Position numbers and translations under genes: made by a program
Part shown: positions 1-64,000 of the stretch, piece after piece
Layout of the letters: every line of letters begins with the position of its first letter
Position numbering within the stretch: the first letter of the stretch is position 1
Assembly (NCBI RefSeq): GCF_003177035.1
Contig: NZ_CP029488.1
Coordinates: 3,726,501-3,790,500 of the forward strand
Reading direction: 5' to 3'
DNA: 64,000 bases
Source: Salinisphaera sp. LB1
GTDB lineage: Bacteria; Pseudomonadota; Gammaproteobacteria; Nevskiales; Salinisphaeraceae
The notes under the pieces: generated by a model
Databases searched by the model: none
Seen by the model: only the letters and a program-made list of their open reading frames with translations
What the model was told of the DNA's origin: nothing

Positions 1-1864
1 CCAGCGCCCGCGACAGGTCCGGGGCCACGAAAACATGGGCGGCCGCCGCCCGGATCGCGGCCGGCCCGTCGATGCCCTCGGCCAGCGCAGCCAGACCGGC
101 CGGCGGCTCGGGCGTCGCGACCGCCGGCTCGCGATCGGATTCGATCAGGGTGACGGGCTCGTTGGGCCACGCCGATGCATTGGCCGAACCGGCCAGGCTT
201 TCCACCGTGAAACCACGCAGCAGCGCGCCCAGCGCGGCTTCGGCCGCGGCCCGCCAGTCGTCACGCACCTGTACGCGGCGTGCTACGCCCTGGGCCTGGC
301 CATACCCGCAGGCCGCCAGCCAGGTATTGATCGCTTCGTCGTCTTCGCGCAGCACGGCCTGCTGCATCTTGCGCTCAGAGGCCAGCTCGGCCTGGCGCTC
401 GCCGAGCGCGGTACGCTGCGTCGTCAGTTGCTGTTCCAGTTCTGCTATTTCGGCGCGTAACGCGTCGATGGCTTCGGCCGTGGTCGCGGCCTGCTCGCGA
501 TCGAACTCGAGCTGTTGCGTGCGGGCCGCGACGTCCTGTTCGCTCGCGGCGAGCGCCGACTCATCGATCGTGGGCAGGCGTTCGCGCTCGCCGCGCCGTG
601 CGGCGTCGCGCTCGGCCAACGCGTCGCGTTGTTGTGCCGCATAGCGTGCGCGCGTGCGCTCGGCGTCGAGTTGCTGCACCGGGTTGTGCTCGCCCGCGTT
701 GAACGCATCCCAGGCGGTCTCGGCCTGCGTGGCCTCTTGCTCGGCCGCCGCCAGGCGCTCGCGCGCCGCCTCCAGGCCGGCCGCCGCGGCATCGCGCTCG
801 GCCTGGCGGGTCTGCTGTTCGGCCGCCAGCGCCCGGTCGGCCTCGTGATCGGCCTCGCGTCGTTGCGCCAGTGCATCGCGCCGGTCGAGCAGCGCCTGGC
901 GCTCGCGCTGGCGCATCTGCGCAACTTCGCGGGCATGATCGAGCGCCTGTTCGATCCGCCCGACATTCGCCTGGGCGTCGTAGAACGCGGCCTGGCGGTT
1001 CTGTACTTCGGTCATTGCCTGCTGTTGCGCCTTGTTGGCCGCCTCGCGCGCGCTTTCAGCCCGGCGGCGTGCCGAGATCGCCTCGCGCAGCCGATCCTCG
1101 GCCGCGCGCAGCGTGGCCTCGGCGGCCTCGACTTCGCCGGCGCGCGCCTGCCAGCGCAGGGTGAGCAATTCCGCCCGCAACCGGCGCTCGTCCGCCTTGT
1201 AGCTCTTGTACTTCTCGGCGTTGGCGGCCTGGCGCTTGAGCGTGCCCAGGCGCTGGCTCACCTCGGAGATGAGATCGTCCAGTCGTTCCAGGTTCTCGCG
1301 CGTATGCCGAATACGGTTCTCGGTCTCGCGGCGGCGCTCCTTGTATCTGGAGATGCCGGCCGCCTCTTCGAGCACCTGGCGCATGTCTTCCGGCTTGGCC
1401 TCGATCAGGCGGTTGACCGCGCCCTGCTCGATCACGGCGTAGTTGCTGCGGCCACCCAGGCCGGTGCCGAGAAACAGGTCCACCACGTCGCGCCGACGCG
1501 CCCGCGTGTTGTTGATGAAGTACTTGGAGCCGCCGTCGCGGCTCAGTTCGCGCCGGATGGATATTTCACCGAAGGCACCGTACTGCCCGCCGAGCTTGCC
1601 TTCGCTGTTGTCGAACCGCAGCTCGACCGATGCCCGCCCCACCGGCTTGCGGGCATGCGAGCCATTGAAGATGACATCTTCCAGCGCCTCGCCCCGCAGT
1701 TGCCGCGCGCTCGACTCGCCGGTCACCCAGCGCACGGCGTCAATTACGTTCGATTTGCCGCAACCGTTGGGCCCGACGACGCTGGTCAGATTCGAGGCCA
1801 GCGAGAGCGTCGTCGGATCGACGAACGACTTGAAACCGGCGAGCTTGATCTGGGTCAGACGCAT
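1..1864 (-). CDS. smc: Chromosome partition protein SMC (N-terminal part, cut by window edge)
   Basis: Structural maintenance of chromosomes ATPase; dimerises and, with ScpA/ScpB, compacts and segregates the nucleoid. The visible 621 codons start with the SMC head (MRLTQIKLAGFKSF) and contain Walker A GPNGCGKSN at residues 31-39. A long coiled coil rich in Glu, Arg, Ala and Gln follows from about residue 170. The hinge, second coil, ABC signature and Walker B would lie beyond position 1. The ATG at 1864 is chosen because it begins the conserved head; only a weak ribosome site is visible. It is divergent from queF. Family identity is certain; the C-terminal half is not seen. Confidence 0.96.
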   Translation of the reverse strand, partial: MRLTQIKLAGFKSFVDPTTLSLASNLTSVVGPNGCGKSNVIDAVRWVTGESSARQLRGEALEDVIFNGSHARKPVGRASVELRFDNSEGKLGGQYGAFGEISIRRELSRDGGSKYFINNTRARRRDVVDLFLGTGLGGRSNYAVIEQGAVNRLIEAKPEDMRQVLEEAAGISRYKERRRETENRIRHTRENLERLDDLISEVSQRLGTLKRQAANAEKYKSYKADERRLRAELLTLRWQARAGEVEAAEATLRAAEDRLREAISARRRAESAREAANKAQQQAMTEVQNRQAAFYDAQANVGRIEQALDHAREVAQMRQRERQALLDRRDALAQRREADHEADRALAAEQQTRQAERDAAAAGLEAARERLAAAEQEATQAETAWDAFNAGEHNPVQQLDAERTRARYAAQQRDALAERDAARRGERERLPTIDESALAASEQDVAARTQQLEFDREQAATTAEAIDALRAEIAELEQQLTTQRTALGERQAELASERKMQQAVLREDDEAINTWLAACGYGQAQGVARRVQVRDDWRAAAEAALGALLRGFTVESLAGSANASAWPNEPVTLIESDREPAVATPEPPAGLAALAEGIDGPAAIRAAAAHVFVAPDLSRAL

Positions 1865-2005
1865 GCCATGTTCAGCCCGCTACGCCGATCGTGATGCCTT
1901 GGATTTCGCGCATTGTCGCCCCTGACACGGCTACGCGCCGCTACGCATGCAAAGCCGGCTAGTGTAACCTAGCGCCGCGTTGATCCGACACGATGCCATC
2001 GCCCC

Positions 2006-2395
2006 ATGCCTAGTTCCCCGAGCCGTTCACTGGAAACCTTCGACAACCCGAAGCCCGAGCGCGATTACACGATCCGCATGCGGATTCCGGAGTTCACCTG
2101 CCTGTGTCCCGTGACCGGCCAGCCCGACTTCGCCACGCTCCATCTCGAATACGTGCCGGAGGCGAGTTGCGTGGAACTGAAGTCACTCAAGCTCTATATC
2201 TGGTCGTATCGCGACGAGGGCGCATTCCACGAGGCCGTCACCAATCGGATTCTGTCGGACCTCGTCGCCGCCACCGCGCCGCGCTTCATGCGCCTGACCG
2301 CCGAGTTCTGGGTCCGTGGCGGCATCGATACCACGGTGATCGCCGAACATCGGGCCGAGGGCTGGCAACCGGCGCCGCGGGTCGATCTCGCGTAA
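2006..2395 (+). CDS. queF: NADPH-dependent 7-cyano-7-deazaguanine reductase (preQ0 reductase)
   Basis: Reduces the nitrile of preQ0 to the amine of preQ1 using NADPH, a step in queuosine tRNA modification. At 129 residues it is the short, single-domain (YkvM-like) QueF. The catalytic motif [14 protein letters not shown] is present; Cys34 is the expected thioimide-forming nucleophile. The NADPH-binding motif ELKSLKLY follows near residue 57. Another queuosine gene, queH, lies at 27.8 kb, so the pathway is likely functional although its genes are scattered. It is divergent from smc and convergent with the lipoprotein gene downstream. Confidence 0.95.
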
Positions 2396-2441
2396 CGCCG
2401 GCGGCAGACGCTGAACACGACGGCTACAGCGTGCCGCACCG

Positions 2442-3137
2442 CTATCGCAAGGGCGCCAGGTTGTGGCCGTCGACGCGAACACGCGTGCCGGTACTGAGGC
2501 CGTTGACCGAATTCAGCGTCACGCTGCGGGTGCCACCGGTATCCATGGCCACGTTGACCCGATACACGGTGACCTTGCGGATATGCTTTTCGGCGGCGTT
2601 GCCGGCATAGGCGCCGCCAAGCGCGCCGGCAATCTCGGCAATGGTCTTGCCGGCACCGTGGCCGATCTGGCTTCCGATGGCCCCGCCCGCAACGCCACCG
2701 GCCACCGCGCCGACACCGCTACCATGCTGCGCATTGCGCTGGATCGGTGTGATTGAACTGATCGTGCCGCAGTCGCTACATACCGGCTTGGAATGGCTGC
2801 GGGCCTGCTCCCGCGCGTGGCTGCGGGCCTGCGCTGTCTTGTGCTCCGATGCCTGTTTGGCCTCGCTCTGTTTCTGCCTGGCGCGCGCTTGATCCTGTTT
2901 GGCGTCGGCGACTTTTTTCTGTGCCTCTTTCTTCTTGGCCGACGCCTTGGCTTCGGCTGCCTGCTGTTGCGCCTGTGCCAGGTTTTTCTGTGCCTGTTCG
3001 AGGTTCTGGTTGGCCTGCTGTAATTGCGCCTGGGCGTTGTCCGCCTGATCCTGCTTGCTCTTGGAACAGGCCGTCAGGCCCAACGCCGGGATGAGCAGCG
3101 CCAGGGCGGCGGCGTGAAGCAACGATGGTGAGATCAT
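2442..3137 (-). CDS. Glycine-zipper outer-membrane lipoprotein with coiled-coil spacer
   Basis: A 231-residue predicted lipoprotein. The start at 3137 gives a hydrophobic signal ending in the lipobox LTAC; an in-frame ATG nine codons earlier would spoil the signal. After the lipid Cys comes an Ala/Gln/Lys-rich coiled coil of about 90 residues, then a VCSDCGTI motif, a glycine zipper (repeated GAVAGGVAGGAIGSQIG-type spacing) and a small C-terminal beta domain of the kind seen in the SlyB/Pcp 17-kDa surface antigen family. Function in that family is structural or envelope stress-related and not well defined. The long coiled-coil insert between lipid anchor and zipper is unusual for SlyB-like proteins and recalls Lpp-type spacers. 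Confidence 0.8.
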   Translation of the reverse strand: MISPSLLHAAALALLIPALGLTACSKSKQDQADNAQAQLQQANQNLEQAQKNLAQAQQQAAEAKASAKKKEAQKKVADAKQDQARARQKQSEAKQASEHKTAQARSHAREQARSHSKPVCSDCGTISSITPIQRNAQHGSGVGAVAGGVAGGAIGSQIGHGAGKTIAEIAGALGGAYAGNAAEKHIRKVTVYRVNVAMDTGGTRSVTLNSVNGLSTGTRVRVDGHNLAPLR

Positions 3138-3245
3138 GTCGTAACTCGCTGTCTGAAACGTCATCGGGCAGCCGATACGGCATTGAACACCGCCGGAACG
3201 ACTACAATGGCGGCTTTATTCTAGAACGCGCCAAGCGAACGATAG

Positions 3246-4019
3246 ATGAATCCCGTCAGCGAACTGGTCATCGGACCCAGCTATCTGGCGCGCGGTTTCG
3301 GCCTGTTGCGCGCGCCGAGACTGCGCCGCTATGTGGTGGTGCCCATCGTCGTGAACATCACCCTGATCGTTGCCCTGGTCAGCCTGCTCGGCTGGCAGAT
3401 CGACGACTGGCTCACGCACTGGCTGGCCGGCCTGCCGCACTGGCTGGCCTGGCTCGAGGACGTGCTCTGGTGGCTGGCGATGATCCTGTGCACCCTGGCC
3501 TTCTGTTACCTGTTCACACTGCTCGCCAATCTCATCGCCAGCCCGTTCAACGGCATGCTCTCGGCGCGCGTGGAACAACTGCGAACCGGAAACGAGCCGA
3601 ACAGCGGCTTGAGTATCGCCGGCGAGATGTGGGACGGGCTGATCGGCGAACTGCGGCGCCTGCGCTATTACGCCACACGCGCGGCGCTGCTGGGGCTGGT
3701 CAGCCTGGTGCTGCTGTTCATCCCGGTGGCCAACCTCGCGATTGCGCCACTCTGGTTCGTATTCGGCGCCTTTATGCTGGCCTTCGAGTATCTCGACCTG
3801 CCCATGGCGAATCGCGGCATGGCATTCGACGACAAGATGCAGCACCTGTACGCACACGGCTGGCGCCACCTCGGGTTCGGGAGTGTGGTGACACTGGCCA
3901 CCGCGATTCCCCTGGCCAATCTGGTGGTCGTGCCGGCCGCAGTCATCGGCGCCACGCTGCTCTATATCGAAACCGACGCCCCACCGTCCGGGGACCGGCC
4001 GACCCGCGCCCGGGGCTGA
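3246..4019 (+). CDS. cysZ: CysZ-type sulfate transport membrane protein (EI24 family)
   Basis: Integral inner-membrane protein of 257 residues resembling CysZ, a sulfate uptake protein feeding cysteine synthesis. Hydrophobic segments lie near residues 30-50, 78-100, 143-170 and 205-235. The family-typical stretches NLIASPFNGMLSARVE and AFEYLDLPMANRGMAF are visible. The start at 3246 has little room upstream because the divergent lipoprotein gene begins at 3137. No cys biosynthetic genes are nearby, so substrate assignment rests on family resemblance. Confidence 0.87.
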   Translation: MNPVSELVIGPSYLARGFGLLRAPRLRRYVVVPIVVNITLIVALVSLLGWQIDDWLTHWLAGLPHWLAWLEDVLWWLAMILCTLAFCYLFTLLANLIASPFNGMLSARVEQLRTGNEPNSGLSIAGEMWDGLIGELRRLRYYATRAALLGLVSLVLLFIPVANLAIAPLWFVFGAFMLAFEYLDLPMANRGMAFDDKMQHLYAHGWRHLGFGSVVTLATAIPLANLVVVPAAVIGATLLYIETDAPPSGDRPTRARG

Positions 4020-4173
4020 CGCACCGGGGCGGGCCGCCGACGTTCGGCGACCATCCGCGGCTGCGCACGACGGCGCCATGCACCCGGCCGAATGCATGCC
4101 CATGGCGATGTTTGATTGCATACCGGCATCATTTTTGCTAAAGCTACGCGCTGTTTGTCGACCCGAGAACACA

Positions 4174-4617
4174 ATGGCGACTACGGAAAACACCTCAAAA
4201 CTCGACGCGCCTCAAGAGTTTACGCCCTACGTCCCGTCCGAGGACGAGGAGTATATGAATGAAGCGCAGCGCGAACACTTCCGCAGCATCCTCGTTCAGT
4301 GGAAAAAAGAGCTGATGGAGGAAGTCGATCGCACGATGCATCACATGAAGGATGAGGCGGCCAATTTCCCCGATCCAACCGACCGCGCGAGCCAGGAGTC
4401 GGAGTTCAGCCTCGAACTGCGAACGCGGGACCGTGAGCGCAAGCTGATTCGCAAGATCGACCAAGGCATCGCCCGGGTCGACCGGGACGAATACGGTTTC
4501 TGCGAAACCTGCGGTACCGAGATCGGCATCCGCCGCCTGGAGGCCCGCCCGACAGCCACGCTCTGCGTCGACTGCAAAAGCCTCGACGAGATCCGCGAGC
4601 GTCAGCTCGGGCGCTAG
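4174..4617 (+). CDS. dksA: RNA polymerase-binding transcription factor DksA
   Basis: Secondary-channel regulator that, with ppGpp, represses rRNA promoters and activates amino-acid operons. The start at 4174 gives 147 residues, close to the usual 151; an ATG 32 codons upstream adds a segment without family similarity. The coiled-coil tip motif DPTDRAS carries the two functional Asp residues, and a four-cysteine zinc finger is intact (Cys110, Cys113, Cys131, Cys134). This is the zinc-dependent class rather than the cysteine-poor DksA2 class. phaR follows in the same direction after 128 bases that hold a GC-rich hairpin (4662-4682) without a T tract. Confidence 0.96.
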   Translation: MATTENTSKLDAPQEFTPYVPSEDEEYMNEAQREHFRSILVQWKKELMEEVDRTMHHMKDEAANFPDPTDRASQESEFSLELRTRDRERKLIRKIDQGIARVDRDEYGFCETCGTEIGIRRLEARPTATLCVDCKSLDEIRERQLGR

Positions 4618-4745
4618 GGCCTGCGGCCGCTGCAGGCGGCCACAGGCGCTTGTTGCACCAGACCGGCCCCGCCGGGGCCGGTCCCGGGCGGCCGCGTCTG
4701 GCACACTGACGGAGTCGCCCGCGACCTGTCGTAATCGAGACGCCG

Positions 4746-5282
4746 ATGTCCTCCCAGCGGATCATCAAGAAATATCCGAATCGACGGCTGTATGACACTG
4801 AAGTCAGCCGCTACATCACGCTCGAGAACATTCGCCAGCTCGTCATCGCCAACGAGGACTTCAAGGTCGTGGACAAGCGCAGCGGGCACGACATCACCCG
4901 CAGCATCCTGCTACAGGTGATTAGCGAGCAGGAGGAAGGCGGCAATCCGATCTTTCGGACCGAGGTGTTACGCAACATCATTCGCTTCTATGGCGACTCG
5001 ATGCAGAGCACCATGAGCTCGTATCTCGAGCTGTCGCTCGAATTCTTCAACGAGCAGCAGTCCCAGTTCCGGGACCGATTGCGCCGTTTGCTGGGGGCGA
5101 ACAACCCGCTCGCCGCTCTGCGCGAGCTATCCCAGGACCAGCTGCCCATATGGCGCAGCGTGCGCCGCGAGTTTCTCGCCAACATGGCGCGCCGTGACTC
5201 GTCATCAGCGAAAGAGCAGGCAACCGGGCGCCCCGAAGACGGCGGACCGACCGGCGCCGGGCGTAACCCGCCATCCGATTGA
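4746..5282 (+). CDS. phaR: Polyhydroxyalkanoate synthesis repressor PhaR
   Basis: DNA-binding repressor of phasin and polyhydroxyalkanoate genes that is released when it binds PHA granules. The N-terminal PHB/PHA accumulation regulator domain (RIIKKYPNRRLYDTEVSRYI) is well conserved, followed by the second regulator domain to about residue 110. The C-terminal 40 residues are low-complexity and hydrophilic. It is 178 residues, normal for the family. No PHA synthase or phasin gene lies in this window, so targets are elsewhere. The sRNA promoter begins 30 bases after its stop. Confidence 0.92.
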   Translation: MSSQRIIKKYPNRRLYDTEVSRYITLENIRQLVIANEDFKVVDKRSGHDITRSILLQVISEQEEGGNPIFRTEVLRNIIRFYGDSMQSTMSSYLELSLEFFNEQQSQFRDRLRRLLGANNPLAALRELSQDQLPIWRSVRREFLANMARRDSSSAKEQATGRPEDGGPTGAGRNPPSD

Positions 5283-5312
5283 ATGGGCCGGGAAAATTTC
5301 TGGCGACGACGC

Positions 5313-5340
5313 TTGATTTATACGAAAGTCGTACTATACT
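5313..5340 (+). promoter_or_regulatory. Sigma-70 promoter of the small RNA, with palindromic operator in the spacer
   Basis: TTGATT at 5313-5318 and TATACT at 5335-5340 are separated by 16 bases. The spacer holds the perfect palindrome TACGA-AAG-TCGTA (5321-5333), in the classic position for a repressor operator. The predicted start is near 5347. The regulator is unknown. Confidence 0.75.
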
Positions 5341-5346
5341 TAGTTC

Positions 5347-5434
5347 ATGGTCGCGAAGGCGATCACCGAATCTCCTCCGAAAGGCCTAACGGCCTTTCTC
5401 GCACTTAGCCCCCTTATCCAAGGGGGCTTTTTTT
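5347..5434 (+). ncRNA. Putative trans-acting small RNA with exposed anti-Shine-Dalgarno motif
   Basis: About 88 nucleotides lie between a strong promoter and a strong terminator, with no convincing small protein. Predicted folds: hairpin 1 (GGTCGC/GCGATC, 5349-5364, loop GAAG); an unpaired stretch with TCTCCTCC (5371-5378), complementary to the Shine-Dalgarno sequence; hairpin 2 (AAAGGCC/GGCCTTT, 5380-5397); and a rho-independent terminator (AGCCCCCTT/AAGGGGGCT, 5407-5428, then seven T). This plan matches sRNAs that repress translation by pairing C/U-rich loops with ribosome sites. It sits between phaR and the convergent pnp gene. I do not recognise a named family. Confidence 0.72.
5407..5434 (+). 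terminator. Rho-independent terminator of the small RNA
   Basis: Nine-base-pair stem AGCCCCCTT/AAGGGGGCT with an ATCC loop followed by TTTTTTT. Confidence 0.9.
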
Positions 5435-5509
5435 ATGGTCACGATCCCATGGCCCGGCGCGCGCTGCAGTGGCCGGGCCGCGCCGGCGCGAGGGTGATCA
5501 GAGCGCATG

Positions 5510-5537
5510 AAAAAGGCGCCCCCGGGGAGGCGCCTTT
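5510..5537 (-). terminator. Terminator after pnp
   Basis: Read on the minus strand, AAAGGCGCC pairs with GGCGCCTTT and ends in a short T run, 31 bases after the pnp stop. It closes the metY-pnp operon. Confidence 0.85.
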
Positions 5538-5568
5538 CGCGTTGCCGCCAGACCAGCAACCGAAGCGA

Positions 5569-7692
5569 TCAGCCCTCGGTGCTTTCCTCGGGCTCAGCCA
5601 GTTCCTTCATCGAAAGCCGGACACGGCCCTGACGATCGACTTCCAGCACCTTGACCTTGACCATCTGACCTTCGGAGAGCTCGTCCGTGACGTTCTCCAC
5701 ACGATGCGGCGCGATCTGGGAAATATGCACCAGACCGTCGCGGCCCGGCGCCAGGTTGACGAAGGCGCCGAAGTCGACAATGCGAACGACCTTGCCTTCG
5801 TAGATCTGGCCGGCCTCGATGTCCTTGGTGATCTCCTCGATACGCTGGATCGCGAGATCCGCCGCCGACTTGTCGACCGCGGCCACATGGATCGTGCCGT
5901 CGTCCTCGATATCGATCGACGCGCCGGTTTCCTCGGTGATGGAGCGGATCGTCGCGCCGCCCTTGCCGATCACGTCGCGGATCTTCTCCGAATCGATCTT
6001 GATCGTGAAGATGCGCGGCGCCCACTCGGAGACTTCCTTGCGCGGTGCGTCGATCGCCTCGGACATGACGTCCAGGATGTGCAGACGGCCTTCCCTGGCC
6101 TGGTCCAGCGCGACTTCCATGATCTCGCGCGTAATGCCGCCGATCTTGATATCCATCTGCAGCGCGGTGATGCCGTTCTTGGACCCGGCCACCTTGAAGT
6201 CCATGTCGCCGAGGTGATCCTCGTCGCCCAGGATATCCGTGAGCACAGCGAACTTGTCGCCTTCCTTGATCAGGCCCATGGCCACACCGGCGACCGGCGC
6301 CTTGATCGGCACGCCCGCGTCCATCAACGCCAGGCTCGTGCCGCAGACCGAGGCCATGGAGGACGAGCCATTGGATTCGGTGACTTCCGAGACCACGCGC
6401 ATGACGTAGGGGAACTCGTTCTCGAGATCCGGCAACACGCCCATGATACCGCGCTTGGCCAGCTTGCCGTGGCCAATCTCGCGCCGCTTCGGACTGCCCA
6501 TGAAGCCGGTCTCACCCACGCAGTACGGGGGAAAGTTGTAGTGCAGCATGAACGGGTCTTCATACTTGCCTTCGACTGCATCGATGAGCTGGGCATCGCG
6601 ACCCGTGCCGAGCGTGGCGACCGCCAGGGCCTGGGTCTCGCCGCGGGTGAACAACGCCGAGCCATGGGTCCGTGGCAGCACGCCGGTACGAATGGTCAGG
6701 TCGCGCACGGTGCGCGTGTCGCGCCCGTCGATACGCGGCTCGCCTTCGAGGATCCGCGAGCGCACGGTCTTCTTCTCGAGATCGCCGAGTGCAGCCTTCA
6801 CGTCTTCACGCGAGTAGCCTGTCTCGTCTTCGGTCGCCACCAGTTCCTCGACGACCTTGTCCTTGATCTCGCCCAGCCGTGTCTGGCGCTCCTGCTTGTC
6901 GGCGATCTGGTAGGCGGCGGTGACGTCCTCGCCGGCAATGCGCGCGACCGCCTCGGCCAGCGACTGGTCCTTCTCGGCCGCCTGCCAGTTCCAGGCCGGC
7001 TTGGCGGCTTCCGCTGCCAGCGCACTGATCGCCTGGATCGCGGCCTGCAACTGTTCGTGGCCGAACAGCACCGCCCCCAGCATGATCTGTTCCGACAGCT
7101 GCTTGGCTTCGGATTCCACCATCAGCACAGCGTCGGACGTACCGGCGACGACGAGGTTGAGGTCGCTTTCCTTGATCTGGGTCGCGCTCGGATTGAGTAC
7201 GTACTCGCCATTGGCATAACCCACGCGTGCCCCGCCGATGGGGCCGTCGAACGGCATGCCCGACAGCGCCAGCGCGGCCGAGGCGCCGATCATCGCGGGA
7301 ATGTCGGGATCGATCTCGGGATCGACCGACATCACCGTGGCAATGATCTGGACTTCGTTATGGAAATCCTTGGGAAACAGCGGCCGGATCGGACGATCGA
7401 TCAGACGGCAGGTCAGCGTTTCCTTCTCGCCCGGGCGGCCTTCGCGCTTGAAGAACCCGCCGGGGATCTTGCCGCCGGCATAGGTGCGCTCCTGGTAATT
7501 GACGGTCAGCGGAAAGAAATTCGCATCGGGCTTGGCTTCCTTTTTCCCGACCGCGGTGACGAGCACCACGGTGTCGCCCATGCTGACCTTGACCGCGCCA
7601 TCCGCCTGGCGCGCGATTTCACCGGTTTCCAGCGTGACGTCGTGCTCGCCGTACTGGAACGTTTGCCGGCTGGTGACTTCTACTTTACTCAC
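5569..7692 (-). CDS. pnp: Polyribonucleotide nucleotidyltransferase (PNPase)
   Basis: Phosphorolytic 3'-5' exoribonuclease of the RNA degradosome; trimeric ring. The 707 residues show the normal order: first RNase PH domain (1-140), alpha-helical domain, second catalytic RNase PH domain (about 310-540), KH domain ([20 protein letters not shown], about 560) and S1 domain ([15 protein letters not shown], about 625). Length matches the family. It is the last gene of the operon behind rpsO, as in Escherichia coli, with the rpsO terminator between them. In E. coli the pnp leader is processed by RNase III and autoregulated; the 30-60 base leader here is too short to judge. Confidence 0.98.
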
Positions 7693-7721
7693 GTATTTCT
7701 TCCTGGCTTCTTGCTTTCTGA

Positions 7722-7762
7722 AACAAAAAAGCGCCCGGCTCGGGCATCCCGAGGGGCGCTTT
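7722..7762 (-). terminator. Terminator between rpsO and pnp
   Basis: On the minus strand AAAGCGCCC pairs with GGGCGCTTT around an inner CTCGGG/CCCGAG hairpin and is followed by a T-rich tail. It corresponds to the partial terminator found between rpsO and pnp in enterobacteria, so read-through into pnp is expected. Confidence 0.85.
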
Positions 7763-7789
7763 GGCGATCAAGCGAAAATGATCGCGCGC

Positions 7790-8059
7790 TTAGCGACGCA
7801 GACCAAGATCCTGAATGATCGTCTTGTAGCGGTTGGCGTCATGACGCTTGACGTAATCGAGCAGCTTGCGGCGACGGTTGACCATCTTCAGCAGGCCACG
7901 ACGCGAATGGTGATCCGCCTTGTGCTGGTCGAAATGCGCGCCGAGCTGGCTGATACGGGTGGTCAGCAGCGCGATCTGCACTTCGGGCGAGCCGGTATCG
8001 CTGCTTCCGCGGCCATATTTCTCGATAACGTCGGCTTTTTCTTGCGTCGACAGAGCCAT
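7790..8059 (-). CDS. rpsO: 30S ribosomal protein S15
   Basis: Primary 16S rRNA-binding protein that organises the central domain of the 30S subunit. The start at 8059 follows an AGGAG ribosome site and gives exactly 89 residues, the standard size; an upstream in-frame ATG adds 12 unrelated residues. The conserved [11 protein letters not shown] and [19 protein letters not shown] stretches are present. It has its own promoter about 160 bases upstream; the intervening leader could carry the S15 autoregulatory fold, which I cannot model here. Confidence 0.98.
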
Positions 8060-8219
8060 AATCACTCCTGGAGTTGTCTTGGCGAGCCCGCGCAACTGGA
8101 TTGTGCTGCAGTCTGGCTTTTTCCAAATCGGGGCCGAGTCGACGTTCAGCTCACCCTTTGGGAAAAGCCCGTGCGTTGGCCAGTTGCCTGATGGGACCGC
8201 CGGGTTCAGTGGAGGCGGT

Positions 8220-8248
8220 ATTCTAGCGGCGAAAGCGCGCGCTTACAA
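8220..8248 (-). promoter_or_regulatory. rpsO promoter
   Basis: TTGTAA (8243-8248) and TAGAAT (8220-8225), read on the minus strand, with a 17-base spacer. The predicted start near 8213 leaves a leader of about 154 bases before rpsO, room for S15 autoregulation. Confidence 0.75.
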
Positions 8249-8252
8249 CCGC

Positions 8253-8288
8253 TAAAAAGGCGATTTTCCGCGCGTTTCGCCGTTTTTC
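8253..8288 (-). terminator. Weak terminator after truB
   Basis: GGCGA/TCGCC stem flanked by A and T runs on the minus strand, overlapping the truB stop and just ahead of the rpsO promoter. The stem is short and bulged, so termination is probably partial. Confidence 0.5.
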
Positions 8289-9210
8289 ACGGTTGCGGCC
8301 GCGCGAACAACCGCTTCGGGCGAAGCGCGCCATCGCCCGGGCAATAGCCCAGGCCCAGGAGGTGCCCCGCCGGCGACACCACGCGCAATAGCCCGTCGCG
8401 CGCCGGCCAGTCGCCGTATACCGTTCGACCCTGCAGGATCGCGTCGGCCTGCGCGGCATCAACCGATGCCGCCGGCCAGTCGCCGATCAGGGCCGAAACC
8501 GGCCGCAGCCAGCCATGCAGGCGCGCCGGCTCGTCGCGAGCCGCGGCCTCGATCGACGCGAGATCGACCATCGGCTCATCGTCACCGAGCGAGCCGACCC
8601 GGGTGCGGCGCAACGAGGCGACATGCGCGCAACCGCCCCAGGCGCGCGCGATGTCCTCGACCAGCGTGCGCACGTAGGTCCCGCTGCTCACGGCCACGTC
8701 GAGCGTCAGGGTATCCGCATCGGCCGCAACCACGTCGAGCGCGTGTACCGTGATCGTTCGCGGCTCGCGTTCGATGGTGCGGCCTTCGCGTGCGTATTCG
8801 TAGAGCGGTTTGCCGTCGACTTTCAGCGCCGAATACATCGGCGGAACCTGCGTCTGGACGCCGACGAATCCGGCCACTAGCGCCGCCAGCGCATCGCCCG
8901 TGGGCGTGGCCACATCACTGCTTCGCGACCACTCGCCTTCGGCATCGCCGGTCGTGGTTTCCTGACCGATACGCGCGGTGACCCGGTAATGCTTGTCGGC
9001 CGCCAGCAGATAGGAGGACAGTTTGGTCGCCTCGCCAAGACATACGGGCAACAGACCGGTCGCCAGCGGATCCAGACTGCCGGTATGGCCGGCCTTGCGG
9101 GCATCGAACGCCCGCCGGACCCGCTGCAGCGCCTGATTCGAGGACACGCCGAGCGGCTTGTCCAGAAGAATCACACCGTCGATGTCCCGGCCCTTGTTAC
9201 GACGCGCCAC
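8287..9210 (-). CDS. truB: tRNA pseudouridine-55 synthase
   Basis: Converts uridine 55 of the T-loop in all tRNAs to pseudouridine. The catalytic motif GSLDPLATG holds the nucleophilic Asp, and the PUA-like C-terminal region ends the protein. The likely start is GTG at 9210, which gives MARRNKGRDIDGVILLDKP and 307 residues. This start overlaps the rbfA stop by 14 bases, suggesting translational coupling. No ATG exists near the conserved N-terminus; an upstream one would lie deep inside rbfA. Confidence 0.95.
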   Translation of the reverse strand: MARRNKGRDIDGVILLDKPLGVSSNQALQRVRRAFDARKAGHTGSLDPLATGLLPVCLGEATKLSSYLLAADKHYRVTARIGQETTTGDAEGEWSRSSDVATPTGDALAALVAGFVGVQTQVPPMYSALKVDGKPLYEYAREGRTIEREPRTITVHALDVVAADADTLTLDVAVSSGTYVRTLVEDIARAWGGCAHVASLRRTRVGSLGDDEPMVDLASIEAAARDEPARLHGWLRPVSALIGDWPAASVDAAQADAILQGRTVYGDWPARDGLLRVVSPAGHLLGLGYCPGDGALRPKRLFARPQP

Positions 9211-9622
9211 GATCCGGGTCCGCCGTATCGTCCTCGCGGGCGGTGGACTCGGCGTTGTCACGGTCTTCGCGCACCGCGCCGGAGATGATCTGGTCCAGAC
9301 GCTGGGCTTCCCGCTCGGTTGCATCCTCGATGAAGCGCAGATCCGGCATCACCCGCAACCGCAGGCGCTGGCCGAGATGCTTTTTGAGAAAACCCCGGGC
9401 CGCCCGCAGCCCCGCGATCGCCTCCGCCGATTTCTCGGCGGGGGCGGTCACGTCGAAGTTGCTGACAAACACCTTCGCGTATTTCAGATCCGGGGACACC
9501 TCGACATCGGTGATCGTGACGAACGTCACCCGGGGATCCTTGACCTGCGTGGCGATGAGGACCCCCAGCTCGCGCTTGAGCTCCTCACGGACCCGCTGAT
9601 GACGTGAGAATTCGCGTCCCAT
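9197..9622 (-). CDS. rbfA: Ribosome-binding factor A
   Basis: Cold-shock-linked 30S maturation factor that acts on helix 1 of 16S rRNA. The start at 9622 (MGREFSRHQRVREEL) gives 141 residues, the KH-fold core plus a charged C-terminal tail (EDRDNAESTAREDDTADPD). An upstream in-frame ATG would begin inside infB. It starts seven bases after the infB stop and overlaps truB, so the three genes are tightly coupled. Confidence 0.96.
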   Translation of the reverse strand: MGREFSRHQRVREELKRELGVLIATQVKDPRVTFVTITDVEVSPDLKYAKVFVSNFDVTAPAEKSAEAIAGLRAARGFLKKHLGQRLRLRVMPDLRFIEDATEREAQRLDQIISGAVREDRDNAESTAREDDTADPDRGAS

Positions 9623-9629
9623 CGCCGGC

Positions 9630-12329
9630 TCAGGCGGTCTCTGAGTCGGCGACCTTGCGCTGAACCTCGGTGCGCTCATACACCTCGATCTGATCGCCCG
9701 GCTTGATGTCGTTGTAGTTCTTCACGCCGATGCCGCATTCGGTGCCGGCCGGCACGCGATCCACCGCGTCCTTGTGGCGCCGCAGCGATTCCAGTTCGCC
9801 CTCGTAGATCACCACGTTGTCGCGCAGCACGCGGATCGGCTGACCCCGCACCACCGCACCGTCGGCGACCACGCAACCCGCGATCGCGCCGAGCTTGGAG
9901 GAGCGGAACACATCGCGCACCTCGGCCAGGCCGATGATTTCTTCGCGCAGCTCGGTGCCCAGCAGACCGCTCACCGCATCGGTGACGTCCTGGATCGCCT
10001 CATAGATCACGCTGTAGTAGCGCACATCGACACCGGCTTCCGCGATCGTCTTGCGCGCCTGGTTATCGGCACGCACGTTGAAACCGATGATGATCGCCTG
10101 TGAAGCCAGCGCGAGTTCGACGTCGGATTCGCTGATACCGCCGACACCACTCGAAATGATCCGGATCTTGACCTCTTCGCTCGGGATCTTGCGCAGCGAT
10201 TCGACCAGCGCTTCCACGCTGCCCTGCACGTCGCCCTTGATGAGCAGGTTGAGATCCTTGGTTTCAGTCGGGCCGTCGTCGCCAATCGCGGAGAACACCT
10301 CCTCGAGCCGTGCCGCCTGTTGCTGGGCCAGCTTCGACTCGCGCTGATGCTCCTCGCGCTGGGCGGCGATTTCACGCGCCTTCTTCTCGTTCGCCACCAC
10401 GAAAGCATCGTCGCCGGCTTCCGGGGTGCCCGACAAACCCAGCACCTCGACCGGTATCGACGGGCCAGCCTCCTTCACCTGCTCGCCGAGCTCGTTGAAC
10501 ATCGCCCGGACGCGACCGTAATGCGGCCCCGCGAGAATACTGTCGCCGCGCTTGAGCTTGCCGGCCTTGACCAGAATGGTCGCCACCGGGCCGCGGCCCT
10601 TCTCCAGGCTGGATTCGATTACCACGCCGCGCGCGGCGACATCGATCGGCGCCTTGAACTCGGAAACCTCGGCCTGCAACAGCACCGCGTCCAGCAGGTC
10701 GTCGATGCCTTCGCCGGTCTTGGACGACACCGGCACTACCTGCACGTCGCCGCCCCAGTCCTCGGGAATGATGTCCTCGGCCGACAGGCCCGACTTGACC
10801 TTGTCCATGTCGGCGCCACTGACATCCATCTTGGTCACGGCGACCACGATGGGCACGCCGGCGGCGCGCGCATGCTGGATCGATTCCCGGGTCTGCGGCA
10901 TGACGCCGTCATCCGCGGCCACGATCAGTATTGCGATATCGGTGATCTCGGCACCGCGTGCCCGCATGCGCGTGAACGCCGCGTGGCCCGGGGTGTCGAT
11001 GAACGTGATCGCGCCCTTGTCGTGCTGCACGTGGTAGGCGCCGATATGCTGGGTAATACCACCGGCCTCGCCCGCCTGCACCTTGGTGCGGCGGATGTAG
11101 TCCAGCAGCGAGGTCTTGCCGTGGTCGACGTGGCCCATGATGGTCACCACCGGCGCCCGGGGCACGCCCTCGACCTGCTCTTCCTCGGCCCGCACTTCCT
11201 GGGCCAGCGCCTCTTCGGCGGTTTCCGAATGCACGGGCTTCGGGTTGTGGCCCATTTCCTCGACGATGATATGCGCGGTTTCCTGATCAACCGTCTGGTT
11301 GATGGTCGCCATCACACCGAGGCGCATCATGCGCTTGAGCACTTCACCGCCCTTGACTGCCATCTTCTGCGCCAGATCGGCCACGGTGATGGTCTCGGGA
11401 ATCTCGATGTCGCGCACAACCGGGGCTGTCGGGCGTTCGAAGGTATGCTCGGTGGCCACGTTGACGTTCTTCTGACGCCGACCGCCGCCCCGCTTCTTCT
11501 TGTCCTTGCGCCGGCCCTGCTTGCCTTCGGCGACATGCAGTTCCTTGCGCGGCTTGTTGTCACCGGCAGGCGCCTTGGCGGCGGCACCCGCGCCGGCTGT
11601 GCTTTCAGCGCCGCGGGCACGCTCGCGCTCACGCGCCACATCCTCTTCCGTGCGACCGTGGCTTTCGGCTGCGCGCCGCAGGTTTTCCTGCGCACGCGAG
11701 CGCGCGGCGTCGACCCGAACCCCGAGACGGGCGCGCTCACGCTCCATCGCCTCGCGACTGGCCTGGGCCTCGGCATCCTTTCGCGCCTGGATCTGGGCCT
11801 GACGCTTGGCCTCGGCTTCGGCGCGCTGGCGCTCTTCCTCCTCGCGCCGGGCACGATCCTCGGCCTCCTTGCGCTCGCGCTCCTCGCGCTGCGCGCGCTC
11901 GGCGGCCTCCGCCTCGACGCGCGCCTGCTCGGCGGCCTGGTCGAGCTCCTGGCTCTGCGCCGGCTGCGCGCTCGCCTCGCTCTCCGACTTGTCGTCCGCG
12001 GATTCCTGACCGCGGTTCGCGAACGTGCGCCGCTTGCGCACCTCGACACTGACCGTACGGCCCGACGATCCACCACGCCCGGTGTTGACCTTGAGCTCCG
12101 ACGTTGAACGTCGGCGCGACGACACGCCGGACCGCTTGGTACCGAGCTTTCCGCCCGAGCGGCCTGTGTCCGCCGAGCGCAAGTGACGCAACAGCTTGAG
12201 TTTATCGTCGTCGCTGATCTGATCGTCGGCCGTGGAAGCGGATACGCCCGCCTCGGCCAAGCGCGAGACAAGTCGCTCCACCGGAATACCGACTTCCGAT
12301 GCCAGCTGTTTGACTGTCGTTTGCGCCAT
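9630..12329 (-). CDS. infB: Translation initiation factor IF-2
   Basis: GTPase that brings fMet-tRNA to the 30S P site and promotes subunit joining. The 899 residues carry the N-terminal IF2_N fold ([15 protein letters not shown]), a long charged Glu/Arg/Ala-rich linker (about 60-290), a second IF2_N motif (about 310-360), the G domain with [15 protein letters not shown] and TKMD, and the C-terminal domains II-IV. Length is typical of gammaproteobacterial IF-2. It lies between nusA and rbfA in the standard operon. Confidence 0.98.
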
Positions 12330-12395
12330 ATTTTGCTTACTCCGTGGTGCCCACGCGCTATCGGCGGGGCCATCCGTTCCGTTCGATCGCCCTAA

Positions 12396-13922
12396 TTATT
12401 CTGCGCTGGCCTGCTCATCGGCAAACCAGTGCGCCCGGGCGGCCATGATCAGCTCGCCGGCGGCCTTCTCGTCGATCTCGACCAGCTCCATGAGCTCGTC
12501 GGCGCCGAGTTCGGCCAGCTCGTCGCGCGAGGCCACGCCGGCTGCCGCCAGCTGGCCCGCGAACTGTTCGTCGACACCGTCGACTTCGAGCAGATCCGGC
12601 TCATATTCCGCGTCGCCGCCTTCGGCGCTCGAGATCGCCTTGGACAGCAGGTAATCGCGTGCGCGACTGCGCAACTCCTCGACGATATCTTCGTCGAATT
12701 CCTCGATCTCGAGCAATTCAGCCTCGGGCACGTAGGCGATTTCCTCAGTCGAGGTGAAACCTTCCTGAACGAGGATAACTGCGACCTCGTCATCGACATC
12801 GAGTTGTTCGCGAAACATGACCTGAAGCTGTTCACCTTCGGCCTCGCTCTTCGCGTCCGCGTCCTCGAGCGTCATGACGTTGAGCTTCCACCCCGTCAGC
12901 TCGGAGGCCAGACGAATATTCTGACCACCGCGGCCAATCGCCTTGGCCAGGGAATCCTCAGCGACCGCCAGGTCCATACTACCCGAATCCTCGTCAAGAA
13001 CGATGGATTCGACATCCGCCGGCGCCATGGCATTGATCACGAATTGTGCCGGATTCTCATTCCACATGATGATATCAATGCGTTCGCCGGCAAGCTCGTT
13101 GGACACGCTTTGCACCCGTGAGCCGCGCATGCCGACGCAGGCGCCGACCGGGTCGATCCGGCGATCCTTGGCCTGCACCGCGATCTTGGCACGCAGGCCC
13201 GGATCGCGCGAGGCCCCGCGCAGCTCGATCAGGCCCTGACCGACTTCCGGCACCTCGAGCTTGAACAGTTCGATGAGAAACTCCGGCTTGCTGCGGGACA
13301 CGAACAGCTGCGGACCACGCTGTTCGGGACGCACATCATACAGATAACCGCGGACACGGTCGCCCGGGCGCATCGGCTCGCGCGGGATCATCTGATCGCG
13401 CGGGATGATCGCCTCGGCGTTACCGCCCAGGTCGAGAATCACCGAACCGCGCTCCATGCGCTTGACCAGCCCCGTGATCAACTCACCGACACGGTGCCTG
13501 TAGGCGTCCACGATCTGCGCTCGCTCGGCCTCGCGCACTTTCTGCACGATAACCTGCTTGGCCGCCTGCGCCGCGATACGGCCGAACTCGACCGACTCCA
13601 TCGGTTCCTCGATGTAATCGCCGACCTCGACTTCGGGATGCGTTTCGCGCGCGGTCTCGAGTGAAATCTCGCGATCCGGGGCTTCAATGAACACCGGCTC
13701 GCCATCCTCGCCCTCGGCACCGGGATCGATCACCTGCCAGCGACGAAACGTCTTGTAATCGCCGGTCTTGCGGTCGACTTCGACACGCACCGCGATCTCC
13801 CCGCCATGCTTCTTGCGGGTCGCTGACGCCAGCGCGGCCTCGATCGCCTCGAAGATGATCTCGCGATCGACGCCTTTCTCGTTCGATACCGCTTCGGCGA
13901 CTAAAAGGACATTTTTATTCAT
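12396..13922 (-). CDS. nusA: Transcription termination/antitermination factor NusA
   Basis: Binds RNA polymerase and modulates pausing, termination and rRNA antitermination. The 508 residues hold an N-terminal RNAP-binding domain, S1 domain ([16 protein letters not shown], about 145), two KH domains (about 230-350) and two acidic helical C-terminal repeats, as in E. coli. The ATG at 13922 follows an AGGTGG site; the GTG immediately before it is an alternative. It follows rimP by 64 bases. Confidence 0.97.
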
Positions 13923-13986
13923 CACACCACCTGAGTGTTTCGCTTACGCCGGCCCGGAGGGACCGTTGCAGACCCGATCCGTCGCC

Positions 13987-14448
13987 TCACTCGTCGTTGT
14001 CGAATACCGGCTCCAGTCGCGCTTTGGCCATATCGCCCAAAGGCAGATCGTATGTGGCGTCATCACACGCCAACTCAACCACCTCACCCTTCACGGCATG
14101 AATTCGACCCTTGAACTTCCGCTGACCCGACACCGGCGCAAACATCTGCACGCGCGCGCGCTCGCCGACAAAGCGTTGAAAATGCGCCGCGCTGGCGAGC
14201 GGCCGGTCCAGACCCGGCGAAGACACTTCGAGCTGGTAACTCGCGCCGCCCTCGCCGTCGGCCACATCCAGCGCCGCGCTCACCTCATGGCTGACCGCTT
14301 CGCAATCTTCAATGCCGATTCCGTCGGGCGAATCGATATACAGGCGCACCACCGCGTTCGCGCCGGCGCCCACCGATTCCAGGTGCCACAACTCGTAGCC
14401 CATATCGGTCACGACAGGTTCGAGCAGCTTGTGCAGGCGGTGCGGCAT
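13987..14448 (-). CDS. rimP: Ribosome maturation factor RimP
   Basis: Assists 30S subunit assembly, especially binding of S12. The 153 residues have the RimP N-terminal alpha/beta domain (VRLYIDSPDGIGIEDCEAVS) and the C-terminal SH3-like domain beginning near residue 90. The signature YQLEVSSPGLDRPL is intact. It is the first protein gene after the initiator tRNA gene, as in E. coli metY-rimP-nusA. Confidence 0.97.
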   Translation of the reverse strand: MPHRLHKLLEPVVTDMGYELWHLESVGAGANAVVRLYIDSPDGIGIEDCEAVSHEVSAALDVADGEGGASYQLEVSSPGLDRPLASAAHFQRFVGERARVQMFAPVSGQRKFKGRIHAVKGEVVELACDDATYDLPLGDMAKARLEPVFDNDE

Positions 14449-14481
14449 AATCTTGAGACTCGGCGATTATGAGTCGCCAAC

Positions 14482-14507
14482 AAAAAAGCCCCGCATCGGG
14501 GGCTTTT
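14482..14507 (-). terminator. Terminator/attenuator after the initiator tRNA gene
   Basis: Minus-strand stem AAAAGCCCC(C)G/CGGGGCTTTT with a T tail, between the tRNA and rimP. It would release the tRNA and leave read-through into the nusA operon. Confidence 0.8.
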
Positions 14508-14520
14508 CGATAACCAGTTG

Positions 14521-14597
14521 TGGTAGCGGGGGCAGGATTCGAACCTGCGACCTTCGGGTTATGAGCCCGACGAGCTGCCAGACTGCTCCACCCCGCA
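14521..14597 (-). tRNA. Initiator tRNA-fMet (anticodon CAT)
   Basis: A 77-base cloverleaf with encoded CCA. Anticodon CAT is closed by three G-C pairs (GGGCTCATAACCC), the hallmark of initiator tRNA, and the D stem GAGC/GCTC matches E. coli metY. The acceptor reads TGCGGGG/CCCCGCT, so position 1 and 72 are T-T, unpaired as in initiators but not the usual C-A. It heads the rimP-nusA-infB operon. Confidence 0.95.
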
Positions 14598-14612
14598 CCC
14601 GATGAGCGCGAA

Positions 14613-14641
14613 ACTATAACAAGTTGCGGACTGCAAAGCAA
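14613..14641 (-). promoter_or_regulatory. Promoter of the metY-rimP-nusA operon
   Basis: TTGCTT (14636-14641) and TATAGT (14613-14618) on the minus strand with a 17-base spacer; predicted start near 14606, nine bases ahead of the tRNA. Confidence 0.72.
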
Positions 14642-14918
14642 GCCGGAAATTGTCTCCGAGAGGCTTTGAAACCCGCCCGACTGGCCGTCCAATCGGTCAA
14701 CGCGAGGCGCAGATTAGCATAGACGCTGACAGACGCAAGCCTTTTGTTGCGTGTTTATTTCAAAGGCATCGCGAAGCCCGGCATGACGGGCGATCCGAAC
14801 GCCCAGACGCCGCGGTACTGCAAGACCCGTCGCGCTGTATGCGCCGCTCACAACCACGATCTCCGACAAGCATCGCTCGGGCCTGTCGCGATTGCGCACG
14901 ACTTCGCGCCAGACGCCT

Positions 14919-15070
14919 TTATGCTTTTCGGGCTTCGTTCGGCGAAGAAACTCTACGCCGATGCGGTTGTGCGTTCGCGGTGCAGCCGATTCGAGGCGCT
15001 AACCGGCAACGGCGCCGGACGAAGCTCGTCACTCGAATTATTCGCTTGGAAAGGCAGCGCATACAGTCGT
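14919..15070. repeat. Degenerate copy of the 377-bp repeat (part)
   Basis: Matches the part of the tandem unit from TTATGCTTTCGGGC to GCGCATACAGTC (about 15340-15510) with many substitutions, including the shared GATTCGAGGCGCTAACCGGC and CGAAGCTCGTCAC segments. Confidence 0.8.
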
Positions 15071-15171
15071 GTAGGTCGGATTAGCGCAGCGTAATCCGAC
15101 ATGGACGCCAGTTCGCGAGTGGGGTGCGATCGGCCATGTCGGCTTACGGCCTGCGGCCTAAGCCGACCTAC
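15071..15171. repeat. Inverted-repeat-bounded element (copy 1)
   Basis: Begins GTAGGTCGG and ends CCGACCTAC, with internal palindromes around GGATTAGCGCAGCGTAATCC and GGCTTACGGCCTGCGGCC. A related shorter copy is at 16036-16109. It resembles widespread REP/MITE-like intergenic elements; no gene inside. Confidence 0.8.
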
Positions 15172-15188
15172 GACAAACCGCCATCGGC

Positions 15189-16014
15189 GTGAATCTGTGT
15201 TGATCTGCGGACAAATGCCTTAAGGAACGAAGAGAGCCAGTCGTGCGGCGCCCCGAAACCACGTATATCGCGAACCCGGTCCGCAAATGAACGCGAAGTA
15301 CGCTAATGGCGGATCGGTATTTCGACCTGGCAGACGCGCGGCGCATTATGCTTTCGGGCCTCGTTCGTCGAATAACGTGGTCCACAGATCGACGCCGATT
15401 CACGCCGATGCGATTGCACTTCCGCGGCGTAGCGGATTCGAGGCGCTAACCGGCGACGGCGTCGAACGAAGCTCGTCACCCGAATGATTCGCTTGCGAAC
15501 AAAGCGCATACAGTCCATTCGCGCCACAATCGCACCAGCGCCGCAAACGACTAACCGCCATCTGCGTGAATCTGTGTCGATCTGTGGACAAATGCCTTAA
15601 GGAACCAAGCTAGCCAGTCGTGCGGCGCCCCGAAACCACGTATATCGCGAACCCGGTCCGCAAATGAACGCGAAGTACGCTAATGGCGGATCGGTATTTC
15701 GACCTGGCAGACGCGCGGCGCATTATGCTTTCGGGCCTCGTTCGTCGAATAACATGGTCCACAGATCGACGCCGATTCACGCCGATGCGATTGCACTTCC
15801 GCGGCGTAGCGGATTCGAGGCGCTAACCGGCGACGGCGTCGAACGAAGCTCGTCACCCGAATGATTCGCTTGCGAACAAAGCGCATACAGTCCATTCGCG
15901 CCACAATCGCACCAGCGCCCCAAACGACTAACCGCCATCTGCGTGAATCCGTGTTGATCTGTGGACGAATGCCTTGAGGAACGAAGAGATTAGCCCTGCG
16001 GCGCCCCATGGCCA
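15189..16014. repeat. 377-bp direct tandem duplication plus partial third copy
   Basis: Unit 1 spans 15189-15565, unit 2 spans 15566-15942, nearly identical, and a third partial copy runs from 15943 to about 16014. A further fragment (CGACTAACCGCCATCTGTGT) recurs at 16153. Each unit contains imperfect inverted arms: GTGAATCTGTG-GATCTG-GGAC near its start and the complement GTCCACAGATC-GATTCAC about 190 bases later. It also contains GTCCGCAAATGAACGCGAA (15279 and 15656), identical to a sequence beside the GxxExxY gene at 34728. Confidence 0.9.
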
Positions 16015-16035
16015 CAGCGGTCGCGACCCGGTCGT

Positions 16036-16109
16036 GTAGGTCGGATTAGCGAAGCGTAATTCGACATCGACTCAAATCCGCGAGCGGGGTGCGGTCCAAG
16101 CCGACCTAC
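16036..16109. repeat. Inverted-repeat-bounded element (copy 2, shorter)
   Basis: GTAGGTCGG to CCGACCTAC, with the same order of internal segments as copy 1 at 15071 (GATTAGCG-AGCGTAAT, GGGGTGCG) but missing the second internal palindrome. Confidence 0.8.
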
Positions 16110-16190
16110 GTCTGCTGAAAATGTGAAATACCAACGAACCAGCGCCACTGACGACTAACCGCCATCTGTGTAAATCCGCCGCGATGAACG

Positions 16191-16224
16191 AAAAAAGCCG
16201 CGCCCTGATCACAGGACACGGCTT
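16191..16224 (-). terminator. Terminator after tRNA-Leu
   Basis: Minus-strand stem AAGCCG/CGGCTT with an inner CCTG/CAGG pair, followed by six T. It ends the secG-tRNA-Leu transcript. Confidence 0.85.
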
Positions 16225-16228
16225 GATG

Positions 16229-16313
16229 TGGTGCCGACGGCCGGACTCGAACCGGCACAGCTCTCGCTACTGCCCCCTCAAGACAGCGTGTCTACCAATT
16301 CCACCACGTCGGC
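16229..16313 (-). tRNA. tRNA-Leu (anticodon GAG)
   Basis: An 85-base class II tRNA with a long variable arm and encoded CCA. The acceptor GCCGACG/CGTCGGC pairs perfectly and the anticodon loop reads TTGAGGG. It follows secG by 16 bases, the same neighbour as in E. coli, so the two are probably co-transcribed. Confidence 0.96.
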
Positions 16314-16329
16314 AAAATCGTCCCATGGG

Positions 16330-16770
16330 CTAATCGGGAATTTTCGGCCCTTTGCTCTTGCTCTTGCTCGCACCTGCGGCCTCGCTACCCGAACCCGATC
16401 CGGACAAACCGCCCTGGACCTTGTTCGCCTGACCGCCGCCGGCCTTGTTACCTGTCTGCTGCTGGACCACGGATGGCTTGCTGCCTGAGCCCTGCGTCAG
16501 CTGATCGGTCACACTGCCACCGCCGCCCGTGGTGCTGGCCCCGTTCACGAGATAGGCCAGGACCAGGCTGGCCAGCATGAACAGCGTAGCCAGCCCCGCG
16601 GTGGCACGACTCATGAAGTTGGCCGAACCCTTGGCACCGAACACGGTGCCCGAGGCGCCGCTGCCGAACGCGGCGCCGGCGTCAGCGCCCTTGCCGTGCT
16701 GCAACAGAATCAGCGCAATCAGCGCAAGCGCGATCACAACCTGCGCGATCACCAGAATCGTATAAACCAT
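16330..16770 (-). CDS. secG: Protein-export membrane protein SecG
   Basis: Auxiliary subunit of the SecYEG translocon. Two transmembrane segments lie at about residues 3-22 and 52-75, joined by the conserved loop LLQHGKGADAGAAFGSGASG. At 146 residues it is longer than E. coli SecG (110) because of a Gly/Ser/Gln/Lys-rich C-terminal tail. Start ATG at 16770. It is in the tpiA-secG-tRNA-Leu arrangement usual for gammaproteobacteria. Confidence 0.95.
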   Translation of the reverse strand: MVYTILVIAQVVIALALIALILLQHGKGADAGAAFGSGASGTVFGAKGSANFMSRATAGLATLFMLASLVLAYLVNGASTTGGGGSVTDQLTQGSGSKPSVVQQQTGNKAGGGQANKVQGGLSGSGSGSEAAGASKSKSKGPKIPD

Positions 16771-16791
16771 GCAATCAGTCCGCTCGGCGCA

Positions 16792-17547
16792 CTAGACAAT
16801 AGCGCGCGCGATGTCGACGAATGAGTCCGCTTTGAGCGACGCCCCGCCGACGAGTGCCCCGTCGACGTCCGCGCCAGCGAAAAGCGCCACCGCATTATCC
16901 GGTTTTACGCTGCCGCCGTAAAGGATCGGCAGCGAGTTGGCTATTGTAGCATCCCAGTTCGCGATTTGGGACCGTAAAAACGCATGAACGGACTGCGCCT
17001 GTTCCGGCGAGGCCGAACGCCCGGTGCCGATGGCCCAGATCGGTTCATAGGCCAGCACCATGGCCTCCAGGGTCCGACGCTGGCAACGGCCGGTCAGCGC
17101 GTCGATCTGGCGCGCAAGCACGCTCTCCGTGTCATCGGCCTCGCGCTGCTCGAGCGATTCGCCCACACACACGATCGGGGTCAGGCCCGCGGCGACCGCC
17201 GCTTCGGCCTTGGCCACCACGACGTCGTCGCTCTCGCCAAACAGCTCGCGCCGCTCGGAGTGGCCGACCACGACATAACGCGCGCCGCACTCGGCCAGCA
17301 TCGCGCCGTGGATTTCGCCGGTGAAGGCGCCGGGTTCGAGCTCGCTGGACAGGTCCTGCGCGCCGGCCGCCACATGGCTCGGCTCCAGCGCCCGCGCGAG
17401 GCGTTCCAGGTAGACGAAGGGCACGCACACGGCGAGATGGCAATCAAGGGAGGGCGCGGCCTCGACCAGGGAACGGCCGAAGGCGTCAACCTGCGCCGCG
17501 CTGCCGTTCATCTTCCAATTGCCGGCGATGAATTTACGACGTGTCAT
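16792..17547 (-). CDS. tpiA: Triosephosphate isomerase
   Basis: Interconverts dihydroxyacetone phosphate and glyceraldehyde 3-phosphate. The start at 17547 (MTRRKFIAGNWKMNG) gives 251 residues. Active-site residues are visible: Lys in GNWKMN, His in VVGHSERR, Glu in AYEPIWAIGTG, and the phosphate loop LYGGSV. An in-frame upstream start lies within glmM and is rejected. Confidence 0.97.
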   Translation of the reverse strand: MTRRKFIAGNWKMNGSAAQVDAFGRSLVEAAPSLDCHLAVCVPFVYLERLARALEPSHVAAGAQDLSSELEPGAFTGEIHGAMLAECGARYVVVGHSERRELFGESDDVVVAKAEAAVAAGLTPIVCVGESLEQREADDTESVLARQIDALTGRCQRRTLEAMVLAYEPIWAIGTGRSASPEQAQSVHAFLRSQIANWDATIANSLPILYGGSVKPDNAVALFAGADVDGALVGGASLKADSFVDIARAIV

Positions 17548-17582
17548 GGATTCCCTCTTCCGTGATGAATGGTGTGTCCGCC

Positions 17583-18965
17583 TCAGACCGCGGCTCGCTG
17601 ATCGACCACATCGGCCAGGCATTTGGCATGGCGCGCGACCGCTTCGCCGTCCCGCCCCTCGACCATCACCCGCAACAGCGGCTCGGTGCCCGAGGGTCGT
17701 AATAATACGCGCCCGTCGCCGCCGAGTGCAGTCTCGACGTCGCTCACCGCCCGCATCACGCACGCGTCAGCCATCAGCGCGTCGGCCGTGCCGCGCCCGA
17801 CGCGCACATTGATGAGCGTTTGCGGACACTTCTCGACCGGGGCGACCAGGTGCGACAGGCGCTGGTGTCGATCACACATGGCGGCCAGCACCTGCAGCGC
17901 CGACACGGTACCGTCGCCAGTGGTCGCTCGATCCAGGCAGATCAAATGGCCGGAGGATTCCCCGCCCACGGTGCCGCCGCGGGCCAGCAGCCGCTCGAAG
18001 ACATAGCGATCGCCGACCTGCGCACGCTCGAACTCGATACCGCGCGCTTCGAGGGCCAGCGCCAGGCCGAGGTTGCTCATGAGCGTGCCCACCACCGGCC
18101 CGCGCAACTCTCCGGCCCGCTGGCGCTCGTCGGCAATCACGTAGAGCAACTGATCACCGTCGACGACCGTGCCATTCTCGTCGACCATGATGCAGCGGTC
18201 GCCATCGCCGTCGAGGGCGACACCGGCATCGGCGCCGAGCCGCTGCACGGCGTCTGCAACATGATCGGGATGGGTCGATCCGCAGTCCTGATTGATATTC
18301 AGGCCATCCGGGTTGTTGCCGATCGCATGCACGGTGGCACCCAGCTCGCGAAACACTTCCGGCGCCGTCTGGTAGGCCGCCCCATTGGCGCAGTCGACCA
18401 CGAGCGTCAGGCCGCGCAGGCCGCCATTGGCCAGGCGCGCGGTGGATTTGCAGAACTCGATGTAGCGGCCCGAGGCGCTTTCCACGCGGCGCGCGCGGCC
18501 CAACTGGCCCGAGGCCACGCAGGCCAGCGGCTGGTCGAGCTCGGTTTCGATCTCGATCTCGAGCGCATCGTCCAGCTTCTGGCCATGGTGCGAGAAAAAC
18601 TTCACGCCGTTGTCGGCGAAAGGATTGTGCGAGGCGCTGATTACCACGCCGGCCAGCGCGCGAAACGTCCGCGCCAGATAGGCGATGCCAGGCGTCGCCA
18701 GCGGGCCGACCAGCAATACGTCGACGCCGGCGGAGGCGAAACCGGCCTCGAGCGCGGATTCGAACATATAGCCGGACAGGCGCGTGTCCTTGCCGATGAC
18801 CACGCACGGGCGCGCGCCGCGCACTGCATCGCTGCCGCGCTCGTTCAGACGCCGCAGCAGCACGCGCCCCGCGGCCCAGCCCAGTCGCAACGCGAAATCC
18901 GGCGTCATCGGCGCTTCCCCGACCTCGCCCCGGATTCCATCGGTTCCAAAGTATTTCCGACCCAC
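17583..18965 (-). CDS. glmM: Phosphoglucosamine mutase
   Basis: Converts glucosamine 6-phosphate to glucosamine 1-phosphate for peptidoglycan and LPS precursors. The 460 residues show the catalytic phosphoserine loop ISASHNPFADNG (about 106-117), the metal loop LDGDGDRC, the sugar-binding GGESSGH and the phosphate-binding RPSGTEPLLRVMVEG. It lies in the conserved ftsH-folP-glmM-tpiA order. Confidence 0.97.
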   Translation of the reverse strand: MGRKYFGTDGIRGEVGEAPMTPDFALRLGWAAGRVLLRRLNERGSDAVRGARPCVVIGKDTRLSGYMFESALEAGFASAGVDVLLVGPLATPGIAYLARTFRALAGVVISASHNPFADNGVKFFSHHGQKLDDALEIEIETELDQPLACVASGQLGRARRVESASGRYIEFCKSTARLANGGLRGLTLVVDCANGAAYQTAPEVFRELGATVHAIGNNPDGLNINQDCGSTHPDHVADAVQRLGADAGVALDGDGDRCIMVDENGTVVDGDQLLYVIADERQRAGELRGPVVGTLMSNLGLALALEARGIEFERAQVGDRYVFERLLARGGTVGGESSGHLICLDRATTGDGTVSALQVLAAMCDRHQRLSHLVAPVEKCPQTLINVRVGRGTADALMADACVMRAVSDVETALGGDGRVLLRPSGTEPLLRVMVEGRDGEAVARHAKCLADVVDQRAAV

Positions 18966-19011
18966 CTCGGTTCTCCCCGATTGCTTGGTCCGGCCGCCCG
19001 ATGCCGGGCTA

Positions 19012-19079
19012 GCCCGGCATCACCGGCCCGGCATCACCGGCCCGGCATCACCGGCCCGGCATCACTAGCCCGGCATCAA
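19012..19079. repeat. 14-bp tandem repeat (five copies) spanning the folP stop
   Basis: Units begin at 19012, 19026, 19040, 19054 and 19068; the first three are GCCCGGCATCACCG and the last two diverge at the 3' end. The two leftmost-to-folP units encode the final folP codons and stop. The array fills the folP-glmM spacer. Confidence 0.9.
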
Positions 19080-19925
19080 GTGCCGCGCAAGACACACCAT
19101 CTGCGCCGTCTCGCGCACATCGTGACAGCGTATGATACCCACGCCCTGAAGCGTGGCCCAGAACGCCGCGCCGAGGCTGGCATTGATGCGCGACGGCATG
19201 TCGTCACGCTCGAACAGCCGCGCGAACATCGATTTGCGCGATACGCCCATCAACACCGGCCGCCCGGCAACATCAAGTTCGCCGATGGCGCGCAGGAGCG
19301 CCAGGTTGTGCGCCAGCGTCTTGCCGAACCCGAAGCCCGGATCGACCACGATGCGCGCAGGGGCGAGGCCGGCCGCACGACAGGCGGCAACGCGATCCTG
19401 CAGGAAGCCGCGTACTTCAGCCACCACGTCGGTATAAACCGGTGCGGATTGCATGCTCTCCGGCTCGCCCTGCATGTGCATGACACAGACCGCCGCATCG
19501 GCCGCGGTCGCGGCCTCGAGCGCGCCGGGGCGCGTCAGGCCACGGATGTCGTTGATCATGTCGGCGCCCGCCGTGCACGCGGCCCTGATGACCTCGGGGC
19601 TGCTTGTGTCCACGGAGATGAAGACGTCGCTTTCCGCGCGGAGCGCCTCGACTACCGGCAGCACGCGATCGCATTCGGCCGCCGGCGATACCGGCGCGGC
19701 GCCGGGGCGGGTCGATTCGCCGCCGATATCGATGATGGCCGCCCCCCGCCCGATCATCGCGAGCGCGTGCCGGACCGCCGATTCCACGGTGACGTAATGC
19801 CCGCCATCGGAAAACGAGTCGGGCGTGACGTTAAGCACCCCCATCACGGCGGGTTCGGCCAGCGACACACGGCGATTCGCACCGGCGAGTACAGCGACCG
19901 GCGCCTGGTGGCCGTTTGTATTCAT
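19065..19925 (-). CDS. folP: Dihydropteroate synthase
   Basis: Condenses p-aminobenzoate with dihydropterin pyrophosphate in folate synthesis; target of sulfonamides. The 286 residues form a TIM barrel with MGVLNVTPDSFSDGG (about 28-42), GGESTRPGA, the NDIRG segment and GVSRKSM. The last residues (RHLMPG) and stop are encoded in the 14-bp tandem repeat. A strong terminator lies only 11 bases before the start codon, so expression depends on read-through from ftsH or a promoter I cannot see. Confidence 0.96.
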   Translation of the reverse strand: MNTNGHQAPVAVLAGANRRVSLAEPAVMGVLNVTPDSFSDGGHYVTVESAVRHALAMIGRGAAIIDIGGESTRPGAAPVSPAAECDRVLPVVEALRAESDVFISVDTSSPEVIRAACTAGADMINDIRGLTRPGALEAATAADAAVCVMHMQGEPESMQSAPVYTDVVAEVRGFLQDRVAACRAAGLAPARIVVDPGFGFGKTLAHNLALLRAIGELDVAGRPVLMGVSRKSMFARLFERDDMPSRINASLGAAFWATLQGVGIIRCHDVRETAQMVCLARHLMPG

Positions 19926-19936
19926 ACGCGATCCAT

Positions 19937-19972
19937 AAAAAAAACCGGCGGCTCCAGACTCGGAACCGCCGG
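19937..19972 (-). terminator. Strong terminator between ftsH and folP
   Basis: Minus-strand stem CCGGCGG-TTCC/GGAG-CCGCCGG followed by eight T, 13 bases after the ftsH stop and directly upstream of the folP ribosome site. Confidence 0.9.
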
Positions 19973-19985
19973 CTCGATCGATTTG

Positions 19986-21953
<1,968 letters not shown>

Positions 21954-22075
21954 GATCGTCGTCCTCGATCACCGACGCCGGCGATCGTATTTGGTTATTC
22001 GGTCGGCTATCTACCGACAGTGTAAACCATCATGTACTCAAACCACCCACCAGGCGATGCAAGCGAAAAGCGGCG

Positions 22076-22696
22076 TCAGCCGCCTTGCCAGCCGGTGCCC
22101 AACAGGTACATTTCTCGGCTCGCATCGCGCGAAGCCTTGGGCTTGCGCGTCATGACCCGGGCAAAGCGCTTACGCATGTTGGCCAGAAGCTCATCGAAGC
22201 CCTCGCCCTGAAACACCTTGATCAGCAGCGCCCCGCCGGGCCGCAGCACGTCATCGCACAGCGCCAGCGACAACTCGGCCAGCTGCATCACACCGGCCTG
22301 ATCTGCTGCCTTCACACCTGTCAGATTGGGGGCCATATCGGAAAGTACAAGATCCACGCCCGCGCCATCGAGTTCGGACATGAGCGCATCGAGTCCCGCC
22401 TGCTCGGCGAAATCCACCTGCAGGAAACGCACCCCGTCGATGCCGTCCATGGGCAGGCGATCGAGCGCGATGACCCGGGCCTCCGGTTTCCGGCGGCGCA
22501 CGTACTGACTCCAACCGCCCGGTGCGGCGCCGAGATCGACCACACAGCGGGCGCGGGCGAGCAAACGGTCCTTGTCGTCGATTTCGGCCAGCTTGTAGGC
22601 CGCCCGAGAGCGGTAATGGTCGGACTGCGCGGCCTTGACGTAGGGGTCGGCGCGATGCGCCGCCAACCAGCGCTTGGTGTCACTCCGCTTGCTCAT
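22076..22696 (-). CDS. rlmE: 23S rRNA 2'-O-ribose U2552 methyltransferase
   Basis: SAM-dependent FtsJ/RrmJ enzyme that methylates U2552 of 23S rRNA late in 50S assembly. The start at 22696 (MSKRSDTKRWLAAH) gives 206 residues. The SAM motif VVDLGAAPGGWSQ and the catalytic K-D-K-E set are recognisable (SRAAYKLAEID, LSDMAPNLTG, LLIKVFQGEG). It is divergent from yhbY with 39 bases between starts, as in many gammaproteobacteria. Confidence 0.97.
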   Translation of the reverse strand: MSKRSDTKRWLAAHRADPYVKAAQSDHYRSRAAYKLAEIDDKDRLLARARCVVDLGAAPGGWSQYVRRRKPEARVIALDRLPMDGIDGVRFLQVDFAEQAGLDALMSELDGAGVDLVLSDMAPNLTGVKAADQAGVMQLAELSLALCDDVLRPGGALLIKVFQGEGFDELLANMRKRFARVMTRKPKASRDASREMYLLGTGWQGG

Positions 22697-22735
22697 GGCC
22701 TTATACTGTTGGTTTGCTGATGAACACTGGACACC

Positions 22736-23026
22736 ATGCCCGTCGCCCTGGATAAATCGACCCGCCTGGCGCTGAAGAAACAGGCCCACCACCTCAAACC
22801 GATCGTGCAGTCGGGGGCAGCCGGCCTGAGCGAGGGCGTGCTTGCGGAAATGGATCGGGCCCTGACCGATCACGAGTTGGTCAAGGTCAAGCTCGTGGCG
22901 GACGACAAGGCTTCATTCAACAGCGAAGTCGAACAAGCCTGCGCCGCGCTCGATGCCGCCTGCGTGCAGCAGATCGGCCGGACCGCAACGCTGTATCGGC
23001 CCAACCCGGAAAAGAGCGACGGCTGA
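22736..23026 (+). CDS. yhbY: CRM-domain ribosome assembly RNA-binding protein YhbY
   Basis: Small KH-like CRM-domain protein associated with pre-50S particles. The 96 residues include the domain start LALKKQAHHLKPIVQSG and the basic/GlyGly-type loop region near residue 60. It is divergent from rlmE and convergent with greA, with 21 bases to the greA stop. Confidence 0.93.
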   Translation: MPVALDKSTRLALKKQAHHLKPIVQSGAAGLSEGVLAEMDRALTDHELVKVKLVADDKASFNSEVEQACAALDAACVQQIGRTATLYRPNPEKSDG

Positions 23027-23047
23027 GGCCGCCGCACCCCGGCTTAC

Positions 23048-23530
23048 TCAGCGGTAGCGCACCTCGACGACCTCGAGCGTTCGCTTGCCGCCGGGCACGT
23101 CGACATCCACGACGTCGCCCTCGCTCTTGCCGATCAACGCGCGCGCGATCGGCGACGCAAACGACAGCAGGCCCTTCTTGATATCCGCCTCGTCCTCGCC
23201 GACGATCTGGTACGTCAACTCGTCGCCGGAATCCTCGTCCGCCAGATCCACGGTGGCACCGAAGATGATACGCCCGTTGGCCTGGGCGCCGGCCTTGGCT
23301 ACGTCGACGATCTGGGCCGACGCGAGCTTGGCCTCGACCTCGGCGATCCGGCCCTCGTTGAAGCTCTGCTCTTCCTTCGCAGCGTGGTATTCCGCGTTCT
23401 CCTTGAGATCGCCGTGCGCGCGCGCTTCCTCGATCGCCGCGACGATGCGCGGACGCTCTGTCTTCTTCAGGCGTTCAAGTTCCTGGCGCAGCGCCTGCGC
23501 GCCGCTTTCGGTCAGTGGCGTACGGTCCAT
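23048..23530 (-). CDS. greA: Transcription elongation factor GreA
   Basis: Binds the secondary channel of stalled RNA polymerase and stimulates cleavage of backtracked RNA. The 160 residues show the N-terminal coiled coil with the acidic tip ([15 protein letters not shown]) and the C-terminal FKBP-like domain ([20 protein letters not shown]). In many relatives greA directly follows carB; here carB is 8 kb away. Confidence 0.97.
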
Positions 23531-23661
23531 GAAACCACCTCGGCATGATTCTTCGCATGGAAAACAAAACGGTCGCCCGAGACGGCGACCGCTTCGCGAC
23601 TCAACTGGGGGCGCAAGGCTGTGCCATTACGCCGATCGCACAGGCTAGCAGCGTGCGTGAT

Positions 23662-25020
23662 TCAAGTCGAGACAGCGTGATCGATACCCTCGGCGGCCAC
23701 TTCCGCCAGGTGATCGATCTGCTCCGGCGTGATGACGTAAGGCGGCATGAAATAGATCGTGTCGCCCAGCGGTCGCAGTAACGACTGACGGGTCAGCCCG
23801 TGCCGGTATACCGACAGGCCGCGTCGTTCACGCCAGTCGAACGGCGTGCGGCTGGGCTTGTCCTTGACCATCTCGATGGCCAGCACCATACCGGTCTGGC
23901 GCACTTCAGCCACATGCGGATGATCCGCCAGCGGCGCGGTCGCACGGGCCATGCGCTCGGACAGCACACGGTTGGCGTTGATCTGGTCCCGCGCCGCGAA
24001 TTCGTCCAGTGTGGCGAGCGCCGCGGCACAGGCCAGCGGATTGCCGGTGTAGGAATGCGAATGCAGAAAGGCCGTGAGGTTTTCGTATTCGTCGTAGAAC
24101 GCGGCGTAGACGTCATCGGTGGTCAATGCCACCGACATCGGCAGGTAACCCGCGGTGATGCCCTTGGACAGGCACATGAAATCGGGCGTGATACCGTGCG
24201 CCCCGGCCTGCTCGCAGGCGAACAGCGTGCCGGTGCGGCCGAAACCGGTGGCGATCTCGTCAGCAATCAGATGCACGTTGTAGCGGTCGCAGGCTTCGCG
24301 CAGCAGTTCCAGATAGACCGGGTGATACATGCGCATGTGCCCGGCACATTGCAGCAGCGGCTCGACGATCACCGCGCAGGTTTCGTGCGCGTGTTTGGCG
24401 AGCAACGCCTCCATGTGGACGAACATCTGCCGGCTGTGCTCTTCCCAGGACACGCCCGCCTCGCGATGGAAACAATCCGGCGACGGCGCGGTCAGCGGCT
24501 TGAGCAATAGCGGCTCGTAGGTCTTCTTGTAGAGGGCGACATCACCGACCGCCAAGGCGCCCAGCGTTTCGCCGTGGTAACTGTTGCCGAGATTGATGAA
24601 GCGGGTCTTTTCGCCGTGGCCGGTATTGAGCCAGTAGTGAAAGCTCATCTTGAGCGCAACTTCCACCGCCGCCGAGCCATTGTCGGCATAAAACACCTTG
24701 TTCAATCCCTCGGGCGAGATGTCCACCAGGCGCTCGGCGAGTTCGACCGCCGGCTCGTGGGTGAACCCGGCCAGCATGACGTGCTCGATGGTATCCAGCT
24801 GGGTCTTGATCCGCTCGTTGATCGCCGGATTGGCGTGGCCGAATATATTGACCCACCAGGAACTGACGGCGTCGATATAGCGATTGCCGTCGAAATCCTC
24901 GAGCCACACGCCGTCGCCGCGCCGCATCGGAATCGGCGGCAGTTTTTGTGTGTCCTTCATCTGTGTGCAGGGGTGCCACAGTACGTTGAGATCGCGGGCG
25001 ATCAGATCCTGATTGGTCAT
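23662..25020 (-). CDS. bioA: Adenosylmethionine-8-amino-7-oxononanoate aminotransferase
   Basis: PLP enzyme that uses SAM as amino donor to make 7,8-diaminopelargonate in biotin synthesis. The 452 residues start with the family-typical LWHPCTQMKD and contain SSWWVN, the Asp loop LIADEIATGFGRTG and the PLP lysine in CLSKGITAGYLPMSVAL. No other bio genes are nearby. It lies 167 bases downstream of ubiA on the same strand. Confidence 0.96.
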   Translation of the reverse strand: MTNQDLIARDLNVLWHPCTQMKDTQKLPPIPMRRGDGVWLEDFDGNRYIDAVSSWWVNIFGHANPAINERIKTQLDTIEHVMLAGFTHEPAVELAERLVDISPEGLNKVFYADNGSAAVEVALKMSFHYWLNTGHGEKTRFINLGNSYHGETLGALAVGDVALYKKTYEPLLLKPLTAPSPDCFHREAGVSWEEHSRQMFVHMEALLAKHAHETCAVIVEPLLQCAGHMRMYHPVYLELLREACDRYNVHLIADEIATGFGRTGTLFACEQAGAHGITPDFMCLSKGITAGYLPMSVALTTDDVYAAFYDEYENLTAFLHSHSYTGNPLACAAALATLDEFAARDQINANRVLSERMARATAPLADHPHVAEVRQTGMVLAIEMVKDKPSRTPFDWRERRGLSVYRHGLTRQSLLRPLGDTIYFMPPYVITPEQIDHLAEVAAEGIDHAVST

Positions 25021-25187
25021 GAGTTACGCTTTTTACTGAATGAACGGCGCCGGGCTGGGGTTGCCGGTCTGACCACCCGCGCCCGGCGCTCCACGTTATC
25101 GGCAATCGCCGATCCTGAGCAGCGGCTACGGTGCCGCCTGCGTGGCGTTCCTGGCACGCCGATATCGACCTGGAATCCCTGCCTGTT

Positions 25188-26063
25188 CTACAACAGTGCG
25201 AGGTCCAGGACCAGGCCGACAAAGATCACGCCGCCCAGAACATTGTGCTGCATGAATACCTTGAAACAGGATTCCCGATCCCTCGCACGCGTGATCCATT
25301 GGTGGTAGACCGACATGGCCACCGCCCCGGCCAACCCAAGGTAGTAGAAAAAGCCCAGCGCGAACATCACGCCCACCCCCACCAGCAGGGCATAGAACAG
25401 ACACTGAAACGCGCCGATGATGGCGCGGTCGCGCTCGCCCCAGAGGACAGCCGTGGATTTCACGCCGATCCGGAGATCGTCGTCCCGGTCGACCATGGCG
25501 TAATAGGTATCGTAGATGAGCGCCCAGATGAGCGTCGCGACGAACAGAACCCAGCCGCCGGCCGGCACATGTCCGCTCTGGGCTGCGAATGCCATCGGCA
25601 CCGCCCAGCCGAAGGCCGCGCCCAGAAACATCTGCGGCCAGTGGGTGACGCGTTTGGTGAACGGATACAGCGCCGCCAGCGCCACGCCGACAAAGGCCAT
25701 GGCGATGGTCAGCCCGTTCAACGTGAGCACCAATGCAAACGCGGCCAGACATAGCAGCGCGAACAGCATCAGCGCCTCCTTCTCCCCGACCTCGCCGGTG
25801 GCGAGCGGGCGCGCCCTGGTGCGCTTGACGTGGCCGTCGATATGGCGATCGGCGTAGTCGTTCATCACGCAGCCGGCCGAGCGCATGAGCACGGCGCCGA
25901 CCACAAACACGAACAACACCCAGGGGTTTGGCATGCCACGCGCGGCGAGCCATAACGCCCAGAGCATCGGCCACACCACCAGGAAAATCCCGATCGGCTT
26001 GTTCAGGCGCGTGAGTCGCAGATAGCAATCCAGCTTGCCGGCGAGCGGGGTTGTCGTGGCCAT
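25188..26063 (-). CDS. ubiA: 4-hydroxybenzoate polyprenyltransferase
   Basis: Integral-membrane prenyltransferase that attaches the isoprenoid tail to 4-hydroxybenzoate in ubiquinone synthesis. The start at 26063 (MATTTPLAGKLDCYL) gives 291 residues; an upstream in-frame ATG has no family similarity. Two Asp-rich motifs are present, NDYADRHID and DRDDDLRIGVKS, and seven to nine hydrophobic helices fill the rest. It is divergent from gshA, and no ubiC partner is adjacent. Confidence 0.96.
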   Translation of the reverse strand: MATTTPLAGKLDCYLRLTRLNKPIGIFLVVWPMLWALWLAARGMPNPWVLFVFVVGAVLMRSAGCVMNDYADRHIDGHVKRTRARPLATGEVGEKEALMLFALLCLAAFALVLTLNGLTIAMAFVGVALAALYPFTKRVTHWPQMFLGAAFGWAVPMAFAAQSGHVPAGGWVLFVATLIWALIYDTYYAMVDRDDDLRIGVKSTAVLWGERDRAIIGAFQCLFYALLVGVGVMFALGFFYYLGLAGAVAMSVYHQWITRARDRESCFKVFMQHNVLGGVIFVGLVLDLALL

Positions 26064-26222
26064 CACCAATCCTTTGCGGCCGTCACGGGCCGGTCGATGA
26101 AAACGATTATCGGGGCGCATGCACGGCGCAGCTACCCTCGCGCAACCCCGAAACGTTACCATGTTGCAAAATTCCGGCGGCTTCGCTCCCCCAGGGCGCG
26201 GCGCTCGCCCTCGGGAGAACCC

Positions 26223-27587
26223 ATGTCCGCTCCTTCTCAGTCCGGCGGTGCGCCGATCACCGACGAGCGCCAGCTGGTCGCTTATTTCGAAGATGCCTGC
26301 AAACCGCCGAGCCGCTGGCGCCTGGGCACCGAACACGAAAAGTTCGTATTCGATCGCGACACGCTGCGCCCGCTACCGTTTGACGGAGAGCAGAGCATCT
26401 CGACCTTCCTGGACAAGCTCCAGCGCTTCGGCTGGCAGCCGATGGTCGAGGACGGTCGCATTGTTGCGCTCGAGCTCGACCAGTGCCACATCACGCTCGA
26501 ACCCGGCGGCCAGCTCGAACTCGCGGGTGCGCCGCTGTATACCATCCACGAGACTTGTGACGAGATCCACATCCATCTGCGCCAGGTCAAGGAAGTCGCC
26601 GCGGAAATGAATGTCGGCCTGATCGGGCTCGGCTTTCAGCCCAAGTGGCCGCGCGCGGACTGCCCGTGGATGCCCAAGGCGCGCTACGAGATCATGAAGT
26701 CGTACATGCCCAAGAAAGGCGATCTCGGCATCGACATGATGCTGCGCACCTCAACCGTGCAGGTGAACATCGACTACGGCTCCGAAGCCGACATGATCAA
26801 GAAGTTCCGCGTCGGGCTCGCGCTGCAGCCCATCGCCACCGCACTGTTCGCCAATTCCCCGTTCAAGGAAGGCCAGCCCAATGGTTTTGTCTCCTACCGC
26901 AGCCATATCTGGACCGATACCGATCCGGATCGCTGCGGCATGCTCGACTGGGTATTCGACGAGGCGATGGGCTTCGAACGCTACAAGGAATTCGCGCTCG
27001 ACGTGCCGATGTATTTCGTCTATCGCGACGGGCGCTACATCGATGCCTCCGGCCAGTCGTTCCGCGATTTTCTGGCCGGCAAACTGCCGGCATTGCCGGG
27101 CGAGCGCCCGAGCATGGGCGATTGGGACGATCACCTGACCACTATCTTCCCCGAAGTGCGCCTGAAACGCTTCATGGAAATGCGTGGTGCCGACGGCGGC
27201 CCCTGGCGCCGCCTGTGCGCCCTGCCGGCGCTCTGGGCCGGACTTTGCTACGACAGCGTCGCGCTCGACGAAGCATGGAACCTGGTGGCCGACTTCACGC
27301 GCGAAGAGCGCAACCACCTGCGCGACCAGGCGCCGACGCATGGCCTGAAAACCCCGTTTCGGGGCGGCACGCTGGGCGACATCGCACGCGAAACCATAAA
27401 GATCGCGCAAAAAGGCCTGCGCCGGCGCGCGCAGCTGGATAGCCGGGATCGCGACGAATCCATGTTCCTGGATCAGCTCGCCGAGATCGCGGAAACCGGG
27501 GTCACGCCGGCCGAGCGCCTGTTGGCGCTATACAACGGCCGCTGGAATCACTCGGTCGATCCGGTATTCGAGGAATTCGCCTATTGA
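26223..27587 (+). CDS. gshA: Glutamate-cysteine ligase, plant/alphaproteobacterial type
   Basis: Makes gamma-glutamylcysteine, the first step of glutathione synthesis. The start at 26223 (MSAPSQSGGAPITDERQLV) gives 454 residues. It belongs to the GCS2 family: the ATP/Glu-binding LGTEHEKFVFD, LEPGGQLELAGAPL and TSTVQVNIDYGSEADM are diagnostic and differ from the E. coli GshA family. It is divergent from ubiA. Redox partners grxD and sodA lie at 61-62 kb. Confidence 0.95.
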   Translation: MSAPSQSGGAPITDERQLVAYFEDACKPPSRWRLGTEHEKFVFDRDTLRPLPFDGEQSISTFLDKLQRFGWQPMVEDGRIVALELDQCHITLEPGGQLELAGAPLYTIHETCDEIHIHLRQVKEVAAEMNVGLIGLGFQPKWPRADCPWMPKARYEIMKSYMPKKGDLGIDMMLRTSTVQVNIDYGSEADMIKKFRVGLALQPIATALFANSPFKEGQPNGFVSYRSHIWTDTDPDRCGMLDWVFDEAMGFERYKEFALDVPMYFVYRDGRYIDASGQSFRDFLAGKLPALPGERPSMGDWDDHLTTIFPEVRLKRFMEMRGADGGPWRRLCALPALWAGLCYDSVALDEAWNLVADFTREERNHLRDQAPTHGLKTPFRGGTLGDIARETIKIAQKGLRRRAQLDSRDRDESMFLDQLAEIAETGVTPAERLLALYNGRWNHSVDPVFEEFAY

Positions 27588-27795
27588 CCGCGGTGGACTC
27601 GAAAGCCCGATAGCGACCTGCCATCGGGCGGTGACAACAACGCCGCTGTCGCGTTACCGCATCCCGTAGGCGCTGCGCGCCCAATAGACCGCCCATGTTC
27701 GCGCCACGGTGAAGCCGGAACACCGCCGACCCATCCCACCGCGCGGCGGCCATGACCGGCGCCGGGTCCGATGTCCGTCACGGAGCACTCGGGCC

Positions 27796-28539
27796 TTAAT
27801 TGTCCGAGGCCACCTTCGATTGCAGCCAGGGATATTCGCCGCGCCCGTTATCGGACGGCAGCGGACTCTTGACCGCCTCGCGACCGTAGAACTTGACCCC
27901 CTTCTGGATCCGCTCCCGGCCCATTTCACGCCGGTGCTTGTTGGTATCGCGCAGGCTGTACACGCAGCCACAATATTCCTGCTGGTAGAACGCCTCGCGC
28001 TTGGCGATCTCGATCATGCGCGCCGCTCCGCCTTTCTTGCGCCAGTTGAGCGTCCAGTAGCTGATCTCCGGATAGCGCGCGGTCGCACGCACGCCGGCTT
28101 CGTTGATCTGCGCCATGTTCTTCCAGCGCGAGATCCCCAGCGTCGACGAAATCATGTGATAACCGTTCTCCGCGGCGAACAGCGCGGTGCGCTCGAAACG
28201 CATGTCGAAGCACACGGTGCAGCGGCGCCCGCGCTCCGGCTCGTCTTCGAGCCCGCGGATTCGGTCGAACCAGTTGTCGGTATCGTAGTCGCCGTCGATA
28301 TGCGGAATGCCGAGCTCGTCGCAGTAGCGCGCGTCCTCGGCCTTGCGCATTTCATACTCCGCCTGGGGGTGGATGTTCGGATTGTAGAAATACACCGTGA
28401 CATCGATGCCCGATGCCTTGACCGCCGCCAGCACCTCGCCGGCACAGGGCGCGCAGCAGGAATGCATAAGCAGCCGGGTGCCGGGCTCGGGCGGCACGAG
28501 TGTCGGGCGTTCGTAGTTGTCGAGGCTATAGGAGTTCAT
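27796..28539 (-). CDS. queH: Epoxyqueuosine reductase QueH
   Basis: Reduces epoxyqueuosine to queuosine in tRNA; the non-cobalamin replacement for QueG. The start at 28539 ([16 protein letters not shown]) gives 247 residues. Metal-binding cysteines are in [25 protein letters not shown] and [11 protein letters not shown], the pattern known to hold a [4Fe-4S] cluster and an adjacent metal. The C-terminal 20 residues are non-conserved. It is divergent from a small membrane protein and convergent with gshA; the 208-base gap to gshA holds a hairpin (GCCCGAT/ATCGGGC near 27606) and nothing else clear. Confidence 0.95.
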
Positions 28540-28616
28540 GTCGCGCGCGGGTCTTGCGATGCCATACTTGCGCCCATTGTCCGTATTCACGGACGCTGCG
28601 TCCACGAGGGAGCCGC

Positions 28617-28928
28617 ATGCAGAAAGGCAGTCTGGTCATGGCCATCATCTGGATGGCCGTCATTTCGCTGGTGTTGTTCTGGCTGCCGCTGGCCGGTCCG
28701 TTGCTCGCCGGATTCGTCGGCGGGCGAACCGCCGGCAGCGCCGGGCGCGGCCTGTTGGCGGCGATTCTGCCGGCACTGGTCCTGTGCCTGATGCTGATGG
28801 CCGCCGGCACGGCATTGATCGGCTTGCCGGTGATCGGCGCCCTCGCCTCGATCAGCCTGTTCCTGGTCATCGTGATCCAGGGCTTTCCGCTTCTCGTGGG
28901 CGCCCTGATCGGTGGCTTGACGGTCTGA
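28617..28928 (+). CDS. Small hydrophobic membrane protein, unknown function
   Basis: A 103-residue protein with a good ribosome site (GAGGGAG) nine bases before the ATG at 28617. It is almost entirely hydrophobic: predicted membrane segments at about 4-25, 30-35 (a Gly-rich [11 protein letters not shown] hinge), 44-66 and 70-100. I do not recognise a family. It stands alone between queH (divergent) and ectC (convergent), and ends before a terminator that works in both directions. The strong codon bias and ribosome site support a real gene. Confidence 0.7.
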
Positions 28929-28982
28929 TCCCGCGGCGCGGCTGGCGGCAACGCGGACGCCAATACGCGATGAACCCCAAAA

Positions 28983-29011
28983 AAAACCCCGGCGGGAGCC
29001 GCCGGGGTTTT
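28983..29011. terminator. Bidirectional terminator between the small membrane gene and ectC
   Basis: AAAACCCCGGCGG/CCGCCGGGGTTTT hairpin with A and T runs on either side; it ends the ectABC operon on the minus strand and the small gene on the plus strand. Confidence 0.92.
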
Positions 29012-29040
29012 GTCAGGCAGACAGTGCCGAACGCACCGAA

Positions 29041-29430
29041 TCAGTCGTCCGGTGGCACGTAGGCGCCGTCTTCGTCGTGGATTTCACGCCCGGTGACCGG
29101 CGGGTTGAAGGCGCAGACGAGCTTCATCTCGGTCTTCGCCTTGAGCGTATGCCGATCGTGATTGTCCAGCGCGTAGACCGTGCCCGGCCTGATCTCGAAC
29201 TCTTCGCCGGTGTCGCGATTCACGATGCTGCCTTCGCCCTGATAGCAGAACACCGCCTCGAAGTGGTACTTGTACCACATGTCGAATTCGAGGCCCGGCG
29301 GGAACGTGGTTTCGTGGAACGAAAACCCCATGCCGTCCTTGGCCAACAGCCAACGGACGCTGGTCCAGCCATCCGGGCTGACCACTTCGCGATCGGTGCC
29401 ACGCAGATCCTCGGTACGGACGATCTTCAT
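29041..29430 (-). CDS. ectC: L-ectoine synthase
   Basis: Cyclises N-gamma-acetyl-diaminobutyrate to ectoine, the compatible solute. The 129 residues form a cupin with the conserved start [30 protein letters not shown] and the GEGSIVN and [10 protein letters not shown] metal/substrate segments. It is the last gene of ectABC, 84 bases after ectB; the start is preceded by AAAGGAG and a small TTGTTG/CAACAA hairpin. No ectD (hydroxylase) or dedicated aspartokinase follows. Confidence 0.97.
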
Positions 29431-29514
29431 ATCGACTCCTTTGTTGGTTTACAGCAACAATTTCATGCTACAGCAAAGCACCTTCACTGATAGCACAAAT
29501 TCGAACGCCCGGGT

Positions 29515-30792
29515 TCAGGCCGCGTTGTGCAGCAGGCCATGCTTGTCGAGCACGGTCTTCATCGCGGTTTCGAGGATATCCAGCCCAGCCTCTATATCGG
29601 CATCCGGGGTGATCAGCGGCGGCATGACCTTGATCACGTTATCGTCCGGCCCGGCGGTTTCGCAGATGAGGTGATTCTTGAAGCATTCGGCCGCGATCTC
29701 GTCAGCCAACTCGGCCTGCTCGCAATCCATGCCGATGAAGAACCCGCGCCCGCGAACCTCGGCCTTGAATGCCGGATTGGCGGCCAGAATGCCATTGAGG
29801 CGTTCCTTGATGCGGTCACTCATGCGCAGCACGGATTTTTCCAGCTTGTCGTCGCGCCAATAGTGCTCCAGCGCTGCCGATGCGGTGACGAATGCATGGT
29901 TGTTGCCGCGGAAGGTGCCGTTGTGCTCGCCCGGCGCCCAGATGTCGTACTCAGGCTTGATCATGGTGATCGCCAGCGGCAAACCGTAACCCGACAGCGA
30001 CTTGGAGACAGTGATGATGTCCGGGCTGATGCCCGCGGGCTCGAACGAGAAGAACGGCCCGGTGCGCCCCACGCCCGCCTGGATGTCGTCGACAATCAGC
30101 AGCATGTCGTGCTCGCGGCACAGACGCTCGATCGTCTTCAGCCAGTCGAAGTCGGCCACGTTGATGCCGCCTTCACCCTGGACCGTTTCCAGGATGATGG
30201 CCGCCGGCTTCTCCAACCCGGAGGAGCTGTTCGTCAGCAACATCTCGAGGTCTTCGGCCGTGTCGCGACCGTGGCCGAAATAGCCGCTGTAGGGCTGCGG
30301 AATCGCACCCGGCATGTCCACGCCGGCGCCGCCGCGCTTGGCCGCATTGCCGGTGACCGCCAGCGCGCCGAGCGTCATGCCGTGGTAGGCGTTGGTAAAG
30401 AACAGTACGCGATCGCGGCCTTTCACCTTGCGCGCGATCTTGAGCGCGGCCTCGACCGCGTTGGTACCGGTCGGCCCCGGGAACTGGATCTTGTAGTCCA
30501 TGCCCCGCGGTTTCATGATCACGTCCTCGAACGTCGCGAGGAACTTCTGCTTGGCGTCCGTGGCCATGTCCAGGCCGTGGGTGACGCCGTCGGATGCGAT
30601 GTAGTCGAGCAGCGCCTTTTTCATGACCTCATCGTTGTGGCCATAGTTGAGCGCGCCGGCGCCCGAGAAGAAGTCGAGATACTCGTCTCCATCCTCGGTG
30701 GTCATCCTGTTGGCTTTGGCGTGGGTAAACACTTTCGGGAACGAGCGGACGTAACCGCGCACTTCCGATTCGAGACGGTCGATGATTTCCAT
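29515..30792 (-). CDS. ectB: L-2,4-diaminobutyrate--2-oxoglutarate transaminase
   Basis: PLP aminotransferase that makes 2,4-diaminobutyrate from aspartate semialdehyde, the first ectoine step. The start at 30792 (MEIIDRLESEVRGYVRSFP) follows AGGAG; an ATG six codons earlier is less well placed. The 425 residues include FFSGAGALNYGHN, the Asp loop LIVDDIQAGVGRTG and the PLP lysine in VSKSLSGYGLPLAI. Clearly EctB rather than a general class III aminotransferase because of N-terminal and operon context. Confidence 0.97.
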   Translation of the reverse strand: MEIIDRLESEVRGYVRSFPKVFTHAKANRMTTEDGDEYLDFFSGAGALNYGHNDEVMKKALLDYIASDGVTHGLDMATDAKQKFLATFEDVIMKPRGMDYKIQFPGPTGTNAVEAALKIARKVKGRDRVLFFTNAYHGMTLGALAVTGNAAKRGGAGVDMPGAIPQPYSGYFGHGRDTAEDLEMLLTNSSSGLEKPAAIILETVQGEGGINVADFDWLKTIERLCREHDMLLIVDDIQAGVGRTGPFFSFEPAGISPDIITVSKSLSGYGLPLAITMIKPEYDIWAPGEHNGTFRGNNHAFVTASAALEHYWRDDKLEKSVLRMSDRIKERLNGILAANPAFKAEVRGRGFFIGMDCEQAELADEIAAECFKNHLICETAGPDDNVIKVMPPLITPDADIEAGLDILETAMKTVLDKHGLLHNAA

Positions 30793-30834
30793 TGAGAACT
30801 CCTGGCCCATGCGGGCGTTGGGTCTGGGTCTTGT

Positions 30835-31383
30835 CTAGTCTGACGCGCGTTCGACGCTGTCGCGGTCGAACGGGCCGATACGAAACAGAATTTCGGGCTC
30901 GTGGGGCTCGTCGGCCTCGAAATCGCCGAACATCTCGCTCGAGAACAGTTCGCTTTCGGCGACTTCGGTATCCAGGCGGCGCGCCAGTCCACGGAACAGG
31001 GCCTGCGACGGCTCGTTGCTGGGGCCGATGGTGGTGTCCAGATAGTGGACATCGGCGCAGGCGTCACGCTTGAGGATCTGGAACAGCATGCGCGTTGCCA
31101 GCCCCTTGCCGCGCCCGGCTTCGGCAACGCCGACCTGCCAGACGAATACGGTGTCCGGTTTTTCGGGGAGGATATAGGCCGTAATGAAACCCACCAGCTC
31201 GCCGTCGATTTCGGCAACGACGCTCGTGCTGGCGTGATGCTCGCCAATGAGCATGTAGGCATAGGCCGAGTTCACATCCAGCACACCGAGTTCGTGCACC
31301 AGATGCAGAATACCGGCCCCGTCCTGCTTGCTCGGGGGCCGGAAATGGACTTCATCGGAAGTCGAAGAGTCAGTCTGTGAAAT
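30835..31383 (-). CDS. ectA: L-2,4-diaminobutyric acid acetyltransferase (start codon uncertain)
   Basis: GNAT enzyme that acetylates diaminobutyrate, the second ectoine step. The core is intact: LDVNSAYAYMLIGEHH, VWQVGVAEAGRGKGLATRML (acetyl-CoA site) and HYLDTTIGPSNEPSQALFRGLA. No ATG, GTG or TTG lies in frame between the stop codons or -10 box and the conserved FRPPSKQDG strand. The best candidate is ATT at 31381-31383, about 25 bases after the predicted transcription start, giving 182 residues. The nearest ATG (31353-31355) is in the wrong frame, and the first in-frame GTG would remove the first beta strand. A small indel or an unusual start is possible. Confidence 0.88.
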   Translation of the reverse strand: MSQTDSSTSDEVHFRPPSKQDGAGILHLVHELGVLDVNSAYAYMLIGEHHASTSVVAEIDGELVGFITAYILPEKPDTVFVWQVGVAEAGRGKGLATRMLFQILKRDACADVHYLDTTIGPSNEPSQALFRGLARRLDTEVAESELFSSEMFGDFEADEPHEPEILFRIGPFDRDSVERASD

Positions 31384-31414
31384 GGCTCTTGCTTTTCGGT
31401 TCGAATTTGGCTCG

Positions 31415-31465
31415 ATTATACCATCCGCTCGTTTTTTTGCTGGCCGCAACCATTGCGCGGCCAGC
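31415..31465 (-). promoter_or_regulatory. ectABC promoter region with inverted repeat
   Basis: A consensus TATAAT lies at 31415-31420 (minus strand). The -35 region is weak, and it overlaps a perfect 9-bp inverted repeat, GCTGGCCGC-N9-GCGGCCAGC (31439-31465). The repeat lacks a T tract on the minus strand, so it is not a carB terminator; it may be an operator or a hairpin in the carB 3' end. Confidence 0.62.
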
Positions 31466-31486
31466 CCAGCGGATTCCCGGCCCGCT

Positions 31487-34714
<3,228 letters not shown>

Positions 34715-34724
34715 GGTTACCAAA

Positions 34725-34760
34725 TTTGTCCGCAAATGAACGCGAATAAACGCGAATAAG
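34725..34760. repeat. Left inverted repeat flanking the GxxExxY gene
   Basis: Reads TTTGTCCGCAAATGAACGCG then AATAAACGCGAATAAG on the plus strand; its complement-oriented partner is at 35149-35183. Its first 19 bases after TTT are identical to a stretch inside the 377-bp repeat at 15279. Confidence 0.85.
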
Positions 34761-34768
34761 ACAAGGCT

Positions 34769-35161
34769 CTATACAGGGCTATGGTCGTCGTGTGAATTGA
34801 CCAGCCGTTTTACCTGGACACGGGGTCTGCCGAAATTCAGTAGCAATCCCGCCGGCAGGCCTGTTGCTCGCAAATAATTCATTAGCTGCGCTTCATGAAC
34901 ACTCGTTAACGACTTTAACGCCTTGATTTCGACGATCAGGCAGTCCTCTATCACCAGATCCGCAACATACGCCCCTACCGTCTTGCCACGGTAGGTCACG
35001 GTTAACCGTTTCTGCTTGTCATAATCAATGCGCTGCACATCGAATTCGACCGCCAGCGCATTTTCGTAAACATTTTCAAAAAAACCGGCACCCAGCCGGT
35101 TACTGACCTCGAACGCGCAACCGATGACGCGCTCCGACACGCGTTCGTCATTCGCGTTCAT
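34769..35161 (-). CDS. GxxExxY protein (PD-(D/E)XK-like family), inserted between carA and carB
   Basis: A 130-residue protein of the GxxExxY family: GAGFFENVYENALAVEF (the signature, near residue 24), a nuclease-like strand VADLVIEDCLIVEIKALKSL with the ExK pair, and QLMNYLRATGLPAGLLLNFG. The family has a predicted nuclease fold but no established role. The ATG at 35161 lies inside the right-hand flanking repeat, so the repeat supplies the first codons. Both flanks are short inverted repeats, and the gene splits carAB; it looks like a small mobile unit. carB expression must pass through it. Confidence 0.9.
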   Translation of the reverse strand: MNANDERVSERVIGCAFEVSNRLGAGFFENVYENALAVEFDVQRIDYDKQKRLTVTYRGKTVGAYVADLVIEDCLIVEIKALKSLTSVHEAQLMNYLRATGLPAGLLLNFGRPRVQVKRLVNSHDDHSPV

Positions 35162-35183
35162 TTGCGTTCATTCGCGGACTGAC
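35149..35183. repeat. Right inverted repeat flanking the GxxExxY gene
   Basis: On the minus strand it reads GTCCGCGAATGAACGCAAAT then GAACGCGAATG, the inverted counterpart of the left repeat. It encodes the last four carA codons plus stop and the first codons of the GxxExxY gene. Confidence 0.88.
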
Positions 35184-36307
35184 TTGTTTTCTTCCATGAC
35201 TTGAATGAAGCGCTCGAACAGCGGTCCGACGTCATGCGGGCCAGGGCTGGCTTCCGGGTGTCCCTGGAATGAGAACACCGGCGCGTCCGTGATCTCGATG
35301 CCCTGCAGCGTATGATCGAACAGGGAGCGATGGGTCACGCGGGCGTTGTCCGGCAGACTGGCCTCGTCGATGGCGAAGCCGTGGTTCTGGCTGGTGATCA
35401 TCACCTCGCCTGTGGCCACGTCCAGAACCGGGTGATTCGCGCCATGATGGCCGAACTTCATCTTCAAGCTCTGACCGCCGACGGCGAGCCCGAGAATCTG
35501 GTGGCCGAGACAGATACCGAAGGTCGGCAGCTTGCGCTCAATCAGCTCGCGGCAGGTCGCGATGGCATAATCGCAGGGCTCCGGGTCGCCTGGGCCGTTG
35601 GACAATAGAACGCCGTCGACGCCGAGGTCGATCACATCCTGGACCGCGGTTTTGGGCGGCACCACCGTCACCCGAGCGCCGCAGTCGACCAGCCGGCGCA
35701 GGATATTGTACTTGACACCGTAGTCGTAGACCGCGACCGCGAACCGGGGTTCGGCCGGCGCATGGCTGTCGTTGGGGCCGATCCAGCTGCCCTCGGTCCA
35801 GACATACGATTCGCGCGTTCCGGCGGCAGCCGCCAGGTCCGCGCCCTTGAGGCCCGGAAAACCACGCGCGGCGGCAATGGCCTCGTCCTCATCGATATCG
35901 TCACCGGCGACGATGGCGCCGTTCTGGGCCCCCTTTTCGCGCAGCAGACGCGTCAGGCGCCGCGTATCGACATCGCCGATGCCCACGATACCGTTGGCTT
36001 CCAAGTAACCGACCAGGCTGTCGTTGCTGCGCCAGTTGCTCGGCGCGCGCGGCACTTCGCGGATGATCAGCCCGGCTGCCTGCACGCCGGCGGACTCGAT
36101 GTCCTGGCCATTGGTCCCGGTATTGCCGATATGCGGATAGGTCAGTGTGACCATCTGCTGCCGGTAGGAGGGGTCGGTCAGGATTTCCTGATATCCCGTC
36201 ATGGCAGTGTTGAACACCACCTCACCGACCGTTCGACCGCGCGCACCGATGGCGCGACCGCGAAAAATACTTCCGTCTTCGAGCGCAAGTATGGCTTTCG
36301 GGGGCAA
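35168..36307 (-). CDS. carA: Carbamoyl-phosphate synthase small subunit
   Basis: Glutamine amidotransferase subunit that supplies ammonia to CarB. The start is taken as TTG at 36307 ([20 protein letters not shown]) after GGAG; it aligns with E. coli CarA and gives 379 residues. The catalytic Cys is in [13 protein letters not shown] and the His/Glu pair in [10 protein letters not shown]. The final residues SVRE are encoded by the repeat that bounds the neighbouring GxxExxY unit, so the original C-terminus was probably changed. Confidence 0.96.
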
Positions 36308-36351
36308 TGGGGGCTCCAGTACTGGAATGAGACAGGCCGCAAGGCGGCGAG

Positions 36352-36380
36352 AGTATAGCGATTTCGCGGCTTCGCTTCCA
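36352..36380 (-). promoter_or_regulatory. Candidate carA promoter
   Basis: TATACT (36352-36357) with a poor -35 (TGGAAG) 17 bases upstream; predicted start near 36345. The 271-base carA-dapB spacer also holds an inverted repeat GGCGACAC-N20-GTGTCGCC (36444-36479) without a T tract. Confidence 0.55.
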
Positions 36381-36578
36381 GCCGCCGAACCGGGCCCCGT
36401 GCCGCTGCATGCGACGCTGCGTTGCAGGTCACCCGGGTAGCACGGCGACACCGTGCTCGTTGCGCGCTGTCGTGTCGCCTGATGCGGCGTTGCGGCGATT
36501 CGCCGTGTTTCCGGATACGGGCGACACTGCGCCCCGCCAGGCACGAACCGCGCCCGAAACCGATGACGGGGTCGTGCG

Positions 36579-37394
36579 TTACCGGTCCTGTGCCAGGCCG
36601 AGCACGTCGTTCATGCCGTAGTGGCCGGGCGCCTGCCGCGCCGCCCAGCCGGCGGCCCGCATGGCTCCACCGGCGAAGGTCTGGCGCGAACTGGCCTTGT
36701 GCGTGATTTCGATGCGCTCGCCCTCGCCCGCGAACATCACGGTGTGCTCGCCGACGATATCGCCGCCGCGCACGGTGGCAAAGCCGATGGCCCGGCGATC
36801 ACGCGCGCCGGTATGACCGTGGCGAGCATAAACGGCGCAGTCGTCGAGATTGCGCCCGGTGGCCTCCGCGGCAACTTCACCCAGCCTGAGCGCCGTACCC
36901 GAGGGCGCATCTACCTTGTGCCGGTGATGCGCTTCGATGATTTCGATGTCGACATCGTCGCCCAGCGCCGCGGCCGCTCGGCGCACGAGATCCAGCGACA
37001 GATTGACGCCCGCGCTGTAATTTGGCGCCTGTACGATCGCGATGTCATCGGCGGCCGCCTCGATCTCGCGCTGCTGCTCGCGCGAGTACCCGGTGGTGCC
37101 AATTACCATCGCCGCGCCCTTCCGGCGGCAAACAGCCAGTGCCTCGATCGACGGTTCGGGAAGGGAGAAATCCACCAGAACATCGAAATCCGCGTCGGCG
37201 AGGGTGCCGGAATCGGTCAGCGCCACGCCGGTTTCGGCGATGCCGGCCAGACGGCCCGCGTCCACGCCGAGCGTATCGCTGCCGGGGGCGCCGAAGGCGG
37301 CCACCAGTTCGAGATCGGCGCGCCGGCCGCAGGCTACGACCAGTTCGCGCCCCATGCGACCGGCGGCCCCATTGATCGCCACACGCGTACTCAT
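36579..37394 (-). CDS. dapB: 4-hydroxy-tetrahydrodipicolinate reductase
   Basis: NAD(P)H-dependent reductase of lysine and diaminopimelate synthesis. The start ATG at 37394 follows AGGAGGG. The 271 residues have the dinucleotide motif [14 protein letters not shown], the TTGYS loop and the catalytic [20 protein letters not shown] with His-His and Lys. It is the usual gammaproteobacterial neighbour of dnaJ and carA. Confidence 0.97.
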
Positions 37395-37419
37395 AATCCC
37401 TCCTGTGCCCGGGATTCGA

Positions 37420-38559
37420 TCAGCTCAGATGCTCGCCAAAGAAACGTTTGGCCTTGTCCAGCCAGCCGGTGGTTGCCGGACTGTGGCTGCGACCGCTTTC
37501 CTGCAGCGAGTCGCGGAACTCCTCGAGCATCTTCTTTTGCTTGTTGTTGAGGTTCACCGGCGTTTCCACGCTCACCTTGACCAGCAGGTCGCCGGGCGAA
37601 GACGTGCGCACGGACTGCACCCCCTTGCCGCGCAGCCGGAAGGTCTTGCCCGACTGGGTCTCGGGTGGAACGCGCAGGCTGACCTTGCCCTTGAGCGTCG
37701 GCACGTCGATTTCGCCGCCCAGCGCAGCGGTAATCATGTCCACGGGCACATTGGCGCGCAGGTTATTGCCGTCGCGCACGAAGAACTCGTGCGGCTTGAC
37801 GTTGATCTGCACGTACAGATCGCCCGCCGGGCCGCCCATTTCGCCGGCCTCGCCTTCGCCCGACAGACGAATACGGTCACCATTGTCGACCCCCGGCGGC
37901 ACCTTCACCGACAGTGTCTTGGAGGACTGGATGCGACCGTCGCCATTGCACTTCCGGCACGGGTTGCGGACTTTCTTGCCCGAGCCCTGGCAATCCGGAC
38001 ACGTCTGCTGGATCGACAGGAATCCCTGCTGGATCCGCACCTGGCCATGACCATTGCAGGTATCGCAGGTATCGACCGGCGAATCCGGCTCCGCACCGTC
38101 GCCGCCGCAGGCTTCACACTGCTCCAGCGTGGGGATACGGATCTCGATGGTATCGCCCTCGATCGCGGTTTCCAGCTCGAGATCGAGGTCGTAGCGCAAA
38201 TCCGCGCCGCGCGTGGCGCGCTGGCGGCCGCCGCCCATGCCGCCGCCGAAGATATCCGAAAAGATATCGCCGAAGATGTCGCCGAAACCACCGGCACCGG
38301 CGCCGCCGAAGCCGCCACCGCCGCCGGCCGCGCCACCGAGTCCGGCATGGCCGAACTGGTCGTAGGCGGCCTTCTTCTGATCGTCGGACAACACCTCGTA
38401 GGCCTCGGAGGCCTCCTTGAAGCGCGCCTCGGCCTGTTCGTCACCGGGATTACGGTCCGGGTGATTCTTCATGGCCAGACGGCGATAGGCCTTCTTGATA
38501 TCGTCCTGCGAGGCGTTTCGAGAAACGCCCAAAACCTCGTAATAGTCGCGTTTTGCCAT
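37420..38559 (-). CDS. dnaJ: Chaperone protein DnaJ
   Basis: Hsp40 co-chaperone that delivers substrates to DnaK and stimulates its ATPase. The 379 residues have the J domain with HPD (NHPDRNPGD), a Gly/Phe-rich linker (about 75-115), four CxxCxGxG zinc repeats (about 145-205) and the C-terminal beta domains. It follows dnaK after a hairpin terminator. Confidence 0.98.
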
Positions 38560-38650
38560 GATCGTTGCCCAAGATCCCTGATTGAACCGCGCGGTCGTCG
38601 ATCGTTTTCGACCTCGCGGATTAATCAGCCATCTTTACCTGCGTTGAATG

Positions 38651-38685
38651 AAAAATGCCGGGGCAGCGACTACCGCTACCCCGGC
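38651..38685 (-). terminator. Terminator or attenuator between dnaK and dnaJ
   Basis: Minus-strand stem GCCGGGGTAGCG/CGCTGCCCCGGC (one G-T pair), loop GTAGT, then ATTTTT. It would cut dnaJ expression relative to dnaK unless read through. Confidence 0.85.
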
Positions 38686-38707
38686 GCGTGGCGACATCCG
38701 CCAGGTC

Positions 38708-40663
<1,956 letters not shown>

Positions 40664-40732
40664 GTCTTGGTCCCTCTTGATTCTTCAATTTGCGCTGCGT
40701 GGGCAGCGGCTCAAAACGTTGCTTGACAATCG

Positions 40733-40761
40733 ATTTGGGGCGATCCGCGTTGCTTTTCAAG
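40733..40761 (-). promoter_or_regulatory. Sigma-32 (heat-shock) promoter of dnaK
   Basis: Minus strand: CTTGAAA (40755-40761), 14-base spacer, CCCCAAAT (40733-40740). It matches the sigma-32 consensus CTTGAAA/CCCCATnT at all but one informative position. Confidence 0.82.
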
Positions 40762-40777
40762 CGGCGCGCCCCGCTTT

Positions 40778-41404
40778 TTAGCCTTCGCCGGTGGGTTTCG
40801 CGACAGTGACCATTGCAGCCCTGAGTACGCGCCCGTTGAGCATGTAGCCCTTCTGCATCACCGAGGCCACCGTATTCGGCGCCAGCTCGTCGCTCGGCTG
40901 GGTGGAGACGGCCTCGTGATATTCCGGATTGAAGGTCTCACCTTCCGGATTGATCGGCTCGATGCCGACCTTTTCCATGCTCGAAGCCAGCATGCGATAC
41001 GTCATATCCATGCCTTCCTTGAGCTTTTCGAAATCCCCCTGGTTCTCCTCGGCCGCCTTCAGGCCGAGCTCCAGGCTGTCGCGCACACCGAGCAGCTCCG
41101 TGGCGAACTTCTCGATCGCGAACTTCCGGGCGGATTCCACATCGCGCTGTGCCCGCTTGCGCACATTTTCCAGCTCGGCAGCCGCACGCACGGCCTGATC
41201 GCGGTACTTCTCGGCGTCGGCGCGGGCCTGCTCGAGCTCAGCGCTCAGCGCATCGGTCTCGTCCATGCTGTCGGCGCTTGCCTCACCGGTATCCACATCA
41301 TCCTCACGCCCGTCCCGGGCCTGCTCGATGTCCGGCTGCGGCCTGTTCGCGGCGGCAGAATCCCGCTCGCCGTGCGGCGTCTGGCGCTCGTCGTGCTGAC
41401 TCAT
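40778..41404 (-). CDS. grpE: Nucleotide exchange factor GrpE
   Basis: Releases ADP from DnaK and acts as a heat-sensitive brake. The 208 residues have a disordered acidic N-terminus, a long helical coiled coil (about 55-140) and the C-terminal beta domain with MEKVGIEPINPEGETFNPEYHEAV. It is upstream of dnaK, divergent from nadK. Confidence 0.96.
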   Translation of the reverse strand: MSQHDERQTPHGERDSAAANRPQPDIEQARDGREDDVDTGEASADSMDETDALSAELEQARADAEKYRDQAVRAAAELENVRKRAQRDVESARKFAIEKFATELLGVRDSLELGLKAAEENQGDFEKLKEGMDMTYRMLASSMEKVGIEPINPEGETFNPEYHEAVSTQPSDELAPNTVASVMQKGYMLNGRVLRAAMVTVAKPTGEG

Positions 41405-41490
41405 TACAAATCCCCACTTTCAATATGGCAGGTAATCGGTTGGCTGTTCGCCGGACCCATGACGCGGTCGCGGCGCGGACTGAAGCCAAG

Positions 41491-41517
41491 AATTGGGCTG
41501 GCCGTGCGTATTTCAAG
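41491..41517 (-). promoter_or_regulatory. Sigma-32-like promoter of grpE
   Basis: Minus strand: CTTGAAA (41511-41517), 13-base spacer, CCCAATT (41491-41497). The -35 is perfect; the -10 is partial. It lies 87-113 bases before grpE. Confidence 0.68.
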
Positions 41518-41634
41518 ACATCGAATAATGTTTCCAGGCGCCCGTCTCGGCGTCCCCGTCCGGTCGTGCGCGTTGAAATTGTCATCGAACCTGTGAATGC
41601 TTGGGCCCATCACCCGGCCATGGACTAGGCCTCG

Positions 41635-42528
41635 ATGGGCACCCTCTTCTCCACCGTCGGCATCTGCGCGAAACGCGACGATATCGGCGTGATGCGCACC
41701 CTGCACGCACTCACCGCCGACCTTCTCGGACGCGGCAAGCGCGTATTGATCGACGATTCGCACGACCCCGCGATCTACGGCGTGGAAGCTTGTTCACGCG
41801 CCGAGCTGGGCGCGGCCAGCGATCTGGTGGTGGTGGTCGGCGGCGACGGTACGCTGCTCGACGCCGGGCGTGCGGTCGCCGCGCACGGCGTGCCGCTGCT
41901 GGGCATCAATCTCGGCCGGCTGGGCTTCATGGTCGATGTATTGCCCGACGACATGAAATCGACGTTCGACGACGTTTTCGCGGGTCGCTACATCGCCGAG
42001 GCGCGTCTGATGATCAGCGCGCGGCTCAAGCCGGCCGGCCGGGAGATCGAGGCCGACGGCATGCCCGCCATCAACGAGTGCGTAGTCCGCAACCAGGCGT
42101 TCGCCCGGGTGCTGGATTTCGACACTTACATGAACGGCGACTTCATCAGTCACCACCGCGCCGACGGCATGGTCATCGCCACGCCCACCGGCTCCACCGC
42201 CTACGCGCTGTCCGGTGGCGGCCCGGTGCTGCATCCCGGCTTGAATGCGCTCGCCCTCGTGCCGATCTGCCCGCATACCCTGTCCGACCGGCCACTCATC
42301 GTGGATGCCGAGCACGAAATCGAGATCCACATCGCGCAGACGATCGAGGGGGGCGCGCTGTATACCAGCGACGGCCAACTGAGCCGGGGCCTGGCCGCGG
42401 GCGACAGCGTGGTCGTCGCCCGTGCCCCGTACAACCTAAACCTGATTCACCCGCCCGGTTACGACTACTTCAACATTCTGCGCAACAAGCTCCACTGGGG
42501 ACGGGGACAACAGGCGCATCGGGTCTGA
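41635..42528 (+). CDS. nadK: NAD kinase
   Basis: Phosphorylates NAD to NADP. The 297 residues contain the GGDGT loop (VVVGGDGTLLDAGRAV), the NE motif (PAINECVV), and the GSTAYALSGGGPVLHP nucleotide-binding stretch. The start at 41635 (MGTLFSTVGICAKRDD) is well placed opposite grpE. recN follows 67 bases later; nadK-recN adjacency is common in gammaproteobacteria. Confidence 0.96.
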   Translation: MGTLFSTVGICAKRDDIGVMRTLHALTADLLGRGKRVLIDDSHDPAIYGVEACSRAELGAASDLVVVVGGDGTLLDAGRAVAAHGVPLLGINLGRLGFMVDVLPDDMKSTFDDVFAGRYIAEARLMISARLKPAGREIEADGMPAINECVVRNQAFARVLDFDTYMNGDFISHHRADGMVIATPTGSTAYALSGGGPVLHPGLNALALVPICPHTLSDRPLIVDAEHEIEIHIAQTIEGGALYTSDGQLSRGLAAGDSVVVARAPYNLNLIHPPGYDYFNILRNKLHWGRGQQAHRV

Positions 42529-42595
42529 TACAGTAGGACTGTATTTCCATACAGTCATATCGTGCCGTATCACGGCGCCGAATCGGAACACAGCG

Positions 42596-44278
42596 ATGTT
42601 GGCAGAAATAACCATCCGTAACTTCGCCATCATCGACCGCCTGGCGGTCGAATTCGGATCGGGCATGACGGTGCTCTCGGGCGAGACCGGCGCCGGCAAA
42701 TCGATCCTGGTCGATGCACTCAGCCTTATTCTTGGCAATCGCGCGGATGGCGCGGCCGTACGCGAAGGCGCCGACCGAACCGATATCAGCGCACGCTTCA
42801 GCTTGGCCGACGCCCCCGCCGCGGCGGCCTGGCTCGCCGACCACGAACTGGATGCCGACGATGAGTGCGTGATCCGCCGCGTGGTGGCCCGCGAAGGCCG
42901 CAGCCGCGGCTGGATCAACGGCACGCCCGTGCCGGTACGCGAGCTCAAATCGCTTGGCGAATGCCTGGTCGACATTCATGGCCAGCACGCGCATCAATCG
43001 CTACTCAAACGCGACGCACAGCGCGACCTCCTGGACGAATACGGCGAACATGCCGAGGCACTGCGGGCGGTGGCCGAGGCCGCCGGACAACTGCGCACAA
43101 CGCGGGCGGCGATCGAACGCATCGAGCAACGCGACGGCCGCGGCGAATCGCGAATCGATCTGTTGCGTTATCAAGTCGACGAACTCGACGCCCTGGGGCC
43201 CGAAGCCGGCGAGCTCGAGGCACTGGAAGCCGAACACAAGCGGCTGGCCAGCGCCGAACGCCTGATCGGTGACGGCCAGCGGGCACTCGCCCTGCTCTAC
43301 GAGGCCGAAGACGGGGCCGCCACCGACCGTCTGGGCGCGACGGAACGACTGCTGTGCGAGCTTGGCGATATCGACGCCGGATTCCGGCCCATCGCGGAAC
43401 TGGTCGGCAATGCGCTGATCCAGGCCCAGGAGGCAGCCGACAGCCTGCGCCGCCACGTCGAAGCCCTGGATATCGACCCGCAGCGCTTCACCGAAGTCGA
43501 GAACCGGCTCGGCACGCTGCGCGACATCGCGCGCAAGCATCATGTCGCGCCGGAAGAACTGCCCACACTGACCGAACGCCTGCGCTGCGAATTGGCCGAA
43601 CTGGAAGGGGCCGACGAAAAGCGGGCCCAGCTCAAGGCCGCGGAACAGAAACAGCTCGAAGCCTACACGGTCGCCGCACGGACCCTGAGCCAGGCGCGTT
43701 TGCGCGCCGCCGAACCGCTGGGCCGCGCCATCACCGGCATCATTCGCTCCCTGGGCATGCCCGAAGGCGAATTCAGCGTTCGCGTGCGCCCCGGGGCCAG
43801 CGAACGCGTCTCGACCCGCGGGACCGACCACATCGAATTCCTGATCGCCGCCAATCCCGGCCAGAGCGCCCGCCCACTCGACCGGGTCGCTTCCGGCGGC
43901 GAACTGTCCCGCATCAGCCTCGCGATTGAAGTGATCGCAGCCGCGCGCACGCGCGTGCCGACCCTGGTGTTCGACGAGGTCGATACCGGCATCGGGGGCG
44001 GCGTGGCCGAGATCGTCGGCCGGCAACTGCGCGCGCTCGGCGCCAGCGGCCAAGCGCTGTGCGTGACACACCTGCCCCAGGTGGCGGCGCAGGCCCAGCA
44101 CCACCTGCATGTCGCCAAGCAGGTGAAAAACCGGCAGACGAGCACGCGCATCATCGCGCTGGATGACGACGATCGCATCGAGGAACTGGCGCGCATGCTG
44201 GGCGGCGTCGAATTGACCGAACAGACGCGCGCGCATGCGGCTGACATGATTGCCCGGGCCGGCACGGCACCCGACTGA
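42596..44278 (+). CDS. recN: DNA repair protein RecN
   Basis: SMC-like ATPase recruited to double-strand breaks. The 560 residues have Walker A GETGAGKS (about 30), a central coiled coil (about 150-370), and C-terminal GGELSRISLAIEV with Walker B LVFDEVDTGIGG. It is usually SOS-induced, but I see no clear LexA box upstream. Confidence 0.96.
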   Translation: MLAEITIRNFAIIDRLAVEFGSGMTVLSGETGAGKSILVDALSLILGNRADGAAVREGADRTDISARFSLADAPAAAAWLADHELDADDECVIRRVVAREGRSRGWINGTPVPVRELKSLGECLVDIHGQHAHQSLLKRDAQRDLLDEYGEHAEALRAVAEAAGQLRTTRAAIERIEQRDGRGESRIDLLRYQVDELDALGPEAGELEALEAEHKRLASAERLIGDGQRALALLYEAEDGAATDRLGATERLLCELGDIDAGFRPIAELVGNALIQAQEAADSLRRHVEALDIDPQRFTEVENRLGTLRDIARKHHVAPEELPTLTERLRCELAELEGADEKRAQLKAAEQKQLEAYTVAARTLSQARLRAAEPLGRAITGIIRSLGMPEGEFSVRVRPGASERVSTRGTDHIEFLIAANPGQSARPLDRVASGGELSRISLAIEVIAAARTRVPTLVFDEVDTGIGGGVAEIVGRQLRALGASGQALCVTHLPQVAAQAQHHLHVAKQVKNRQTSTRIIALDDDDRIEELARMLGGVELTEQTRAHAADMIARAGTAPD

Positions 44279-44689
44279 GCGCCCGGACGGGGCAAGATGC
44301 ACGATCGACCGACCCCGAAATCGCCGCAGGCGCGAATGCAATCGTTTGGCAGGCGAAAAAGCCGTGCCGTATGATGCGGTTCGCGACATGGGGGCACAAC
44401 CTCTGATCAGATCTGAGGCGGCCGCGCGGCGGAATTCGCGCGCGGCAGGCAAGGAAGAAGGAGAGCGGTTTGCTGAGCGCCAATAAACGACCGATAACGC
44501 CGTGCAGGCGCGCGCGAAGCTCCGGCCCCGAACGGGCTCGGCCCGGGCTGCCGCCCTGCCGCGTTATTCGGCTCGGCCGCCGGGTTCGCCCGGGCGTTTC
44601 GCCAGCCGGTCTGCGGGCCGAAGACGCACCGAGTCCAATTTGCGATGGCAAGCGCGAGCCGCGGCCGATTTAATCAAGGGTTCCTTTCT
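44279..44689. other. Intergenic stretch between recN and bamE
   Basis: 411 bases with no supportable gene or clear terminator. In many gammaproteobacteria a divergent fur lies here, but no fur reading frame is visible. The middle is GC-rich and repetitive (CGGCCCCGAACGGGCTCGGC) without recognisable function. Confidence 0.6.
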
Positions 44690-45241
44690 ATGAAACTAAT
44701 CGCTGCGCTGGTGCTCCTGCTCGCGCTTTCCGCCTGCAGTCTCCCGGTGTTCTTTCGTGTCCCGATCGTCCAGGGCAACATCGTGACCGCCGATCAAGTA
44801 GCCAAGCTCAAGAAAGGCATGACCAAGAAGCAGGTCGCCTACGTGCTCGGCACGCCGCTGATCAAATCGCCGTTCCAATCCGATCGTTGGGATTACGTCT
44901 TCTACTATCGCAATCCGAACGCGCACGTGCGCCAGTCGAAGCTCGACCTGTACTTCGTCAACGGCAAGCTGTCGGATATCGAGGGCGACGAGGAATACAC
45001 GGCCCAGGCATTCAAGGGTGGCAAACAGTCCGGCCCCGGCGGCACAAGCGGGCTGGGCACGCCGCTCGGCACGACGAGTGCACAGGGCAGCCACAGCGCG
45101 CCGCCGCAGGCCACCCAGCCGAATCCCGGGGCCGGCAACAATCTGCCCGGCGCGAACTCGACCGTGCAGACCCAAAACCAGCCCACCGTACAAAATCCGC
45201 TGCCGCACAAGGGCCCGGCCCTCCCCGGGCAGCCGAACTAG
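44690..45241 (+). CDS. bamE: Outer-membrane assembly lipoprotein BamE with extended tail
   Basis: Part of the BAM complex that inserts outer-membrane proteins. The start at 44690 (MKLIAALVLLLALSAC) gives a signal ending in the lipobox LSAC. The SmpA/OmlA core follows (GNIVTADQVAKLKKGMTKKQ, YVLGTPLIKSPFQSDRWDY, about 25-95). The 183 residues are about 70 more than E. coli BamE: after the core comes a Gly/Pro/Gln/Asn-rich tail of low complexity. The convergent rnfH gene overlaps its stop by four bases. Confidence 0.93.
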   Translation: MKLIAALVLLLALSACSLPVFFRVPIVQGNIVTADQVAKLKKGMTKKQVAYVLGTPLIKSPFQSDRWDYVFYYRNPNAHVRQSKLDLYFVNGKLSDIEGDEEYTAQAFKGGKQSGPGGTSGLGTPLGTTSAQGSHSAPPQATQPNPGAGNNLPGANSTVQTQNQPTVQNPLPHKGPALPGQPN

Positions 45242-45531
45242 GCCGTCGGCGCTGCGCCATCCGTTCCGGCGCGGCGCCGGCGCCGCTCGCGCGGATCGGC
45301 CGTCAGCGGGCGATACAGTTCCAGGCGCTGCCCGTCCGCAATCACTTGTTCCCCACCGATTTTGCGACCGTACACGCCGTAAGCCGATGGTGCCTGCCCG
45401 GTTTCGGCCCGACAGACCGCGTCCAACCCGGATGCATTCGCGACCTGCGCGGCCGTCGCGTGCGCCTGGATCCGCACGGATTCGCGCCAGCATCGCCCCG
45501 GCAATGCAAACACGACATCGACCTGCTTCAT
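45238..45531 (-). CDS. rnfH: RnfH family ubiquitin-like protein
   Basis: Beta-grasp protein of the RnfH/PasI (UPF0125) family, often beside bamE and sometimes described as a partner of the RatA/PasT toxin; function is not settled. The start at 45531 (MKQVDVVFALPGRCWRESV) gives 97 residues; an ATG five codons earlier is an alternative. The conserved VYGRKIGGEQVIADGQRLELYRPL region is present. No ratA is next to it here; the NSS transporter lies immediately upstream. Confidence 0.88.
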   Translation of the reverse strand: MKQVDVVFALPGRCWRESVRIQAHATAAQVANASGLDAVCRAETGQAPSAYGVYGRKIGGEQVIADGQRLELYRPLTADPRERRRRRAGTDGAAPTA

Positions 45532-45551
45532 TGCGTCCCGGCTCATTCGAA

Positions 45552-46946
45552 TCAGGGGGCCCAGATGGATTCGGCAAGGCGCAGTGCGCCCAGCGCATAA
45601 GCCACAACCGCGATCAGCGCGATGCGCGCCGGATAGCGCAGCAGACCGTGCCAAATCGCGAACGTGGCCGCGTCGCGACCGGTCGCCTCACCCTGTGGGG
45701 TCCACGCCTGGGCCAGGCGACGCCGCGCGAGCACGCGGCCAACCAGCACACAGAGCATGAGCCCGGTGATCGGAATCAGCCAGCGCGCGCTGACCAGACT
45801 GAAACAATCGAACAGGTTGTAACCGAACACACGCCAATCCGATAGCACGCCGAACGCATTCTGCGCGGCCAGCCCGAGCGCGGCAACCACCAGCCCCGTG
45901 TACACCGACGCCTGCATCCGCGGCACCCGCGCCCGATGGGAAACCGCCTGCACCAGCAACTCGAACAGACCGATGCCGGTCGTCATGCTGATCATGGCCA
46001 GCAACACGAACAGCAGCGCCATGGTCCAGGCGGGCTGCACGCTGGCCGGTAGCACTTCGAATATACGTTGCACCCCGGCCGAGAATTGATCCCCGATACC
46101 GGGCACCAGGCTCGCGAGCACCACGGCGAACGCGAGCGCGACCACCTGACTGGCAATGATCACCATCGCCGACAACCGCACCGCCGGCGCCCGGGCCGGC
46201 AGATGCGAGGCCAGCGCCACAATCACCCCCGTGCCCAGACTCAACGAGAAGAATGCCTGGTAGAACGCCTCGAGAACGCCCCGCACACCGAGCGCATCGG
46301 GATCGAAACTGAACAGATGCCCGGCCGCCCCGCGCGCCGGCCCGTGCCAGATCACGACGATAAGCAACAGGCTCAGCAAGCCGAGCATGCACGCCGCCAG
46401 CGTGCGCATGACCGGCTCCGTGCCGCGTGGCAGGCCGCGCGCCGTGGTGGCCACCAGCAGCAGAACGAACAGCAACAGCCAGCCCAGACCGCGCTCGCCG
46501 TCGCGCGCGAACGCCACGAACCGGCTCGCCGCCTGGCTCATCGTGCCGCCGCCCAGGCCCGTGAACACGGCCCGCATGCTGTAGGCCAGCGACCAGCTTG
46601 CAATCACCGCATAAGCGGCCAACAACAGCAGGGCGCCCAGAAGCGTGACGTATGCGCCGGCTGTCCAGAGTCGCGAATGCGGCGTACCGCGCGTCCATAG
46701 CGCCACCACCCCAGGCACATCGGTGTGGGCGCCGCGCGCCATCAGCACCTGCGCGCTGAACACCGGCATGCCCATCAGAACCAGCGCCAGCACGTACATA
46801 AGCAGGAACGCCGAACCGCCATAGGCCGACAACAGATAAGGCAGGCGCCAGAAATCACCGAGGCTCACGATCGCCGCCGTGCAGACGATTACGAATCGCG
46901 CGGAAGAGGACCAGAGCTGCGGTAGCGGACGATAAGTAAGCGCCAT
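45552..46946 (-). CDS. Sodium-dependent transporter, NSS/SNF family
   Basis: Inner-membrane Na+-coupled symporter of amino acids or amines; the substrate cannot be told from sequence. The start ATG at 46946 gives 464 residues with about 11 hydrophobic segments and the NSS first-helix motif [20 protein letters not shown]. In most family members the first residues read GNxWRFPY; here Asn is replaced by Asp at a sodium-ligand position, which could change ion dependence. It is divergent from smpB and upstream of rnfH. Confidence 0.88.
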
Positions 46947-46983
46947 GGCCCGCAAAGCTTGCCTCGGCGGCTATAATAAGTCT

Positions 46984-47463
46984 ATGAGTAAGAGCAAGGA
47001 CAAGAAACAGCCATCGAGCACGATCGCGCTCAACCGACGCGCGCGTCACGATTTTTTCATCGAAGACCGCCTGGAGGCCGGGCTGGTTCTCGAAGGCTGG
47101 GAAGTCAAATCACTGCGCGCGGGCAAGGGCCGGATCGCGGAAGCCTACGTCCTGATCAAGGACCGGGAAGCGTTCCTGTTGGGCAGCCATATACAACCAC
47201 TGGAATCGGCCTCCACCCACGTGGTCGCGGATGCCACCCGGACACGCAAATTGCTGCTGCATGAGCGTGAGCTGGCGACGCTGGTGGGCGCGACCGAACA
47301 GAAAGGCTATACGATCGTCCCTCTCGCGATGTACTGGCGCCGTGGCAAGGCCAAACTCGAGATCGCGCTGGCCAAGGGCAAGGCCAAGTACGACAAACGC
47401 CAAACCAAGAAAACCCAGGACTGGCAGCGGCGCAAGGCCCAGATCATGCGCACCGACGGCTGA
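46984..47463 (+). CDS. smpB: SsrA-binding protein SmpB
   Basis: Binds tmRNA and brings it to stalled ribosomes in trans-translation. The start at 46984 ([20 protein letters not shown]) gives 159 residues with the OB-fold core ([19 protein letters not shown]) and a basic C-terminal tail ([15 protein letters not shown]). An in-frame ATG 13 codons upstream is less likely. The partner ssrA lies downstream, now separated by an IS element. Confidence 0.97.
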
Positions 47464-47490
47464 GCTTGAACAAAAAAGCGCCGCATTCCC

Positions 47491-47514
47491 CGACTCGATT
47501 CTTCGAATGAGTCG
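47491..47514. repeat. IS left-end hairpin
   Basis: CGACTCGATTCTTCGAATGAGTCG type sequence; one mismatch from the right-end copy. It forms a stem with one bulged base and a TTC loop, as used by HUH transposases. Confidence 0.85.
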
Positions 47515-47519
47515 CGGGT

Positions 47520-47938
47520 CTAGGCGCCACGCTCACCTTGTGAGCGCACATAGTCTTTGACCGTGGCCAAGTTGGCGCCTCCGGTGGTGGTTACGCCGTA
47601 AGCGCGGGACCAGAAGTACGGTTTCCAGAAGAAAACGGCTAGGTGGTCAGCAAACTCTTGCCGCATGCGGCGAGCACTGACGGTCTTCAGGTTGCCGATC
47701 AACCGTGACAAGTCCAGCGCAGGATGCGCCTCGATGAGCAGATGAACCTGATCAACCTCCCCGTTGCACTCGGTTAGTTCGCACCCCATTTCGATAGCAC
47801 ATGCGCGAACACGTCACGGAGGCGCTCCTGCATGTCAGGAGTAATGACTTTGTTTCGGTATTTAATTGCCAGGACGACATGATAATGCAGCCGATAGGCC
47901 GCATGGTTCCGTGTTTTAATTGTCGTTCTGGATTGCAT
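47520..47938 (-). pseudogene. tnpA: Frameshifted IS200-type transposase TnpA
   Basis: Single-stranded-DNA HUH transposase of the Y1 family. It starts at 47938 (MQSRTTIKTRNHAAYRLHYH) and runs in frame to VFAHVLSKWGAN-stop at about 47774. Homology continues in the next frame as GCELTECNGEVDQVHLLIE. One missing base in the GGGG run near 47791 explains the shift. In addition, the usual HUH histidine pair (HVH) reads QVH, so the metal site is damaged. The catalytic Tyr region (KDYVRSQ) remains. Probably inactive. Confidence 0.86.
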
Positions 47939-47969
47939 CTTCGGCGATTCTCTAATACGTTATCTAAAA

Positions 47970-49307
47970 ATGAACATTGTACGCAGCGACCGACTCGCCC
48001 TCAAAGCCGACACAGCGCCGCAGCGCGAAGCGCTGCGGGCCACGCTGGCGATCTATCGTGCCCTGGTGCGGGATCTGATGGGGGTGGTGATAGCGCACTG
48101 GCACACGCTGGGGGCGCACAGCGACAATGCGATCGTCGCCCCGATTGAGGCCTTGATACATCCCACGGCTAAACGCCGGGTCGTTCGTTACGGCTATTTC
48201 GCCAAGCGTTACTACAAGTTCCCAAGCTATCTACGGCGGGCGGCGATCATGGATGCCGCCGGTCAGGTGCGGTCGTTCATGACCCGCTATGACGCTTGGC
48301 AGATTGGAGAGCGCAAGCACCCGAACGCCCGGCCGCCGCGGCTGACCTGCGCCACGGGCACCTTTCCCAGCCTGTATTCCGGCCAATGCATCCAGTTCGA
48401 TGCCGATATGCGCTCGTGCCGGATCAAGGTCCGGCATCACAACGACTGGGTCTGGATGGACTTCAAGCTTCAGGGCAAGCCTCGCTATATGCCCAAGGGC
48501 ACGATCCGATCCCCGTCGCTGACCGTCCGGGGCGCGCGCTGGTTCCTCTCGGTCCCGGTCACCACGACGGTGACCTTACCCGAACCCGCTCACGTCGAAT
48601 GCGTGTTATCGGTCGACGTGGGCATCAACACGGCAGCCACCTGGGCGGTGGTCGATGCCACCGGCACTGTGCACGATCGGGGCTTTCTCGATCGAAGCGA
48701 CAAAGACCGGTCGCATCGCATCATGGCCCGTATCCGATCGGCGGCCGTGACCCATACCCGGCACGGCTGCCGTCTGCCGTCCGGGTTTGCCGCCGCCGAT
48801 CATCGGCGGCTACGCCAACTGTCGAACAATCAGGCCCACCAGATCAGTCGACAGCTGGTGAATACCGCACAGGAACACGGCTGTCAGGCGGTGATCGTGG
48901 AAAACCTCAAGGGCTGGCGACCGAAGGCCGGCCGCCGGCGCTCGACGATGAAGCAGCGATTTCATCGCTGGTTCCACCGGCAACTGGTGGGCTGCATCGA
49001 GTCGAAGGCCACGGAAGCCGGTCTGCGCTGCCAGGCGATTCATGCCCGGGGAACCTCGCGTCAGGCTTTCGACGGGTCAGGGCCGGTGCGGCGCGATGCG
49101 GGTAATGCCAGTCTGTGCTCGTTTGCGACGGGCAAACGTTACAACGCCGATCTCAATGCCGCATACAACATCGCGGCCCGGGGTCTGGTTCACTTCCGCC
49201 GACGCCGCAAGGCGACGGCGGGTGGTCGCCGGCCAAAGTCCGGCGCCACACCGGGAAACCCGGTGACACTCTCCACGTTGTGGGCTGCCCAGCCCACTAC
49301 GAGGTGA
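47970..49307 (+). CDS. tnpB: TnpB, RNA-guided RuvC-type nuclease of IS200/IS605
   Basis: TnpB proteins are ancestors of Cas12 and cut DNA guided by an omega RNA from the element's right end. The 445 residues have the RuvC triad: Asp216 in LSVDVGINTAATW, Glu311 in VIVENLKGW and Asp394 in YNADLNAAYN. The zinc ribbon normally between the last two motifs is mostly lost: only one Cys (LCSFATGK) remains where CxxC pairs are usual. Start ATG at 47970, divergent from tnpA. The frame is intact while tnpA is broken. Confidence 0.9.
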   Translation: MNIVRSDRLALKADTAPQREALRATLAIYRALVRDLMGVVIAHWHTLGAHSDNAIVAPIEALIHPTAKRRVVRYGYFAKRYYKFPSYLRRAAIMDAAGQVRSFMTRYDAWQIGERKHPNARPPRLTCATGTFPSLYSGQCIQFDADMRSCRIKVRHHNDWVWMDFKLQGKPRYMPKGTIRSPSLTVRGARWFLSVPVTTTVTLPEPAHVECVLSVDVGINTAATWAVVDATGTVHDRGFLDRSDKDRSHRIMARIRSAAVTHTRHGCRLPSGFAAADHRRLRQLSNNQAHQISRQLVNTAQEHGCQAVIVENLKGWRPKAGRRRSTMKQRFHRWFHRQLVGCIESKATEAGLRCQAIHARGTSRQAFDGSGPVRRDAGNASLCSFATGKRYNADLNAAYNIAARGLVHFRRRRKATAGGRRPKSGATPGNPVTLSTLWAAQPTTR

Positions 49308-49321
49308 GTGATCGGATTCCG

Positions 49322-49345
49322 CGACTCAATTCTTCGAATGAGTCG
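49322..49345. repeat. IS right-end hairpin
   Basis: CGACTCAATTCTTCGAATGAGTCG type; same orientation as the left copy. In TnpB systems the 3' end of the omega RNA scaffold comes from this end. Confidence 0.85.
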
Positions 49346-49410
49346 TCGGAGGTTTCAAAATCAAAACCACAGCCTCATGCTGAAGGCTGTTACAATAAGG
49401 ACGCTTTTTC

Positions 49411-49769
49411 GGGGGCGACATGGCTTCGACGCGGATGTCAAAACCCGAGGTGCATGCCGAGGTTGCAATCTTCCTCGTTAATCCGTTTGCACCCTAAGCT
49501 AGTTGCGAACGACGACAACTACGCTCTAGCGGCTTAAAGCCCGCTGGTGCCCGCCCGGCAAGTGTCTGTGCTTCCGGTCCCGGGTATCGACTCTCACAGA
49601 CTCGCGGCAAGGCCCCGCTTCGGGCCGACCCGTTAAGAGTAAACGAAGATACGCGTGAGTTGTCCCTTTTCGTCGGGTAGCTCATGCCGACAATCAAAGA
49701 CGAAATAAGCATGTAGACCCGAGGGTTGAGAATCCGCGGACGCGGGTTCGATTCCCGCCGCCTCCACCA
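49411..49769 (+). ncRNA. ssrA: Transfer-messenger RNA (tmRNA)
   Basis: Rescues stalled ribosomes and tags proteins for degradation. The 359-base gene pairs its ends as a tRNA-Ala-like acceptor (GGGGGCG with CGCCTCC, then ACCA). The tag frame runs 49505-49534 and reads ANDDNYALAA, then TAA at 49535-49537. The usual E. coli tag is ANDENYALAA, so Glu is replaced by Asp. A -10 box TACAAT lies at 49391-49396, about 45 bases after the IS right end. Confidence 0.97.
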
Positions 49770-49821
49770 ACAGATGGAGCACGAAAATACGCCGACAGCG
49801 TATCCGTGACTCGACCAAGCC

Positions 49822-49856
49822 AAGCCTGCCGCGGCTCACCGTGGCGGGCTTTTTTT
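49822..49856 (+). terminator. ssrA terminator
   Basis: AAGCCTGCCGCGG/CCGTGGCGGGCTT stem with a CTCA loop and a T run, 53 bases after the mature 3' end. Confidence 0.9.
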
Positions 49857-49881
49857 CGCCCCTAGCCCGGGCGGCTGGCGC

Positions 49882-50712
49882 CTACGACAATAAGCCGAGT
49901 CGCTCCAGCAGCATCATGACGGCGATTGCGATCATGCCCAGGGCGAACACCCGCTGCAGCGTTCGGCCGGCCAGGTATTGCGCCAGCGTTCGGCCAGCCC
50001 CCATGCCCATGATGCCGCCGACTATGAACAGGCCGGTCAGCACGGGCTGGATATGGCGCCCGGCCACAACCGCGGAGATCACGCCCGACAGGCCCACGAG
50101 CGCAATCACGAGCAGGGACGTCGAGACCGCGCGGTGAATGCCCATTTCGGTGACAAGCATCAGCGCCGGGACGATCAGAAACCCGCCGCCTACGCCGAAA
50201 AAGCCCGACAACACCCCCACCAGAACGCCGGACGCCAGCAGCGCGACACTGCAGCGTGCCGTGAGCCGGAGCCGGCCATCGGCGCTGTAGCGGCAGACCG
50301 TCGCCGCGTCCGTGGCCGCATCGTCCGCGACCCGCGCCCGGATCACGCGTGCCTGTTCCGGCGCACGATAGGCGTTGATGATCATGCGCCCCGCCACGAC
50401 GAGCATGAGGCCAGCGAACGCGACGACCGTCACGTTGGCGGGCACGAGATCGCCGAGCCATACGCCCACGGGCGCAAAAACCACGCCGGCGGCGGCGAAG
50501 ATCCCCGCGGCGCGCAGTTCGAGCACGCGCCGAAGACCGCCCTCGACCGCACCGAACGCGGCGGTGACCGCCACGGCGATCAGCGATATGGCGACCGCAT
50601 CGCGAGGCGCCACATTAAGACCATAGATCAGCAGCGGCACCGCGAATATCGATCCGCCGCCGCCCGTCAGCCCCAGGGCCAGTCCGACCAGTACGCCGCA
50701 TAAAATCGTCAT
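49882..50712 (-). CDS. TauE/SafE family sulfite or organosulfonate exporter
   Basis: Membrane permease of the TauE/SafE (DUF81) family; members move sulfite, sulfoacetate or related anions, substrate unknown here. The start ATG at 50712 gives 276 residues with two repeats of four hydrophobic helices, each opened by a Gly-rich motif (VGLALGLTGGGGSIFAVPLL and GVLSGFFGVGGGFLIVPAL). The middle (130-165) is a polar loop. It is divergent from nhaP2. Confidence 0.88.
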   Translation of the reverse strand: MTILCGVLVGLALGLTGGGGSIFAVPLLIYGLNVAPRDAVAISLIAVAVTAAFGAVEGGLRRVLELRAAGIFAAAGVVFAPVGVWLGDLVPANVTVVAFAGLMLVVAGRMIINAYRAPEQARVIRARVADDAATDAATVCRYSADGRLRLTARCSVALLASGVLVGVLSGFFGVGGGFLIVPALMLVTEMGIHRAVSTSLLVIALVGLSGVISAVVAGRHIQPVLTGLFIVGGIMGMGAGRTLAQYLAGRTLQRVFALGMIAIAVMMLLERLGLLS

Positions 50713-50854
50713 CACGGCCTCATATTCTCTGCGGTTCTTTGCTTATTCTAATACGAACTTACAAGCCGTGCAGCTCAACCCCGTTCAGGTCGGCGTAAAC
50801 GCGGGATCGGTTAGGGTTCAGGCCGACGCGCCGCTGCCCCCCCTCTGTTGCCGC

Positions 50855-52588
50855 ATGAGCAATATCAACATCATTCTGTTTTTCCTCGGCCTGATACTTT
50901 TCCTTAGCGTGCTCGCGAGTTCGCTGGCCCGGTTCGGCCCGCCCCTGCTATTGATTTTTCTGGTCTGCGGCATGCTCGCGGGCAGCGAAGGGATCGGACA
51001 TATTCAGTTCGACAGCGTCCCGCTGGCTTTCTTTATCGCCAATCTCGCGCTGGCGGTCATTCTGCTCGATGGCGGGCTGCGCACCTCGCTGGAAACCTTC
51101 CGCGTCGCCCTGCGGCCGGCGCTGTCGCTCGCCACGGTCGGGGTCCTGGTCTCCGCATCGCTGGCCGGGGCGTTCATTGCACTCGTGCTCCATGTCGACT
51201 GGCGCTACGGGCTGCTACTGGGCTCGATCGTGGCCAGCACGGACGCGGCCGCGGTCTTCTCGCAGCTGCGCAGCAGCGGCGTCACCCTCAACCAGCGGGT
51301 CAGCGCCACGCTCGAGATCGAGTCCGGCACCAACGATCCCATGGCTATCTTCCTGGTCACCTACCTGATGAGCGCCATCGGCCAGAGCAAGGGACTCGAT
51401 ATCACCAACGTCGGCGAGGAACTGGTCCGACAGTTCGGCATCGGCGCGATCGGCGGCGTTGCGCTCGGTTATGCGTTGTCGTGGCTGGCTTCGCGATTGC
51501 CCCTCGTCGAAGGGCTGTATGCCCTGCTCATCGCCTCGGGGGGCGTGATGGCCTTTACCGCTATCAATCAGCTGGGCGGCAGCGGCTTTCTTGGCATCTA
51601 CCTGCTCGGCGTGGTGGTCGGCAACCGGCGCAACGAAGCCACCGAACATGTCTTTCGGGTCATGGACGGCCTGGCCTGGCTGGCGCAGGCGGGCATGTTT
51701 CTGGTGCTCGGCCTGCTGGTGAACCCGAGCCAGCTGTGGGCCGACGCGGCCCCGGCATTCCTGATTGCCCTGTTTCTGATTTTCGTCGCCCGTCCGGCCG
51801 CCGTGTGGTTGAGTCTGCTGCCGTTTCATTTCCCCATCCGCGAACAGGGGTTCATTGCCTGGGTCGGATTGCGCGGTGCGGTTCCGATCGTGCTGTCGCT
51901 GTTTCCGCTGATGATCAATCTCGAGGGCGGACAGTTCCTGTTCGACCTGACCTTCGCCGTGGTCCTCGTGTCGCTGCTGATTCAAGGCACCTCGCTCGGC
52001 GCGATGGCTCGCTTGCTCAAGCTGCAGGTCCCCGAAGCGCCGCTGCCCACCGAAACCTTCGACCTGGAAGGCGAGCGTGACGATCAGTTCCAGATCATGG
52101 CGTTCCGAATCGAGGCGGATTCGACCCTGGCCAACACCGCGGGCGAGGCGTTGACGCGCTATGACCACCTGCGCGTGATCGCGGTCACGCGCGGTTCGCG
52201 ATTACGTTTCCCGCGCCGCGGTTTCGTCTACGCGGTGGGCGATAAACTCTATCTGCTGGCCGCCCGCAGCCATTGCAGCGACCTCGGGCGCCTGTTCCGC
52301 GGCGATACGGGCCACGACGGCGTGGCCCCGGGGCGGTTCTTCGGCCCCTTCACGCTGGCGGGCCGAGCGCCGAGCGGCGAGCTTGCGGATGTCTACGGCA
52401 TCCCGCTTTCAGAAGACGAGCGTCGAACCGATGTGGCCCACCTCATGCGCAAGCGCCTGCGACGCCGCCCCGTGGCGGGCGACATCGTGGAACTGGGGCC
52501 CCTGCGTCTGATCGTGCGCCGCCTGGATGCCGGGACCATCGATCAGGTCGGGCTTCAGCTGGCGCCGGATCCATCCCTTGAGCGATAG
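50855..52588 (+). CDS. nhaP2: K+(Na+)/H+ antiporter NhaP2 (CPA1 family)
   Basis: Cation/proton antiporter protecting against high K+ or Na+ and osmotic shifts. The start at 50855 (MSNINIILFFLGLILFLSVL) gives 577 residues, matching E. coli NhaP2 (578). Twelve or more hydrophobic segments lie in residues 5-400, with the ion-site motif STDAAAVFSQLRSSG and EIESGTNDPMAIF. The C-terminal part holds a TrkA-C/RCK-like domain (about 400-575). It fits the osmotic theme of this genome. Confidence 0.93.
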   Translation: MSNINIILFFLGLILFLSVLASSLARFGPPLLLIFLVCGMLAGSEGIGHIQFDSVPLAFFIANLALAVILLDGGLRTSLETFRVALRPALSLATVGVLVSASLAGAFIALVLHVDWRYGLLLGSIVASTDAAAVFSQLRSSGVTLNQRVSATLEIESGTNDPMAIFLVTYLMSAIGQSKGLDITNVGEELVRQFGIGAIGGVALGYALSWLASRLPLVEGLYALLIASGGVMAFTAINQLGGSGFLGIYLLGVVVGNRRNEATEHVFRVMDGLAWLAQAGMFLVLGLLVNPSQLWADAAPAFLIALFLIFVARPAAVWLSLLPFHFPIREQGFIAWVGLRGAVPIVLSLFPLMINLEGGQFLFDLTFAVVLVSLLIQGTSLGAMARLLKLQVPEAPLPTETFDLEGERDDQFQIMAFRIEADSTLANTAGEALTRYDHLRVIAVTRGSRLRFPRRGFVYAVGDKLYLLAARSHCSDLGRLFRGDTGHDGVAPGRFFGPFTLAGRAPSGELADVYGIPLSEDERRTDVAHLMRKRLRRRPVAGDIVELGPLRLIVRRLDAGTIDQVGLQLAPDPSLER

Positions 52589-52650
52589 GGTCTCGCCCCG
52601 ATCATGCCAGGGCTCGCGCCGCCATCACTCGGCACGAGATCCCGCCGGCC

Positions 52651-53124
52651 CTACGGCGCCATACGGGGACGATTGGCGCCGCCGAAGCTGTGGCCCTGGG
52701 CCAGACAATAGGCCAGCCACTTGTTGAGCAGCAGGTTGCGCGGCCACTGGCTGTCGAGCACCGCGTCGTCGATATCGGGCACACCCGCCAGCGAGGCATA
52801 GCGCGAACGCGCATCACAGTAGATGGCCTCGGCCAGCTGGGCGTCGCGATACAGGCGCAGCGTCAAATCCGGGTCGGCGCGCGCTGTGTCGCCGTCACCG
52901 AACCAGTAAGTCAGGTGGACCGTTGTCGTGTAACGGCAACGCTCGATGACACGCAGATGCAGTGTCGCGTCCTCGCCCACGGAGGTGGCGTGCTCGAACG
53001 GCAGATCGAGCTCCGGAGCAAGCCGTTCGAAACGCCGGTAATTGCTCTCGTAAAGCCCCATGAGGCCGGTGAAGCTCCGCGGGGTGGCCGCCGCGAGCCA
53101 GTGGTTGCGCTTTACTTTAACCAT
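52651..53124 (-). CDS. DUF1249 protein (YqiB-like)
   Basis: A 157-residue protein of the DUF1249 family, widespread in gammaproteobacteria and of unknown role. The conserved MGLYESNYRRFERLAPEL and the Asp/Tyr-rich core (LTLRLYRDAQLAEAIYC) plus NLLLNKWLAYCLAQGHSF near the end are present. It lies between nhaP2 (convergent) and ppsR on the same strand. Confidence 0.88.
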   Translation of the reverse strand: MVKVKRNHWLAAATPRSFTGLMGLYESNYRRFERLAPELDLPFEHATSVGEDATLHLRVIERCRYTTTVHLTYWFGDGDTARADPDLTLRLYRDAQLAEAIYCDARSRYASLAGVPDIDDAVLDSQWPRNLLLNKWLAYCLAQGHSFGGANRPRMAP

Positions 53125-53182
53125 TGCGCGACTATAAGGCAGACCACGGCCATTTCAACTGACGAATCACGACACCCGGGCA

Positions 53183-54019
53183 TCAGAACGACCGTCGCCG
53201 CAGGTGCTTGTCTTCCATGATGAGCGTCGCGATCTCCTCGATCGACTTGTTGGTGGTATCGGAAAAGGGAATGCCGTGGCGCTTGTACAGCTGCTCGGCC
53301 TGACGCAATTCGTAACTGACCTGGCCGACATCCGCATACCGACTGCCGCGTCGGCGCGCGCTGCGGATCTGGTGCAGGCGATCCGCCGAGATGCACAGGC
53401 CGTAGAGCTTGTCCTTGTGCGGCGCCAGCGCTGACGGCAATCGACGCCCTTCAAAGTCTTCCTCGGCGAGGGGATAGTTGGCCGCGTAGATGCCGTGCTG
53501 CATGGCAAGGTAGATGCACACCGGCGTCTTGCCGCAACGCGATGGCGCGACCAGGATCACATGGGCGTCGCCGTAACCCTGCTCGCCGACGCCGTCGTCG
53601 TGCGTCAGGGCGTAGTTCATGGCCTCGATGCGCGATTCGTAGACATCCTTGTCGGCGATGCCGTGCGCGCGCCCTTCCAGATGGCTCGACTTCGTCTCCA
53701 GCTCCGCCTCGAGCGGCGGCAGGAAGCTGTCGAACAGATCCATGAACAATACGTTGCCGCTGCGCAGTATGTGACGAACGCTGTCCGACACGGTCGTCGA
53801 GAACACGATCGGCTTGAGACCGGTCGTGCGCCCCATGTGCTCGATGTATTCGAGTGCGGTACGCGCTTTTTCATCGGAGTTGATGAACGGCAGCGTCGAC
53901 TGCTTGAACTGACTCTCGTCGAACTGCGTCAACAGCGTGGCGCCGAGCGTCTCGGCCGTGATGCCGGTTCGATCGGACAAAAAGAAAATGGAACGCAGCG
54001 GGGCATCGGTCGTACTCAT
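53183..54019 (-). CDS. ppsR: PEP synthase regulatory protein PpsR (DUF299)
   Basis: ADP-dependent kinase and phosphorylase that turns PEP synthase off and on. The start at 54019 (MSTTDAPLRSIFFLSDRTG) gives 278 residues, equal to E. coli PpsR. The P-loop APSRCGKTPVCIYLA is at about 160. It is divergent from ppsA, the normal arrangement. Confidence 0.95.
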   Translation of the reverse strand: MSTTDAPLRSIFFLSDRTGITAETLGATLLTQFDESQFKQSTLPFINSDEKARTALEYIEHMGRTTGLKPIVFSTTVSDSVRHILRSGNVLFMDLFDSFLPPLEAELETKSSHLEGRAHGIADKDVYESRIEAMNYALTHDDGVGEQGYGDAHVILVAPSRCGKTPVCIYLAMQHGIYAANYPLAEEDFEGRRLPSALAPHKDKLYGLCISADRLHQIRSARRRGSRYADVGQVSYELRQAEQLYKRHGIPFSDTTNKSIEEIATLIMEDKHLRRRSF

Positions 54020-54185
54020 GGTGTCATCGTGCCCGACGATCCGCGCGACCACCAGAGGCCATGCATCGGCCGGCACCGCAACCACCCGGCCCGGCACGGT
54101 CCCCGCCGGTTCATCCTGCGTGTAGAATGCGGCAGCCAAGATTTTTATAACGTGCTTGTGGATTGCACTTCGGAGGAGAGCGAGC

Positions 54186-56555
<2,370 letters not shown>

Positions 56556-56572
56556 CCGGAAACCGGAGCATC

Positions 56573-57388
56573 ATGGCCGCCAAGCTGGACCTGTTCGTCA
56601 AACCCGCAGCGCTGCACGCGGCGATGGACGACGCCGACGTGCAGATTGTTGCCGTGGATACGCCCGAGGATTTCGCCCGCGCGCATATCCCGGGCGCCCG
56701 GTTGATCACGATGGCCGATATCATGGCCCGCGACGGGGCCACCGGCGGCCTGGTTCCCGACGACGACACGCTGGCGCGAACGCTGTCGGCCGCCGGTCTG
56801 CGTGACGACGCGCATATCGTGGCCTACGATCGCGCCGGCGACGGCCAGGCCGCGCGTCTGCTCTACACGCTCGACGTGGCCGGCCACGACGCATTCAGCC
56901 TTCTGGACGGCGGCCTGGCCGCCTGGCAGGCGGCCTCGTTTGCGCTCGAGTCCGGCCCGCCTGCGGCCGGGGCCGGCGACTTCCGCATTGCACGCCGCAC
57001 GCAGGCCATCGCCGACCGGGCATGGATCCGCCAGCATCTCGATGCCGCCGACGTGCGTTTTCTCGATGTGCGCAGCGAAGCCGAGTTTGTCGGTGACGAT
57101 GTGCGCAGCGCCCGCGGCGGCCACATCCCCGGCGCGGTGAATCTCGACTGGAACCGGCTGAAGAACGAGCACGGGCAGCTCCGGGATCTGGACGAAATCC
57201 GTCGTATGCTCGCCGATCGCGATATCGACGCATCGAACGAGGTGACCACCTACTGCCAGACCCACGTGCGTTCGTCGTACGCCTATCTGGTGCTCAAGGC
57301 CCTCGGCTACGCGCGCGTGCGCGGCTATCCAGGCGCCTGGTCGGACTGGGGCAACGCGATGGACACGCCGGTGGACAGCGGCTCTTGA
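56573..57388 (+). CDS. sseA: Thiosulfate/3-mercaptopyruvate sulfurtransferase (two-domain rhodanese)
   Basis: Two rhodanese domains in 271 residues; the second carries the active loop YCQTHVRSSY with the catalytic Cys and the CxxxxR frame. The first domain is an inactive repeat. Activity on mercaptopyruvate versus thiosulfate cannot be decided. It is 17 bases after ppsA and overlaps the next gene's TTG start. Confidence 0.9.
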   Translation: MAAKLDLFVKPAALHAAMDDADVQIVAVDTPEDFARAHIPGARLITMADIMARDGATGGLVPDDDTLARTLSAAGLRDDAHIVAYDRAGDGQAARLLYTLDVAGHDAFSLLDGGLAAWQAASFALESGPPAAGAGDFRIARRTQAIADRAWIRQHLDAADVRFLDVRSEAEFVGDDVRSARGGHIPGAVNLDWNRLKNEHGQLRDLDEIRRMLADRDIDASNEVTTYCQTHVRSSYAYLVLKALGYARVRGYPGAWSDWGNAMDTPVDSGS

Positions 57389-58371
57389 GTGCATCGTTCG
57401 GACCGCCCCGCCCGGGCGCGAACTTCGACGGGCGACGCTTCTCCAACCCCTGGCACGATCACGGCCAGACCAGTCGCTTCGGCCTGTGGCGCTGGCTGTT
57501 GCGGCCGCGCGGCCCCGACTGGCCGCCGGCAGCGCCCGATGCGGCAAACACGGACACCCCGAAGATACCGCCGCGGCGCTCGCATGCGCCGCGCGTGACC
57601 TGGATCGGGCATGCCTGCGTGCTCATCCAGATCGATGGCCTGAATCTGATTACCGACCCGGTGTATGCCGCGCGCGTCGGCCCGCTACCGGGTATTGGCG
57701 TGCGTCGCCATACGCCGCCGGCCATCGACTGGCATTATCTGCCCCCGATCGATCTGGTGCTGATCAGCCATGCCCACTACGATCACCTGGACCGCGCCAC
57801 CATCACCGCCCTGGTTCGTCGGGATGATCCGGTGTTTGTCGCCGGCCTCGGCCTCGACGCCTGGTTTGCCCGCCGTGGCAGTCGCCGGATCGTGACGCTG
57901 GACTGGTGGCACAGCGCGCGACCGACCGCCGAGGATCTGGCGATCACCGCAGTACCGGCACAGCACTGGTCGCGCCGGGGGCTGTTCGACCGCAACCGTA
58001 GCCTGTGGGCGGGCTTCTGGATCGAGACGCCGGAACGACGCCTGTATTTCGCCGGCGATACCGGATACGGTCCGCATTTCCGCTGGATCCGCGAACGCCT
58101 GGGCACACCCGATCTGGCGTTGTTGCCGATCGGCGCCTACGAGCCGCGCGAGTTGATGCGCCGCCAACACATGAATCCGGACGATGCCGTGAAAGCCCAT
58201 CGCGATCTCGAGGCCCGACGCTCCGTGGGTATTCATTTTGCGACGTTCAAGCTCACCGACGAAGGGCGTGACCAACCGGCTCACGACCTGGCCGCGGCGC
58301 GACAGCGCCACGGCGTCCACGACGATGCCTTCGTCGCCCCACAATTCGGCCAGGTGTTCGAACTCGGCTGA
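57385..58371 (+). CDS. Metallo-beta-lactamase-fold hydrolase (NAPE-PLD-like)
   Basis: A 328-residue metal-dependent hydrolase with HAHYDHLD and later metal ligands (GDTGYG, GIHFATF), a fold close to N-acyl-phosphatidylethanolamine phospholipase D and RomA-like outer-membrane-associated enzymes. Substrate unknown. The start appears to be TTG at 57385, overlapping the sseA stop by four bases (57385-57388), so translation is probably coupled to sseA. Confidence 0.85.
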   Translation: MSASFGPPRPGANFDGRRFSNPWHDHGQTSRFGLWRWLLRPRGPDWPPAAPDAANTDTPKIPPRRSHAPRVTWIGHACVLIQIDGLNLITDPVYAARVGPLPGIGVRRHTPPAIDWHYLPPIDLVLISHAHYDHLDRATITALVRRDDPVFVAGLGLDAWFARRGSRRIVTLDWWHSARPTAEDLAITAVPAQHWSRRGLFDRNRSLWAGFWIETPERRLYFAGDTGYGPHFRWIRERLGTPDLALLPIGAYEPRELMRRQHMNPDDAVKAHRDLEARRSVGIHFATFKLTDEGRDQPAHDLAAARQRHGVHDDAFVAPQFGQVFELG

Positions 58372-58520
58372 GAACCGGTTCCGATGGGCGACGCGCGCGC
58401 CCGCTGGCCGCGCGTCACAAAACGCTTGCGCCACGCGCGCCGCTCCAGGGCCCGGCCCGTCGCTGTGCAAGCGTCTTGTTGATGATGTACCTCATGCAGC
58501 GGGCGGAGTAAGCCAGGGCA

Positions 58521-58556
58521 TTTGTCCGCCAATGCACGCGAGTCAGCGCAAATAAA
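58521..58556. repeat. Solo relic of the GxxExxY-flanking repeat
   Basis: TTTGTCCGCCAATGCACGCG then AGTCAGCGCAAATAAA, a diverged copy of the repeat at 34725. It lies alone in the 263-base gap before the EAL gene. Confidence 0.72.
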
Positions 58557-58634
58557 AAGCAGGATCAAGGCACTGCGGCTTCAGGTGCGCGAGCGATCGC
58601 GGGCTCAGTCTTTTTGTCCCAACCTTGCACTTCA

Positions 58635-60269
58635 TCAAGCGTGTCTCTGGTCCCAGTCCCCCAGCCATTGCTGGAACTTTTCCAGGGGCATGGGCCGCCC
58701 GATGTGAAAACCCTGGATGAGGTCGCAGCCCAGTTCGCGCAGGCGATCGAGCTGGCCGGCCGATTCCACGCCCTCGCCCACGGCCCGCAGGTTCAGGGCA
58801 TGCGCCAGTCCGATGGTGGCCGACACGATCGACAGATCCGTATCCGATTCCAGCATATCCTGGACGAAGGAGCGATCGATCTTGATCTCGGCGACCGGCA
58901 AGCGCTTGAGATACGACAGCTGCGAATAGCCCGTGCCGAAATCGTCGATCGAGACCTGTACGCCACGACCCGCCAACCGCGTCATGACCTCCAGCGTCCG
59001 GGTCTGGTCGGCCATGAGCGTATCCTCGGTCAGTTCGAGCGTCAGCGCCGCCCCGGGCAGCCCCTGGACGGCCAGCAACGCTTCCAGGGTATCGGCGAAA
59101 TCCGGTCGCAGAATCGAGCGTGCTGATACGTTGATCGAGATGCGCAGATTGCGACCGTCCCGGCGCAGCGCCCCGGCATACTCGACCGCGCGGCGTAACA
59201 CCCAGAGCGTGAGGTCGTTTATCAATCCGCTGCGTTCGGCGCGCGGGATGAAATCGCCCGGCATGATGAGACCGCGGCGCGGATGTTGCCATCGGACGAG
59301 CGCCTCCGCGCCGTAGACTTCGCACGTCGAAGCGTCCACAAGCGGCTGGAGATGAAGAACCAGCTCGTCTTTGTCAATCGCCCGGCGCAGTTCCGCGGAC
59401 AACGAGTGCATGGCCACCCCGTGCACCCTGCGCGTCGAACAGGCCATGCTGAAGTCACCGCCGCGCGATTTGACTTCATACATCGTCTGGCTGGCCGCGT
59501 CGATCAAACCATAGGCGTCGCTGGCATTATCGGGATAGTAGGCACCGCCCGCGCTCGCCGCGAGTTGCAGCAACATGCCGTCGAGCGGACACGGCGGAGT
59601 GACGGCAGCCCTGATTCGCTCGGCCACCTGCTCGAGTTCGCGCTGCGACGCCAGCGCCATGATCGCCACGCCGAACCGATCCGCGTCCAGCCGCCCGAGT
59701 GTCGAGGATTCCGGCACCGCCCGTTCCAGGCGACGGGCCATCGCGATGAGTACGCGGTCGCCGCTCGCCTGTCCGTAGTGTTCATTGATCTCGGAGAAGC
59801 CGTCCAGGTCGAGCACGATCACACCGACCCATGTCGCATTCAGATACGCCGACTCGATAGCCGCTTGAAGGCTGTCGACGAAGTGGCTGCGATTAATCAG
59901 CCCGGTGAGCGAATCGATGCGCTGTGAGCGCCGCGCCTCGGCCGCGAGTGCTGCATTGTCGCCGCGCAGGGTCTCGGTCTCGTCGAGCACCATGGCACTG
60001 GCTTCGGTCGACACCACCAGCCCCACATACTGGCCCCACAGCAGGAACACGAACGGCATGGCATCGAGTAACCACAACGTCGGATTGTTCAGCTGAGCGT
60101 TCCAAAGTTTGCCGATCGTGACTCCGCCCTCCTGTATGAAGGCATTGGCCACGGTGGCGACGAGGATGGCGATGACAGCGATCGCCAATCCATAGTAGGC
60201 CGTGCACGTAACCCGGCTACGCAAAACGCGCGACAGGCTCAACAGGCGCAGGTGACGGCTACCGTCCAA
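58635..60269 (-). CDS. Membrane-anchored GGDEF-EAL protein, probable c-di-GMP phosphodiesterase
   Basis: 544 residues with two transmembrane helices (about 22-44 and 65-85), a GGDEF domain (about 115-270) and an EAL domain (about 290-540). The GGDEF site reads GRLDADRF, so cyclase activity is unlikely. The EAL site is intact: YGAEALVRWQHP, NVSARSI, ELTEDTL, DDFGTGYSQLSYLK, KIDRSF and GEGVES. Start TTG at 60269 after GGGGGG. It acts in biofilm or motility control by family inference. Confidence 0.93.
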   Translation of the reverse strand: MDGSRHLRLLSLSRVLRSRVTCTAYYGLAIAVIAILVATVANAFIQEGGVTIGKLWNAQLNNPTLWLLDAMPFVFLLWGQYVGLVVSTEASAMVLDETETLRGDNAALAAEARRSQRIDSLTGLINRSHFVDSLQAAIESAYLNATWVGVIVLDLDGFSEINEHYGQASGDRVLIAMARRLERAVPESSTLGRLDADRFGVAIMALASQRELEQVAERIRAAVTPPCPLDGMLLQLAASAGGAYYPDNASDAYGLIDAASQTMYEVKSRGGDFSMACSTRRVHGVAMHSLSAELRRAIDKDELVLHLQPLVDASTCEVYGAEALVRWQHPRRGLIMPGDFIPRAERSGLINDLTLWVLRRAVEYAGALRRDGRNLRISINVSARSILRPDFADTLEALLAVQGLPGAALTLELTEDTLMADQTRTLEVMTRLAGRGVQVSIDDFGTGYSQLSYLKRLPVAEIKIDRSFVQDMLESDTDLSIVSATIGLAHALNLRAVGEGVESAGQLDRLRELGCDLIQGFHIGRPMPLEKFQQWLGDWDQRHA

Positions 60270-60365
60270 GAACCCCCCTTTGCCCGCAGCGACGACCCCC
60301 TGTCGCGTTCATCCTTTTTTACTGCGAGCTCAAAGATCTAGCTTGCAGGCAAGACTACCTAAACC

Positions 60366-61133
60366 CTAGCGCGAGGTACAGGCGCCCGTTGGAATGGCCG
60401 ATTCATTCAATGCCGCGACCAGGGCATCGAAGGCCGCGGCGGCCGGCGCCGGCCGACCGCGAACGCCGAATTCGATCCGGCGCCGGCCGTCGGCGGCGGG
60501 CAGGCAGGCCACACGCACCGCCGGATGCGCATCCATGACCGCCTGCATAAGATCGATCAGCGCGCTTTCGGGCGTATCGAAAACTTCGACCAGATATTCG
60601 ACATCGCGCTCGGCATCCTGCAGATGGCCGTAATGCGTATCGAGCACCCAGGCCACCATCGGCCATGCCATGCGCGGGAAACCGGGCACGAAATGATGAT
60701 CGCCCAGGCTAAAACCGGGCACCTGGTTGATCGGGTTCGGAATGACTTCGGACCCGGTCGGCCATTCGACCATGTGGATACGGTTCGGGTAGGCCTCGTT
60801 GCCGAACTTTGTCTCGAGTATGTCGCGCCCCGCCGCGTTGATTTCGAGCGCGCGACCGGCCGCACGCGCGGCGCACTGCCGGGTACGGTCGTCGGGCGTG
60901 GCGCCGATGCCGCCGAAGCTGAAAACAATATCGTCGGCGCCCATGGTCTCGGCTAGCGTACGCTCGAGAAGCGTCGCGTCGTCGCCCACCATGCGCGCCC
61001 AGGCCAGTTCGAGCCCTCGCTCATGCAGCATCTCGACGACGGCCGGCATGTGCTTATCCTGGCGCTTGCCCGAGAGCAACTCGTCACCGATCAGAATAAT
61101 GCCGATATGAGGGTTATCCGCGCCCGTCGTCAT
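60366..61133 (-). CDS. MoCF/CinA-like molybdopterin-binding domain protein
   Basis: 255 residues with the MoaB/Mog/CinA fold: IGIILIGDELLSGKRQDKH and the FSFGGIGATPDDRTR loop. There is no CinA C-terminal amidohydrolase, so this is the stand-alone YfaY/eukaryote-FAD-synthase-like class. The role is unclear in this class. It lies between the EAL gene and grxD, same strand, with 126 empty bases before grxD. Confidence 0.82.
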   Translation of the reverse strand: MTTGADNPHIGIILIGDELLSGKRQDKHMPAVVEMLHERGLELAWARMVGDDATLLERTLAETMGADDIVFSFGGIGATPDDRTRQCAARAAGRALEINAAGRDILETKFGNEAYPNRIHMVEWPTGSEVIPNPINQVPGFSLGDHHFVPGFPRMAWPMVAWVLDTHYGHLQDAERDVEYLVEVFDTPESALIDLMQAVMDAHPAVRVACLPAADGRRRIEFGVRGRPAPAAAAFDALVAALNESAIPTGACTSR

Positions 61134-61259
61134 GAACCGTCCTCGTCGTGAGCGGCGTCAACGGCTCATCAGCCCAACCGAGCGCCCGCCCTGTGCACAC
61201 GAAATCGCCGCCGCCGATTCGGGCTTCAAAGCCCGGGCGGCGGCGTGGAATGCCGCGGG

Positions 61260-61601
61260 TCAACCGCCGGCTGATTCCTGAGTCGCGGCTTTTTCCAGCA
61301 TCGGCTTGAGTTCGCCGGACTGGAACAGGTCCATCACGATATCCGAACCGCCGACCAGTTCGCCGTTGACGAACAACTGCGGGATCGTCGGCCAGTTCGA
61401 GTACACCTTAACGCCCTGGCGATAGATCTGTTCGTCGTCGAATACGTTGACGGCCTTGAACGGCACGCCGCAGGCCTTGATTGCCTCGGCGCTGCGCGCC
61501 GAGAAGCCACATTGCGGAAAGTCCGGCGTACCCTTCATGTAAAGCACGATCGGATTACCCTCGACTTCCTGCTTGATGACTTCCATAGCTTTCGCGCTCA
61601 T
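61260..61601 (-). CDS. grxD: Monothiol glutaredoxin Grx4
   Basis: Iron-sulfur cluster carrier with the single-Cys active site CGFS (FPQCGFSARSAEAIKACG). The 113 residues also carry the glutathione-binding WPTIPQLFVNGELVGGSDI. Its start ATG at 61601 is 35 bases after a TATAAT-type -10 (61637-61642). It is divergent from sodA. Confidence 0.96.
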   Translation of the reverse strand: MSAKAMEVIKQEVEGNPIVLYMKGTPDFPQCGFSARSAEAIKACGVPFKAVNVFDDEQIYRQGVKVYSNWPTIPQLFVNGELVGGSDIVMDLFQSGELKPMLEKAATQESAGG

Positions 61602-61790
61602 TGGCCCTACCTCGATGTGGGGTTAGATGTGAATCCATTATAACTGGGGTGTAAACGGCTTCCGATCAAGACCGTGCGACCCCGATCCGCGGTGCGCGGC
61701 ACGCGCCGCACCGGCGGCGCAACCGATACCGAGCCTGCCGCCCGATCGCCCGCGTGGTCGGCGTGTGCGCGCACAGGGCGCGTGCCGCCT

Positions 61791-61818
61791 TTGAAATACA
61801 AGGCGTAATCCTTATATA
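61791..61818 (+). promoter_or_regulatory. sodA promoter with palindrome
   Basis: TTGAAA (61791-61796), 16 bases, TATATA (61813-61818). The -10 sits in a perfect palindrome CCTTATATAAGG (61810-61821) that may bind a repressor. An AAGGA ribosome site precedes the sodA ATG. Confidence 0.68.
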
Positions 61819-61860
61819 AGGGAGTGACGTTGATTCATTCATGACAACAAGGACACCGTC

Positions 61861-62469
61861 ATGGCATTTGAACTGCCCGATCTGCCCTACGATTACGATG
61901 CGCTCGAGCCCTACATCGACGGGCGCACCATGGAGATCCATCACGACAAGCACCACAATGCTTATCTGACAAAGTTCCAGAAGGCCATCGAAGGCACGCC
62001 GCTGGCGGACCAGGATCTGGACACGATCCTGGCCAACGCGGGCCAGCACGGTGCCGCCGTACGCAACCAGGGCGGTGGTTATCTCAACCACATCATCTTC
62101 TGGGAAACGATGTCGCCCAATGGCGGTGGCAAGCCGACCGGCAAACTGGCCGAGGCGATCGACAAGAGCTTCGGTTCGTTCGACGACTTCAAGGAGAAGT
62201 TCACCGGCGAAGCGACAGGACTGTTTGGTTCCGGCTTCGTGTGGCTGGTCCCGGCTGGCGGCGATCAGCTCAAGATCGTGCCGACGCCCAACCAGGACAA
62301 CCCGATCATGGACGTGGTTGCGGAATCCGGTAAGCCAATCATGGGTCTGGACGTGTGGGAGCATGCCTTCTACCTGAAGTACCAGAACCGCAAGCCGGAG
62401 TACGTGGAAGCCTGGTGGAACGTCGTCGACTGGGACGGCATCGCCAAGAAGTTCGAGGCGGCCAGCTAA
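61861..62469 (+). CDS. sodA: Superoxide dismutase, Mn/Fe (SodA-like)
   Basis: Dismutes superoxide. The 202 residues have the metal ligands His26, His81-region ([16 protein letters not shown]) and DVWEHAFY. The Gly-Gly before NH and the Gln in the NQDNP motif are features of the Mn or cambialistic class; Fe-type enzymes put Gln in the first segment. It could still be iron-loaded in vivo. Clean own promoter and terminator indicate a monocistron. Confidence 0.92.
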
Positions 62470-62498
62470 GCACGCTTGGCGCCAAGCTCGATCCGGGG

Positions 62499-62527
62499 CC
62501 CCGTCGCGTTGCGGCGGGGTCTTTTTT
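62499..62527 (+). terminator. sodA terminator
   Basis: CCCCGTCGC/GCGGCGGGG stem, GTT loop, then TCTTTTTT. Confidence 0.9.
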
Positions 62528-62631
62528 ATTGGAGGATTGCGCACCTGCCCACCGAAAGTATCAGGGCGCGCGCGCACGTGCAGCGTGCATGATGCTTTGG
62601 CTTTCCATTCATCCACGATCCCCATTCATTC

Positions 62632-63531
62632 ATGAGTTCGCGACATTTCCTCAGCCTGGACGACCTGGGCAGTGCCGGTATCGAAGATCTGATCGAACGC
62701 GCCATCGAGCGCAAGCGCCACGCGCTGTCCGATCGCCCGCTGATCGGCAAAAGTCTGGCAATGGTGTTCGAAAAGGCGTCCACCCGTACCCGCGTTTCGT
62801 TCGAGGCGGCCATGACACGGCTCGGCGGCCACGCGATCTTCCTGTCGCCGGGCGATACCCAGATCGGGCGCGGCGAACCGGTAGAAGATACCGCACGCGT
62901 GCTGTCGGGCATGTGCGACGCCATCATGATCCGCAACCATTCACATGCGGTGCTGGAACAGTTCGCTGCCTATTCCAAGGTCCCGGTAATCAACGGCCTG
63001 ACCGATCGCCTGCATCCCTGTCAATTGCTGGCCGACCTGCAGACCTACGTCGAGCATCGCGGCTCGATCCGCGGCGCGAAGGTGGCCTGGATCGGCGATG
63101 GCAACAACATGTGCCACTCGTATATCAACGCCGCCCGCCTGATGGGTTTCTCGCTACGCATCGCGTCCCCCGAAGGCTATCGTCCAGACGCGCTCATGCT
63201 GCGTGATGCGGGCGCGGCGGTAACGGTGTGCGAACAGGCGCAGGAAGCGGTGGACGGCGCCAATCTCGTGGTCACGGACGTCTGGGCCAGCATGGGCGAC
63301 GAAGACAATCGCGAAACCCGTCTCGCGGACTTCGCCAACTATCAGGTCAATCGCGCGCTCATGAGCTGGGCCGCGGATGATGCCCTGTTCATGCATTGCC
63401 TGCCCGCCCACCGCGGTGAGGAAGTCAGCGCCGAAGTGATCGACGGGCCCGCAAGCGTGGTCTGGGACGAGGCAGAAAACCGCCTGCATGCCCAGACGGC
63501 ACTGCTGCTCAAATTGCTCGACGCCGCGTAG
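62632..63531 (+). CDS. argF: Ornithine carbamoyltransferase
   Basis: Joins carbamoyl phosphate and ornithine to citrulline in arginine synthesis. The 299 residues contain [12 protein letters not shown] (carbamoyl-phosphate site), [18 protein letters not shown] and [12 protein letters not shown]. It uses CarAB product; no other arg gene is adjacent. Confidence 0.96.
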
Positions 63532-63593
63532 CGCGCACGCCGCCCGGGCGGAGAATTTCGAGGCCTGCGCCGGGCCGGCTGGCGGCGCCCGGA

Positions 63594-64000
63594 TCAGACG
63601 TCGGGCACCGCCAGCACCAACGAGTAATCGCCCGTGCCGTACTCGAAGTGTTCCGCCTCGCGCAGCCCGGCACGCGCCAGCAGGGACGCGATGTCGTCGC
63701 GCGAGAACTTGCGGCTGATTTCAGTGAGAATCGACTCCCCGGCGGCCATGTCGAAGCCCCGGCCAAGCGCCTCCAGATGCACCCGGTGCGGCTGTTCGGC
63801 GATCAGCCGCATCTCGATCCGCGACAACGGCCGGTTGAACACGGCCTGGTGCCGATAGAGATCCGGCGATATATCACCGTCCAGCGTCCGGTTGAGGACG
63901 TTGAGGACGTTCTTGTTGAACGCCGCCGTGTAACCGGCGGCATCGTCGTACGCCGCCTCGAGCACAGCGACGTCCTTGACCCGATCCAGGCCGATCAGCA
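63594..64000 (-). CDS. egtD: L-histidine N-alpha-methyltransferase EgtD (C-terminal part)
   Basis: Trimethylates histidine to hercynine, the first step of ergothioneine synthesis. Only the last 134 codons are in the window; the gene continues past 64000. The visible part (LEAAYDDAAGYTAAFNKN, DGDISPDLYRHQAVFN and ESILTEISRKFS) matches EgtD. An egtB would be expected next to it outside the window. Convergent with argF; 62 bases between them hold no clear terminator. Confidence 0.9.
   Translation of the reverse strand, partial: LIGLDRVKDVAVLEAAYDDAAGYTAAFNKNVLNVLNRTLDGDISPDLYRHQAVFNRPLSRIEMRLIAEQPHRVHLEALGRGFDMAAGESILTEISRKFSRDDIASLLARAGLREAEHFEYGTGDYSLVLAVPDV

Follow-up and report, generated by a model that had tools for sequence, protein, structure and literature searches.

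A conserved small RNA family beside phaR in Salinisphaera and its relatives, with a probably regulated promoter

Introduction

What is encoded in the short interval between phaR and pnp of Salinisphaera sp. LB1, how might it be controlled, and on what might it act? An initial annotation, made from the letters of the DNA, proposed a trans-acting small RNA (sRNA) here. We analyzed this locus within a window of 64,000 nucleotides (the whole stretch of DNA under analysis; NZ_CP029488.1, positions 3,726,501–3,790,500), and compared it with related genomes. Coordinates below are those of the window.

Results

Anatomy of the sRNA gene

The gene is on the forward strand. Its −35 hexamer TTGATT (5313–5318) and −10 hexamer TATACT (5335–5340), separated by 16 bases, form the one sigma-70-like promoter called in a scan of 4800–6000 (shuffle mean 0.3). 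The spacer contains the palindrome TACGA-AAG-TCGTA (5321–5333), a proposed operator; promoter and palindrome are as the initial annotation had described them, within 5313–5340. An RNA of ∼88 nt (5347–5434) is predicted, with its start near 5347. Its predicted fold comprises hairpin 1 (5348–5365), hairpin 2 (GAAAGGCC-UAAC-GGCCUUUC, 5379–5398) and an intrinsic terminator (5407–5434), itself a hairpin (5407–5428) followed by a T tract (5429–5434). The three hairpins and the terminator claimed earlier are thus recovered, at a folding energy of −40 kcal/mol for 5347–5434 compared to a shuffle mean of −23.4 (z = −5.79; 0/200 shuffles as good). The terminator scan of 4800–6000 gave two overlapping calls, both at the sRNA end, which against a shuffle mean of 1.2 is by itself not far above chance. 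Two conserved stretches are predicted to be unpaired: UCUCCUCC (5371–5378), complementary to GGAGGAGA ribosome-binding sites and the proposed seed, and UCGCACUU (5399–5406). The former had been described as an anti-Shine-Dalgarno (anti-SD) loop; it is present and unpaired, but belongs to the linker that joins hairpin 1 to hairpin 2, not to a loop.

Pfam matches bear out the neighbors named earlier. Upstream is phaR (4746–5282, forward strand; PF07879 and PF05233), the polyhydroxybutyrate (PHB) accumulation regulator gene, and the predicted sRNA start lies ∼65 bases past its stop codon on the same strand. Downstream and convergent is pnp (5569–7692, reverse strand), the polynucleotide phosphorylase gene, with PNPase, S1 and KH domains. 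An ATG-started open frame of 823 codons (5347–7818) runs antisense through pnp; because there is no stop within the RNA, we do not regard it as evidence for a peptide. Elsewhere the window carries a tmRNA gene (49411–49769) and tRNA genes at 14524–14597 and 16232–16313.

Conservation and family membership

BLAST with a 136-base query matched the sRNA in 51 of 61 relatives, representing 15 of 20 genera. The named species genomes (84,980) were scanned with part of the sRNA core, yielding 66 stretches; one (L041, Christensenella), by eye without promoter and terminator, was left out as a chance match, so that 65 loci with 66 core occurrences remain. These were in Salinisphaera, Nevskia, Solimonas, Sinimarinibacterium, Hydrocarboniphaga, Panacagrimonas, Fontimonas, Algiphilus, Abyssibacter and other bins, mostly Salinisphaerales/Nevskiales, with a few loci under other taxon labels. 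Core invariance in this set is partly by construction, since the scan fixed part of the core. In a motif-independent set of loci taken from the BLAST places, CTCCTCC was kept in 20/20, which argues that the unit is more than chance. Also kept in 20/20 was CTTTCTCGCA (5394–5403), which covers the 3′ side of the hairpin 2 stem plus the linker after it. The family core, CTCCTCC(A)GAAAG-N-CTTTCTCGCA plus terminator, is present in the window.

The fold is conserved as well. Pairs 6 and 7 of hairpin 2 lie beyond the search motif. They are standard in 72/72 unique members, and all changes in them are compensated (G-C to A-U in four, C-G to U-A in two) and may represent a few inherited events; pair 8 did no better than shuffled sequence (14/68 vs 15.4). 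Terminator hairpins fold in 72/72 members, using 36 different arms. The 5′ segment, which contains hairpin 1, varies freely in sequence across relatives although most examples fold (mean z −3.1, n = 62, base-shuffled control; 52/62 below −1.5). These pairs were counted by script, not from RNAalifold, which found only three pairs on our alignment A1, a result we put down to a one-base shift of hairpin 2 between groups in the MAFFT alignment. Lack of conservation of TCTCCTCC and the hairpins had been named beforehand as a possible refutation of the sRNA; both are kept across relatives.

No Rfam family reached its gathering score at the window locus or at the loci of 12 relatives. None of the open-licence papers listed for small RNAs of Salinisphaera, or for PhaR and sRNAs in four genera, described this RNA by title and abstract. 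Judged from sequence, 5347–5434 is a member of a conserved sRNA family that no Rfam entry captures at its gathering score. The reading as an sRNA gene is upheld by its own promoter, the conservation of the anti-SD stretch, and a promoter that is itself conserved and probably regulated.

Genomic context

Among the 67 core matches (L041 included), 53 had PhaR upstream and/or Pnp downstream in the fetched flanks, and 43 had both. Apart from L041, 13 copies had neither neighbor there, and 10 of these carry the same PhaR-like operator (see below). Two genomes (G001 and G009) have the sRNA directly after dksA.

Several variations of arrangement were noted. Tandem copies, two or three within ∼0.2–2.2 kb, occur at G045:C1:3508406–3510591 and G019:C4:83486–83746, and on G035:C8 and G043:C67. 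For the core copies of L058, L087 and L046, a −10 box or PhaR-like site was not found, and those of L058 and L087 come shortly after another ORF; possibly all three are 3′UTR-derived versions. Two copies away from phaR (L051 and L063) lie downstream of a gene for a 1149-aa protein, which presumably resembles a fused acyl-CoA mutase.

A PhaR-like operator in most of the family

In most other members the promoter has a TTGACA-like −35 hexamer and the −10 hexamer TATACT, with TGCACYGCAACA beginning at the sixth −10 base. A PhaR consensus, TGCRNYGCASMA, has been deduced in Bradyrhizobium by footprinting and by aligning promoters (PMC6201568). The family motif matches it except for A at position 10, and A at that position also occurs in the site tables of the same paper (PMC6201568). 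Since A is usual at position 10 in these genomes, our operator expression was relaxed at positions 10–11 of the consensus. So defined, a PhaR-like operator is present in 49/55 core occurrences (50 loci), or in 47/53 distinct promoters once L206, a repeat of two L029 copies, is removed. All operators are at one offset, 5 bases past the start of the −10 box, where 0.014 would be expected per promoter. This count covers 48 of the 51 matching genomes, with G033, G034, G049 and some extra copies outside it. The named-genome set gave 54/66. Its 12 occurrences without the operator were L032, L054, L078, L092 and L096 (the exceptional clade described below and its sister) and seven outside the window's clade (L046, one L053 copy, L055, L058, L072, L079 and L087); L053 and L055 keep degenerate operator forms.

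The same operator was found at most 300 bases before the phasin domain in 18/20 fetched, mostly short, phasin loci, linking the motif to the control of phasin genes within this order. In 12 of the 18 its distance from a −10-like box is again 5 bases. Long Phasin_2 genes were rejected as PhaR targets, as 30 loci gave three chance-like matches to the relaxed operator. From these sequence patterns we judge that the conserved promoter is probably regulated, and that the usual family control is probably a PhaR-like operator lying over −10/+1.

A palindrome in place of the operator in the window's clade

We looked for the PhaR-like site in the window's own promoter (L001) and it was absent, suggesting that PHB control is lost or indirect here. 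In this genome TGCANYGCAACA has only four occurrences, as many as its control. The operator is absent from six examined promoters, those of the window's genome (G000), G006, G001, G009, G013 and G002. A tree was built from Pnp, DksA, RpsO and CysZ, some of which are missing from some genomes; there the first five form a group with support 67, here called clade A, and the six together, the related G002 included, have support 90. Across clade A, 15/16 spacer bases and 6/6 −10 bases do not vary, in contrast to the diverging flanks and hairpin 1; in an ungapped comparison 0 of the next 25 columns are invariant, a difference exaggerated by indels.

The palindrome had been read as a sign of dedicated control. 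That the promoter is conserved and probably regulated stands, but the palindrome is not the usual control element of the family, being seen within the sRNA promoter in the five genomes of this one clade only. Nor did the suggested search for a TACGA-N3-TCGTA regulon bring one to light: the window's genome has the motif in two places, the sRNA promoter and the inside of an open frame, by eye a probable SorC-type regulator. Searching seven genomes gave extra places in G000, G012, G001:C33, G001:C3, G013:C43, and G008:C9 and C29; that of G001:C33 is inside an open frame, and no palindrome regulon was detected in the places inspected (G000, G012 and G001:C33). In G012, whose sRNA promoter itself uses a PhaR-like site, the 13-base palindrome is extended to ATACGACTTTCGTAT (L199, 1500–1514), ∼50 bases upstream of a 151-aa ORF that has no Pfam match and whose product is by eye probably secreted.

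The regulator gene itself appears to have been dropped from some genomes. Genome-wide searches did not find phaR in G001, G009, G010 or G013, its absence being weaker evidence in G009 and G010, which are 87 and 81% complete. Three clade-A genomes, the incomplete G009 among them, are included. On the simplest history suggested by these sequences, the common ancestor of the six gave up the PhaR site, that of the five gained the palindrome, and phaR later went missing from the branch of three.

Candidate targets

Genes preceded by a ribosome-binding site complementary to the proposed seed were collected with the pattern GGAGGAGA-N1-9-ATG. It occurs 29 times in the window's genome, versus two for the reversed pattern; the counts were 23 in G008, 30 in G018 and 12 in G022, each versus two reversed. 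In the window's genome, 26/29 sites precede open frames of at least 80 codons, and 25 of these have Pfam matches. Eight of the 25 are solute-binding proteins (L228, L257, L259, L261, L262, L263, L273 and L277) and four are carbon permeases (L244, L265, L270 and L274). Ten more are mostly of catabolic type: a CoA transferase, acyl-CoA dehydrogenase, sarcosine oxidase delta, ureidoglycolate lyase, aldose epimerase, Rieske oxygenase, FAD oxidase, short-chain dehydrogenase, GFO/IDH oxidoreductase and a cupin. Three (NadA, DUF2147 and CBS) are outside the pattern.

For a baseline, 40 ORFs were drawn and 30 run, three being left out for overlap with control or phaR genes; the 24 with Pfam matches included no solute-binding protein and three carbon importers. 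One-sided Fisher tests gave p values of 0.002 (solute-binding proteins) and 0.008 (carbon importers), to be read with the small size of the baseline and its E-value cutoff of 1e-10, versus 1e-5 for the candidate genes. A control set of other SD sequences, GGAGG[CGT]GA, had 47 matches in the window's genome; 44 loci were examined and 20 had frames of at least 80 codons. This set includes one IS21 gene in four copies, and several of its members fall inside genes. The 14 control frames run gave nine Pfam matches and no solute-binding protein.

The picture varied among other genomes. In G008 (16 of 20 frames run) fitting candidates were DctP twice, Peripla_BP_6, NMT1_3, cytochrome/SBP_bac_3, MadL, a PQQ dehydrogenase and a sigma-54 activator, and those not fitting were a response regulator, DUF445 and Usp. 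By eye, there were no solute-binding proteins among 8 of the 12 candidates of G022 and 8 of the 30 of G018. Complementarity between sRNA and candidate target beyond the octamer was not evident by eye. The skew is also confounded, as highly expressed solute-binding proteins may simply have strong ribosome-binding sites. As far as sequence matching goes, the genes here with ribosome-binding sites matching the proposed seed appear to be mostly those of carbon uptake and catabolism.

Comparison with known sRNAs

The closest parallel is MmgR of Sinorhizobium meliloti (alpha-r8; RF00519, suhB), in which a CU-rich single-stranded anti-SD core likewise precedes the terminator hairpin. Its promoter is reported to have a PhaR (AniA) site, and the RNA to be linked to PHB (PMC8401924, PMC12542648); a dyad between −35 and −10 is also described (PMC8401924). 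PhaR repression of MmgR is reported from a site tested by EMSA, TGCACCGCAGCA, and from overproduction of the RNA without PhaR (PMC12542648). Unlike MmgR, the present family has a different hairpin and is usually placed beside phaR and pnp, and the window's own promoter is without the PhaR site. The RF00519 covariance model scores 25.4 bits at the window locus, compared to a gathering score of 41, and 26.2 at L013; in 11 other loci there was no match at E up to 1. Since these scores are far below threshold, we set the family apart from MmgR, and its targets may differ. By analogy, the family would work like MmgR in control and type of seed, with homology not implied.

RF02278 (Betaproteobacteria toxic sRNA, bdhR, S17) shares a UCUCCUCC-like single-stranded stretch, a short hairpin and a terminator. 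The target list reported for S17 is rich in transporters and includes a sigma-54 activator (PMC11722255). The window locus scored 21.6 bits compared to a gathering score of 50, and the window's genome had no match at E ≤ 0.001. In RF02278-like members the short hairpin holds a further CU-rich anti-SD site, which the sRNA here lacks, its hairpin 2 loop being UAAC.

Some side observations concern RF02278 itself. RF02278-like sRNAs (CTCCTCCATCCTCCTTTGGTGG) match 50/185 genomes of the class, only one above gathering, so that family looks wider than its name. Among 30 such loci (L154–L183), 27 cores were located, and two (L154 and L162) have an upstream PhaR-like site; many others share, by eye, a different promoter signature. 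The Cuckoo, or alpha-r14 (NfeR1), sRNAs of rhizobia, with their CCUCCUCCC motif, are also trans-acting and built around anti-SD motifs; by description they are set apart from the present family by other hosts, loops and genomic context.

Discussion

The reading we favor, with a probability of roughly 0.6, is a storage-linked brake on carbon uptake: a family of trans-acting sRNAs, held by PhaR in most members and under palindrome control in the window's clade, that would block translation of uptake and catabolism genes. What the genomes show directly is the gene, how it is conserved, the operator-like sites and the exchange of one for another. From these we infer transcription, repression by PhaR, the blocking of targets and the physiological purpose. 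In most of the family, when PHB is low, free PhaR on its −10-box site would hold the sRNA promoter off. As PHB accumulates, PhaR would move to the granules and the sRNA would be made. Its UCUCCUCC stretch would then pair with GGAGGAGA-type ribosome-binding sites and block translation, mainly of mRNAs for ABC/TRAP solute-binding proteins, sugar and acetate permeases and catabolic enzymes, lowering carbon import. In the five genomes of the window's clade, where the PhaR site is lost, the spacer palindrome may be bound by another putative regulator instead.

The same sRNA could instead have the PHB-granule genes (phasins, phaC, phaZ) as its true targets, as proposed for MmgR, with the uptake genes being bystanders that happen to have strong ribosome-binding sites. 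The phaR neighborhood and the operator common to sRNA and phasin promoters would suit such targets, and loss of MmgR is reported to raise PhaP1 and PhaP2 (PMC8401924). Yet GGAGGAGA was absent from 20/20 phasin leaders (in a search for the octamer only), and neither a phasin nor phaC was among the Pfam-recognized candidates of the window's genome, so we consider granule targets unlikely, if the strongest competitor to the uptake brake.

We give still less credence to a global translation damper, in which UCUCCUCC would mimic the 16S anti-SD and lower initiation at a large number of strong ribosome-binding sites; the "toxic" RF02278 sRNAs might be read in this way. The octamer does resemble the anti-SD, with no evident complementarity beyond it, and overexpressed RF02278 members are reported to suppress growth (PMC11722255). 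General damping is harder to square with the functional skew of the candidate genes in the window's genome, and the related sRNA S17S reportedly left exponential growth of E. coli unimpaired (PMC11722255). Very improbable is that there is no independent sRNA and that the unit is simply where the phaR transcript ends, terminator included, perhaps set free by processing of the kind reported for S17S (PMC11722255): position and strand relative to phaR would allow it and the 4800–6000 scan called no other terminator-like site, but the sRNA has its own promoter with conserved spacer or PhaR-like operator, keeps that operator in most copies away from phaR and pnp, and persists beside dksA in two genomes without detected phaR.

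The storage-linked uptake brake can be set in a wider frame, which we offer tentatively and at clearly less than even odds. Granule titration of PhaR releasing an anti-SD sRNA would be a storage-to-uptake feedback circuit that arose more than once in Proteobacteria: as MmgR in alphaproteobacteria, as the present Nevskiales family, and possibly among RF02278-type sRNAs such as L154. The RNA of the Salinisphaera clade would then have outlived its sensor, with the operator replaced by a new palindrome and phaR later lost in three genomes.

If the favored reading is true, this is a conserved sRNA for a bacterial group in which no such RNA is described, by title and abstract, among the open-licence papers listed, and PhaR-controlled sRNAs would extend beyond the alphaproteobacteria. 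It would also be a traceable case of an sRNA that kept its seed while its transcriptional control was swapped and the original regulator lost. PHB producers are of biotechnological interest, and for them a storage-linked brake on uptake would be a practical handle.
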